From: an uncultured Ruminococcus sp.
Lineage (GTDB): Bacteria; Bacillota; Clostridia; Monoglobales; Monoglobaceae
Length of the DNA: 37,534 nt
Direction of reading: 5' to 3'
NCBI GenBank assembly: GCA_902777435.1
Contig: CACYTW010000003.1
Location: 1-37,534 of the forward strand
Shown here one piece after another: positions 1 to 37,534 of this stretch. The notes below the pieces were generated by a model. That model was not told the origin of the DNA, did no database searches, and saw nothing but the letters and a program-made list of their open reading frames with translations. Positions within the stretch are counted from its first letter, which is position 1. Every line of letters starts with the position of its first letter. A program made the position numbers and the translations under genes.

Positions 1-55
1 CAACTCCAAAAACCCCGTAAATAAAGGCTTTCGATAGTCGTGAGAAGTCGATAGG

Positions 56-448
56 TTATCTCTTACTAAACTGCGGTGCGCGACGAGCAGCTTTCAAGCC
101 GTACTTCTTTCTTTCCTTCATTCTCGGGTCACGAGTGAGTAAGCCTGCGCTCTTAAGTTCTGCTCTGTACTCTTCGTCAACTTCCAGGAGAGCTCTTGCG
201 ATACCGTGGCGGATAGCACCTGCCTGTCCGGTAAAACCGCCGCCCTGAACGGTTACGAGTACGTCAAACTTACCGATAGTCTTTGTAAGTTCCATAGGCT
301 GTCTAACAACAACCTTTAATGTTTCAAGACCGAAATATTCATCAATATCTCTCTTATTAATAGTAATTTTGCCTGTACCGGGTACTAATCTAACCCTGGC
401 AACAGACTTCTTTCTTCTACCTGTTCCGTAATACTGTACGTTTGCCAT
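56..448 (-). CDS. rpsI: 30S ribosomal protein S9
   Basis: Small-subunit ribosomal protein S9, which contacts 16S rRNA and reaches toward the P-site tRNA with its basic C-terminal tail. The 130-residue protein has the typical start ([16 protein letters not shown]), the central [20 protein letters not shown] block and the C-terminal tail ending in QFSKR, so it is full length. It follows rplM on the same strand after a 19-nt gap, the usual L13-S9 operon, and should be transcribed from the promoter and leader upstream of rplM. The 55 bases beyond the stop codon hold no gene. Confidence 0.98.
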
Positions 449-467
449 TGTTCGTCAGTCCCCTTTC

Positions 468-899
468 TTATGCCTGTTCCCAAGCGATAGGTGCCTGGGC
501 TTCGTGTTTGTGATTAGCATCTTTGTAAATTCTGAGCTTCTTTAAAGCTTTTCTTCCGAGAGTGTTATGCGGAAGCATACCTGCAACAGCAAGTTCAACT
601 GCCTTTTCAGGTCTCTTTTCCATAAGGTCTTTGTAAGACACTTCCTTCATATTACCGATGTAACCTGTGTGTCTGTACCACTTCTTCTGGAGAAGTTTGT
701 TGCCTGTAAGAACTGCATCCTTTGCGTTGATGATTATAACAAATTCACCGCAATCAACACCCGGTGTATACTGCGGACGATGCTTTCCTCTGAGGATAGT
801 AGCAGCAGTAGCAGCTACACGTCCGAGGGGCTTGCCGGCAGCATCAATGATGTACCATTTTTTCTCAATTTCATTGGCTTTAGCCATGTAAGTTGACAT
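468..899 (-). CDS. rplM: 50S ribosomal protein L13
   Basis: Large-subunit ribosomal protein L13, an early 23S rRNA-binding assembly protein. At 143 residues it has the family length and the conserved features: KWYIIDAAGKPLGRVA near the N-terminus, the GEFVIIINA and KWYRHTGY segments, and the AVAGMLPHNTLGRK motif. The ATG at 899 lies 10 nt from an AGGAGG (plus-strand 910-915) and is the preferred start; an in-frame ATG four codons later is less well placed. It is the first gene of rplM-rpsI and probably autoregulated through the hairpin in its leader. Confidence 0.98.
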   Translation of the reverse strand: MSTYMAKANEIEKKWYIIDAAGKPLGRVAATAATILRGKHRPQYTPGVDCGEFVIIINAKDAVLTGNKLLQKKWYRHTGYIGNMKEVSYKDLMEKRPEKAVELAVAGMLPHNTLGRKALKKLRIYKDANHKHEAQAPIAWEQA

Positions 900-904
900 A
901 TTAT

Positions 905-972
905 TGCCTACCTCCTTATATATTTACCTAATTAATTTCATTCAAAAGGCGTCCAACACTTTAAGACACCTT
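905..972 (-). promoter_or_regulatory. rplM 5' leader with L13-type hairpin
   Basis: Between the rplM promoter and its ribosome binding site the transcript can form an 8-bp stem, AAGGTGUC (965-972 on the complement) with GACGCCUU (946-953), closing a loop of about 11 nt, followed by an A/U-rich spacer and AGGAGG. Firmicutes rplM leaders commonly carry a short hairpin of this kind that L13 is thought to bind for feedback. The stem is seen directly; assignment to the L13 leader family is inference. Confidence 0.6.
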
Positions 973-975
973 GCT

Positions 976-1004
976 ATTATAATACTATTTTTCACTTTTG
1001 TCAA
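976..1004 (-). promoter_or_regulatory. Consensus sigma-A promoter of rplM-rpsI
   Basis: On the minus strand TTGACA (999-1004) and TATAAT (976-981) are separated by 17 bp, a perfect housekeeping consensus, as expected for a ribosomal protein operon. Confidence 0.9.
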
Positions 1005-1114
1005 GTCTTTTTTCAAAAAAATTAATTTAGTATTTATCAATCTCTTAAATTCGCTTATTTTCTCTCTTATACTCTCTTATACTCACTTTCAATTTTCATT
1101 TTTTCAAAAAAACA

Positions 1115-2155
1115 TTACTGAAATCCCGTTATCAGTCTTGCGATATCATTCCAGGTCACAAATAGCATAAGGGCAATCAAAAGAGCAAACCCGATTATAT
1201 GAACCACTCCTTCTTTTTCAGGCGGAACAGGTTTTCTGAATATTAACTCAAACAGTGCAAATATAATTCTTCCTCCGTCAAGAGCGGGAATAGGCAATAA
1301 ATTCATAATTCCGATATTTACGGTCAGGAATGATGCAAAGAACAGAAAATTAAGCCAACCGCTCTGTGCCACCTCGTTCATTGTATAAACAACTCCCACA
1401 GGACCTGACATATCGCTGACGCTCGCCTGTCCGCCAAACAGCATACCCAATGATACAAATACAAGTTTCACCATCCATACTGTCTGAAAAAAACCTTCAC
1501 GCAGTACAGAGCCTATGCTCAGCTTGCCTGGGGCGATATTAAAGCCGACAACATATGCCTTTGTTCCGTCCCCGTATTCAAGCTGCATAGGAACAAAAGT
1601 TTCTTTCATTCTCTCGCCGTTTCTTATATATTCAATAGTACATTCATTGCCGTTTGTATTTGAAAGTTCAAAACTGATATCCTTTTGAATATGAATTACT
1701 GCATCATTAATCTTTACAATCCTGTCGCCCTTTTGCAAAAAATCCGCCGCAGATGCCTCGGGGTTTACACTTTCAACCACCGTTGACGGCATCATTCCCG
1801 TCTGAAAAGCAAATGCAAAAACCACAGAGGTAACAATTATAAAGCCTAACAAAACATTCATACCCGCTCCTGCCGCCAGGACAACTATTTTAGGTATAGG
1901 CTTTTTGGAACTGAAACACCCCTCTGTTTGCGTGTCTTCGTCCTCGCCCTCCATCTTACAGAAACCACCCATAGGGATAGCACGTATTGAATACATAGTA
2001 TTTTTGCCCTGTTTTTTAAAGATGGCAGGTCCCATTCCTATTGCAAATTCAAGCACATTGACTCCAAACGCCTTTGCGGCAATAAAATGTCCAAGCTCGT
2101 GCACAAAAATTATTACTGAGAATATAATTACCGCACAAATTATTGTAACTATCAT
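1115..2155 (-). CDS. rseP: RseP-type site-2 protease (membrane zinc metalloprotease)
   Basis: Intramembrane zinc metalloprotease of the S2P/M50 family, which cleaves membrane-bound regulatory proteins such as anti-sigma factors or remnant signal peptides. The 346-residue protein has the catalytic HELGH at residues 19-23 inside the first membrane segment, a central PDZ-like domain (about 125-205), and the second metal-ligand region with LLPIPALDGGRI near residue 290, followed by hydrophobic C-terminal segments. It starts 7 nt after the dxr stop codon, the classic dxr-rseP pairing. Its substrate cannot be told from this window, since no sigma/anti-sigma pair is present. Confidence 0.93.
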   Translation of the reverse strand: MIVTIICAVIIFSVIIFVHELGHFIAAKAFGVNVLEFAIGMGPAIFKKQGKNTMYSIRAIPMGGFCKMEGEDEDTQTEGCFSSKKPIPKIVVLAAGAGMNVLLGFIIVTSVVFAFAFQTGMMPSTVVESVNPEASAADFLQKGDRIVKINDAVIHIQKDISFELSNTNGNECTIEYIRNGERMKETFVPMQLEYGDGTKAYVVGFNIAPGKLSIGSVLREGFFQTVWMVKLVFVSLGMLFGGQASVSDMSGPVGVVYTMNEVAQSGWLNFLFFASFLTVNIGIMNLLPIPALDGGRIIFALFELIFRKPVPPEKEGVVHIIGFALLIALMLFVTWNDIARLITGFQ

Positions 2156-2162
2156 TTTTAAA

Positions 2163-3311
2163 TCAGTTACCCCTTTCGATAGATTGTCTTACCTCTTTGT
2201 CAATCTCTGCAATTTGCTCTATTGACACGTTTTTCTCCGCTTTATAACTATCCATTGTTTTCTCAACTATCTCCGCGATTTCCAGGAACTCAATCTCGTC
2301 ACGCAGGAACTTTGCAACTGCGACCTCGTTTGCAGCATTCATAACCGTCGGCATAATACCGCCCATCTTTCCCGCCTTTTTTGCAAGGGCAAGGCATCTG
2401 AAAGTATCTTCGTCAGGCTTTGCAAACGTCAGCTTTGCTATATCCGCAAACGAAACTCTGTCATCCTTTGACTTCAATCTGTCGGGATATGTAAACGCAT
2501 ACTGTATAGGGTGCTTCATTGATGGCAACGACAACTGTGCAATGATGCTCTTGTCACAGAACTCTACCATTGAGTGTATTATGCTTTCACGCTGAACAAC
2601 GACTTCTATATCATCTATATCCACATCAAACAGCCATCTTGCCTCAAGAACCTCTAAGCCTTTGTTCATAAGAGTTGCACTGTCTATGGTAATCTTTGCG
2701 CCCATACTCCAATTGGGGTGCTTTAATGCCTGCTCCTTTTTCACTCCAACCAATTCATCTCTTGTTCTGCCGAAGAATGGTCCGCCTGATGCTGTCAGCA
2801 AAATTTTGCTTAGCTCCCTGGGTTTGCCGCCGTGAAGGCTTTGGAATATGGCACAATGCTCGCTGTCAACAGGCAATAATCTTACACCTTTTTCGGCAAC
2901 GGCATCCATAAACAGCTTTCCTGCGGTTACAAGTGTTTCTTTATTAGCAAGAGCAATATCACAGCCTGCCTCTATGGCACACATAGTCGGCACAAGTCCC
3001 GCAAATCCTACGATTGATGACAGAACCATATCCGCTCCGCTCTCTGCTGCAATATGGCACAACCCCTCCTGTCCCGATAAAACCTTGCACTCGGTATCGG
3101 CGACGGCAATTCTCAATTTGTCGGCGGCAGATTTATCGGAAACAGCCGCATATTCAGGTCTGTACTTTCTGATTTGTTCTTCCAATAATGATATGTTGGA
3201 GTTTCCCGATAGGGCTACAACTTCAATATCCTTTATTCCTTTTAAGTCATCAACGACCTCAAGTGCCTGTGTGCCTATGGAGCCTGTTGAACCCAATACA
3301 GATACTTTCAT
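2163..3311 (-). CDS. dxr: 1-deoxy-D-xylulose 5-phosphate reductoisomerase
   Basis: Converts 1-deoxy-D-xylulose 5-phosphate to 2-C-methyl-D-erythritol 4-phosphate with NADPH, the committed step of the MEP isoprenoid pathway. The N-terminal nucleotide-binding motif GSTGSIGTQALEV is at residues 7-19. The metal/substrate region VDSEHCAIFQ, the flexible-loop motif (ASGGPFFGRTRDEL) and the KHPNWSMGAKITIDSATLMNKGLE segment are all present. The 382 residues are the family length. It sits between the deaminase gene and rseP on the same strand and likely shares their transcript. Confidence 0.97.
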   Translation of the reverse strand: MKVSVLGSTGSIGTQALEVVDDLKGIKDIEVVALSGNSNISLLEEQIRKYRPEYAAVSDKSAADKLRIAVADTECKVLSGQEGLCHIAAESGADMVLSSIVGFAGLVPTMCAIEAGCDIALANKETLVTAGKLFMDAVAEKGVRLLPVDSEHCAIFQSLHGGKPRELSKILLTASGGPFFGRTRDELVGVKKEQALKHPNWSMGAKITIDSATLMNKGLEVLEARWLFDVDIDDIEVVVQRESIIHSMVEFCDKSIIAQLSLPSMKHPIQYAFTYPDRLKSKDDRVSFADIAKLTFAKPDEDTFRCLALAKKAGKMGGIMPTVMNAANEVAVAKFLRDEIEFLEIAEIVEKTMDSYKAEKNVSIEQIAEIDKEVRQSIERGN

Positions 3312-3363
3312 TAAATATCAATCCTTTGTATTTTATTCCTATATATGTATGATTATTCTGATA

Positions 3364-3852
3364 TTAATAACCAAACATTCCTTCAAGAGATTCGTCATTC
3401 TCTATCCAATCCGAAACAGGATAAACCGTATATTCCGTTTTTGTGTTGCGGACTATTACATTTTCAATCCCTGCGTTTATAACCAAACGCTTGCACATTG
3501 CACAACAACACGCATCTTTTACGAGCTCGCCCGTCTTAACATCCCTGCCCACCAGGTACAGAGTTGCACCTATTGTTTCGTTTCGCGGTGCTGAGATTAT
3601 ACAATTCGCCTCGGCGTGAACACTTCTGCACAGTTCGTATCTTTCGCCTCTCGGAATATTGAGTTTCTCTCTCATACAAAATCCCAAGTCCGAACAATTT
3701 TTTCTTCCTCTTGGTGCCCCTGCATATCCCGTAGAAACAATTTCATCGTTTTTTACAATAATGGCACCGAATTTCCTCCGCAGACAGGTTCCTCTTTCGG
3801 TCACTGTGTCTGCGATATCCAAATAATAATTATTCTTATCTACTCTTTCCAT
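3364..3852 (-). CDS. dCMP / cytidine deaminase family protein
   Basis: Zinc-dependent deaminase of the cytidine/deoxycytidylate deaminase superfamily, probably a dCMP deaminase (ComEB-like) that makes dUMP for thymidylate synthesis. The zinc-site signatures are visible: HAEANCI (His ligand and catalytic Glu) and a CCAMCKR segment supplying the Cys-x2-Cys pair. The family N-terminal pattern CLRRKFGAIIVKNDEIVSTGY is also present. I place the start at the ATG at 3852, six nt after GGAG; an ATG four codons upstream lacks a well-spaced Shine-Dalgarno. It lies 26 nt after the dehydrogenase gene and 52 nt before dxr. A more general CMP/dCMP deaminase role cannot be excluded. Confidence 0.88.
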   Translation of the reverse strand: MERVDKNNYYLDIADTVTERGTCLRRKFGAIIVKNDEIVSTGYAGAPRGRKNCSDLGFCMREKLNIPRGERYELCRSVHAEANCIISAPRNETIGATLYLVGRDVKTGELVKDACCCAMCKRLVINAGIENVIVRNTKTEYTVYPVSDWIENDESLEGMFGY

Positions 3853-3890
3853 TTTAATCTCCATTCCGCCGTCTGTTTCGGCTAATTTTA

Positions 3891-4844
3891 TTATACAATG
3901 CGGTTCTGACGCTCTCCGCTTAAAAATTTCTCAATATTACTGCCCATTATCTCAAGACATCTGACTCTTGACTCATATGCGCCCCAAGCATTGTGGGGAG
4001 TCAAACATACATTGGGTAATTTCATTATCTTTGTATACGGATGGTCTTTTGGCATTGGCTCTTCGGCATACACATCTATACCTATTCCGCCAATTCTGCC
4101 CTCGGCAACGGCATCAGCCAATGCCGTCTCATCCGCTACCGCTCCTCGTGCAACATTGATAAATATTGCAGTGTTCTTCATCATATTAATTCTGTCGCGG
4201 TTTATTAAGTTTCTTGTTTCGTCTGTCAATGGTGTGTGAACAGATATAATATCCGCTGTTGTGCACAAGTTATCAATGTCAGAAAACTCATAATCGCCAT
4301 CAGGTGTTCTCTTGTTGACTATAACTCTGCACCCCATAGCCTCCGCTACCCTTGCAACCTGCTTGCCGATATTTCCTGCACCTATAATTCCCCAAGTCTT
4401 TCCGTATATCTCATTATATACAGGTGTAAGTCGGTTCGCAATTCCGCTTGCGGAATACTCTCCGCTTTTTACATATTCGGTGTACTCTGTCATTCTGTTA
4501 ATCAGCATAAGTGCCATAGAAATTGTAAGCTGTGCCACACTCTGAGTTGAATATCCTTTTACATTACAGACCGCAACCTTGTTTTCTCTGCACCATTTTA
4601 AATCAATATTATCATATCCTGTCGCAGATACACATATCAGCTTAAGGTTTTTGGCACCGCTTAAGTTACTGCCAAGCTTAATCTTGTTCACTATCAACAC
4701 ATCGGCATCTTTTGCCGCCATTGGCACCTGGTCAAGTGTTGTTGTTTCCCTCATATCCACTTGACCGAATTTTCCGAATATCTCATATGCCTTCTCTTTG
4801 ATATCACAGCCAAGAGTCGCTGCATCTAATATTGTTATCTTCAT
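3891..4844 (-). CDS. NAD-dependent D-2-hydroxyacid dehydrogenase
   Basis: Member of the D-isomer-specific 2-hydroxyacid dehydrogenase family, which interconverts 2-keto acids and D-2-hydroxyacids in the cytoplasm. The Rossmann motif GIIGAGNIGKQVARVAEAMG lies near residue 145. The later conserved blocks INVARGAVADETAL and IGIDVYAEEP, and the catalytic His in TPHNAWGAYE, are all present. Length (about 317 residues) is normal. The ATG at 4844 follows a GAGGTG Shine-Dalgarno; the longer GTG start would overlap that site. It begins shortly after the M13 peptidase stop codon and is probably co-transcribed with it. The substrate (glycerate, lactate or other) is not predictable from this sequence. 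Confidence 0.9.
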   Translation of the reverse strand: MKITILDAATLGCDIKEKAYEIFGKFGQVDMRETTTLDQVPMAAKDADVLIVNKIKLGSNLSGAKNLKLICVSATGYDNIDLKWCRENKVAVCNVKGYSTQSVAQLTISMALMLINRMTEYTEYVKSGEYSASGIANRLTPVYNEIYGKTWGIIGAGNIGKQVARVAEAMGCRVIVNKRTPDGDYEFSDIDNLCTTADIISVHTPLTDETRNLINRDRINMMKNTAIFINVARGAVADETALADAVAEGRIGGIGIDVYAEEPMPKDHPYTKIMKLPNVCLTPHNAWGAYESRVRCLEIMGSNIEKFLSGERQNRIV

Positions 4845-4868
4845 AAGCCACACCTCACATTTGTGCCA

Positions 4869-7316
4869 TTACCAAATACTTATAACCTTTTCTTCAGGAA
4901 TATACATTCCGTCACCCTCTACAACCCCGTACAATCTTTTAAATTCATCAAAGTTCGACAGAACTCTGTTTACCCTGATTTTGTTGGGAGAGTGGACATC
5001 TGTTTTCAGCATCAGCTTTGTGTATTCATCAGTTGCTTTTATACGCCAGGTCTTTGCGTAATTTTTAAACATCTTATCAAGCTTTATATGGTCGTCGCCT
5101 ATCAGGCTTATAATACAAGTCATAGCGGCAATATCCGCAATGTTTTCATTCAGAGTCATCTCTCCGTTCACATAGGAATGGTCTATCTTAGCCTCATTAT
5201 ATTCCGCAACCACCTTTTCGCACAGCTTAGAAAAGGCTTGCTTGTCCGCATCTGTCCACCAATCCGAAAGATTGCCGTCTTCGTCAAATTGTGCCCCTGT
5301 TCTGTCAAAGGCGTGGCTTATCTCGTGAGCGATAACCGCACCGATACCGCCGAGATTTTCCGCATACTCTGCACTTGCTTCAAAATACGGAGCTTGCAGT
5401 ATTCCTGCAGGAATAGTAATGCTGTTTGACAAAACATCATACATTGCATTGACTGTCTGAGGATACATTCTCCAACCATCTTTTGACGGAATAATATCCC
5501 CGTCAACCGCCATTTTACATTCTTCTGCGTAAGCATTTGCATATGCCATACGGTATTCCATCAAGCTGCCGCCATCCTCTGTGGGACGCAGAACGATATA
5601 CGTTTTGCAATAATCCTCTATATTATCGGGATACGCCGCGTATACCCTTATATTTTTCAGCTTTGTTATAATATTATTTCTCGTCTGGGGTGATATGCGT
5701 GTGGAGGCTCTGACAATTTCCTCATACTCTTGTATTATCTGCTTTGTCATATCCTCAATAAGCTTTTTTGCGGTTTCTGGGAAGTACTCCTTTATATACA
5801 AACTTCCAAGTTCCCAACCCAAAAGTTCCTGAACAATCCCTGTCGCATAATCAGATGGTATTGCATCTATATCAGCACCATATAATTTATTATAGTACTT
5901 CTGATATGCTTCAAACATATCCGTTGACAAATACAGTGATGACGAATCAAGCACAGATGCCTTAAGATATGCTTTTACGGCATCAAGTTTGTCGTCTGTA
6001 ATAATCTGATTTATATGCTTTGCGAGGTTTTCGTCATATACTATGTATTTCTTTGCCTTGCCAAAACCTATTTTATTAAAGTATTCAATGATATTGAAAT
6101 TGGTAAATATACCTTTTATTTTCTGTGCATCATAGACAACATCTTGTTTTGAGATATCCGACACTATTGTTTCTGTATTCATTATCTCTGCAAGGTCTTT
6201 GCAAAGTTCTGCTGTATAATCAGTCATTTGTTCTGAATTTTCTTCGCCTGAAATTTCAAACAGTTCCTTTATATATTCTTTATATATCTTTATATGCTTG
6301 TCCGCTCCGTCACCTGTCATTAATGCCTTATCCATTCCCGTATAACAGCCTGCGACAGCAGGAAGGCTCTTGTTTGATCCATTGACATCTGTATCAAGCG
6401 AAACTTTTATCAGTGTAGAAAACCCATCCCTCTCAAGTTCTGCCATAACGTCAACTAAGTCAGAAGTCTTTTCTGTTGCATCAATTTTATCAAGCAATGG
6501 TTTTATTGGCTCAATGCCAATCTTGTCCCTATATCCTTGGTTCGCCGCCGCAGAATAGACAGATATGATTTTGCGTTCTATGGAATCATCATCAAATTCT
6601 TCGCCATTATTATAATATCTTCTGTACAGAGAAAATATAATATCTGTTATTCTTGAACTTACTGTTTGATTTAATCTGTCTATATCGGACTTGACCGAAA
6701 CACCCTCCTCTAAGGTGGTGTTCTTAAACCAGACAGAATTTATATAGTCATAGTAATCACCTGCAGGTCCCATATATCTGACCACTCTGTCACAAAGTAT
6801 ATTTATCTGTTCGTGAGTCAGAAAGTCACCTGCACCCAGGGTTCCGTCACCATAACCTCTTACAATACCGGCAGCAGCAAGTCTGTCCACCTGCTTTTCC
6901 GCCCATTTTGGCGTATCGGAAAATTTAACATCATACCACTCAGCAAGCTCTACATTGCTAAGCGCACGATTTAATATAGTCAACGCCTCTAAGCGTGTTA
7001 TGTTAGCCTGGGGCTTTAATGTATTATCCTCGTACCCACTCATCAATCCCGAATCCACAGCCGCCGCAACCTTTTCAAGATTTGCATAGGATATCTTTTC
7101 CTTATCAGAGAATTTGTTTAATACCTTTGTGTTGATATTGAATTTTTCTATCCCGACAGCATCAACAAATTTTGCCGCCGCTTGCTCACGGGTTGCGTAC
7201 TCTGACTTAGCCTTATACTCGCTGTTTATATGAGTATATTCTTTGGCATAAGAAACAGGAGCCGACAGGCACAATAACATCATAATCGTTAAAATAACAG
7301 ATACGATGCGTTTCAT
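4869..7316 (-). CDS. SLH-domain M13 (neprilysin-like) metallopeptidase
   Basis: Secreted zinc endopeptidase tethered to the cell wall. The N-terminus (about residues 1-24) is a signal peptide ending near SAPVSYA. Two to three S-layer-homology repeats follow (about 40-190; FSDKEKISYANLEKV, GYEDNTLKPQANITRLEAL, GYGDGTLGAGDFLTHEQI). The remainder is an M13 peptidase: N-terminal helical domain, catalytic HEISHAFDR near residue 665, the downstream zinc-ligand motif NENIADIAA near 724, and the terminal Trp typical of the family. The ATG at 7316 is chosen because GGGAG lies 9 nt upstream. A promoter lies at 7377-7405. It heads the run toward the dehydrogenase gene. Substrates are unknown; a role in peptide or surface-protein turnover is inference. 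Confidence 0.92.
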   Translation of the reverse strand: MKRIVSVILTIMMLLCLSAPVSYAKEYTHINSEYKAKSEYATREQAAAKFVDAVGIEKFNINTKVLNKFSDKEKISYANLEKVAAAVDSGLMSGYEDNTLKPQANITRLEALTILNRALSNVELAEWYDVKFSDTPKWAEKQVDRLAAAGIVRGYGDGTLGAGDFLTHEQINILCDRVVRYMGPAGDYYDYINSVWFKNTTLEEGVSVKSDIDRLNQTVSSRITDIIFSLYRRYYNNGEEFDDDSIERKIISVYSAAANQGYRDKIGIEPIKPLLDKIDATEKTSDLVDVMAELERDGFSTLIKVSLDTDVNGSNKSLPAVAGCYTGMDKALMTGDGADKHIKIYKEYIKELFEISGEENSEQMTDYTAELCKDLAEIMNTETIVSDISKQDVVYDAQKIKGIFTNFNIIEYFNKIGFGKAKKYIVYDENLAKHINQIITDDKLDAVKAYLKASVLDSSSLYLSTDMFEAYQKYYNKLYGADIDAIPSDYATGIVQELLGWELGSLYIKEYFPETAKKLIEDMTKQIIQEYEEIVRASTRISPQTRNNIITKLKNIRVYAAYPDNIEDYCKTYIVLRPTEDGGSLMEYRMAYANAYAEECKMAVDGDIIPSKDGWRMYPQTVNAMYDVLSNSITIPAGILQAPYFEASAEYAENLGGIGAVIAHEISHAFDRTGAQFDEDGNLSDWWTDADKQAFSKLCEKVVAEYNEAKIDHSYVNGEMTLNENIADIAAMTCIISLIGDDHIKLDKMFKNYAKTWRIKATDEYTKLMLKTDVHSPNKIRVNRVLSNFDEFKRLYGVVEGDGMYIPEEKVISIW

Positions 7317-7341
7317 ACCAATCAACTCCCAACCCTATTTT

Positions 7342-7354
7342 TACTATCACCCTA
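7342..7354 (-). repeat. Solo end of the TA-flanked MITE family
   Basis: On the minus strand TAGGGTGATAGTA matches the terminal sequence, with its TA, of the MITE copies at 11907-12061 and 26997-27138. No second end or MITE body is seen next to it, so it is a remnant or a chance match. It lies in the 5' untranslated region of the M13 peptidase gene. Confidence 0.45.
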
Positions 7355-7376
7355 CGAATAGATTTAGCTACATTAT

Positions 7377-7405
7377 AATATACCACATTTTTATACACTA
7401 TGCAA
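7377..7405 (-). promoter_or_regulatory. Promoter of the M13 peptidase gene
   Basis: On the minus strand TTGCAT (7400-7405), a 17-bp spacer and TATATT (7377-7382) form a sigma-A-like promoter upstream of the SLH-M13 gene. An overlapping TATAAT with longer spacing is also present. Confidence 0.6.
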
Positions 7406-7413
7406 GGGTTTTA

Positions 7414-7650
7414 TTAATCATTAAATCCAATCAGATTATCAAACAAAAGAACCCAGGTTTCCAAATCAGCTTTGCCCGTCTGCGGAAGTCCGAAAACTCT
7501 CTGTGCATCCATCACCGCAACAGTTGTTTCGTGGCCGTAAACGCCGTCAGGGTTTATAAGCGTTGGTATTTTATCCGTGCTCCATAAATGCCGAAGTGCG
7601 GTTTGTAATTCATAAGTATTCTGAAAGTTGTCATATATCGAGGTTTTCAT
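7414..7650 (-). CDS. Small peptidoglycan-binding domain protein
   Basis: A 78-residue protein that is essentially one PG_binding_1 repeat, with the signature INPDGVYGHETTVAVMDAQRVFGLPQTGKADLETW. The same repeat occurs three times in the neighbouring SleC-type protein. It lacks a signal peptide and a catalytic domain. It begins 15 nt after that protein's stop codon, so it is the last gene of the three-gene cortex-enzyme operon. It may be a detached fourth binding repeat of the SleC-type protein or a separate accessory peptide. The ATG at 7650 follows an AGGAGG-type site. Confidence 0.75.
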   Translation of the reverse strand: MKTSIYDNFQNTYELQTALRHLWSTDKIPTLINPDGVYGHETTVAVMDAQRVFGLPQTGKADLETWVLLFDNLIGFND

Positions 7651-7665
7651 TCTTCATCCTCCTAT

Positions 7666-9078
7666 CTACTGTCCCGAATTTTCAGTTAAGGTATACCCCG
7701 GGTTTTGACCGAAAGACTTTTCCTCCCCTTGAGATAAGTCTGAATACAGGCTTGCTATACTGTTCCAAACTGTCAAATCAACATATCCTCTTTCGGGCAA
7801 GCCGAACTCACGCTCATACGCAAGCACCGCATCCTGAGTTTCTTCACCAAAATATCCCGTTACCGCAACAGTCGGAATAGATGTATACGTTTTTGATATT
7901 AGTGCCAAATATTTTTGCAGTTCCTTTACATCCTCGCCGCTTGAACCCACTATTAAAATATCCCCCGGATATGGTGAAATCCCCGAAATTTTAAACTCCT
8001 CTGGCAGTGAGTCGTACTTGGATTTATACGACGAATATAACGCATTCCAGGTTGTTTCATCAACCACACCTGTCTGCGGAAGCCCGACTGATTGCTGAAA
8101 AGCCGATACAGCATTCTTAGTTGCCTGCCCATATATCCCATCCTGAGTTACCGCAGGTATGAAGTCATTAAATTGCGCTATAAAGCTCAGATAGTATTGC
8201 ACAAGCTTTACTCCTGCCCCCGTGGAACCCACATCGAGAGTATCCTGAAACTGATTACTTACATTTGATGCACTTACCCCTTCGGAGTCCAACTCTGACA
8301 GCTTTTTCACACTTGAATATATATACACTATTTTATACCAAGTGACTTTTCCTATAACGCCGTCTTGCGTCAGATTAAATATCTCCTGAAACTTTTTGAC
8401 AGCCGCCTCGGTCTGCACATCAAAAATGCCGTCGGGATATGCTATTTTCGGGATTGCAGGATAGTTTTTTGAAATTCTGTTAAGCGAAATCTGTATTCTT
8501 TTTACCTCAGGACCTATGGACCCTATTCTGAGGGGCGTTCCCGGGTAACTCTCCGTTCTGCCCGTAATGGGTGCGTCCTCTACTATGGAAACATCACCAT
8601 AGTAGCTTGACAGTATTCTGTAAGGAGTATAACCCTCATTGGCAAGGGACACCGATCCCCATTGGGACAAACCGCCGGGGCATACCGACGTAGTTCCGTT
8701 ACAATACCTGGCGTAAAGCGGTGTTAAGTCGTCACCTCGAACTATATAATCATTGAAAATTTCATCCGCAATCATACTTATATTCTCAAATATATCTCTG
8801 CCGTATACAAATGCCTGGTCATACTGCGTTGTATTGGTAATATCAAAATCATAACCTCTTACTCGGTAATACTCGGTGAATATTCGATTTAGTGCAAAGC
8901 TTATCTGTGCATACATATTTGCCCTGATTGCACTTTCAGGCCAGGTCGGGTAAATCTCACTTGATGCAACATTCTTTATATAGTCTATAAACGGAACCGT
9001 TACATTCCTTGCACTTGTATCATCAGGTGCCCCTAAATGCACAACAATATTTTCAGGAATAGAAAATACAACCGCCAA
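7666..9078 (-). CDS. sleC: SleC-type spore cortex-lytic enzyme (SpoIID-like domain plus PG-binding repeats)
   Basis: The N-terminal half (IPENIVVHLG..., NVASSEIYPTWPESAIRAN, FDITNTTQYDQAFVYGRD, YCNGTTSVCPGGLSQWG) matches, from memory, the catalytic domain of clostridial SleC, the lytic transglycosylase that degrades spore cortex at germination. Three PG_binding_1 repeats follow (about 205-265, 295-350 and 385-445 from this start), each with an xPDG/DGxYG...TGVxxxTTWN-like core. The TTG at 9078 is taken as the start because AAAGGAGG sits 7 nt upstream; a longer ATG form would overlap the preceding gene. No pre-peptide domain is present here, but the gene just upstream encodes a matching one. 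Expression in sporulating cells is expected from the family; I could not identify a sporulation promoter. Confidence 0.85.
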   Translation of the reverse strand: MAVVFSIPENIVVHLGAPDDTSARNVTVPFIDYIKNVASSEIYPTWPESAIRANMYAQISFALNRIFTEYYRVRGYDFDITNTTQYDQAFVYGRDIFENISMIADEIFNDYIVRGDDLTPLYARYCNGTTSVCPGGLSQWGSVSLANEGYTPYRILSSYYGDVSIVEDAPITGRTESYPGTPLRIGSIGPEVKRIQISLNRISKNYPAIPKIAYPDGIFDVQTEAAVKKFQEIFNLTQDGVIGKVTWYKIVYIYSSVKKLSELDSEGVSASNVSNQFQDTLDVGSTGAGVKLVQYYLSFIAQFNDFIPAVTQDGIYGQATKNAVSAFQQSVGLPQTGVVDETTWNALYSSYKSKYDSLPEEFKISGISPYPGDILIVGSSGEDVKELQKYLALISKTYTSIPTVAVTGYFGEETQDAVLAYEREFGLPERGYVDLTVWNSIASLYSDLSQGEEKSFGQNPGYTLTENSGQ

Positions 9079-9091
9079 CTTAATGCCTCCT

Positions 9092-9700
9092 TTACTGCTG
9101 ACCATCTGCACCGGCGACAGGTTCCGGGCTTTCTTTAATCACCAAAACATCTCCTACCCTTGCTCCCTCATTGCCGTTTGACATACTTTCACCGACGTTT
9201 TCCATCTGCATTTCCTCGTTAATCACTACCCTGTCGTTTTCAAGTGCATTTTCCCCTAATGGCTCAAGTGACACCGGCTGAATTGACTCTATTTTGTCAA
9301 AAACAGCAACATTTAAGAACTCCTCTGTGAAATATCCGTCTTTTTCCACTCTGACATTATATGTACTGTATGTAACCAAATTTCCCGGTGACTGTGAGTT
9401 AGCTGCGATTGGAGTGCATAATTCCACGCTTTTTATTCTGCCGCTGTTATCGGTAAGCTGTTCGCTTATAACATTGCCGTTGCTGTCTGAAATTATTACC
9501 TTTGCATCACTTATTGGCAAAGCCTCGCTTGCCGTACTGACCTGCACTATAAGCCTTCCCTTTCCGCCGTCACAGCTATTATTTTCTACAATCTCTGCCG
9601 CTGTTGTTACCGCTTTCTCCGAAAACCCGTTATTCTGCCCTCGCATCAATCTATCTAAGGCGGCATTAAATTCTTTATAATCTATGCATCTGCTGTTCAT
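9092..9700 (-). CDS. SleC pre-peptide-like domain protein
   Basis: A 202-residue protein with no signal peptide. Its central part (about residues 47-150; GKGRLIVQVSTASEALPIS, DSSG-like turn, TYSTYNVRVEKDGYFTEEFLNV) is a carboxypeptidase-regulatory-like beta-sandwich. It resembles the N-terminal pre-peptide region of clostridial SleC proteins. The C-terminal 50 residues are acidic and low in complexity. It is the first gene of the operon with the SleC-type enzyme, which lacks this domain. A non-covalent inhibitory or targeting partner role is therefore plausible, but it is inference. The start ATG follows GGGAGG. Confidence 0.7.
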   Translation of the reverse strand: MNSRCIDYKEFNAALDRLMRGQNNGFSEKAVTTAAEIVENNSCDGGKGRLIVQVSTASEALPISDAKVIISDSNGNVISEQLTDNSGRIKSVELCTPIAANSQSPGNLVTYSTYNVRVEKDGYFTEEFLNVAVFDKIESIQPVSLEPLGENALENDRVVINEEMQMENVGESMSNGNEGARVGDVLVIKESPEPVAGADGQQ

Positions 9701-9763
9701 TTATATCAAACCTCCCACTATGTATTTATATGCACCTGAATAATAGTTGTGAATAATTATGTA

Positions 9764-9792
9764 TTGACAAATTGAGCGAAATGTCGTATTAT
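9764..9792 (+). promoter_or_regulatory. Promoter of tRNA-Arg
   Basis: TTGACA (9764-9769), 17-bp spacer, TATTAT (9787-9792), ending 32 nt before the mature tRNA 5' end. Confidence 0.85.
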
Positions 9793-9824
9793 TATTTAGT
9801 GAAATTGATAGTCAGCAGATATAC

Positions 9825-9899
9825 GCCCCCGTAGTAAAGAGGATATTACAAGCCCCTCCTAAGGGTTAGTCATCGGTTCGATTCCGGTCGGGGGTGCCA
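9825..9899 (+). tRNA. tRNA-Arg (anticodon CCT)
   Basis: A complete cloverleaf with encoded CCA. The acceptor GCCCCCG pairs with CGGGGGT (one G-T pair at the end). The D stem is GTAA/TTAC. The anticodon stem AGCCC/GGGTT closes the loop CTCCTAA with anticodon CCT, reading AGG. The T arm has loop TTCGATT. It marks the left edge of the accessory island, though no tRNA 3'-end duplicate is visible downstream. Confidence 0.95.
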
Positions 9900-9938
9900 A
9901 AACAAAAATCCTATCGCAAGGTGGGATTTTTTGTTTTG
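9900..9938 (+). terminator. Terminator after tRNA-Arg
   Basis: An A-rich left arm with AAAAATCC and a right arm GGATTTTTTGTTTT form a hairpin ending in a T-rich tract just downstream of the tRNA CCA. Confidence 0.7.
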
Positions 9939-10026
9939 TATTATTCATTATTAATTATTCAATATTCATCATTCATTAAAAAAGGATTTTTGTAATGAAT
10001 AATGAAGCCGCTTCGCTGATGAATAA
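9939..10026. repeat. A/T-rich inverted repeat of ATTCAT/ATGAATA units
   Basis: Reiterated TTCATTATT/ATTCATCATTCATT on the left and ATGAATAATGAA/GATGAATAATGAATAAT on the right form nested inverted repeats around AAAAAAGGATTTTT, and include a short GC-rich AGCCGCTTCGCT hairpin. No coding potential is seen from here to about 10190. It resembles short dispersed repeats; origin unknown. Confidence 0.6.
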
Positions 10027-10102
10027 TGAATAATTGAGGTTGTTTTCCTTACGGAAAACTTGAATTTATATTAAATTAAAATCGAAAACTAATAAATAAA
10101 TC

Positions 10103-10182
10103 GGACATCTATCTTCTTCGCCTTTCCCAAGAATAAACGACAGCTTTATAATTTTTTAAGCATCTCCATATTATCTGTCGCC
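10103..10182. repeat. Left direct repeat: cassette 3' flank joined to a copy of the mbl 3' end
   Basis: Bases 10103-10145 are identical to 12897-12939. The next stretch of about 40 bp (from 10142) matches the last codons of mbl at 13018-13057 with two substitutions and one indel. The segment between the two parts, including the right arm of the mbl terminator, is missing here, consistent with a deletion at a shared GCT. It is a partial duplication of the sequence on the other side of the island. Confidence 0.85.
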
Positions 10183-10186
10183 AATA

Positions 10187-10396
10187 TGGCATACTATGAC
10201 ATTCTTTTGTGTATTAGACTAAAATAAAAACACAAAAAGGAGAAATGAAAAATATCAAAAGAAAACAAAAATGGCGGGCAAAATCGATGCAGAAGATGTG
10301 ACAGACCGCTTAGCAACCCAAATGATGTTTACGGGTGGCGTTGTGCACAAATTGTGGGAGCTAATAAGTATGACGAGATAGCGAGTATGCTTGACG
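10187..10396 (+). repeat. Cassette repeat, copy 1 (210 bp)
   Basis: This segment and 11657-11866 are about 95% identical. The repeat contains a promoter, a Shine-Dalgarno and the first 50 or so codons of the cassette gene; sequence identity ends abruptly at TTGACG. The homology therefore covers expression signals and N-terminal coding region only, and the downstream parts differ. Confidence 0.9.
10196..10225 (+). promoter_or_regulatory. Promoter of cassette 1
   Basis: ATGACA (10196-10201), 18-bp spacer, TAAAAT (10220-10225), followed by AAAGGAG at 10236-10242. Confidence 0.6.
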
Positions 10397-11124
10397 TAAA
10401 TGCAATGGAGATGTATAATCGTTATATGGTAGATTATTTATCTAAGGATAATGACGGCAAGTACAGGTATACAAGTGTCAGAAGCGTTAACGGGGATAAT
10501 TCTATTAATAAGGTCGCATGGTTACCTAATACAGACTGGAAAACCGCATCTGAAATTATAGCGAGAAATGCAACCGCAATTAAAAACGCAGGCAAATATT
10601 ATGAAGTTAATCCTGCAATTATTGCGGCATGCATTTATACCGAACAAACTACAAATGTTAATGTTTTAGATTACATAACAGATGTTCCCGCCTATTTTGC
10701 TGATACATCAATAGGTATAGGTCAGGTTAAAGTGTCAACCGCAAAAATGTTGGAGGATGCCGGATATATTGAAAAAACAACATATTCTCATTCCTATCAA
10801 GATTGGCACGCACAGAGTTATATTACAAAAGATGTTTGGTATGCTCCTGCATACGGGTATGTTGAGGGAAGCAGAGAAAAGGCGATTGCTTACAGATTAA
10901 CTAATGAATCTGAAAATGTTAATTATGTGGCAGCATACCTAAGGTATTTTCAAGATAGATGGAAGCCGTATTATCCTGAGATAGATGGACGAACGGCGAT
11001 ACTTGCAACTTTATTTAACCAGGGGGAAATTCCTTTGCCACATGGTAATCCACAAGCTAATCCGTTTGGCGAACAAGCAAAAAAGGAATATCATTATATG
11101 AAAGATTTGCTTGGACTTGATTGA
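10354..11124 (+). CDS. Lysozyme/lytic-transglycosylase-like protein of cassette 1 (5' end damaged)
   Basis: The C-terminal two-thirds looks like a soluble lytic transglycosylase/DUF1402-type lysozyme fold: EVNPAIIAACIYTEQT with a candidate catalytic Glu near residue 97, then SIGIGQVKVSTAKMLEDAG. The open frame extends upstream to about 10249 and there encodes a zinc-ribbon-like segment (C-x2-C, then GWRCAQIVG). However, the expected ATG, present at this position in copy 2, reads ATA here. The ATG at 10245 near the Shine-Dalgarno is out of frame by one base in a five-A run. The GTG used here is the first conventional start in frame and has no good ribosome site. So this is either a recently decayed gene, a phase-variable one, or a gene with a weak start. 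No signal peptide is seen. It is followed by a small membrane-protein gene. Confidence 0.65.
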   Translation: MGANKYDEIASMLDVNAMEMYNRYMVDYLSKDNDGKYRYTSVRSVNGDNSINKVAWLPNTDWKTASEIIARNATAIKNAGKYYEVNPAIIAACIYTEQTTNVNVLDYITDVPAYFADTSIGIGQVKVSTAKMLEDAGYIEKTTYSHSYQDWHAQSYITKDVWYAPAYGYVEGSREKAIAYRLTNESENVNYVAAYLRYFQDRWKPYYPEIDGRTAILATLFNQGEIPLPHGNPQANPFGEQAKKEYHYMKDLLGLD

Positions 11125-11198
11125 TATTATAACCTTGTCGCAGAATGATTAAGCAAGCTTATCATTCTTTGTTCAGATTTAAAAAGGGGAGTATTTAT

Positions 11199-11564
11199 AT
11201 GAAAAAGGTAATCAAAATATGGGTAATTTTAATTCCGGTAATATTCCTTCTTGTGTGGGGTGTAGCTCTTATCAAGTGTGAATTGCTGACATTGTTACAC
11301 GGGGATGAGTTTAAAAACAATTATCAGGAAAATACAATGATTGATGAAATCGATTACCTTAAGGTTCTTCAATATTCAGAAAATACTGCAAAGATATACT
11401 ATGTTACAGAAAATAAATCTACGGGCGAAGTATTAATGTTCAAAAATATAAATAATGAATGGGTATATGATCAATGGTATGGTACAATCTGGTCAGGGAT
11501 AGGCGGAAGTGCATCCGATGTTGTATGGCCATACTTGTGGCATTTTATATATGGTGGTATCTAA
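11199..11564 (+). CDS. Small single-span membrane protein of cassette 1
   Basis: A 121-residue protein of unknown family. After a basic start (MKKVIKIW) one hydrophobic segment (about residues 6-27) should anchor it in the membrane. The remaining ~90 residues, rich in Tyr/Trp, probably lie outside the cell. The ATG at 11199 follows AAGGGGAG; a longer in-frame ATG at 11145 lacks one. It follows the lysozyme-like gene by 74 nt. A membrane-anchored protector against a cell-wall hydrolase is an attractive guess from this arrangement, but there is no homology evidence. Confidence 0.6.
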   Translation: MKKVIKIWVILIPVIFLLVWGVALIKCELLTLLHGDEFKNNYQENTMIDEIDYLKVLQYSENTAKIYYVTENKSTGEVLMFKNINNEWVYDQWYGTIWSGIGGSASDVVWPYLWHFIYGGI

Positions 11565-11573
11565 ATTGTTCGT

Positions 11574-11618
11574 CTTTTCAACGATCCACTTTTCAACGAT
11601 CCACTTTTCAACGATCCA
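11574..11618 (+). repeat. Three perfect tandem copies of a 15-bp unit
   Basis: CTTTTCAACGATCCA occurs three times without interruption at 11574-11588, 11589-11603 and 11604-11618, just after the stop codon of the small membrane protein. It lies before the second cassette. Confidence 0.95.
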
Positions 11619-11656
11619 CGCCTTTCGGCATGTGAAATATTGTTATAGCAAAAGCG

Positions 11657-11866
11657 TGGCATACTATGACATTCTTTTGTGTATTAGACTAAAATAAAAA
11701 CACAAAAAGGATAATTGAAAATGTCAAAAGAAAATCAAAAATGGCGGGCAAAATCGATACAGAAGATGTGACAGACCGCTTAGCAACCCAAATGATGTTT
11801 ACGGCTGGCGTTGTGCACAAATTGTGGGAGCTAATAAGTATGACGAGATAGCGAGTATGCTTGACG
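11657..11866 (+). repeat. Cassette repeat, copy 2 (210 bp)
   Basis: Second copy of the 10187-10396 segment. It retains the promoter (ATGACA 11666-11671, TAAAAT 11690-11695) and the start ATG at 11721. It has an extra T a few codons in, which shifts the frame, and one Cys codon of the zinc-ribbon-like motif has become Tyr. Confidence 0.9.
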
Positions 11867-12264
11867 AGAATTCTTTAAAGGAGTATAATACTTACATATC
11901 AACATAGGGTGATAGTACAAATCCGAACCTGCCAAAAACAATTAATTTAGGCATCTTTCGGCTTGTCGTCTTTGATAGGCTGACGGATTGCCGAGTATTT
12001 TAACGCAGATAAAACGTAAATTTACCTTTCAAAATCACGGTTCGGGTTTATACTATCACCCTACCTTGCAGAAGGCGATAAATTGCCTGCTGGTAATAGT
12101 GGTAAATTTGAAAAAGTCGCTTGGATTGATTCTGTAAAAGAAGGCGCCGAGTGGGCATAAAAATTGGATTGGGAACGATTGCTAATGATATTGCGGTTGT
12201 TTCACAAAAGACGGGTGCAATACAACCATATAATGTTACTGTTGATTTTTGGACGACGAGGTGA
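11721..12264 (+). pseudogene. Cassette 2 lysozyme-like gene, inactivated
   Basis: A broken relative of the cassette 1 enzyme gene. Visible lesions: an inserted T shortly after the ATG, which leaves a 16-codon product; a MITE at 11907-12061 that creates an immediate TAG; and a frameshift with TAA at 12158. Removing the MITE with one TA restores ...YNTYISTYLAEGDKLPAGN..., collinear with the first copy (both carry a KVAW motif). After the frameshift the frame reads IGLGTIANDIAVV..., comparable to SIGIGQVKVSTA in copy 1, so the stretch carrying the catalytic Glu seems deleted. It ends 5 nt before the next gene. Confidence 0.85.
11907..12061. mobile_element. MITE copy 1, TA-flanked, inserted in the cassette 2 gene
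   Basis: A 155-bp element with ends GGGTGATAGTA...TACTATCACCC. The terminal inverted repeats are about 23 bp with two mismatches, and the element is flanked by TA on both sides. It contains no ORF. It shares both ends and internal blocks (CCAAAAACAATTAATTTAGG, GATAGGCTGACG) with the copy at 26997-27138 in opposite orientation; the middle differs. TA duplication is typical of IS630/Tc1-mariner-type transposases. No such transposase is in the window. Confidence 0.88.
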
Positions 12265-12269
12265 TTTAC

Positions 12270-12884
12270 GTGAAAAGTAAAAAGAAAATAATGATAATTT
12301 CATTTGTTATTGCCGGTATTATAGTTATTTTGATTATATTTAATCTTGTTTTGCAAATAGCCGATAAGGTAATATTTGATTTGGCTACAAAAAATGATAC
12401 GCCGGAACAAAAGGCAGAAGAAAAAGCGAAGCAAGAAGATGATTCACTTTTTGGAAGAATATTTTGGAATTTAATTGATTTACAGTTTGAAAAAGAAGAG
12501 GCTGAGCGGGAAAAAAGAATAAAGACAAGGTTGCCTGTTCGCGGGAAAGACACGGCGTTAATTTGGCGGGATAAATATGATATTTGCAAATCATCAGGCA
12601 CAAAGCTATTGAGGATTTACATAGATGGTGACACCCAAGTGGTGTTAGATAAAGTAAAGGATTTTGATATTAATAAGAAAACTTTATATGTGCTTTCTGA
12701 TGATGGTTATGCAGTGATAGATAATAAAAACAATTGTCGTGTTTTTATTTTCAAGCCGAAAGAGGAGCTTGAGTACTCAACGCAGCATTATGGTTCTATA
12801 GACGATGAACATATTAGATATTTATCATCATACGAGGAATTCTCAAAAAGTGAGAGAGAAATTTTTGAAAAATTAGGAAAATAA
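12270..12884 (+). CDS. Membrane-anchored protein of cassette 2
   Basis: A 204-residue protein of unknown family with an N-terminal hydrophobic anchor (about residues 7-32) and a highly charged, probably extracytoplasmic domain rich in Lys/Glu. The GTG at 12270 is chosen because GAGGTGA lies just upstream; an earlier in-frame TTG would start inside that Shine-Dalgarno region. The site overlaps the stop codon of the preceding ruined gene, so the two were probably translationally coupled. It occupies the same position as the unrelated 121-residue membrane protein of cassette 1. Its frame is intact although its partner is dead, as expected if it had a protective role; that is inference. Confidence 0.6.
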   Translation: MKSKKKIMIISFVIAGIIVILIIFNLVLQIADKVIFDLATKNDTPEQKAEEKAKQEDDSLFGRIFWNLIDLQFEKEEAEREKRIKTRLPVRGKDTALIWRDKYDICKSSGTKLLRIYIDGDTQVVLDKVKDFDINKKTLYVLSDDGYAVIDNKNNCRVFIFKPKEELEYSTQHYGSIDDEHIRYLSSYEEFSKSEREIFEKLGK

Positions 12885-12896
12885 TTGGTTAAACAA

Positions 12897-12939
12897 GGAC
12901 ATCTATCTTCTTCGCCTTTCCCAAGAATAAACGACAGCT
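12897..12939. repeat. Right direct repeat flanking the island
   Basis: 43 bp identical to 10103-10145. Here it runs into the intact terminator and then the 3' end of mbl, so this is the complete version of the duplicated sequence. Confidence 0.9.
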
Positions 12940-12975
12940 CCGCAATTGTGAAAGCTGTCGTTTATTTTATTTATA
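12929..12975. terminator. Bidirectional terminator between cassette 2 and mbl
   Basis: AAACGACAGCT (12929-12939) pairs perfectly with AGCTGTCGTTT (12953-12963) and is followed on the plus strand by TATTTTATTTATATTTT. It can end the plus-strand cassette and, less strongly, minus-strand mbl. Confidence 0.85.
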
Positions 12976-12998
12976 TTTTATCGGAAGATATTTTCTTA

Positions 12999-14021
12999 TT
13001 ATCTTATTCTTTCGCCGGCTTTATAATTTTTAAGTATCTCCATATTATCTGTTGCCTTACAGGTGCCGAGTGCAACGCACTCCTCTGCACCTTCGGCTAT
13101 GATAACCTTTATACCTGTTTCAGCTTGTATACGTCTGCCGATACCGTGCAAAAAAGAGCCGCCGCCTGTCAGAATAATTCCTCTGTTACTGATATCCCCC
13201 ACAAGTTCAGGAGGTGTGTCCTCCAAAACATTCTTTATGGTGTCAACAATAACAGTTGCTGTTTCGCTCAATGCCTCGTACATCTCGTCTGAGGTAATCT
13301 GAATTGTCTTTGGCAATCCTGACACAAGACTTCTGCCCCTGACATCCATAGCGAGAAGTTTGTCCCTCTTGAGTGTACAGCCAATCTTTATTTTCAGTTC
13401 CTCTGCGGTGCGTTCTCCTATAAGGATGTTATACTTACGACGTATGTATTTTATTATTGCGTCGTCAAAGGTATCGCCTGCAACCTTGATTGACTCGCTC
13501 TGCACAATTCCGCCAAGGGATATAACTGCGATATCACTTGTGCCTGCACCCAAGTCAACCACCATACTTCCGCAAGGCTGAGTAATGTCAATTCCTATAC
13601 CTATTGCGGCGGCGAGAGGTTCTTCAATTAAGTGAACTCTGCCTGCACCTGCCTGTGTTGCCGCATCAATTACGGCACGCTCCTCTACCTCTGTAATACC
13701 GCTTGGCACGCATATTACAACACGCGGCTTAAACAATCCTGCTAAAGTTCCGCTCTTTACGGCTCTCTGAATAAAATATTTGAGCATTCTTTCAGTTACG
13801 GCATAGTCGGATATGACGCCCTCTTTAAGAGGTCTGACAGCCACTATATTGCCCGGAGTTCTGCCTAACATCTCTTGTGCTTCACGTCCTACCGCCAAAA
13901 GCCTGTTACTGTCCTTATCTATGGCGACAACAGACGGTTCATTAGCTATTATTCCCCGTCCTTTTACGCATATCAACACAGATGATGTGCCTAAATCTAT
14001 TCCTATATCTTGTCCAAACAT
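12999..14021 (-). CDS. mbl: MreB/Mbl actin-like cell-shape protein
   Basis: Bacterial actin that polymerises under the membrane and guides the cell-wall elongation machinery. The 340-residue protein has the phosphate-1 motif DIGIDLGTSSVLI, NEPSVVAID, GRTPGNIVAVRPLKEGVISDY, the second nucleotide motif VVDLGAGTSDIAV, and ILTGGGSFLHG. The start MFGQDIGIDLG and the TPGNIVAVRPLK block look closer to Mbl than to MreB, and no mreC/mreD follow. It has its own promoter (14092-14120) and GAGGAG site. Its last ~12 codons are duplicated at the far side of the accessory island. Confidence 0.95.
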   Translation of the reverse strand: MFGQDIGIDLGTSSVLICVKGRGIIANEPSVVAIDKDSNRLLAVGREAQEMLGRTPGNIVAVRPLKEGVISDYAVTERMLKYFIQRAVKSGTLAGLFKPRVVICVPSGITEVEERAVIDAATQAGAGRVHLIEEPLAAAIGIGIDITQPCGSMVVDLGAGTSDIAVISLGGIVQSESIKVAGDTFDDAIIKYIRRKYNILIGERTAEELKIKIGCTLKRDKLLAMDVRGRSLVSGLPKTIQITSDEMYEALSETATVIVDTIKNVLEDTPPELVGDISNRGIILTGGGSFLHGIGRRIQAETGIKVIIAEGAEECVALGTCKATDNMEILKNYKAGERIR

Positions 14022-14091
14022 ATTTTTCTCCTCTATTATACAAACAATTACAGTATATTTACCGAAATGTTACAAAACTGTTACAAAATAT

Positions 14092-14120
14092 ATAATACAA
14101 CATTTTATCGGTTCTGTCAA
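14092..14120 (-). promoter_or_regulatory. Promoter of mbl
   Basis: On the minus strand TTGACA (14115-14120), 17-bp spacer, TATTAT (14092-14097). Confidence 0.8.
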
Positions 14121-14141
14121 TATGAATTTTTAAAAATAGTT

Positions 14142-14897
14142 CTACTTCAAAACAAGCTCAACAGGGCAATGGTCGGAACCAAATATTTCCTGATGGATTG
14201 AGGCGGAGTCAAGCTGAGGAACGAGAGCTTCTGATACAATAAAATAATCAATTCTCCATCCTGCGTTTTTCTCTCTCGCCTTAAATCTGTATGACCACCA
14301 GGAGTATTCGCCCTCTACCTCAGGGTAAAAATATCTGAAGGTATCTACAAAACCGCTTTCCAAAAGCTCTGTCATCTTTGCTCTTTCTTCATCGGAAAAG
14401 CCCGCGTTTTTGCGATTTGTTTTAGGGTTTTTTAAATCTATCTCATTGTGGGCAACATTTAAGTCACCGCAAAGTATTACGTGCTTGTTTTTTTCAAGAC
14501 CTTTTAAATAATCTCTGAAATCGTCCTCCCACTCCATACGATAGTCAAGTCTTTTTAAGCCGTCCTGAGAATTGGGAGTATAGCACGTCACCACGTAAAA
14601 ACTTTTAAATTCAGCAGTTATAACTCTGCCCTCGGTATCGTGCTTTTCAATACCTATGCCGTAGGATACGGACAACGGCTTTTCCTTAGAAAACAATGCC
14701 GTACCCGAATATCCTGCCTTTTCGGCATAGTTCCAATATGCGTTATAGCCGTCAGGCAGATAGTCTATCTGTCCTTCTTTGAGTTTTATCTCCTGAAGGC
14801 AAAAAACATCAGCATCAAGGCTTTTGAATATTTCATCAAAGCCTTTATCCATACACGCTCTTAATCCGTTAACATTCCAAGAAATCAATTTTTTCAT
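14142..14897 (-). CDS. xth: Exodeoxyribonuclease III (AP endonuclease)
   Basis: Repair nuclease that cuts DNA at abasic sites and degrades 3' ends. The 251 residues carry all family motifs: [15 protein letters not shown] at the start, [10 protein letters not shown] (catalytic Glu), [55 protein letters not shown], and the C-terminal GSDHCPVEL with the catalytic Asp-His. It is a free-standing unit with its own promoter. Confidence 0.97.
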
Positions 14898-14930
14898 ATG
14901 TAAAACCTCTTTTTATATATTACAATATAT

Positions 14931-14959
14931 ATTGTAACACATTTTTTACAAATTGACAA
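14931..14959 (-). promoter_or_regulatory. Promoter of xth
   Basis: On the minus strand TTGTCA (14954-14959), 17-bp spacer, TACAAT (14931-14936). Confidence 0.7.
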
Positions 14960-14989
14960 CATATTCCACAGAACAAAATATGACATTAG

Positions 14990-16000
14990 TTATTTGTATC
15001 TGTCAATAACAATCCATATAATCCAAATCATACCAAGATATCCGAATAAAGAATATAATTCAGCAACAAGGTTTGAAAATCCATAAAGTGAAAACGGAAC
15101 GGCTGACAGGCAAAGCACAGCCGCAAACAGGACTCTCTGTCCAAGGCTTTTTATTTTGTCCGCAAAGTGCGACATAATTCCAAACCCGTAAGAAACGGCG
15201 GTAGTGCAGATTGCCATAAACAAAACGGCGGTATATATGCGTTTGCAAGCCTTACCACATAAAGCCGACAGTTCAAGCATTGGCAGTTCGCTGTCCCACA
15301 ATATATCTATATTGATTTGTTGAACACACCAAACAACCATAATCAGCAAGCCGATTACAAAACCGCCGAGTATTGCAGCTTTTTTTATTTCTTTATCAGT
15401 CGCGCCCTCTGCGAGAGGAACAAGCACCGAGCCTGCTGTTACCGTGTTGTATGCACAATAGCACACAGCCGACAGCATAATTGTTCTGCTGCCCGACTCT
15501 GCAAATACTGAAACGTCATTGAAGATTACCGAATAAAAAGAAACATAGAGTATTCCGCAAATCATCAAAGGCACAAGTACCATATTCAGTGCCACAATGC
15601 CCTTGACATCAAAGCAGATAACACCAAAGCAAATCAGAGCCATAACAATTGCTCCCCAAAGATTTGAAAACGGCGATATCCTGTCAACCAACGCACCGCT
15701 CCCTGCGAACATTACAAAAAGACCGCAAAACATATATATAAGTATAAAATTTTTTATTGCTGTTGAACATCTGCCTGCAACGCTGTCTATATACAAATCA
15801 AAGCTTTTAATTTTGTTCTCTGATGCCTTGGCGAGTATTATGTAGGCAATAGCCATAAACATAAGCGCTGAAATAAGCACACCGAAAAACTTGCCGTTTG
15901 AGGGAAAATTGAAATACTCCAGCACCTCTCGGCCTGATGCAAAGCCCGCGCCTATTATCAAACCCACATATACAGATGCAATTTTTATGACTTTTTTCAA
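14990..16000 (-). CDS. ykvI: YkvI-type integral membrane transporter-like protein
   Basis: A polytopic membrane protein of about 336 residues with around ten hydrophobic segments. The N-terminal IASVYVGLIIGAGFASGREVLEYF (quoted in part: GAGFASGREVLEYF) is the hallmark of the YkvI family, distant relatives of APC-superfamily transporters. The glycine-rich break in the first helix resembles their substrate-binding unwound segment. I choose TTG at 16000 (LKKVIKIASV) because AGGGGTG is optimally spaced; a GTG three codons earlier overlaps that site. The substrate is unknown. The nearest neighbour, xth, gives no functional hint. Confidence 0.82.
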   Translation of the reverse strand: MKKVIKIASVYVGLIIGAGFASGREVLEYFNFPSNGKFFGVLISALMFMAIAYIILAKASENKIKSFDLYIDSVAGRCSTAIKNFILIYMFCGLFVMFAGSGALVDRISPFSNLWGAIVMALICFGVICFDVKGIVALNMVLVPLMICGILYVSFYSVIFNDVSVFAESGSRTIMLSAVCYCAYNTVTAGSVLVPLAEGATDKEIKKAAILGGFVIGLLIMVVWCVQQINIDILWDSELPMLELSALCGKACKRIYTAVLFMAICTTAVSYGFGIMSHFADKIKSLGQRVLFAAVLCLSAVPFSLYGFSNLVAELYSLFGYLGMIWIIWIVIDRYK

Positions 16001-16080
16001 GCAAACCACCCCTATCTATATTTAAAATATATAGGTATATCCACCATAATATGTTTTAATATTACAGAGTATGTATGTTG

Positions 16081-16140
16081 CACGGGACGTCGGGGACGCC
16101 GTCCCCTACAAATGCGGCAGGAGCAAGCCCCTGCCCTACA
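16081..16140. repeat. Cluster of dispersed GC-rich palindromic repeats
   Basis: Two adjacent short palindromes in an otherwise A/T-rich spacer: GGACGTCGGGGACGCCGTCC followed by CCTACA, and GGCAGGAGCAAGCCCCTGCC followed by CTACA. Related units ending in CCCCTACA or CCCGTAGA occur at 35629-35654 and 17095-17120. There is no reading frame of interest. Confidence 0.65.
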
Positions 16141-16156
16141 AAATGGAATGCCCATT

Positions 16157-16241
16157 AAATTCAAAATAATTTTTTCATTGCAGTTGGGCTTGGCAACTGT
16201 ATGGGCTTTGGGCAATTATTCATAAAAATTATTTTGAATTT
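16157..16241. repeat. Dispersed hairpin element, copy A
   Basis: An 18-bp perfect inverted repeat (AAATTCAAAATAATTTTT at 16157-16174 against 16224-16241) encloses a core with CATTGCA ... ATGGGCTTTGGGCAAT and TATTCAT, plus an inner hairpin CAGTTG/CAACTG. The core is shared with copy B at 35724-35789, but the arms differ in sequence. Confidence 0.8.
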
Positions 16242-16272
16242 GTATTTTATATTATCCATCGACAAAAAGCAC

Positions 16273-16301
16273 TTGTAAAATACTGTTTTATGTGTTAAAA
16301 T
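16273..16301 (+). promoter_or_regulatory. Promoter of the SLOG-like gene
   Basis: TTGTAA (16273-16278), 17-bp spacer, TAAAAT (16296-16301). Transcription would begin near 16308, giving a leader of about 235 nt. Confidence 0.7.
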
Positions 16302-16320
16302 AGTATAGCCAAATGAAATT

Positions 16321-16544
16321 AATAATAAAGAATGAGTGTTTTTTTCTTCAAAGAATTAAAACGCTTTATTTTGGCATACTTACATTTATGAATTTGTTAA
16401 AAATGCAAATTCCGTCATAATGTAGGTATGCTTTGTTAAGATAACATTCATTCTGTATTAGTTTTGTTTGGCGACAATCGGAGTTTGCGTTTTATGTGCG
16501 ATAACTGCGGTTGTCGCACTTTTTTATTTTCAGGAGTCGCACCA
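16321..16544 (+). promoter_or_regulatory. Structured leader with terminator before the SLOG-like gene
   Basis: Three successive stems can form. The first is AATAAA (16324-16329) with TTTATT (16365-16370), plus GTGTTTT/AAAACGC inside. The second is a long hairpin between GGCATACTTACATTTATG (from 16373) and CATAATGTAGGTATGC (to 16432), with AATTTG/CAAATT inside. The third is GTGCGATAAC with GTTGTCGCAC followed by TTTTTTATTTT (about 16496-16530), an intrinsic terminator ahead of the Shine-Dalgarno. An upstream GCGACAA (16471-16477) can pair with the TTGTCGC of the terminator, offering an alternative fold. This is the layout of an attenuator; the signal sensed is unknown and I recognise no riboswitch class. 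Confidence 0.55.
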
Positions 16545-17045
16545 ATGAGTAAAAGCTGTTGTTTTTTCGGGCATAGAAAGATTGAATACACCAAAGAATT
16601 AGAAAAGAAGATATACGAAAACGCTGAGAATTTAATATTAAACGAAAACGTAACTACTTTCTACTTTGGCAGCAATAGTGAGTTTAATACTCTTTGCCAT
16701 AAAACCATAACAGAATTAAAACAAAAATACCCTGATGTTAAAAGGATATATGTCAGGGCAAGCTTTCCATATATAGACAACAGCTACAAAAACTATTTAC
16801 TTGACTATTACGAGGACACTTACATTCCCGAAAAGGCAATCAACGCAGGACGAGCGAGTTATGTAATCCGCAATCGAGAAATGATAGACAAAAGTGATTT
16901 TTGCATAATATATTACAAAGACGATTATCTTCCGCCAATGCGGAGGAACAGCAGACGTGATTTATTTGCCTATCAGCCTAAAAGCGGAACGAAAACAGCC
17001 TACGAATATGCAAAAAAGAAGGGCAAGATAATAATTATCATTTAG
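16545..17045 (+). CDS. SLOG-like (YpsA/DUF1273-type Rossmann) protein
   Basis: A 166-residue protein beginning SKSCCFFGHRKIEYT. That start resembles small SLOG/YpsA-type proteins, which open with a CxFTGHR-like strand-loop and may bind nucleotides. Further family-like features are FYFGSNSEFNTLC, the strand before an RIYVRA segment, RNREMIDKSDFCIIYY and the closing SGTKTAYEYAKKKGKIIIII. The ATG at 16545 is selected because CAGGAG lies 8 nt upstream. An in-frame start at 16464 would place 27 codons over the terminator hairpin, so I reject it. It stands alone behind its own promoter and leader. Function unknown. Confidence 0.8.
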   Translation: MSKSCCFFGHRKIEYTKELEKKIYENAENLILNENVTTFYFGSNSEFNTLCHKTITELKQKYPDVKRIYVRASFPYIDNSYKNYLLDYYEDTYIPEKAINAGRASYVIRNREMIDKSDFCIIYYKDDYLPPMRRNSRRDLFAYQPKSGTKTAYEYAKKKGKIIIII

Positions 17046-17094
17046 ATTTATTTTTTGGCATTTTGCCTATCATTCAATTGTTTAACGACAACAA

Positions 17095-17120
17095 ACGGGA
17101 CGATGCCCACATCGTCCCGT
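17095..17120. repeat. Perfect 10-bp palindrome, dispersed-repeat type
   Basis: ACGGGACGAT and ATCGTCCCGT separated by GCCCAC. It resembles the other short palindromes in the window that end in CCCGTAG/CCCCTAC, and could also act as a weak terminator for the SLOG-like gene. Confidence 0.6.
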
Positions 17121-17140
17121 AGATACACGCAAGAGAGCCG

Positions 17141-17175
17141 AAAAAAGGTCGCAGTAAAATCTCTGCGACCTTTTT
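17141..17175. terminator. Bidirectional terminator after carB
   Basis: AAAAAGGTCGCAG and CTGCGACCTTTTT form a strong stem with an 8-nt loop, giving a U-tract on either strand between the converging SLOG-like gene and carB. Confidence 0.9.
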
Positions 17176-17189
17176 AGGTTTATTTACTT

Positions 17190-20100
17190 TTATTTTATAT
17201 CCGATACTGCGATAGGCTGTACTGACTGCAAGTCATATTCTTTTTCCACAACCTCTGTCAAAGCCTTTATTGTATCAATTGATGTCATAATATTGACAGA
17301 ACATTCTGATGCTGTACGGCGAATTTTAAAGCCGTCACTATTCTTATCGTTACCTTTTTTAGGAATATCAATAACAAAGTCACACATACCGCTTCTGATA
17401 ACGTCAAGGACATTTGGAACGCCCTCGCCTATCTTCTTGGCACGCTGAACCTTATAGCCGTGTGCCTCTAAATAATCGGCTGTACCCGATGTGGAAATAA
17501 AGCGGCATCCCAGCTTATCAAACTTCTCTACAATTGGTAAGAAGGCTTCCTTATCTCTGTCGCAAATTGTCAGCAAAATAGTGCTTCCTGCCTTAGGTAT
17601 CGAGATTTCTGCACCCAAAAAGCCTTTATACAAAGCCTCATAATAGTCGTTGCCTACGCCCAGGACTTCACCTGTTGAACGCATCTCAGGTCCTAAGCTG
17701 ACTTCAACCATAGGCAGTTTTTTAGTTGAGAATATAGGAACCTTTACGGCAACCATATTCGGTTCTTTGTTTATTCCTGATGCATATCCCATTTCAGCAA
17801 GGGTTTCGCCCAGCATAACTCTTGTTGCAAGCTCTATAACAGGAACACCCGTAACCTTTGTGATATAAGGCACTGTTCGGCTTGAACGCGGGTTCACCTC
17901 TATGATATACAAGTCGCCCTCAAATTCGATAAACTGAATGTTAATCATACCTATTACTTCTAAGGCAACAGATATACGGCGGGTTACATCCATAATCTTT
18001 TGCTTGATTTCTTCGCTTACATTCTGAGGCGGATATATAGATATACTGTCGCCCGAATGTACGCCTGCACGTTCGAGATGCTCCATAATACCCGGGATAA
18101 ACACATCTGTGCCGTCACAAATCGCATCAACCTCAAGTTCTCTGCCGCCTAAGTATCTGTCAATCAGAACAGGGTTATCCTTATCCTTTTTGAAGGCATC
18201 CTCTAAGTATAGTGTAAGCTCTTTTTCGTTATGGGTTATTTCCATACCCTGACCGCCCAATACATATGACGGACGTACAAGCAACGGATATTTGAGCTTT
18301 TCCGCCTCCTTTATTCCGTCCTCTGTTGACCAGACCGCTCTGCCCTTAGGTCTTTTTATGTTAAGTTCTTCAAGCAAGTCATCAAACTTTTCTCGGTCCT
18401 CGGCCGCATCTATCTGTTTAGGTCTTGTTCCGTAAATCGGAACATTCATCTCATCCAAGAAGTTAGCCAGCTTGATGGCTGTCTGTCCGCCGAACTGGAG
18501 TATAACTCCGTCAGGCTTTTCAAGCTCTATAATACTTAAAACATCTTCCTCTGTCAACGGCTCAAAGTACAGCTTGTCAGATATATCAAAGTCTGTACTT
18601 ACTGTTTCGGGATTGTTGTTGATGATTATCGTTTCAAGTCCAAACTTTTTAAGTGCATTGATGCTGTGAACGCTACAATAGTCAAACTCAATACCCTGTC
18701 CTATTCTGATAGGACCTGAACCGATTACAAGCACCTTCTTCTTATCGGAAGCCGACGCCTCATTATATTCATCATATGTTGAGTAGTAGTATGGCGAAAC
18801 AGCCTCAAACTCACCTGCACAAGTATCAACCATTTTGTATACAGGAAGTATTCCGTGGTCTTTTCTGTAATTTCTGATATCGGCACTCTTACAGCCTATG
18901 AACTGAGCTATTCCCTCATCAGCAAAGCCCATCTTCTTATATCTTGTAATAAGCTCGGGCGTTATTGTTGCCAATGTGTATTCCTTAAGTTCTTCCTCCA
19001 TATCGACTATGTTCTTAATCTTTTTAAGGAAGAATGGGTCCATTCCCGTAATTTCAGAAATTTTATCTATTCTGTAATCTCTTCTTATAAGTTCAGCAAG
19101 CTCAAACAATCTCTCGTCATCAGGAGTTTTGATATTTGCCCTCAAGCTCTCTGAGGACTTGTCCTTTGCAGACTCACGCTCCAGGGTGTACTGCTTGATT
19201 TCAAGTGAGCGGATACCCTTCAGCAAAGCACTTTCAAAGCTGTTGCCGATTGACATAATCTCACCTGTTGCCATCATTTTTGTTCCGAGAGTCCTCTTTG
19301 CACCGAAGAACTTGTCAAAGGGCCACTTAGGTATTTTTATAACGCAATAGTCAAGTGCAGGCTCAAAGCAAGCGTAGGTCTTGCCTGTAACCGCATTTTT
19401 GATTTCGTCAAGATTATATCCCAAAGCAATCTTTGCACCGATTTTAGCAATCGGATAACCGGTAGCCTTTGAAGCAAGTGCTGACGAACGGCTAACACGA
19501 GGATTAATCTCGATAACTGCGTACTCAAAGCTCTTTGGGTTTAATGCGAACTGAACATTACATCCACCCTTTATCTCTATTGAGTTGATAATATCTATTG
19601 CCGCTTTTCTGAGCATCTGATACTCTCTGTCGGCAAGGGTTTGTGTAGGAGCAACAACTATACTGTCACCTGTATGAACACCCACAGGGTCGACGTTTTC
19701 CATACTGCAAACGGTGATACAGTTACCTGCACCGTCACGGATAACCTCATACTCGATTTCCTTCCAACCTCTGATACATTTTTCGATAAGGACCTGACCT
19801 ACACGTGATAAATGTATGCCTTGAGCGGCTATTTCGCCAAGCTCAAACTCGTCCTCCGCTATACCGCCGCCTGTACCTCCCAGGGTATATGCAGGTCTTA
19901 CGATAACCGGATATCCTATCTCTCTGGCAAATTCAAGAGCGTCATCAATTGTGTTTACTATCTTACCTTGAACAATAGGCTGATTGGTACGCTCCATCAA
20001 GTTTTTAAAGCTCTCTCTGTCCTCGCCCTCTTTGATTGCCTCTATGGAAGTACCGATAACACGTACGCCGTATTTGTCAAGTATTCCCTTGTCATACAAC

Positions 20101-20402
20101 TCACAAGAGAGGTTAAGTCCCGTCTGTCCGCCCATTCCTGCAATCAAGCTGTCGGGACGTTCCTTTACGATTACGTTTTCAAGTGTTTCAACGGTAAGAG
20201 GCTCGATATATGTTCTGTCAGCCATCTGAGAGTCGGTCATTATAGTAGCAGGATTGCTGTTTACCAGCACAACCTCTACCCCTTCTTCTCTGAGTGCCTG
20301 ACACGCCTGTGTACCTGAATAGTCAAACTCGGCTGCCTGACCTATAACGATAGGTCCCGAACCGATTACAAGAACTTTTTTTATACTGTTATCTCTTGGC
20401 AT
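17190..20402 (-). CDS. carB: Carbamoyl-phosphate synthase large subunit
   Basis: Makes carbamoyl phosphate from bicarbonate, ATP and ammonia delivered by CarA, for arginine and pyrimidines. The 1070 residues contain two homologous ATP-grasp halves. The first starts [26 protein letters not shown], the second [22 protein letters not shown] near residue 555 (both quoted only in part: [33 protein letters not shown]). Each has its own GGTGGG or GGQGM nucleotide loop. The C-terminal domain (about 930-1070) is the allosteric MGS-like fold with the [11 protein letters not shown] segment. It starts 12 nt after carA with AGGGGGT as ribosome site. It is full length and intact. Confidence 0.98.
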
Positions 20403-20414
20403 ATCAATACCCCC

Positions 20415-21470
20415 TTATGCTAAAAAATCATCGAATATATTATTGGTGTCCAATGGTCCGGGGCAAGCTTCGGGATGGAACTGCACACTTTGTATATCAA
20501 CTGTTTTACCCTTTATGCCCTCACAGGTTCCGTCATTTACATTTATATATGAAACCTCTAACTCCTCGGGCAGACCGTCCAAAATATAGTTATGATTCTG
20601 AGAAGTAATGGAAACACGTCCTGTTTCAAGATTTTTAACAGGCTGATTTGCACCGTGATGGCCAAACTTTAACTTCTTTGTTTTACAGCCCATAGCCAAG
20701 CCTATAACAAGATGTCCCATACATACGCCCCTTACGGGATATTTGCCTATCAGTTGTTTAACTGTTTCAACTGTTTCGGGTATGTCCTCAGGGTCGCCAG
20801 GTCCGTTTGAAATCATAACCAAATCGGGGTTTTCCTCTATAATTCTGCCCGCCGACGTATTATAAGGGAACACGGTTATCTTACAGCCTCTCTCCTTAAG
20901 AGAACGCAGTATTCCCGCCTTAACACCTGCATCAATAAATGCCACGTGCTTGCCTTTGCCGTCTATTGTATAAATTTCCTTGGCGGAAACCCTCTTTACA
21001 ACGTCAGAGTTATCGAGGCTGTCAAATCTTGCACTTAAACCTCTGTCAGAGATTGTTCCGACATCGGTTGTAATGATACCGCGCATACAGCCCGCATCTC
21101 TTATAATTCTGGTGAGCGCCCTCGTATCAATACCCTCTAAGCCCAAAACTCTGTTCTGACGCAAAAAGCCGTCGAGGTCCATCTCTGTTCTGAAGTTGTT
21201 GGGATAATCACACTTTTCACGCACTATCAATGCGGTAAGAGCCGGCTTGTCCGCTTCCATATCCTCAAGATTAATTCCGTAGTTGCCGATAAGCGGATAT
21301 GTAAGGACTACCATCTGTCCGCAGAAGGACGGGTCTGTAATCGCCTCCTGATAGCCTGTCATAGATGTGGAAAACACAACCTCGCCCACTACATCGTGAA
21401 CATATCCAAAAGCTGTTCCTGTAAATCTTATTCCGTTTTCAAGAATAAGCTCTGCCGGTTTTGACTGCAT
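20415..21470 (-). CDS. carA: Carbamoyl-phosphate synthase small (glutaminase) subunit
   Basis: Class I glutamine amidotransferase subunit that hydrolyses glutamine and channels ammonia to CarB. Visible: the N-terminal CPSase domain (FGYVHDVVGEVVFSTSMTGYQEA, DPSFCGQMVVLTYPLIGNYG), the nucleophile Cys in RGVCMGH, and the His-Glu pair in VQFHPEACPGP. The ATG at 21470 follows AAGGAG at proper spacing; a longer frame begins 17 codons upstream within the leader. Length is about 351 residues. Two glutamine-pocket positions deviate: GHQ is GHL, and NHG is NHN. It lies first in carAB, directly behind an attenuator. Confidence 0.96.
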   Translation of the reverse strand: MQSKPAELILENGIRFTGTAFGYVHDVVGEVVFSTSMTGYQEAITDPSFCGQMVVLTYPLIGNYGINLEDMEADKPALTALIVREKCDYPNNFRTEMDLDGFLRQNRVLGLEGIDTRALTRIIRDAGCMRGIITTDVGTISDRGLSARFDSLDNSDVVKRVSAKEIYTIDGKGKHVAFIDAGVKAGILRSLKERGCKITVFPYNTSAGRIIEENPDLVMISNGPGDPEDIPETVETVKQLIGKYPVRGVCMGHLVIGLAMGCKTKKLKFGHHGANQPVKNLETGRVSITSQNHNYILDGLPEELEVSYINVNDGTCEGIKGKTVDIQSVQFHPEACPGPLDTNNIFDDFLA

Positions 21471-21500
21471 AAAATCACTCCTTATAAGAAATTGATATAG

Positions 21501-21540
21501 GCAAAAATAAAGGGCTGTCAAGCAAAAAACTTAACGCCCT
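21501..21540 (-). terminator. Intrinsic terminator in the carAB leader (attenuator)
   Basis: The minus-strand RNA forms AGGGCGUUAAG / CUUGAC-A-GCCCU, an 11-bp stem with one bulged A and loop UUUUUUG, followed at once by UUUAUUUUU. It begins 1 nt after the stop codon of the leader ORF and ends about 30 nt before carA, so it must be read through for carAB expression. Confidence 0.88.
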
Positions 21541-21541
21541 G

Positions 21542-21643
21542 TTATTTTAATTCAAAAAATACTTCACCCTTGCAATAGAACGAAGAAGCAATTGAAAAAT
21601 CATAAATGGCAATACCTTTGTGATTAACTATATTTGGTGTCAT
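21542..21643 (-). CDS. carAB leader peptide (33 residues)
   Basis: A short ORF between the car promoter and the attenuator. It has a strong ribosome site (GGAAAGGAG, 7 nt from ATG), begins MTPNIVNHKG and ends GEVFFELK. It has no arginine codons, so classical arginine-codon stalling is unlikely. Much of the second half is pyrimidine-rich at RNA level (UAU GAU UUU UCA..., UCU UCG UUC UAU UGC, UAUUUUUUG). Its stop codon abuts the terminator stem, so a ribosome finishing the ORF would cover the stem's left arm. This mirrors the geometry of the E. coli pyrBI leader peptide. Function as a regulatory leader is inference from layout; the ORF itself is plain. Confidence 0.75.
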   Translation of the reverse strand: MTPNIVNHKGIAIYDFSIASSFYCKGEVFFELK

Positions 21644-21680
21644 TTTTTTGCTCCTTTCCCGCACTATTCATTATCAATTT

Positions 21681-21709
21681 ATTTTATCATTTTTTACGAA
21701 CTTAGTCAA
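21681..21709 (-). promoter_or_regulatory. Promoter of the carAB operon
   Basis: On the minus strand TTGACT (21704-21709), 17-bp spacer, TAAAAT (21681-21686). The predicted start near 21674 gives a leader of about 205 nt containing the leader ORF and attenuator. Confidence 0.85.
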
Positions 21710-21728
21710 GCAAAAAATTAAATTTTTT

Positions 21729-23564
21729 TCATTTTTTATTATATGTCCATTGCCAAAGGGCTCTCGCCGCCGTCAACAAGTCGGGTTTTGTATCCTCGGG
21801 AATATACGTCGGTTCGCCGAATATCCTTGTCAAAAACGCTTTTGCATAAGCCGTGTCCGTCTTTTTATTCCCTGACGCAGTCATAACTCCCTCGTATGTT
21901 TTAACATTTGCAACAATCAAAGCCATAAGGCAGATTTCGGTCTGCCTTCTTCTTATAACACTGTCCGTTTCGCCGTCTGCACAGATTGCCCCATCTGCCC
22001 TGAGACTACGCACAATTAAGTCCACACACCTTTTTGCAAACGCATCACTCGGCACAATGCTTTGAGTTTCTCTGAACATTGATGTTGCGTTGACGCCTAT
22101 ATCAAAGGTGTTATCCGCCTCACTTGGTATAATCGTCTTTATTACCGCATTAACTCCGCCCATAGCTGCCGCAAGTGCCGTTTCCGTATTCAATGCGGAA
22201 TACTTTACACCTATCCTCTCCATCTCCTCACGGATATTATGTATCTCCTCTGCGGAACACGACAACAGTCTTTTTTCAAGCTGTTTTGTTCTTTTGTCCG
22301 CATACACCAAGCCTAAGGGCGAATAGCTTTTATATACTTTTATATTTGAGATATAAGCAACTGTTTTTGTATTGCCGTATATAATCTCTATCGTATCAGG
22401 GCATACACCTGCATACCTTACATATGCGGTAACCGCTCCGTTCTCGGATATGCTTATCACCTCTGCATCTGCCTTGCCGCAATTTACTCGTATATTTTTA
22501 TACGCACTTTGATTGACAAAATATTCAACACTCTCCCTCGCTATCTCGGGAATATTATCATCGGGATAGATGTGTTGGTCCGACAGTTTTCTTATGTTTC
22601 CCACAGAAACATAATACATTTCCTCATCTCGCATTACCCCATCCGAATTTGTAACACACACAACAACCGCATCATTGGTTTCTGCCCATAAGTCAGTGCC
22701 GTCCCCTGCTTCTGTATCGCTCAACTTATACAGCAGTCTGCTGGTATTTTTGTCGTTGTTTTCAATAAAGCCGTCTGTTATAAATTTATCTCCGCTCATA
22801 ACTGCAAAGCTTCCGTCAAAGGACCTTGCCCCATAGTAAACAAAGCTCCTTGCAAGCTGTGACTCGCCTTTTGAAAATCCGCAATCCTTATCATATATCA
22901 GCAACAGCTTTTTGGATATTATGCAGTTTAAGTCTTGCAAACAAACTCTGCACAGCATCTCACCGCCGTTTACGCCCTCTACAAGCACGGCAGAATTTTT
23001 ATTATTCCTGCCCTTTATATCTAAACAAAAATCTCTGTTTGCGGCAATGTTTTCAGCCGACACCTCCGCACAGCCGTCAGCTTTTTTATTTACAATTATA
23101 TTATGTGTAGGTGACGAAATATCCCAACTGCTGCCGTCAGCAACATTCAGGCAAAGAGATACCTTATGCTGTGATACATTATTGCCGTAACTGCCCTTAG
23201 TCAAGGGCAGTATCATTCTGCTTTTATTCAAAGGAACGTATGCCGTCAGCAATATATCACACTTGCCGTCATTCAAGGAACCAAGTGTCAGCATATACTC
23301 ACAGGTATTCACCTTTTTTAAAACGGCATATGCATCTTTTCCGTTTAACAGCATTGATGCGTGAGAGGCAGTTACTACCTTAGAATTTATTATCTTGCCG
23401 TTTATGCATATTTTAAATGCTGATATTTGCGCGCCCTCAGGCAGACTGAAAACATATTCCGCCGAAACATTTTTATTTTTGCCTTCAAAGGACAGAACAT
23501 AAGACAAAAAGGCGTGTCCCGAAAACACTTCACCTGTTATCTTTATGCTTTGCAATATGTTCAT
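21729..23564 (-). CDS. VIT-domain protein with degenerate von Willebrand A region
   Basis: A 611-residue protein without a signal peptide. Residues about 5-125 form a VIT (inter-alpha-trypsin) domain: SYVLSFEGKNKNVSAEYVFSL..., a glycine/Lys-rich turn around INGKIINSKVV, and a LGSLNDGKCDILLTAYVPL strand. A region starting near 215 (LLLIYDKDCGFSKGESQLA) sits where the von Willebrand A metal site would be, but reads DCGFS rather than DxSxS, so the metal-binding site seems lost. The C-terminal 180 residues are helical. Bacterial VIT-vWA proteins are of unknown role. It has a near-perfect own promoter and AGGAGAGG site and is upstream of carAB on the same strand. Confidence 0.75.
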   Translation of the reverse strand: MNILQSIKITGEVFSGHAFLSYVLSFEGKNKNVSAEYVFSLPEGAQISAFKICINGKIINSKVVTASHASMLLNGKDAYAVLKKVNTCEYMLTLGSLNDGKCDILLTAYVPLNKSRMILPLTKGSYGNNVSQHKVSLCLNVADGSSWDISSPTHNIIVNKKADGCAEVSAENIAANRDFCLDIKGRNNKNSAVLVEGVNGGEMLCRVCLQDLNCIISKKLLLIYDKDCGFSKGESQLARSFVYYGARSFDGSFAVMSGDKFITDGFIENNDKNTSRLLYKLSDTEAGDGTDLWAETNDAVVVCVTNSDGVMRDEEMYYVSVGNIRKLSDQHIYPDDNIPEIARESVEYFVNQSAYKNIRVNCGKADAEVISISENGAVTAYVRYAGVCPDTIEIIYGNTKTVAYISNIKVYKSYSPLGLVYADKRTKQLEKRLLSCSAEEIHNIREEMERIGVKYSALNTETALAAAMGGVNAVIKTIIPSEADNTFDIGVNATSMFRETQSIVPSDAFAKRCVDLIVRSLRADGAICADGETDSVIRRRQTEICLMALIVANVKTYEGVMTASGNKKTDTAYAKAFLTRIFGEPTYIPEDTKPDLLTAARALWQWTYNKK

Positions 23565-23637
23565 TTACCTCTCTCCTGCTTTATAAAACGTATTAATCAT
23601 TTGTAAAATTTGTATATTCAAAATAACTTTAATGAAT

Positions 23638-23666
23638 ATTATAACTTGCATATTAAACTTTGTCAA
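23638..23666 (-). promoter_or_regulatory. Consensus promoter of the VIT-domain gene
   Basis: On the minus strand TTGACA (23661-23666), 17-bp spacer, TATAAT (23638-23643): both hexamers are perfect, and the start lies about 65 nt upstream of the ATG. Confidence 0.85.
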
Positions 23667-23693
23667 TCAAATTCAAATTAACTAAAAATGTAG

Positions 23694-23722
23694 TTGCACT
23701 TTTTTAAAATCTGTGTTAAATT
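23694..23722 (+). promoter_or_regulatory. Promoter of the NSS transporter gene
   Basis: TTGCAC (23694-23699), 17-bp spacer, TAAATT (23717-23722), divergent from the VIT-gene promoter. Confidence 0.6.
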
Positions 23723-23760
23723 AACATACAGATATACTGTTTCAACGAGGGGAGATTATT

Positions 23761-25137
23761 ATGGAACGTGAAAAATTCGGCTCACGTCTGGGGTTTATAC
23801 TAATCTCGGCAGGCTGTGCAATAGGTCTTGGGAATGTCTACCGCTTTCCCATTACGGCAGGGAGCTACGGCGGTGCTTTTTTCGTGCTTATCTATATGGC
23901 TTTTTTAATTCTTTTGGGAATCCCGGCAATGACGGCTGAGCTTGCGGTAGGACGCGCGAGCAAAACGAGTATCGCCAAATCCTTTGAACTTCTTGAAAAA
24001 ACGGGGCAGAAATGGCACCTTATGAAATATGTCGGCATTGCGGGCAACTATCTGCTTATGATGTTTTACACCACCATTTCGGGCTGGATGTTGATTTATT
24101 TTGTTAAGTATCTCAGCGGTTCCATTATGCCCGTTCAAGGCGGCGAGGCATTGGGAAATCTCTTTGCGTCAATCGTCACAGATGTAAGACTTTGCACAAT
24201 CTATACTTTTGCTGTTATTCTGATATGCTTTGGCGTTTGCTCCCTGGGGCTTCAAAAGGGAGTAGAAAAAATCACAAAGGTTATGATGCTCGCACTTTTA
24301 GCCTTGATTATCGGTCTTGCTGTTTATTCCTGTACTTTGCCGAATGCCTCAGAAGGTCTTAAATTCTATTTGATACCATCGCTCACCCATTTAAAACAGG
24401 CAGGTGTATGGACTGTTATTTCTTCGGCTATGGGTCAGGCATTCTTTACGCTGTCCGTCGGCATTGGCTCTATTGCCATCTTCGGCAGTTATATCGGCAA
24501 GGAACGCAGACTTATGGGCGAAACAATCACCATTGTCAGCCTTGATACTTTTGTTGCAATTATGTCGGGGCTTATTATCTTCCCCGCTTGCTTTACTTAT
24601 AACAACGGTGTCACCGCCGACGCAAGCTCTGTTGGTGCAAGCTTTTTGTTCACCACACTTTCGAGCATATTCAATTCAATGCCCGGCGGAAGAGTTGTAG
24701 GAACTCTGTTCTTTTTGTTTATGGTATTTGCCGCCTTCTCAACAGTAATTGCGGTGTTTGAAAACATTATGTCGTTCTGGTTGGAGCTTACCCGTATGAG
24801 CCGCCGAAGGATTGCCGTTATAAATATTGTATTATTGCTTGTTTTATCGCTTCCCACAATACTCGGCAACAGCCTTTGGTCGGCATTTACAATCTTTGGC
24901 AAAAGCATTATGGATATAGAGGACTTTATCATCAGCAACAACCTACTTCCCCTGGGTGCTCTTGCCTATGTACTTTTCTGTGCACACAGCAAATACGGCT
25001 GGGGTTGGGACAACTTTATATCAGAGGCTAACACGGGCAAAGGGCTTGCCTTTCCTAAAATGTTCAAATTTTATATGCAATATATCCTGCCTGTAATAAT
25101 CTTCATTGTATGGCTTCAGGGATACATTGCAAAATAA
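23761..25137 (+). CDS. Sodium-dependent transporter, NSS (SNF) family
   Basis: Sodium-coupled symporter of the neurotransmitter:sodium symporter family, which in bacteria imports amino acids or related amines. The first helix holds the family signature GFILISAGCAIGLGNVYRFP, with the unwound sodium/substrate segment. About eleven to twelve hydrophobic segments are spread over 458 residues, including FFTLSVGIGSIAIFGSY around helix 6 and the AFSTVIAVFENI helix 8 region. It starts after GAGGGGAG. The ABC exporter gene follows 18 nt later, so they likely form an operon. The transported compound cannot be told from sequence. Confidence 0.92.
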   Translation: MEREKFGSRLGFILISAGCAIGLGNVYRFPITAGSYGGAFFVLIYMAFLILLGIPAMTAELAVGRASKTSIAKSFELLEKTGQKWHLMKYVGIAGNYLLMMFYTTISGWMLIYFVKYLSGSIMPVQGGEALGNLFASIVTDVRLCTIYTFAVILICFGVCSLGLQKGVEKITKVMMLALLALIIGLAVYSCTLPNASEGLKFYLIPSLTHLKQAGVWTVISSAMGQAFFTLSVGIGSIAIFGSYIGKERRLMGETITIVSLDTFVAIMSGLIIFPACFTYNNGVTADASSVGASFLFTTLSSIFNSMPGGRVVGTLFFLFMVFAAFSTVIAVFENIMSFWLELTRMSRRRIAVINIVLLLVLSLPTILGNSLWSAFTIFGKSIMDIEDFIISNNLLPLGALAYVLFCAHSKYGWGWDNFISEANTGKGLAFPKMFKFYMQYILPVIIFIVWLQGYIAK

Positions 25138-25155
25138 TATAAGAGGGTGACTTAA

Positions 25156-26934
25156 ATGACTGACAATACAAACACATCAAACAGGGAATACAGTACATCG
25201 GAGCTTATCAAAAGAATTCTGCCGTACTTTAAACCGTACAAAAAAACATTGGCAACAGACCTTTTTTGTGCATCACTCACCACTATATGCGAGATTGTAC
25301 TGCCAATGATAATACGCAAGATAACCAACACCGCTATTGAAAATGTAGCTTTGGTGACTGTTAAAATGATTGGTTCTCTTGCCCTTTTGTACCTTGTCTT
25401 AAGGATAATCGACTCCTTTGCAAACTTTTATATGGCGTGTCAAGGTCATATTATGGGTGCAAAGATAGAAACAGATATGCGTCGTGATGCGTACTCCCAT
25501 CTGCAAAGGCTTTCAGACACATATTTTAACAATACCAAAGTAGGTCAGATAATGGCACGTATCACAAACGACCTGTTTGACATAACCGAATTCTCTCACC
25601 ACTGTCCCGAAGAATTTTTTATTGCAGGTCTTAAAATTGTTGCTTCATTTATCATTTTATCAAGAATAAATATTACGCTGACACTTTTGATGTTCGCCTT
25701 TGTGCCTGTTATGACCTTGGTATGCAAGATCATTAACAAAAAAATGCGTAAAGCCTTTATTGCACAACGTCAGCAAATCGGAGAGCTGAACGCAAACATA
25801 GAGGACAGCCTTCTCGGTCAAAAGGTTGTTAAGGCGTTTACCAACGAGGATATTGAAAATCAACGCTTTGAAAAGGGAAATCAGATTTTTTTGAATATTA
25901 AAAAATATTCCTATGTGCTGATGGGTGCATTCCAGACGTCAACAAGGGTGTTTGACGGATTGATGTATCTGACAATCATTCTCGCAGGCGGACTTTTGCT
26001 TATAAAGGGCAAACTTCTTCCCGGTGACTTAGTGGCATATGTTATGTATGTATCGACTCTGATTACCACAATTCGCAAAATCATTGACTTTACCGAGCAA
26101 TTTCAAAGAGGTCTTACGGGAATTGAACGATTTTTGCAGATAATGGACTCGGATATTGAAATCTTTGACTCTCCGAACGCAAAGGATATCGTAAACCCCA
26201 AGGGCGACATTGTATTTAAAGATGTTTCCTTTGAATATCCCGATGACCACAATCAAGTTTTTAAGGGCTTAAATCTCTCAATTAAGCCAGGCGAGAAGGT
26301 TGCCATTGTGGGACCGTCAGGAGGTGGAAAGACTACGCTGTGCAATCTTATTCCACGCTTTTACGATATTACAAGCGGAAGTATAACCCTTGACGGAATT
26401 AATATAACCGACATAACTCTAAAGAGTCTGCGTAAAAGCATAGGTGTTGTTCAGCAGGACGTATATCTTTTCTCAGGCACTGTATATGAGAACATTTTAT
26501 ACGGCAACCCCTCTGCCACCAGGGAAGATGTTGAAAGAGCCGCACGACTTGCAAATGCGGACGAGTTTATCAGAGAACTGAAAGACGGATACGATACATA
26601 TATCGGTGAGAGAGGAGTTAAGCTGTCGGGCGGTCAGAAGCAGCGAATAAGCATTGCGAGAGTCTTTCTTAAAAACCCGTCTATCATTATATTAGACGAA
26701 GCAACCTCCGCTCTTGACAACGAGAGCGAGTACGAAGTGGCAAAATCCCTCAATGCTCTTGCAGAGGGCAGGACAACCCTGACCATTGCACACAGGCTGT
26801 CAAGCATAATGAACTCCGACAGAATTTTGGTTCTCACAAACGATGGTATTGTCGAGGAGGGCAACCACGACTCCCTTATGGCTCAAAACGGAATTTACTG
26901 CCAATTCTACAAAATGGCAAATGAGTTTAAGTAA
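25156..26934 (+). CDS. ABC exporter, fused permease and ATPase
   Basis: A half-transporter of the MsbA/LmrA-type exporter class, 592 residues, working as a homo- or heterodimer in the membrane. The N-terminal ~320 residues form six transmembrane helices. The ATPase domain shows Walker A GPSGGGKTT near 385, the Q-loop VVQQDVYLFSG, signature LSGGQKQRISIARVFL near 488, Walker B IIILDEATSALD, and the switch IAHRLSS. All motifs are intact. No second half-transporter is adjacent, which favours a homodimer. The substrate (drug, lipid or peptide) is unknown. It follows the NSS gene closely. Confidence 0.93.
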   Translation: MTDNTNTSNREYSTSELIKRILPYFKPYKKTLATDLFCASLTTICEIVLPMIIRKITNTAIENVALVTVKMIGSLALLYLVLRIIDSFANFYMACQGHIMGAKIETDMRRDAYSHLQRLSDTYFNNTKVGQIMARITNDLFDITEFSHHCPEEFFIAGLKIVASFIILSRINITLTLLMFAFVPVMTLVCKIINKKMRKAFIAQRQQIGELNANIEDSLLGQKVVKAFTNEDIENQRFEKGNQIFLNIKKYSYVLMGAFQTSTRVFDGLMYLTIILAGGLLLIKGKLLPGDLVAYVMYVSTLITTIRKIIDFTEQFQRGLTGIERFLQIMDSDIEIFDSPNAKDIVNPKGDIVFKDVSFEYPDDHNQVFKGLNLSIKPGEKVAIVGPSGGGKTTLCNLIPRFYDITSGSITLDGINITDITLKSLRKSIGVVQQDVYLFSGTVYENILYGNPSATREDVERAARLANADEFIRELKDGYDTYIGERGVKLSGGQKQRISIARVFLKNPSIIILDEATSALDNESEYEVAKSLNALAEGRTTLTIAHRLSSIMNSDRILVLTNDGIVEEGNHDSLMAQNGIYCQFYKMANEFK

Positions 26935-26959
26935 TATTATTACCGCTTTATGGCAATAC

Positions 26960-26988
26960 TTGACTAAATTTTAATAAATGGTTATAAT
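26960..26988 (+). promoter_or_regulatory. Promoter of the FHA/SEDS/PBP operon
   Basis: TTGACT (26960-26965), 17-bp spacer, TATAAT (26983-26988). The predicted transcription start coincides with the left end of MITE copy 2. Confidence 0.8.
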
Positions 26989-26996
26989 ACCCATTA

Positions 26997-27138
26997 GGGT
27001 GATAATACAAAACCGAACCGTGATTTTGAACAGATTTTGGTGCGGAGGATGCAGATAGGCTGACGCCTATCAAAGACGACAAACCGAAAGATGCCTAAAT
27101 TAATTGTTTTTGGCAGGTTCGGATTTATATTCTCACCC
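26997..27138. mobile_element. MITE copy 2, in the 5' leader of the FHA/SEDS/PBP operon
   Basis: A 142-bp relative of the element at 11907-12061, in inverse orientation. The ends are GGGTGATAATACAAA and TTTATATTCTCACCC, with conserved subterminal CCGAACCGTGATTTTGAA and CCTAAATTAATTGTTTTTGG blocks, and an internal hairpin GATAGG/CCTATC. It is preceded by TA; the base pair after it reads AT, so the target duplication has decayed or differs. It has no ORF. It begins about 9 nt after the -10 hexamer and ends about 9 nt before the Shine-Dalgarno of the FHA gene. Confidence 0.85.
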
Positions 27139-27161
27139 ATTACGATAAGAGGTGATTGGTT

Positions 27162-27608
27162 ATGACCTTTTATAGCTTTTTATCAACAATACTAAGCTAT
27201 GTTTTTACACTTATCATATATCTGTTTATCTTTTCGGTTATACGCTTGATTTATCTTGATGTTAAGAAAATGAGCAGGTTTGAAAACAACAATGTTTCAG
27301 ATGCTGCCTGTGCAAGCCTGAAACCAATCAAATCAAAGGTTCAAACAGAATATGCACTTAAAAATCGTTATATGATATATGATGATGCTGTTATCGGCAG
27401 AAGCCGTAACTGCGATATTGTTATTCCCGAAGATTTTATATCATCAAACCACGTCCATATTTGGTACGAGGACGGCGAATGGTATCTTGAAGATTTAGGC
27501 AGCCGAAACGGAACAACAGTCAACGAACAGCGTATTCTTCATCCTGTGATTTTAGACCCTGAGGATATTATTTCCCTGGGCGGTCTGAACTTTGTTTTTG
27601 AACTGTAA
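27162..27608 (+). CDS. Membrane-anchored FHA-domain protein
   Basis: A 148-residue protein with an N-terminal membrane helix (about residues 5-30), a linker, and a C-terminal forkhead-associated domain (about 65-145). The FHA hallmarks are visible: VIGRSRNCDIVI, SSNHVHI, and DLGSRNGTTVN. FHA domains bind phosphothreonine peptides, usually made by PASTA-type Ser/Thr kinases. The ATG at 27162 follows AAGAGGTGA. It is the first gene of an operon with a SEDS glycosyltransferase and a transpeptidase, so it probably links phosphorylation signals to wall synthesis; that link is inference. Confidence 0.9.
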   Translation: MTFYSFLSTILSYVFTLIIYLFIFSVIRLIYLDVKKMSRFENNNVSDAACASLKPIKSKVQTEYALKNRYMIYDDAVIGRSRNCDIVIPEDFISSNHVHIWYEDGEWYLEDLGSRNGTTVNEQRILHPVILDPEDIISLGGLNFVFEL

Positions 27609-27654
27609 TGTAAAATCGAATAAAATCGGATAAATCGGAAAGGAATTGAGCTTT

Positions 27655-28914
27655 ATGTCAAGATTTGAAGGAGTTAATTACAAGCGTCCTGCTCTGTTGC
27701 TTATCTTGATGAATATTTTTGGATTTGGTCTTTTGTTTGTCGCAAATGATTATAACAAAAATATCCTGTATATCGGTCTTGGTATTCTCGGCTTTTTTAT
27801 ACTGACCTACACTATAATCATTTTGTGCCGTATGGGAGATAAATTTATTGTGCCTATGGCTTGTATGCTGATAACTATGGGTGTTATTTTGCTGTGCAGA
27901 ATTAACATTGACTACGGCATAAAGCAGATTATGTGGGTTGCGCTCGGTTGTGTGACCTTCTTTTTGGCGTATGCGATTTATTATAATTTTAAATATTGGC
28001 ACAGGCTGTGGTTTCTCTATGCAATCGGAGCAACAGCACTGTTTCTTGCCACACTGATTTTCGGTAAAACCGTAAACGGTTCAAAGAATTGGATTCAATT
28101 CGGCTCCTCCTTTGCCTTTCAGCCGTCAGAGCTTACCAAAATGCTTTATATTATGTTTCTTGCGTGCTACTTTTCAAAGTCCTGGTCTGCACCTGTCGGC
28201 AAGATACCGCCTAAGTATATATCATTGGGCATAACATATCTGTTCATAGGCTTTTTGGTTTTGCAACGGGATTGGGGAACTATCCTTGTTTTGTATTCTA
28301 TATACATTTTTATGCTGTATGTCTATGAGGAAGGCTATAAATTTCTTATTGCCAATATCGGTGCCGCATCAATCGTTGCAATTTTAGGCTACAAATTTCT
28401 GTATCACATACAGGTTCGTGTCAGCACCTGGCTTGACCCCTGGTCTGACATATCAAATACGGGCTATCAGATAACTCAGTCATTGTTTGCAATCGCCTCG
28501 GGCGGTTACTTCGGACGGGGAATAGGCAACGGCTCGCCAAACTATATCCCCGAAGTCCATTCCGACTTTATCTTTGCAGCAGTTTGTGAAGAAATGGGTG
28601 TTTTCGGCGGTGCCGCAATAATTATCCTGTTCTTCCTTATTGCTTACAGATGTTTTAAAATTTCCATAAAAACCACCAACGCATATGATAAAGCAGTATG
28701 CTTCGGCTTGACAATTATGTTTGCTATGCAGACCTTTATAATTGTCGGCGGTGTTACAAAAATGATTCCGCTCACAGGTATAACATTGCCTTTTGTCAGT
28801 TACGGCGGAACATCAATCGTTGTCAGCTTTGCCTCTCTGGGCGTAATTCAAGCCATATCCGCCAAAGCGGAAAGAGGCAAAAACGAGAAAGCAGGTGACC
28901 GAGATGAACATTAA
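27655..28914 (+). CDS. SEDS-family peptidoglycan glycosyltransferase (FtsW/RodA/SpoVE type)
   Basis: A polytopic membrane enzyme of about 419 residues that polymerises lipid II into glycan strands with a partner class B PBP. Family motifs: GSKNWIQFGSSFAFQPSELTK (quoted in part: GSKNWIQFG, QPSELTK) in the middle, FLVLQRDWGTIL with the conserved Asp region, ASGGYFGRGIGNGSPNYIPEVHSDFIFAA (in part GRGIGNGS, VHSDFIFA), and FVSYGGTSIV near the C-terminus. The ATG at 27655 follows AAAGGA. Its stop codon overlaps the start of the PBP gene by 11 nt, indicating coupled translation of the two partners. Whether it is RodA-, FtsW- or SpoVE-like is not settled. Confidence 0.92.
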   Translation: MSRFEGVNYKRPALLLILMNIFGFGLLFVANDYNKNILYIGLGILGFFILTYTIIILCRMGDKFIVPMACMLITMGVILLCRINIDYGIKQIMWVALGCVTFFLAYAIYYNFKYWHRLWFLYAIGATALFLATLIFGKTVNGSKNWIQFGSSFAFQPSELTKMLYIMFLACYFSKSWSAPVGKIPPKYISLGITYLFIGFLVLQRDWGTILVLYSIYIFMLYVYEEGYKFLIANIGAASIVAILGYKFLYHIQVRVSTWLDPWSDISNTGYQITQSLFAIASGGYFGRGIGNGSPNYIPEVHSDFIFAAVCEEMGVFGGAAIIILFFLIAYRCFKISIKTTNAYDKAVCFGLTIMFAMQTFIIVGGVTKMIPLTGITLPFVSYGGTSIVVSFASLGVIQAISAKAERGKNEKAGDRDEH

Positions 28915-30280
28915 CAAAAAAATCATTCGTGTCCTTGTAGTTATTGCACTGATGTTTTTATCGCTTGTGACATACTTGCTGTACTTTAATATGTTTAGTG
29001 CCGAAAAGGTTGCAAGCAACCCATACAACAAACGTCAATGGGAGGACGAAAGATATGTCATTCGCGGCAGTATCTATGACTGCAACGGCGAAGTTTTGGC
29101 AAAAACAGAAGTCAATGGTGACGAAAGAACAAGAGTATATCCGTACGGCCACCTGTACAGCCACGTTATTGGCTACTACTCAAAGGTGTACGGCAAAAGT
29201 CAGCTTGAAATGAAATACGACAAAGAGCTTCTCGGCCACGGAGATATAAGTATAAACTTTAACGAACTCCGCTCGGGATATGACTTGCACCTTACCATAG
29301 ATAACGATTTGCAAAGCTATGCATACGACCAACTAAACGGACGCAATGGTGCTGTTGTGGCGTTGGAGCCGTCAACGGGAAAAATTCTGGCAATGGTAAG
29401 TTATCCTGACTTTAATCCGTCTGCCTCAGCCTTGGAGCAGAATTGGAACAGCATAGTTGAGAGAAAGGACTCTCCGCTTCTTGCAAGAGCCACAAACGGG
29501 CTCTATGCCCCCGGCTCGACTTATAAAATTGCAACCACGGTTGCAGCATACAATGCTGGGTATGCAACACAGACCTTTGAAGATAACGGCTCATTTAAAC
29601 TTGATGATTTTAAAGTGGAAAATTACGGCGGCAAAAGCTATGGCAACATTGATTTGAAAACGGCTTTTGAGGTATCAAGCAACGCTGTTTTTTGTTCCCT
29701 TGGCTACGAGCTTGGCTCTGAAAACATTTTATCAAATGCAGAGGCCTTTGGGATAAACAAGGATATAAACACCGATATTCCTGTTGCCAAAAGCAAAATC
29801 GAGTACAAAAAAATGTCCAACGCTGATGCGGCTCTTGTTTCAATCGGTCAAGGGCAGTTGTTAATGACACCTCTGCACGTCGCAATGATGGGTGCCTCTG
29901 TCGCTAACAACGGCTCAATGATGAAGCCGTATCTTGTTGACAGCATAACAACATCATCAGGTATGACAATAGGAACAGCAAAGCAGGAATCTCTGTCTGT
30001 GCCAATGTCGTCTATGTGTGCCGGGTATTTGAATGAATTAATGACAGGCGTTGTCAAGGAGGGTACAGGCAAAGGTGCCGCAATCTCAGGCATAACAGTT
30101 GCAGGCAAGACGGGTACTGCCGAAAACGAAACAGATAAGGACCACGCTTGGTTTGTGGGATATGCCCCTGCGGAAAATCCTCAAATCGCCGTTGCCGTTT
30201 TGTTGGAATACGATGGTGGCGCAGGCGGTACTAACGCCGCCCCTATTGCACGAAATATAATCAGAAGGTATTTGAAATAG
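28904..30280 (+). CDS. Class B penicillin-binding protein (transpeptidase)
   Basis: Cross-links peptidoglycan as the partner of the adjacent SEDS enzyme. One N-terminal membrane anchor (about residues 8-30) is followed by a short dimerisation region and the transpeptidase domain. The catalytic tetrad STYK is in APGSTYKIA near residue 205, SSN is in FEVSSNAVF, and KTGTAE lies near 400. At 458 residues it is short for the class, like PbpA-type proteins that lack PASTA and long N-terminal modules. The ATG at 28904 follows AGGTGA and lies within the end of the SEDS gene. A terminator follows at 30290. Confidence 0.93.
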   Translation: MNINKKIIRVLVVIALMFLSLVTYLLYFNMFSAEKVASNPYNKRQWEDERYVIRGSIYDCNGEVLAKTEVNGDERTRVYPYGHLYSHVIGYYSKVYGKSQLEMKYDKELLGHGDISINFNELRSGYDLHLTIDNDLQSYAYDQLNGRNGAVVALEPSTGKILAMVSYPDFNPSASALEQNWNSIVERKDSPLLARATNGLYAPGSTYKIATTVAAYNAGYATQTFEDNGSFKLDDFKVENYGGKSYGNIDLKTAFEVSSNAVFCSLGYELGSENILSNAEAFGINKDINTDIPVAKSKIEYKKMSNADAALVSIGQGQLLMTPLHVAMMGASVANNGSMMKPYLVDSITTSSGMTIGTAKQESLSVPMSSMCAGYLNELMTGVVKEGTGKGAAISGITVAGKTGTAENETDKDHAWFVGYAPAENPQIAVAVLLEYDGGAGGTNAAPIARNIIRRYLK

Positions 30281-30289
30281 AAATGCCCG

Positions 30290-30326
30290 AAAAAGACGTT
30301 AAAATGCTTGCGTTTTAGCGTCTTTT
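30290..30326 (+). terminator. Terminator of the FHA/SEDS/PBP operon
   Basis: AAAAGACGTTAAAA pairs with TTTTAGCGTCTTTT around a TGCTTGCG loop. The -35 box of the argD promoter lies inside this hairpin. Confidence 0.75.
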
Positions 30327-30336
30327 GTGATATAAT
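30308..30336 (+). promoter_or_regulatory. Promoter of argD
   Basis: TTGCGT (30308-30313), 17-bp spacer, TATAAT (30331-30336). It overlaps the upstream terminator, so the two units are packed without spare sequence. Confidence 0.75.
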
Positions 30337-30371
30337 AGTAAATTATTAAAAAGTAGGAAAGAGATGGAAAA

Positions 30372-31568
30372 ATGACTTTAGAGGAAATTAAGTCCCTTGA
30401 CAAGAAATATTATATGAATACCTTTGGCGACCGCACACCTATCTGCTTTACAGAAGGCAAGGGAATTGAGCTTACCGCAACTGACGGAAAGGTCTATAAA
30501 GATTTTTTTGCAGGGATAGCAGTAAACTGCTTGGGCTACGGACACGAACGTCTTACCCGTGAACTGTGCGACCAGGTTTCAAAGCTTATTCATATTTCAA
30601 ATATATATTATGGTGAGTCTCAGGCTAAGCTGGCAAAATTAATTATTGAAAATTCGTGTGCTGACAGAGTTTTCTTCTGCAACAGCGGTGCAGAGGCAAA
30701 CGAGGGTGCAATAAAATTAGCCAAAAAATACTTCACTATGAAGGACGAAAATGATAAAATTGAGTTTATCACTCTTAAAAGTTCATTCCACGGCAGAACC
30801 TTGGCAACCGTTGCCGCTACCGGACAGGAAAAGTATCAGAAACCTTACAAGCCTTTGTTAGAGAAATTTATACATATTGACATCAACGATATTGACGCTC
30901 TTAAAAATGCGGTATCTGACAAAACTGCCGCAATTATGGTTGAGTTAATTCAGGGCGAGAGCGGTGTTCATCCTCTTGACAGAGAATACGTTGACACAAT
31001 CGTAGATATTTGCAAAAAGAATGACATAGTTTTAATTGTTGACGAAATACAGACAGGTATAGGCAGATGCGGTGAGTTATTTGCACATCAGCTTTACGGC
31101 ATTGAGCCTGACATCTTTACAATGGCAAAGGGCTTGGGCGGCGGTGTTCCCGTTGGCGGTTTTGCCGCGAAGCAAAAATTTGCCGATGCCTTTGTTCCCG
31201 GTGACCACGGCACCACCTTCGGCGGCAATCCGCTTGCAATGCGTGCAGGCTGTGTTGTCCTTGATGAGCTTTTAAATAACGGCGTCATAGAAAATGCGAA
31301 AACTGTCGGCAAATATTTTAATGACAAGTTAAACAGCCTTGCTGACTCCTCAGGCAAAATTGCAGAGGTTCGCGGAGCAGGTCTTATGCTTGGCGTTGAA
31401 TTCAAAGAAGAAATTGCAAAGGAAATGGGCAGCAAAATGCGTGACAAGGGCTATCTTGTAGGCGTTATCGGAACAAAAATATTCAGAATTGTTCCTCCTC
31501 TTATCATCACAAAAGACGACGTTGACGGCTTTACAGATGCCCTTAATTCTGTTTTGGAACAGGCATAA
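30372..31568 (+). CDS. argD: Acetylornithine aminotransferase
   Basis: PLP-dependent class III aminotransferase that converts N-acetylglutamate semialdehyde to N-acetylornithine in arginine synthesis. The 398 residues carry FAGIAVNCLGYGHERL, the phosphate-binding FFCNSGAEANEGAIKLAKKY, SFHGRTLATVAATGQ, DEIQTGIGRCGELFAHQ, and the PLP lysine in TMAKGLGGGVPVGGF. It is followed by argF, which supports arginine rather than lysine or GABA metabolism. The ATG at 30372 follows AGGAAAGAG. I see no clear ArgR operator. Confidence 0.95.
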   Translation: MTLEEIKSLDKKYYMNTFGDRTPICFTEGKGIELTATDGKVYKDFFAGIAVNCLGYGHERLTRELCDQVSKLIHISNIYYGESQAKLAKLIIENSCADRVFFCNSGAEANEGAIKLAKKYFTMKDENDKIEFITLKSSFHGRTLATVAATGQEKYQKPYKPLLEKFIHIDINDIDALKNAVSDKTAAIMVELIQGESGVHPLDREYVDTIVDICKKNDIVLIVDEIQTGIGRCGELFAHQLYGIEPDIFTMAKGLGGGVPVGGFAAKQKFADAFVPGDHGTTFGGNPLAMRAGCVVLDELLNNGVIENAKTVGKYFNDKLNSLADSSGKIAEVRGAGLMLGVEFKEEIAKEMGSKMRDKGYLVGVIGTKIFRIVPPLIITKDDVDGFTDALNSVLEQA

Positions 31569-31621
31569 CAGCATATAAATATTATTTTACGCCCTACTAA
31601 TCGGCGAAAGGAGTTTTAAAA

Positions 31622-32551
31622 ATGAGTCTTGAACATTTTATAAGTATACACGATATAACTGTTGATGAATTTCATCATCTTATCGACCTGGGTCTTAAAT
31701 TAAAAAAAGAGAAAAAACAGGGTATTCCCCATCACATTTTAAAGGGTAAGACCCTGGCTATGATTTTCACAAAATCTTCAACCCGAACAAGAGTTTCCTT
31801 TGAAACAGGAATGTATCAGCTTGGCGGCTTTCCTATGTTCTTAAGCTCCAACGACATACAGCTTGGCAGAGGGGAGAGCATATATGATACAGCAAATGTC
31901 CTCAGCCGTTTTGTTGACGGAATAATGATAAGAACCTATGACCATCAGGACGTTTTGGACCTTGCTAAATACGGAACAGTTCCCGTTATCAACGGTCTTA
32001 CCGACCTTCTTCACCCTTGTCAGGTTATGGCTGACCTTATGACAGTTTATGAGCACAAGGGCAAGTTAGAGGGCTTAAAGCTCGCCTATATCGGTGACGG
32101 AAACAATATGACCCATTCACTGCTTTACGGCTGTGCAAAGGCAGGTATGGACATCTCTGTTGCAACACCTAAAAACTATGAACCGGATGCAGAAATCGTT
32201 GCAGGTGCCAAAGAAGATGCAAAGCAGACAGGCAGTAATATTGTTGTAACCTATGACCCTGTTGAAGCAATTTCAGGCGCAGATGTTGTCTGCACGGACA
32301 CTTGGGTAAGTATGGGACAGGAAGCCGAAAAGGCAGAGAGAATAAAAGTATTCGGCGACTATCAGATAAATGCTGATTTGTTTGCAAAGTCAAAGGACGA
32401 CAGCATATTTATCCATTGCTTGCCTGCATACCGCGGATATGAAGTAACCGAAGATGTTATAGACGGTCCTCGTTCGGTTATATTTGACGAGGCGGAAAAC
32501 AGGCTTCACGCTCAAAAAGCAGTTATGGCTGCCGTTATGGGCGGAGAATAA
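31622..32551 (+). CDS. argF: Ornithine carbamoyltransferase
   Basis: Joins carbamoyl phosphate and ornithine to give citrulline. The 309 residues show the carbamoyl-phosphate motif SSTRTRVSFE, the LLHPCQVMADLMT segment, the ornithine-loop region TDTWVSMGQE, and HCLPAYRG with the catalytic Cys. It lies 53 nt after argD with AAAGGAG as ribosome site. Its carbamoyl phosphate would come from the carAB pair in this same window. The catabolic OTC role (arginine deiminase pathway) is less likely because no arcA/arcC are adjacent. Confidence 0.96.
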   Translation: MSLEHFISIHDITVDEFHHLIDLGLKLKKEKKQGIPHHILKGKTLAMIFTKSSTRTRVSFETGMYQLGGFPMFLSSNDIQLGRGESIYDTANVLSRFVDGIMIRTYDHQDVLDLAKYGTVPVINGLTDLLHPCQVMADLMTVYEHKGKLEGLKLAYIGDGNNMTHSLLYGCAKAGMDISVATPKNYEPDAEIVAGAKEDAKQTGSNIVVTYDPVEAISGADVVCTDTWVSMGQEAEKAERIKVFGDYQINADLFAKSKDDSIFIHCLPAYRGYEVTEDVIDGPRSVIFDEAENRLHAQKAVMAAVMGGE

Positions 32552-32580
32552 TATAACACCTCAGAAAGGAAGATATACAG

Positions 32581-33063
32581 ATGGATAAAAGTTTTTACGC
32601 TTTTGAAGTTAAGTCTGCAACAGAAGAAGACATCCCTGCTATTCATAAAATAACCCACGATGCCTTTCTTAAATACTGCGAAAATGCAGGTCTTGACTAC
32701 AACATTGAAGCACTTAACGAAACATATGATGACATTCGCAATGATATTGACAACAAACACGTGTTTGTTGTACGTATTGACGACCAGCCTGTCGGTGCGG
32801 TCAGAATTGAAATTCTGCCCAACAATGAGGCGTACCTCAGCCGTTTTGCAGTAGCCGACAGCAACCGCAACAGCGGTATCGGCAAAATTCTTATGAGCGT
32901 TGTTGACAAGGTTATGAAACAGAATAACGTAAAAATTCTCAGACTGCATACAAGTGCAAAGGTAACCGCCCTGATAAGATTTTACTATGGCAGAGGATTT
33001 TACATAGCTAATGTTGAGTACAGCAGGGGCTATCCTCGGGCAGAACTTATTAAAGAATACTAA
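32581..33063 (+). CDS. GNAT-family N-acetyltransferase
   Basis: A 160-residue acetyl-CoA-dependent transferase. The acetyl-CoA loop is seen in RFAVADSNRNSGIGKILMSVV (Q/RxxGxG/A variant, NRNSGIGK) near residue 100, followed by LRLHTSAKVTALIRFYYGRGF typical of motif B (quoted in part: HTSAKVTALIRFYYGRGF). It lies 29 nt after argF and before asnS, so it is likely co-transcribed with argDF. It is too short and unlike ArgA/ArgJ to be claimed as a missing arginine-pathway acetyltransferase. Its substrate is unknown. Confidence 0.85.
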   Translation: MDKSFYAFEVKSATEEDIPAIHKITHDAFLKYCENAGLDYNIEALNETYDDIRNDIDNKHVFVVRIDDQPVGAVRIEILPNNEAYLSRFAVADSNRNSGIGKILMSVVDKVMKQNNVKILRLHTSAKVTALIRFYYGRGFYIANVEYSRGYPRAELIKEY

Positions 33064-33108
33064 TACGCATCATTTGCTATTTGAAACAATATATCGGAGG
33101 AATTAAGT

Positions 33109-34488
33109 ATGAAAATTAAACAGTTATTTACAGAAACGTTTGAGGACGGAGCAGAAGTTGCAGTCAACGGCTGGGTCAGAACACTTCGTGTTTCAAAGAA
33201 CTTCGGCTTTATCGAGCTTAACGATGGTTCATATTTCAAAAATGTTCAGGTCGTAATTGAGGCAGACGTTCTTTCAAACTTTCAAGAGCTTTCAAAGCTC
33301 AACGTGGGTTCGGCTCTCCGCATAAAGGGAAGACTTGCCCTTACCCCTGAAGCAAAACAGCCATTTGAAATCAAGGCAACTGAGGTTGATATCGAGGGTG
33401 CAAGCACGCCCGACTACCCACTGCAGAAAAAGCGTCACTCCTTTGAATATCTGCGCACCATACCGCATCTCCGCACACGCACAAACACATTTTCTGCGGT
33501 ATTCCGTGTTCGTTCTCTTACTGCGTTCGCTATTCACAAATTCTTTAATGAACGTGGTTTTGTGTATGTTCACACTCCGTTAATAACAGGAAGTGACTGC
33601 GAAGGTGCAGGTGAGATGTTCCGCGTAACAACTCTTGATTTAAACAACCCTCCCAAAACAGATGACGGAAACATTGATTTTTCACAGGACTTCTTCGGTC
33701 AGGAGAGTTCTTTGACGGTCAGCGGTCAGTTAGAGGGTGAGGACTGTGCTATGGCTTTTGGTGATATATACACCTTTGGTCCTACATTCCGTGCAGAAAA
33801 CTCAAACACCACAAGACACGCTGCTGAGTTCTGGATGATTGAACCTGAAATCGCATTTGCAGACCTTGAAGACGATATGCGCCTTGCCGAGGATATGCTG
33901 AAATATGTTATAAACTATGTTCTTGAGAACGCTCCCGAAGAAATGAACTTCTTTAACAGCTTTGTTGACAAGGGCTTGCTTGAAAGACTTAACAATGTTG
34001 TTTCAAACGACTTTGGCAGAGTGACCTATACAGAGGCAATAGAGCTTCTTAAAAACAGCGGCAAGGAATTTGAATATCCTGTTGAATGGGGCTGTGACCT
34101 GCAAACAGAACACGAACGCTATCTGACAGAAGAAGTGTTCAAAAAACCAATCTTTGTCACCGACTATCCAAAAGAAATTAAGGCATTTTATATGCGTATT
34201 AACGACGACAACAAAACCGTTGCCGCTATGGATTGTCTTGTTCCCGGCATTGGCGAAATCATAGGCGGAAGCCAAAGAGAAGAAAGACTTGATGTACTTC
34301 TCGACAGAATGAAGGAACTTGGACTTTCCGAGGAGGATTACAGCCATTACCTGGACTTACGCCGTTTCGGCGGAACCAAACACGCAGGCTACGGGCTTGG
34401 CTTTGAGCGTGCTATTATGTACTTGACGGGTATGAGCAACATACGTGACGTACTTCTCTATCCGAGAACAGTTAATAATCTGTATTAA
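33109..34488 (+). CDS. asnS: Asparaginyl-tRNA synthetase
   Basis: Class IIb synthetase that charges tRNA-Asn. The 459 residues have an N-terminal OB-fold anticodon domain ([23 protein letters not shown]; quoted in part [16 protein letters not shown]) and motif 1 [13 protein letters not shown]. Motif 2 is [21 protein letters not shown] (in part [17 protein letters not shown]), and motif 3 is [21 protein letters not shown] (in part [14 protein letters not shown]). It has an excellent GGAGGA ribosome site. The TPR gene follows 22 nt downstream. Confidence 0.97.
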
Positions 34489-34510
34489 TTTTGTTCGGAG
34501 GGTATCTTAT

Positions 34511-35278
34511 ATGACTTTATTCGGAATAGATCTTTGGCGAATTATAACTTGCGTTGTACTGATTATTTTAGTAGTCAAACGTGCAAACATTGTTGCGATA
34601 TTTGCCAAGCAAAAGTATGCACACAAGGACTATGAGGGTGCTATAAAGATATTTAAGGTTGCAAATGTAATCGGCAACTTAAATATCAAAAACAAGGAAT
34701 TATACGGCTACGCTCTTTTGCGTTGCGGTCACGTTGATGAGGCACAGGTTCAGTTCAGAAATACACTTCCTCTCACCAAGGCAGACAGCGCCGACAGGTA
34801 TCAGCTTAAAAATCTAATTGCACTGACCTATTGGAAGCAAGGAAATCTTCCTGATGCAATTGAGGAACTTGAAGAAGTGATTGAAAAGGGTTACAAAAAT
34901 ACTCAAATCTATCAGAATTTGGGTATACTCTATAACCTGAGCGACAATCACGAGAAAGCAAAAAAGTTCAACGAGGAAGCCTACGAATACAACAAAGACG
35001 ACAACATCATCTGCGACAACCTTGCTGACATATATGCAATCTGCGGCGAGTACGAAAAATCAAAGCAGATATACGAGGAGCTCCACTCACGAGAACCTGA
35101 ACCGAGATTCCCGGAAGCATATTACGGATACGGTAAGGTATTGATAAAGCTCGGCGAAAAGGAAAAGGGCATTGAAATGATAGAAAAATCATTGACTAAG
35201 CCTTTCTCTTATCTGAGTATTCGCCCTAAAGAAGAAATTGAAAAACTGCTTTCAGACGTTAAAAATGAGAGGCTTTAA
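34511..35278 (+). CDS. Membrane-anchored TPR protein
   Basis: A 255-residue protein with one N-terminal membrane helix (about residues 8-24), then tandem tetratricopeptide-like helix pairs: KQKYAHKDYEGAIKIFKVA, IALTYWKQGNLPDAIEELEEV, IYQNLGILYNLSDNHEKAKKF, DNLADIYAICGEYEKSKQIY and YYGYGKVLIKLGEKEKGIEMI (each quoted at or under the limit or in part). TPR stacks mediate protein-protein contacts. The start ATG at 34511 follows GGAGGGT. It is the last gene of the argD-to-TPR run. A terminator hairpin overlaps its stop codon. No specific partner can be named. Confidence 0.85.
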   Translation: MTLFGIDLWRIITCVVLIILVVKRANIVAIFAKQKYAHKDYEGAIKIFKVANVIGNLNIKNKELYGYALLRCGHVDEAQVQFRNTLPLTKADSADRYQLKNLIALTYWKQGNLPDAIEELEEVIEKGYKNTQIYQNLGILYNLSDNHEKAKKFNEEAYEYNKDDNIICDNLADIYAICGEYEKSKQIYEELHSREPEPRFPEAYYGYGKVLIKLGEKEKGIEMIEKSLTKPFSYLSIRPKEEIEKLLSDVKNERL

Positions 35279-35295
35279 CCTCTCATTTTTATTTT
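35261..35295 (+). terminator. Terminator overlapping the TPR gene stop codon
   Basis: AAAAATGAGAGG and CCTCTCATTTTT form a 12-bp stem with loop CTTTAA. The TAA stop lies in the loop and a T-rich tract follows. Confidence 0.85.
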
Positions 35296-35338
35296 AGAAA
35301 TTCTGCCCATTAATAATATTTTCTTTGTCTTTCGTTGA

Positions 35339-35367
35339 AAAAACGACTTGTCGAAACAAGCCGTTTT
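35339..35367 (-). terminator. Terminator of tRNA-Leu
   Basis: On the minus strand AAAACGGCTTGT and ACAAGTCGTTTT pair around TTCG (one G-T), followed by a T-run, just after the tRNA CCA end. Confidence 0.8.
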
Positions 35368-35370
35368 ATT

Positions 35371-35457
35371 TGGTGCACCCTGGGAGACTTGAACTCCCAT
35401 GAAATTGCTTTCACATGGACCTGAACCATGCGCGTCTGCCAATTCCGCCAAGGGTGC
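35371..35457 (-). tRNA. tRNA-Leu (anticodon CAG)
   Basis: An 87-nt type II tRNA with encoded CCA. The acceptor GCACCCT pairs with AGGGTGC. The anticodon stem CATGG/CCATG holds the loop TTCAGGT with anticodon CAG (codon CUG). There is a long variable arm (GTGAAAGCAATTTCAT region), and the T arm has GTTCAAGTC. It has its own promoter at 35483-35511. Confidence 0.95.
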
Positions 35458-35482
35458 AAACTTTATTTATATAACATTAGTT

Positions 35483-35511
35483 ATTCTATCACATTTTTTT
35501 GTATAAGTCAA
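35483..35511 (-). promoter_or_regulatory. Promoter of tRNA-Leu
   Basis: On the minus strand TTGACT (35506-35511), 17-bp spacer, TAGAAT (35483-35488). Confidence 0.75.
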
Positions 35512-35558
35512 GAAATTTCACGTTATATAAATGAACTTTGTAATTTTTTTATATTTAC

Positions 35559-35587
35559 TTGCCAAAACATTAAATTTGAGGTAAAAT
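35559..35587 (+). promoter_or_regulatory. Promoter of the C_GCAxxG_C_C gene
   Basis: TTGCCA (35559-35564), 17-bp spacer, TAAAAT (35582-35587). The resulting leader of about 270 nt would include a dispersed palindrome and hairpin copy B. Confidence 0.55.
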
Positions 35588-35628
35588 AAATGTAGATTTA
35601 AGTAGAGTACAAACCCATCCATAACAAA

Positions 35629-35654
35629 CGGTCGATTCGTAAATCGCCCCTACA
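35629..35654. repeat. Dispersed palindromic repeat
   Basis: CGGTCGATTCGTAAATCGCC followed by CCTACA: an imperfect palindrome (CGATT/AATCG) of the same style as 16081-16140 and 17095-17120. Confidence 0.55.
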
Positions 35655-35723
35655 AATATGCAATGAATAAAGGCTTATTCCTCAGTCAGCTATGTTGACA
35701 GCTCTCTATAAGATAAGAGTATC

Positions 35724-35789
35724 AATCCGAAATATTTTTTCATTGCAAATGGGCTTTGGGCAATTATTCATTAAAAAATATTTCGGATT
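35724..35789. repeat. Dispersed hairpin element, copy B
   Basis: A 17-bp perfect inverted repeat (AATCCGAAATATTTTTT at 35724-35740 against 35773-35789) around the core CATTGCAAATGGGCTTTGGG CAATTATTCATT. The core matches copy A (16157-16241), but the arms are a different, still fully complementary sequence, and the inner hairpin of copy A is missing. Confidence 0.8.
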
Positions 35790-35865
35790 AGTAATTTGTA
35801 CCACACACAAGGTAGCCTTTGGGATGTTTAAAATTTTAAATAAAATAATTATCGGAGGAAAGAAT

Positions 35866-36315
35866 ATGAGTAAGGGAACAGAAGCAGAAAAGCTATTTAA
35901 AGAAGGATATAATTGTTCTCAGGCGGTAATCGGGGCGTTTTGCGACGAATTAGACTTAGACCGCGAAACAGCGTTTAAAATTGCCTCCTCCTTTGGCGGA
36001 GGAATGGGGCGTATGCGTGAAGTCTGCGGTGCAGTAAGCGGTATGTTTATGGTTGCCGGACTTAAGCTTGGCTATTCCAGCCCCACCGACAATGATGCGA
36101 AAAAAGCACATTATGCTTTAATACAAAAAATGGCAAAAAAATTTAAAGAGGAAAACGGTACAATCGTCTGCCGAGAGCTTTTGGGCGGAACAGCCGACAC
36201 AGGCTCTGCTCCTACACCTCGAACTGAGAGTTTTTACAAAAAACGTCCTTGCGGTGAATATGTACGTATGGCAGCAGACATTGCTGAGGAAGTAATAAAC
36301 GAAATGGATATATAA
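35866..36315 (+). CDS. C_GCAxxG_C_C family protein
   Basis: A 149-residue protein of the C_GCAxxG_C_C family, small cysteine-rich proteins of probable redox or metal function found mostly in anaerobes. The defining residues are visible: EGYNCSQAVIGAFC near the start, FGGGMGRMREVCGAVSGMFM (the C-GCAxxG-like motif), CRELLGG and the C-terminal KRPCGEYVR. The ATG at 35866 follows ATCGGAGGA; a longer frame to 35692 would run through hairpin copy B and is rejected. It stands alone behind its own promoter. Confidence 0.9.
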   Translation: MSKGTEAEKLFKEGYNCSQAVIGAFCDELDLDRETAFKIASSFGGGMGRMREVCGAVSGMFMVAGLKLGYSSPTDNDAKKAHYALIQKMAKKFKEENGTIVCRELLGGTADTGSAPTPRTESFYKKRPCGEYVRMAADIAEEVINEMDI

Positions 36316-36339
36316 GATATCCGTACCATAATATTTCAG

Positions 36340-36560
36340 GATAAATACACCCTCAATGCTCACAATAGTATTGAGGAGTTGGTAACGTGAAAGGAGCTTT
36401 CACGTTAGCCTCCGGCGGATTAAATTGCACCGCCGAAATTTTCGCATTTGAAACGCGAAACGGCGATGTGCGAAATAATCTCTTATCATTCCATTGCCTT
36501 GCGGATAGAAGATAAATTTGATAACTATTTGTGCCGGCGCAAGTCGGCGGAATGGAGATT
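36340..36560 (+). promoter_or_regulatory. Strongly structured leader of unknown class
   Basis: Five successive stems: CCTCAAT/ATTGAGG (36351-36357 with 36370-36376); TAACGTGAAAG/CTTTCACGTTA (36383-36393 with 36397-36407); CGGCGG/CCGCCG (36413-36418 with 36430-36435); TTTCGCA/TGCGAAA (about 36440-36475); and a final long stem CATTCC...GCCTTGCG with CGCAAG...GGCGGAATG (36487-36554). The last stem ends directly at the GGAG that serves the next ATG, so it could control ribosome access. The density of GC stems in an A/T-rich genome suggests selection on RNA structure. I recognise no riboswitch consensus. Confidence 0.55.
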
Positions 36561-36563
36561 ATT

Positions 36564-36842
36564 ATGAAAAATAAAAGTAAAAATAAACAACAAATCAATC
36601 CTGAAATACAACGGGAGGAAGAAGAGAAATACAGATCCCTGAACTTTTATGATGAAGATGACGGCTTAGGTATGACGCTTTTTCCCTATTGTTTTATGGG
36701 CGGTACCGCATCTGCCACAGATAGCACCGGTCTTATGCAGACCATCCCGCTAAGTTTGGCTGAGCTGGAGGCGTATGACTCTTTATACAGTTACAGACAA
36801 GACCACCCGACAGCAGATAACAACGATATAAAAAACGCATAA
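36564..36842 (+). CDS. Small hypothetical protein behind structured leader
   Basis: A 92-residue protein I do not recognise. The first 20 residues are Lys/Gln/Glu-rich (MKNKSKNKQQINPEIQREEE). The middle has YDEDDGLGMTLFPYCFMGG, and the C-terminus is polar. There is no membrane segment or signal peptide, and one Cys. The ATG at 36564 is 6 nt from GGAG, which adjoins the last leader stem. It ends with a perfect terminator (36867-36909), so it is a single-gene unit with a long 5' leader. Expression of the protein is likely, but its role is unknown. Confidence 0.6.
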   Translation: MKNKSKNKQQINPEIQREEEEKYRSLNFYDEDDGLGMTLFPYCFMGGTASATDSTGLMQTIPLSLAELEAYDSLYSYRQDHPTADNNDIKNA

Positions 36843-36866
36843 AACAGTATTTTGGAGATAATATAA

Positions 36867-36909
36867 GCATACCGACAGGAAGATTGCTTCCTGTCGGTAT
36901 GCTTTTTTT
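36867..36909 (+). terminator. Perfect terminator of the small gene
   Basis: GCATACCGACAGGAAG and CTTCCTGTCGGTATGC form a 16-bp perfect stem with loop ATTG, followed by TTTTTTT. Confidence 0.95.
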
Positions 36910-36926
36910 ACAATAACCTAAAAAAC

Positions 36927-37534
36927 CTAAAAAATCTGTCCCGGCAATTTCAACTTTTGTTTTGGCGGAAAATCTGCATCAAATTTTTCTGCATCTGATT
37001 CACTTACAAAATATCCTTTTGGTGTCGCATATTCACCTGTGATACCATCTAAATATCCCGAAATCAATTCCTTGCACAAAAAGAATGACGCATCTTCTCC
37101 CTCAGGCAATCCGTGATATCGAATGCCGAACTCTGACGCATAGCGAAACCCGCTTTTGCCGTAAAATTGAATATTACCCTCAAAGCACACTGCACCTGCA
37201 CCGATTTCCGCCGCTTTTTCAAGGGAGTAATCAAGCAATGCCTTGCCGTATCCCTGCCTCTTATACTCAGGCAAAATTCCGATAGGTCCCATCGTCATAA
37301 TAGGAATTATTCTGCCGTCATCTGCCTTAATTTCGGCACGCATAAACATATTCTGACCGATAAGCTTGCCGTCTTTCTCCATAACAAAGTCAAGCTCAGG
37401 CACAAACGCAGAGTCGTCACGCAAAACGTGAAGCACATAATGCTCAAGACAGCCCGGACGATAAACATTCCAAAATGCTTCCCTTACAAGATGTTCAGTA
37501 TTATTGTAATCCGCCTCAGTTTCAAGACGAATAA
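36927..37534 (-). CDS. GNAT-family acetyltransferase, 5' end beyond the window
   Basis: The frame is open from the right window edge to the stop at 36927, so the N-terminus is missing. Residues visible upstream of the GTG at 37436 (IRLETEADYNNTEHLVREAF, RPGCLEHYVLH) resemble the usual start of YhbS-like acetyltransferases. The acetyl-CoA loop is in GILPEYKRQGYGKALLDYSL. Next come AGAVCFEGNIQFYGKSGF and a C-terminal extension. About 202 residues are present. The substrate is unknown. It converges with the small gene on the plus strand. Confidence 0.88.
   Translation of the reverse strand, partial: IRLETEADYNNTEHLVREAFWNVYRPGCLEHYVLHVLRDDSAFVPELDFVMEKDGKLIGQNMFMRAEIKADDGRIIPIMTMGPIGILPEYKRQGYGKALLDYSLEKAAEIGAGAVCFEGNIQFYGKSGFRYASEFGIRYHGLPEGEDASFFLCKELISGYLDGITGEYATPKGYFVSESDAEKFDADFPPKQKLKLPGQIF

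Follow-up and report, generated by a model that had tools for sequence, protein, structure and literature searches.

A candidate pyrBI-type attenuator with a U-rich leader ORF upstream of carAB in Clostridia

carAB provides the opening step of both pyrimidine and arginine synthesis, and in Bacillota pyrimidines are usually sensed by PyrR. The closest described counterpart of the locus reported here is pyrBI of Escherichia coli, where low UTP slows RNA polymerase on a U-rich template (49% U) and a coupled ribosome prevents the hairpin from forming (PMC10135430). E. coli carAB is without such attenuation, and its promoter P1 is controlled by UTP-sensitive reiterative initiation at a GUUU start (PMC6245113). 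Among Gram-positive bacteria, leader-ORF translation together with polymerase pausing decides on the terminator at tlrB, bmrCD and vmlR of Bacillus subtilis (PMC12288461, PMC9226507). Firmicutes have few regular leader-peptide attenuators (PMC2965389). In the literature searched, subscription reviews excepted, no report of a pyrBI-type leader in this phylum was found. The phylum Bacillota is placed among the bacteria with runaway transcription, whose ribosomes trail the polymerase (PMC13323073, PMC9226507), a condition that works against ribosome coupling unless pausing is long.

Like enterobacterial pyrBI, the clostridial leaders described here place a short U-rich ORF (pyrL in E. coli) immediately 5' of a pyrimidine gene, with the end of the ORF at or past an intrinsic terminator. 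The U-rich codons are comparable (...LPFFFPLITHS... in E. coli pyrL; FPFSFSY and PLFFIFPLIFLFL in clostridial leaders), and in neither case does PyrR appear to take part in control of the leader. They differ from pyrBI in phylum, in the operon controlled (carAB) and in an unrelated peptide, and their stop codon lies at or in the terminator stem, whereas that of pyrL lies beyond it. With the PyrR-dependent pyr attenuators of Bacillota (RF00515) they share a putative pyrimidine-regulated attenuation of transcription ahead of pyr or car genes, but they have neither a PyrR-binding loop nor an Rfam match, and PyrR protein was not found in the window's genome. With tlrB, bmrCD and vmlR they share a leader-ORF attenuator, here a putative one, in a Gram-positive host; those systems, however, respond to drug-stalled ribosomes through alternative RNA folds, whereas the carA leaders have a pyrimidine target and no conserved antiterminator was found in them. 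The proposed control of carAB by UTP recalls E. coli carAB P1, which nevertheless acts at initiation and not at elongation or termination; the start region of the clostridial leader is A-rich.

Leader anatomy and its conservation with carA

The window, that is, the whole stretch of 37,534 nucleotides that was analysed, is part of a draft genome (G000; 1.81 Mb, 83% complete) from the family that contains Monoglobus (Bacillota, Clostridia, Monoglobales). The promoter, Shine-Dalgarno sequence (SD), 33-codon ORF and terminator of the leader all lie on the minus strand 5' of carA (Table 1), with the promoter beginning, on that strand, 22 bases past the end of the preceding gene and carB next downstream of carA, whose ATG is at 21470. 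A preliminary description of this DNA had recognized, within 21470-21709, a promoter, a 33-codon ORF with a strong SD abutting an 11-bp terminator with a U-tract, and the SD of carA; each element is present, the range is correct, and the ORF indeed has several U-rich stretches (39% T overall) and 0 Arg codons. One nucleotide separates the leader TAA from the start of the terminator stem at 21540, and the terminator reads, on the minus strand from 21540 to 21511, AGGGCGTTAAG-TTTTTTG-CTTGAC(A)GCCCT. An Rfam search of the window leader gave no family match. On the same contig, 10 kb from carAB, the window also carries an argF-like gene (31634-32539, plus strand), placed by its score pattern in the ornithine/aspartate carbamoyltransferase family.

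Table 1 Features of the carAB leader region in the window
Feature	Position	Strand	Basis or remark
Sigma-A type promoter of the leader	21681..21709	-	TTGACT-17 nt-TAAAAT, TG before the -10
SD of the leader ORF, AAAGGAG	21651..21657	-	Read from sequence
Leader ORF, 33 codons, MTPNIVNHKGIAIYDFSIASSFYCKGEVFFELK, ATG to TAA	21542..21643	-	Arrangement kept, peptide divergent in relatives
U-rich block in the leader ORF, TTTTTCAATTGCTTCTTCGTTCT	21577..21599	-	U-richness and predicted SD pairing
Second U-run, TTTTTT, about 15-20 nt 5' of the terminator	21554..21559	-	Candidate UTP-sensitive pause, placed by the U-run
Intrinsic terminator hairpin (putative attenuator), 11 bp, one bulged A	21511..21540	-	Sequence; terminator region z-score -4.8
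Attenuator U-tract, TTATTTTTG	21502..21510	-	Read from sequence
SD of carA, AAGGAG	21478..21483	-	Read from sequence
carA, carbamoyl-phosphate synthase small subunit, 351 aa	20415..21470	-	NCBIfam NF009475 and TIGR01368 above cut-off
carB, carbamoyl-phosphate synthase large subunit, 1070 aa	17190..20402	-	NCBIfam NF003671 and TIGR01369 above cut-off

carA loci were gathered by CarA protein searches in the window's family, the class Clostridia, named genomes and a second clostridial family (f16). Leaders were detected by an automatic rule requiring, upstream of carA, an SD and an ORF of 20-60 codons whose stop lies from 30 nt inside to 12 nt before a terminator stem. Within the window's family, all 19 loci that carry the window's carA lineage show this layout. 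In the second family the rule finds it in 31 of 38 loci, or in 34 of 38 once three leaders that it missed but that are plain on inspection (L185, L186 and L223) are added; none of the 10 loci with other carA lineages (about 47% identical) has it. The cultured species Monoglobus pectinilyticus is among the carriers of the leader. The comparison named in the preliminary description, a search upstream of carA in related Clostridia for a conserved short ORF abutting a terminator, thus yielded such an ORF, and the stop-to-terminator spacing is kept: in every one of the 50 detected leaders, the final base of the stop lies no more than 30 nt inside the stem and no more than 6 nt ahead of it. The SD present in all 50 follows from the rule, which requires it. 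A promoter with at least 9 of 12 consensus positions precedes the leader in 49 of the 50 loci, and its distance to the start codon of the leader is, with few exceptions, 28-37 nt; the initially transcribed region is A-rich and often alike (TAAAATAATAAAAATG) in both families.

Counting against the proposed switch, the second family includes four loci without a leader, three of them from genus g30 (L020, L200 and L228), which carry the same carA lineage with no recognizable leader ORF and terminator; in L020 a GC-rich palindrome is inserted 3' of a similar promoter. Within the window's own genus, L030 (genome G001) has a different carA (47% identity) and no leader, which suggests that the switch travels with one carA lineage.

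Chance does not readily produce this arrangement: for 17 divergent leaders, each shuffled 1,000 times with dinucleotide composition preserved, 0.58 SD-preceded ORFs of at least 20 codons with a stop at the terminator were expected in total versus 16 seen. The encoded peptides, by contrast, diverge widely (MTPNIVNHKGIAIYDFSIASSFYCKGEVFFELK in the window, LRFCTIRRLINSCFSFSGVTYFQKQDNY in Monoglobus, MYCVGNYNSIKADKGYSVSPLFLFSFLKTN and MHTGFIYFNAATPVSYRNTVPLCFRFINY in the second family), and the synonymous share of changed codons is 0.23 versus 0.16 under random placement. Judged by these comparisons, the peptide is weakly constrained and the possession of an ORF strongly so, as expected if translation, and not the peptide itself, matters. 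An arrest peptide or small functional protein was rejected on the same ground of weak peptide constraint.

A scan of G022, a single-contig relative (2.0 of 2.76 Mb covered, under a relaxed stem rule because the positive-control terminator has an internal loop), found a leader ORF with a terminator before 7 of 1,434 long ORFs, and within the 2.0 Mb carA is the only gene with a U-rich leader of this kind (T 0.44 versus 0.33 for the next). Conceivably, a small-protein gene with its own terminator could stand before carAB by chance, with carAB expressed by constitutive read-through or from an overlooked promoter, and stop codons near terminators are indeed ordinary in phyla with runaway transcription. 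However, such ORF-terminator pairs are rare elsewhere in G022, and the association with carA holds in two families despite different upstream genes and a freely changing peptide. Moreover, only about 10-20 nt often separate the U-tract from the carA SD, as in Monoglobus, a gap too short for a promoter; in these relatives carAB must therefore be expressed by terminator read-through. We consider this chance arrangement very improbable.

Leader composition and the candidate signal

The leader ORFs contain 40% T, compared with 22% in carA of the same loci, and for the G+C-rich Monoglobus species T fills 43% of third codon positions in the leader versus 13% in carA. In the interval 11-30 nt 5' of the terminator, T content climbs to 0.51-0.53, versus 0.30 at 16 control terminators of the same genomes (Mann-Whitney p=1.8e-4). 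In many Monoglobaceae leaders, the stretch richest in U is found 40-65 nt 5' of the terminator, further upstream than in the second family; that it is often not directly at the terminator counts against a pyrBI-type reading. Most Monoglobaceae leaders contain a GGG-N-UAUUUU element, which the second family lacks. A shared AGGG..A..UAUUUU element (for example, CAAGGGTGAAGTATTTTTTG) about 25-45 nt before the terminator resembles a G-10/T-rich pause signal; it was noted in the window (21573-21554) and in L005, L006, L011, L012, L016, L019 and L032, and is absent from L015, L017, L018 and the second family.

The overrepresented codons are UUY, UCN and UAY (Phe 3.0x, Ser 2.4x, Tyr 2.2x), which raises the question of whether the U-richness is a by-product of a hydrophobic, Phe-rich peptide, in an attenuator that depends on ribosomes and senses a charged tRNA (Arg or aromatic) or a nascent-peptide effector. 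The two- to three-fold enrichment of Phe, Ser and Tyr codons would fit such a device, as would the Arg pairs near the ORF start in single relatives and the fact that carAB also serves arginine synthesis. The leaders nevertheless contain no run of at least three codons for one plausible amino acid (only one III and one GGG). Arg codons, although present in single relatives, show no excess across the leaders (1.09x, the background level) and are missing from the window leader. Poor peptide conservation argues against an arrest peptide, and no conserved antiterminator fold lies beside the terminator in the window's family. Sensing of a signal other than UTP is, on this evidence, quite unlikely. 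Arginine attenuation specifically was rejected on the Arg codon frequency and on RNAalifold predictions for the window's family, which contain no mutually exclusive antiterminator and terminator folds; a conserved riboswitch or antiterminator was rejected likewise, the terminator alone being predicted there.

These features bring the leader back to the pyrBI type of control. The locus has a short SD-bearing leader ORF before a pyrimidine-pathway gene, a U-rich tract shortly upstream of the terminator, and an ORF end at or in the terminator, where a ribosome would block the hairpin. E. coli pyrL, taken as the control, has U-rich FFFP codons followed by a terminator inside the ORF just before pyrB.

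Pairing of the leader SD and the question of PyrR

The leader RNA 5' of the terminator is more structured than its shuffles (mean z -1.7), because the SD region is complementary to a U/C-rich block further downstream in the leader. In the window, GGGAAAGGAGC is complementary to GCUUCUUCGUUC, the latter in the 3' portion of the U-rich block (21589-21577), and in L207 AUAAAGGG is complementary to CCCUUUAU. With one leader per lineage, a leader's own block outperformed blocks swapped in from other species in all but 2 of 20,000 permutations, and shuffled blocks likewise gave poorer SD pairing than the native one (Fisher p about 1e-7), values that relatedness among leaders could inflate. Predicted SD accessibility drops from 0.67 to 0.20 as the block is transcribed, compared with 0.31 for shuffled blocks and 0.52 for carA's own SD; in the window, the predicted unpaired probability falls from 0.80 to 0.04 once the U-rich block has been transcribed. 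Composition alone explains part of this pairing (unpaired probability 0.31 in shuffles, 0.21 observed), and the pairing is not seen in a few leaders (L015, L018 and L221). For the window's family, RNAalifold predicts the terminator and nothing else; for the second family, it adds a helix between the SD and the U/C block. Neither this complementarity nor the occurrence of the leader in a second family formed part of the preliminary description.

In E. coli K-12 pyrL (L197), too, 8 bp including one G-U are possible between the SD (CGGGAGGA) and the U-rich pause block (UCUUCCCG), and predicted SD accessibility falls from 0.89 to 0.00 after the block is transcribed, a drop that for this single sequence is not significant (p=0.27). 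Apparent compensation between L001 and L005 pointed to a different pairing, of GGGU(G/C)AA with the U-tract of the terminator; it was not general and was dropped.

PyrR does not seem to act on these leaders. RF00515 has no match in the window leader or the window genome, the PyrR RNA was found in none of five genomes of the window's genus, and a pattern search for the consensus loop found none in the carA leaders of either family, in agreement with the preliminary description, which had seen no PyrR-type binding loop; on these grounds PyrR control was rejected. The protein was not found in four of five genomes of the window's genus (G000, G001, G003 and G004, drafts of 79-92% completeness), and its absence from the window's own genome is uncertain since that draft is 83% complete. 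PyrR adjoins pyrB in Monoglobus, and 43 of 70 second-family genomes encode it. No attenuator was seen before pyrB in the window genome or in Monoglobus.

Clostridium carA leaders present a related arrangement at the homologous position: a PyrR-binding loop (TTGGTCCTGTGAGGCCAGAAAGGAG) whose 3' side holds the SD of a short ORF that mostly reads into the terminator (7 of 15 by the automatic rule, more by eye; the loci concerned, all upstream of carA, are L047, L049, L050, L053, L056-L059, L190, L191 and L193). PyrR may there act by blocking translation of the carA leader ORF.

An RNA-level switch could likewise decide leader translation in the two families, through an SD-sequestering hairpin or a binding protein (a PyrR of divergent type, NusG-directed pausing or another factor), with UTP read only indirectly. 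It would be in keeping with SD-block pairing above swaps and shuffles, with the position of the Clostridium loop and with the presence of PyrR in many of these genomes. On the other hand, no leader of the two families has the PyrR consensus loop, PyrR is missing from most genomes of the window's genus as detailed above, and so is the pairing from the three leaders already named. NusG of the window genome (L220) reads VRNCRGVTGF, keeping the Asn of what we take to be the pause-motif pair of B. subtilis NusG (Asn and Thr) and carrying Cys instead of Thr, so that its recognition of T-rich pauses is uncertain. We regard a switch of this kind as unlikely.

Proposed mechanism and its implications

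Our analyses suggest that the leader probably attenuates carAB transcription in a ribosome-dependent way and reads UTP supply in the manner of pyrBI. A dedicated promoter, a short ORF with a good SD, a U/C-rich 3' part and a stop at or in the terminator are apparent from sequence and conservation, and the UTP response is one that we infer by analogy with E. coli pyrBI. The UTP-sensed ribosome coupling put forward in the preliminary description is to this extent supported, as far as sequence goes. When UTP is ample, polymerase would cross the U-rich part fast, the terminator would fold and transcription would stop. When UTP is scarce, polymerase would pause at the U-runs, the leading ribosome would catch up to the end of the ORF and there cover the 5' arm of the terminator, and transcription would enter carAB.

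A weaker second step may be envisioned on top of this coupling. Given the SD-block complementarity above swaps and shuffles, fast transcription may also hide the leader's ribosome-binding site, the U/C block pairing with the SD, and slow transcription would conversely give time for ribosome loading. We raise only tentatively the possibility of such a two-step UTP sensor suited to runaway transcription, in which the same block would slow polymerase at low UTP and fold onto the leader SD. If real, SD occlusion would be a gate that aids the UTP sensor where ribosomes normally lag. If this two-step reading is true, the SD position under the PyrR loop in Clostridium would point to one leader-ORF attenuator with two pyrimidine inputs.

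Overall, comparison of the leaders supports pyrBI-type control in a phylum and at an operon that are both new for it, with SD occlusion as a possible extra step, and brings forward dozens of leader ORFs that lack annotation. The layout is meaningful only where a ribosome is able to catch up with the polymerase. If true, ribosome-polymerase coupling would be used at least locally in Clostridia, in a phylum classed as having transcription ahead of translation, and the carAB leader would provide a natural reporter for measuring it. The leader also offers a possible answer to how carAB follows the supply of pyrimidines in lineages whose carAB operon has no PyrR element.
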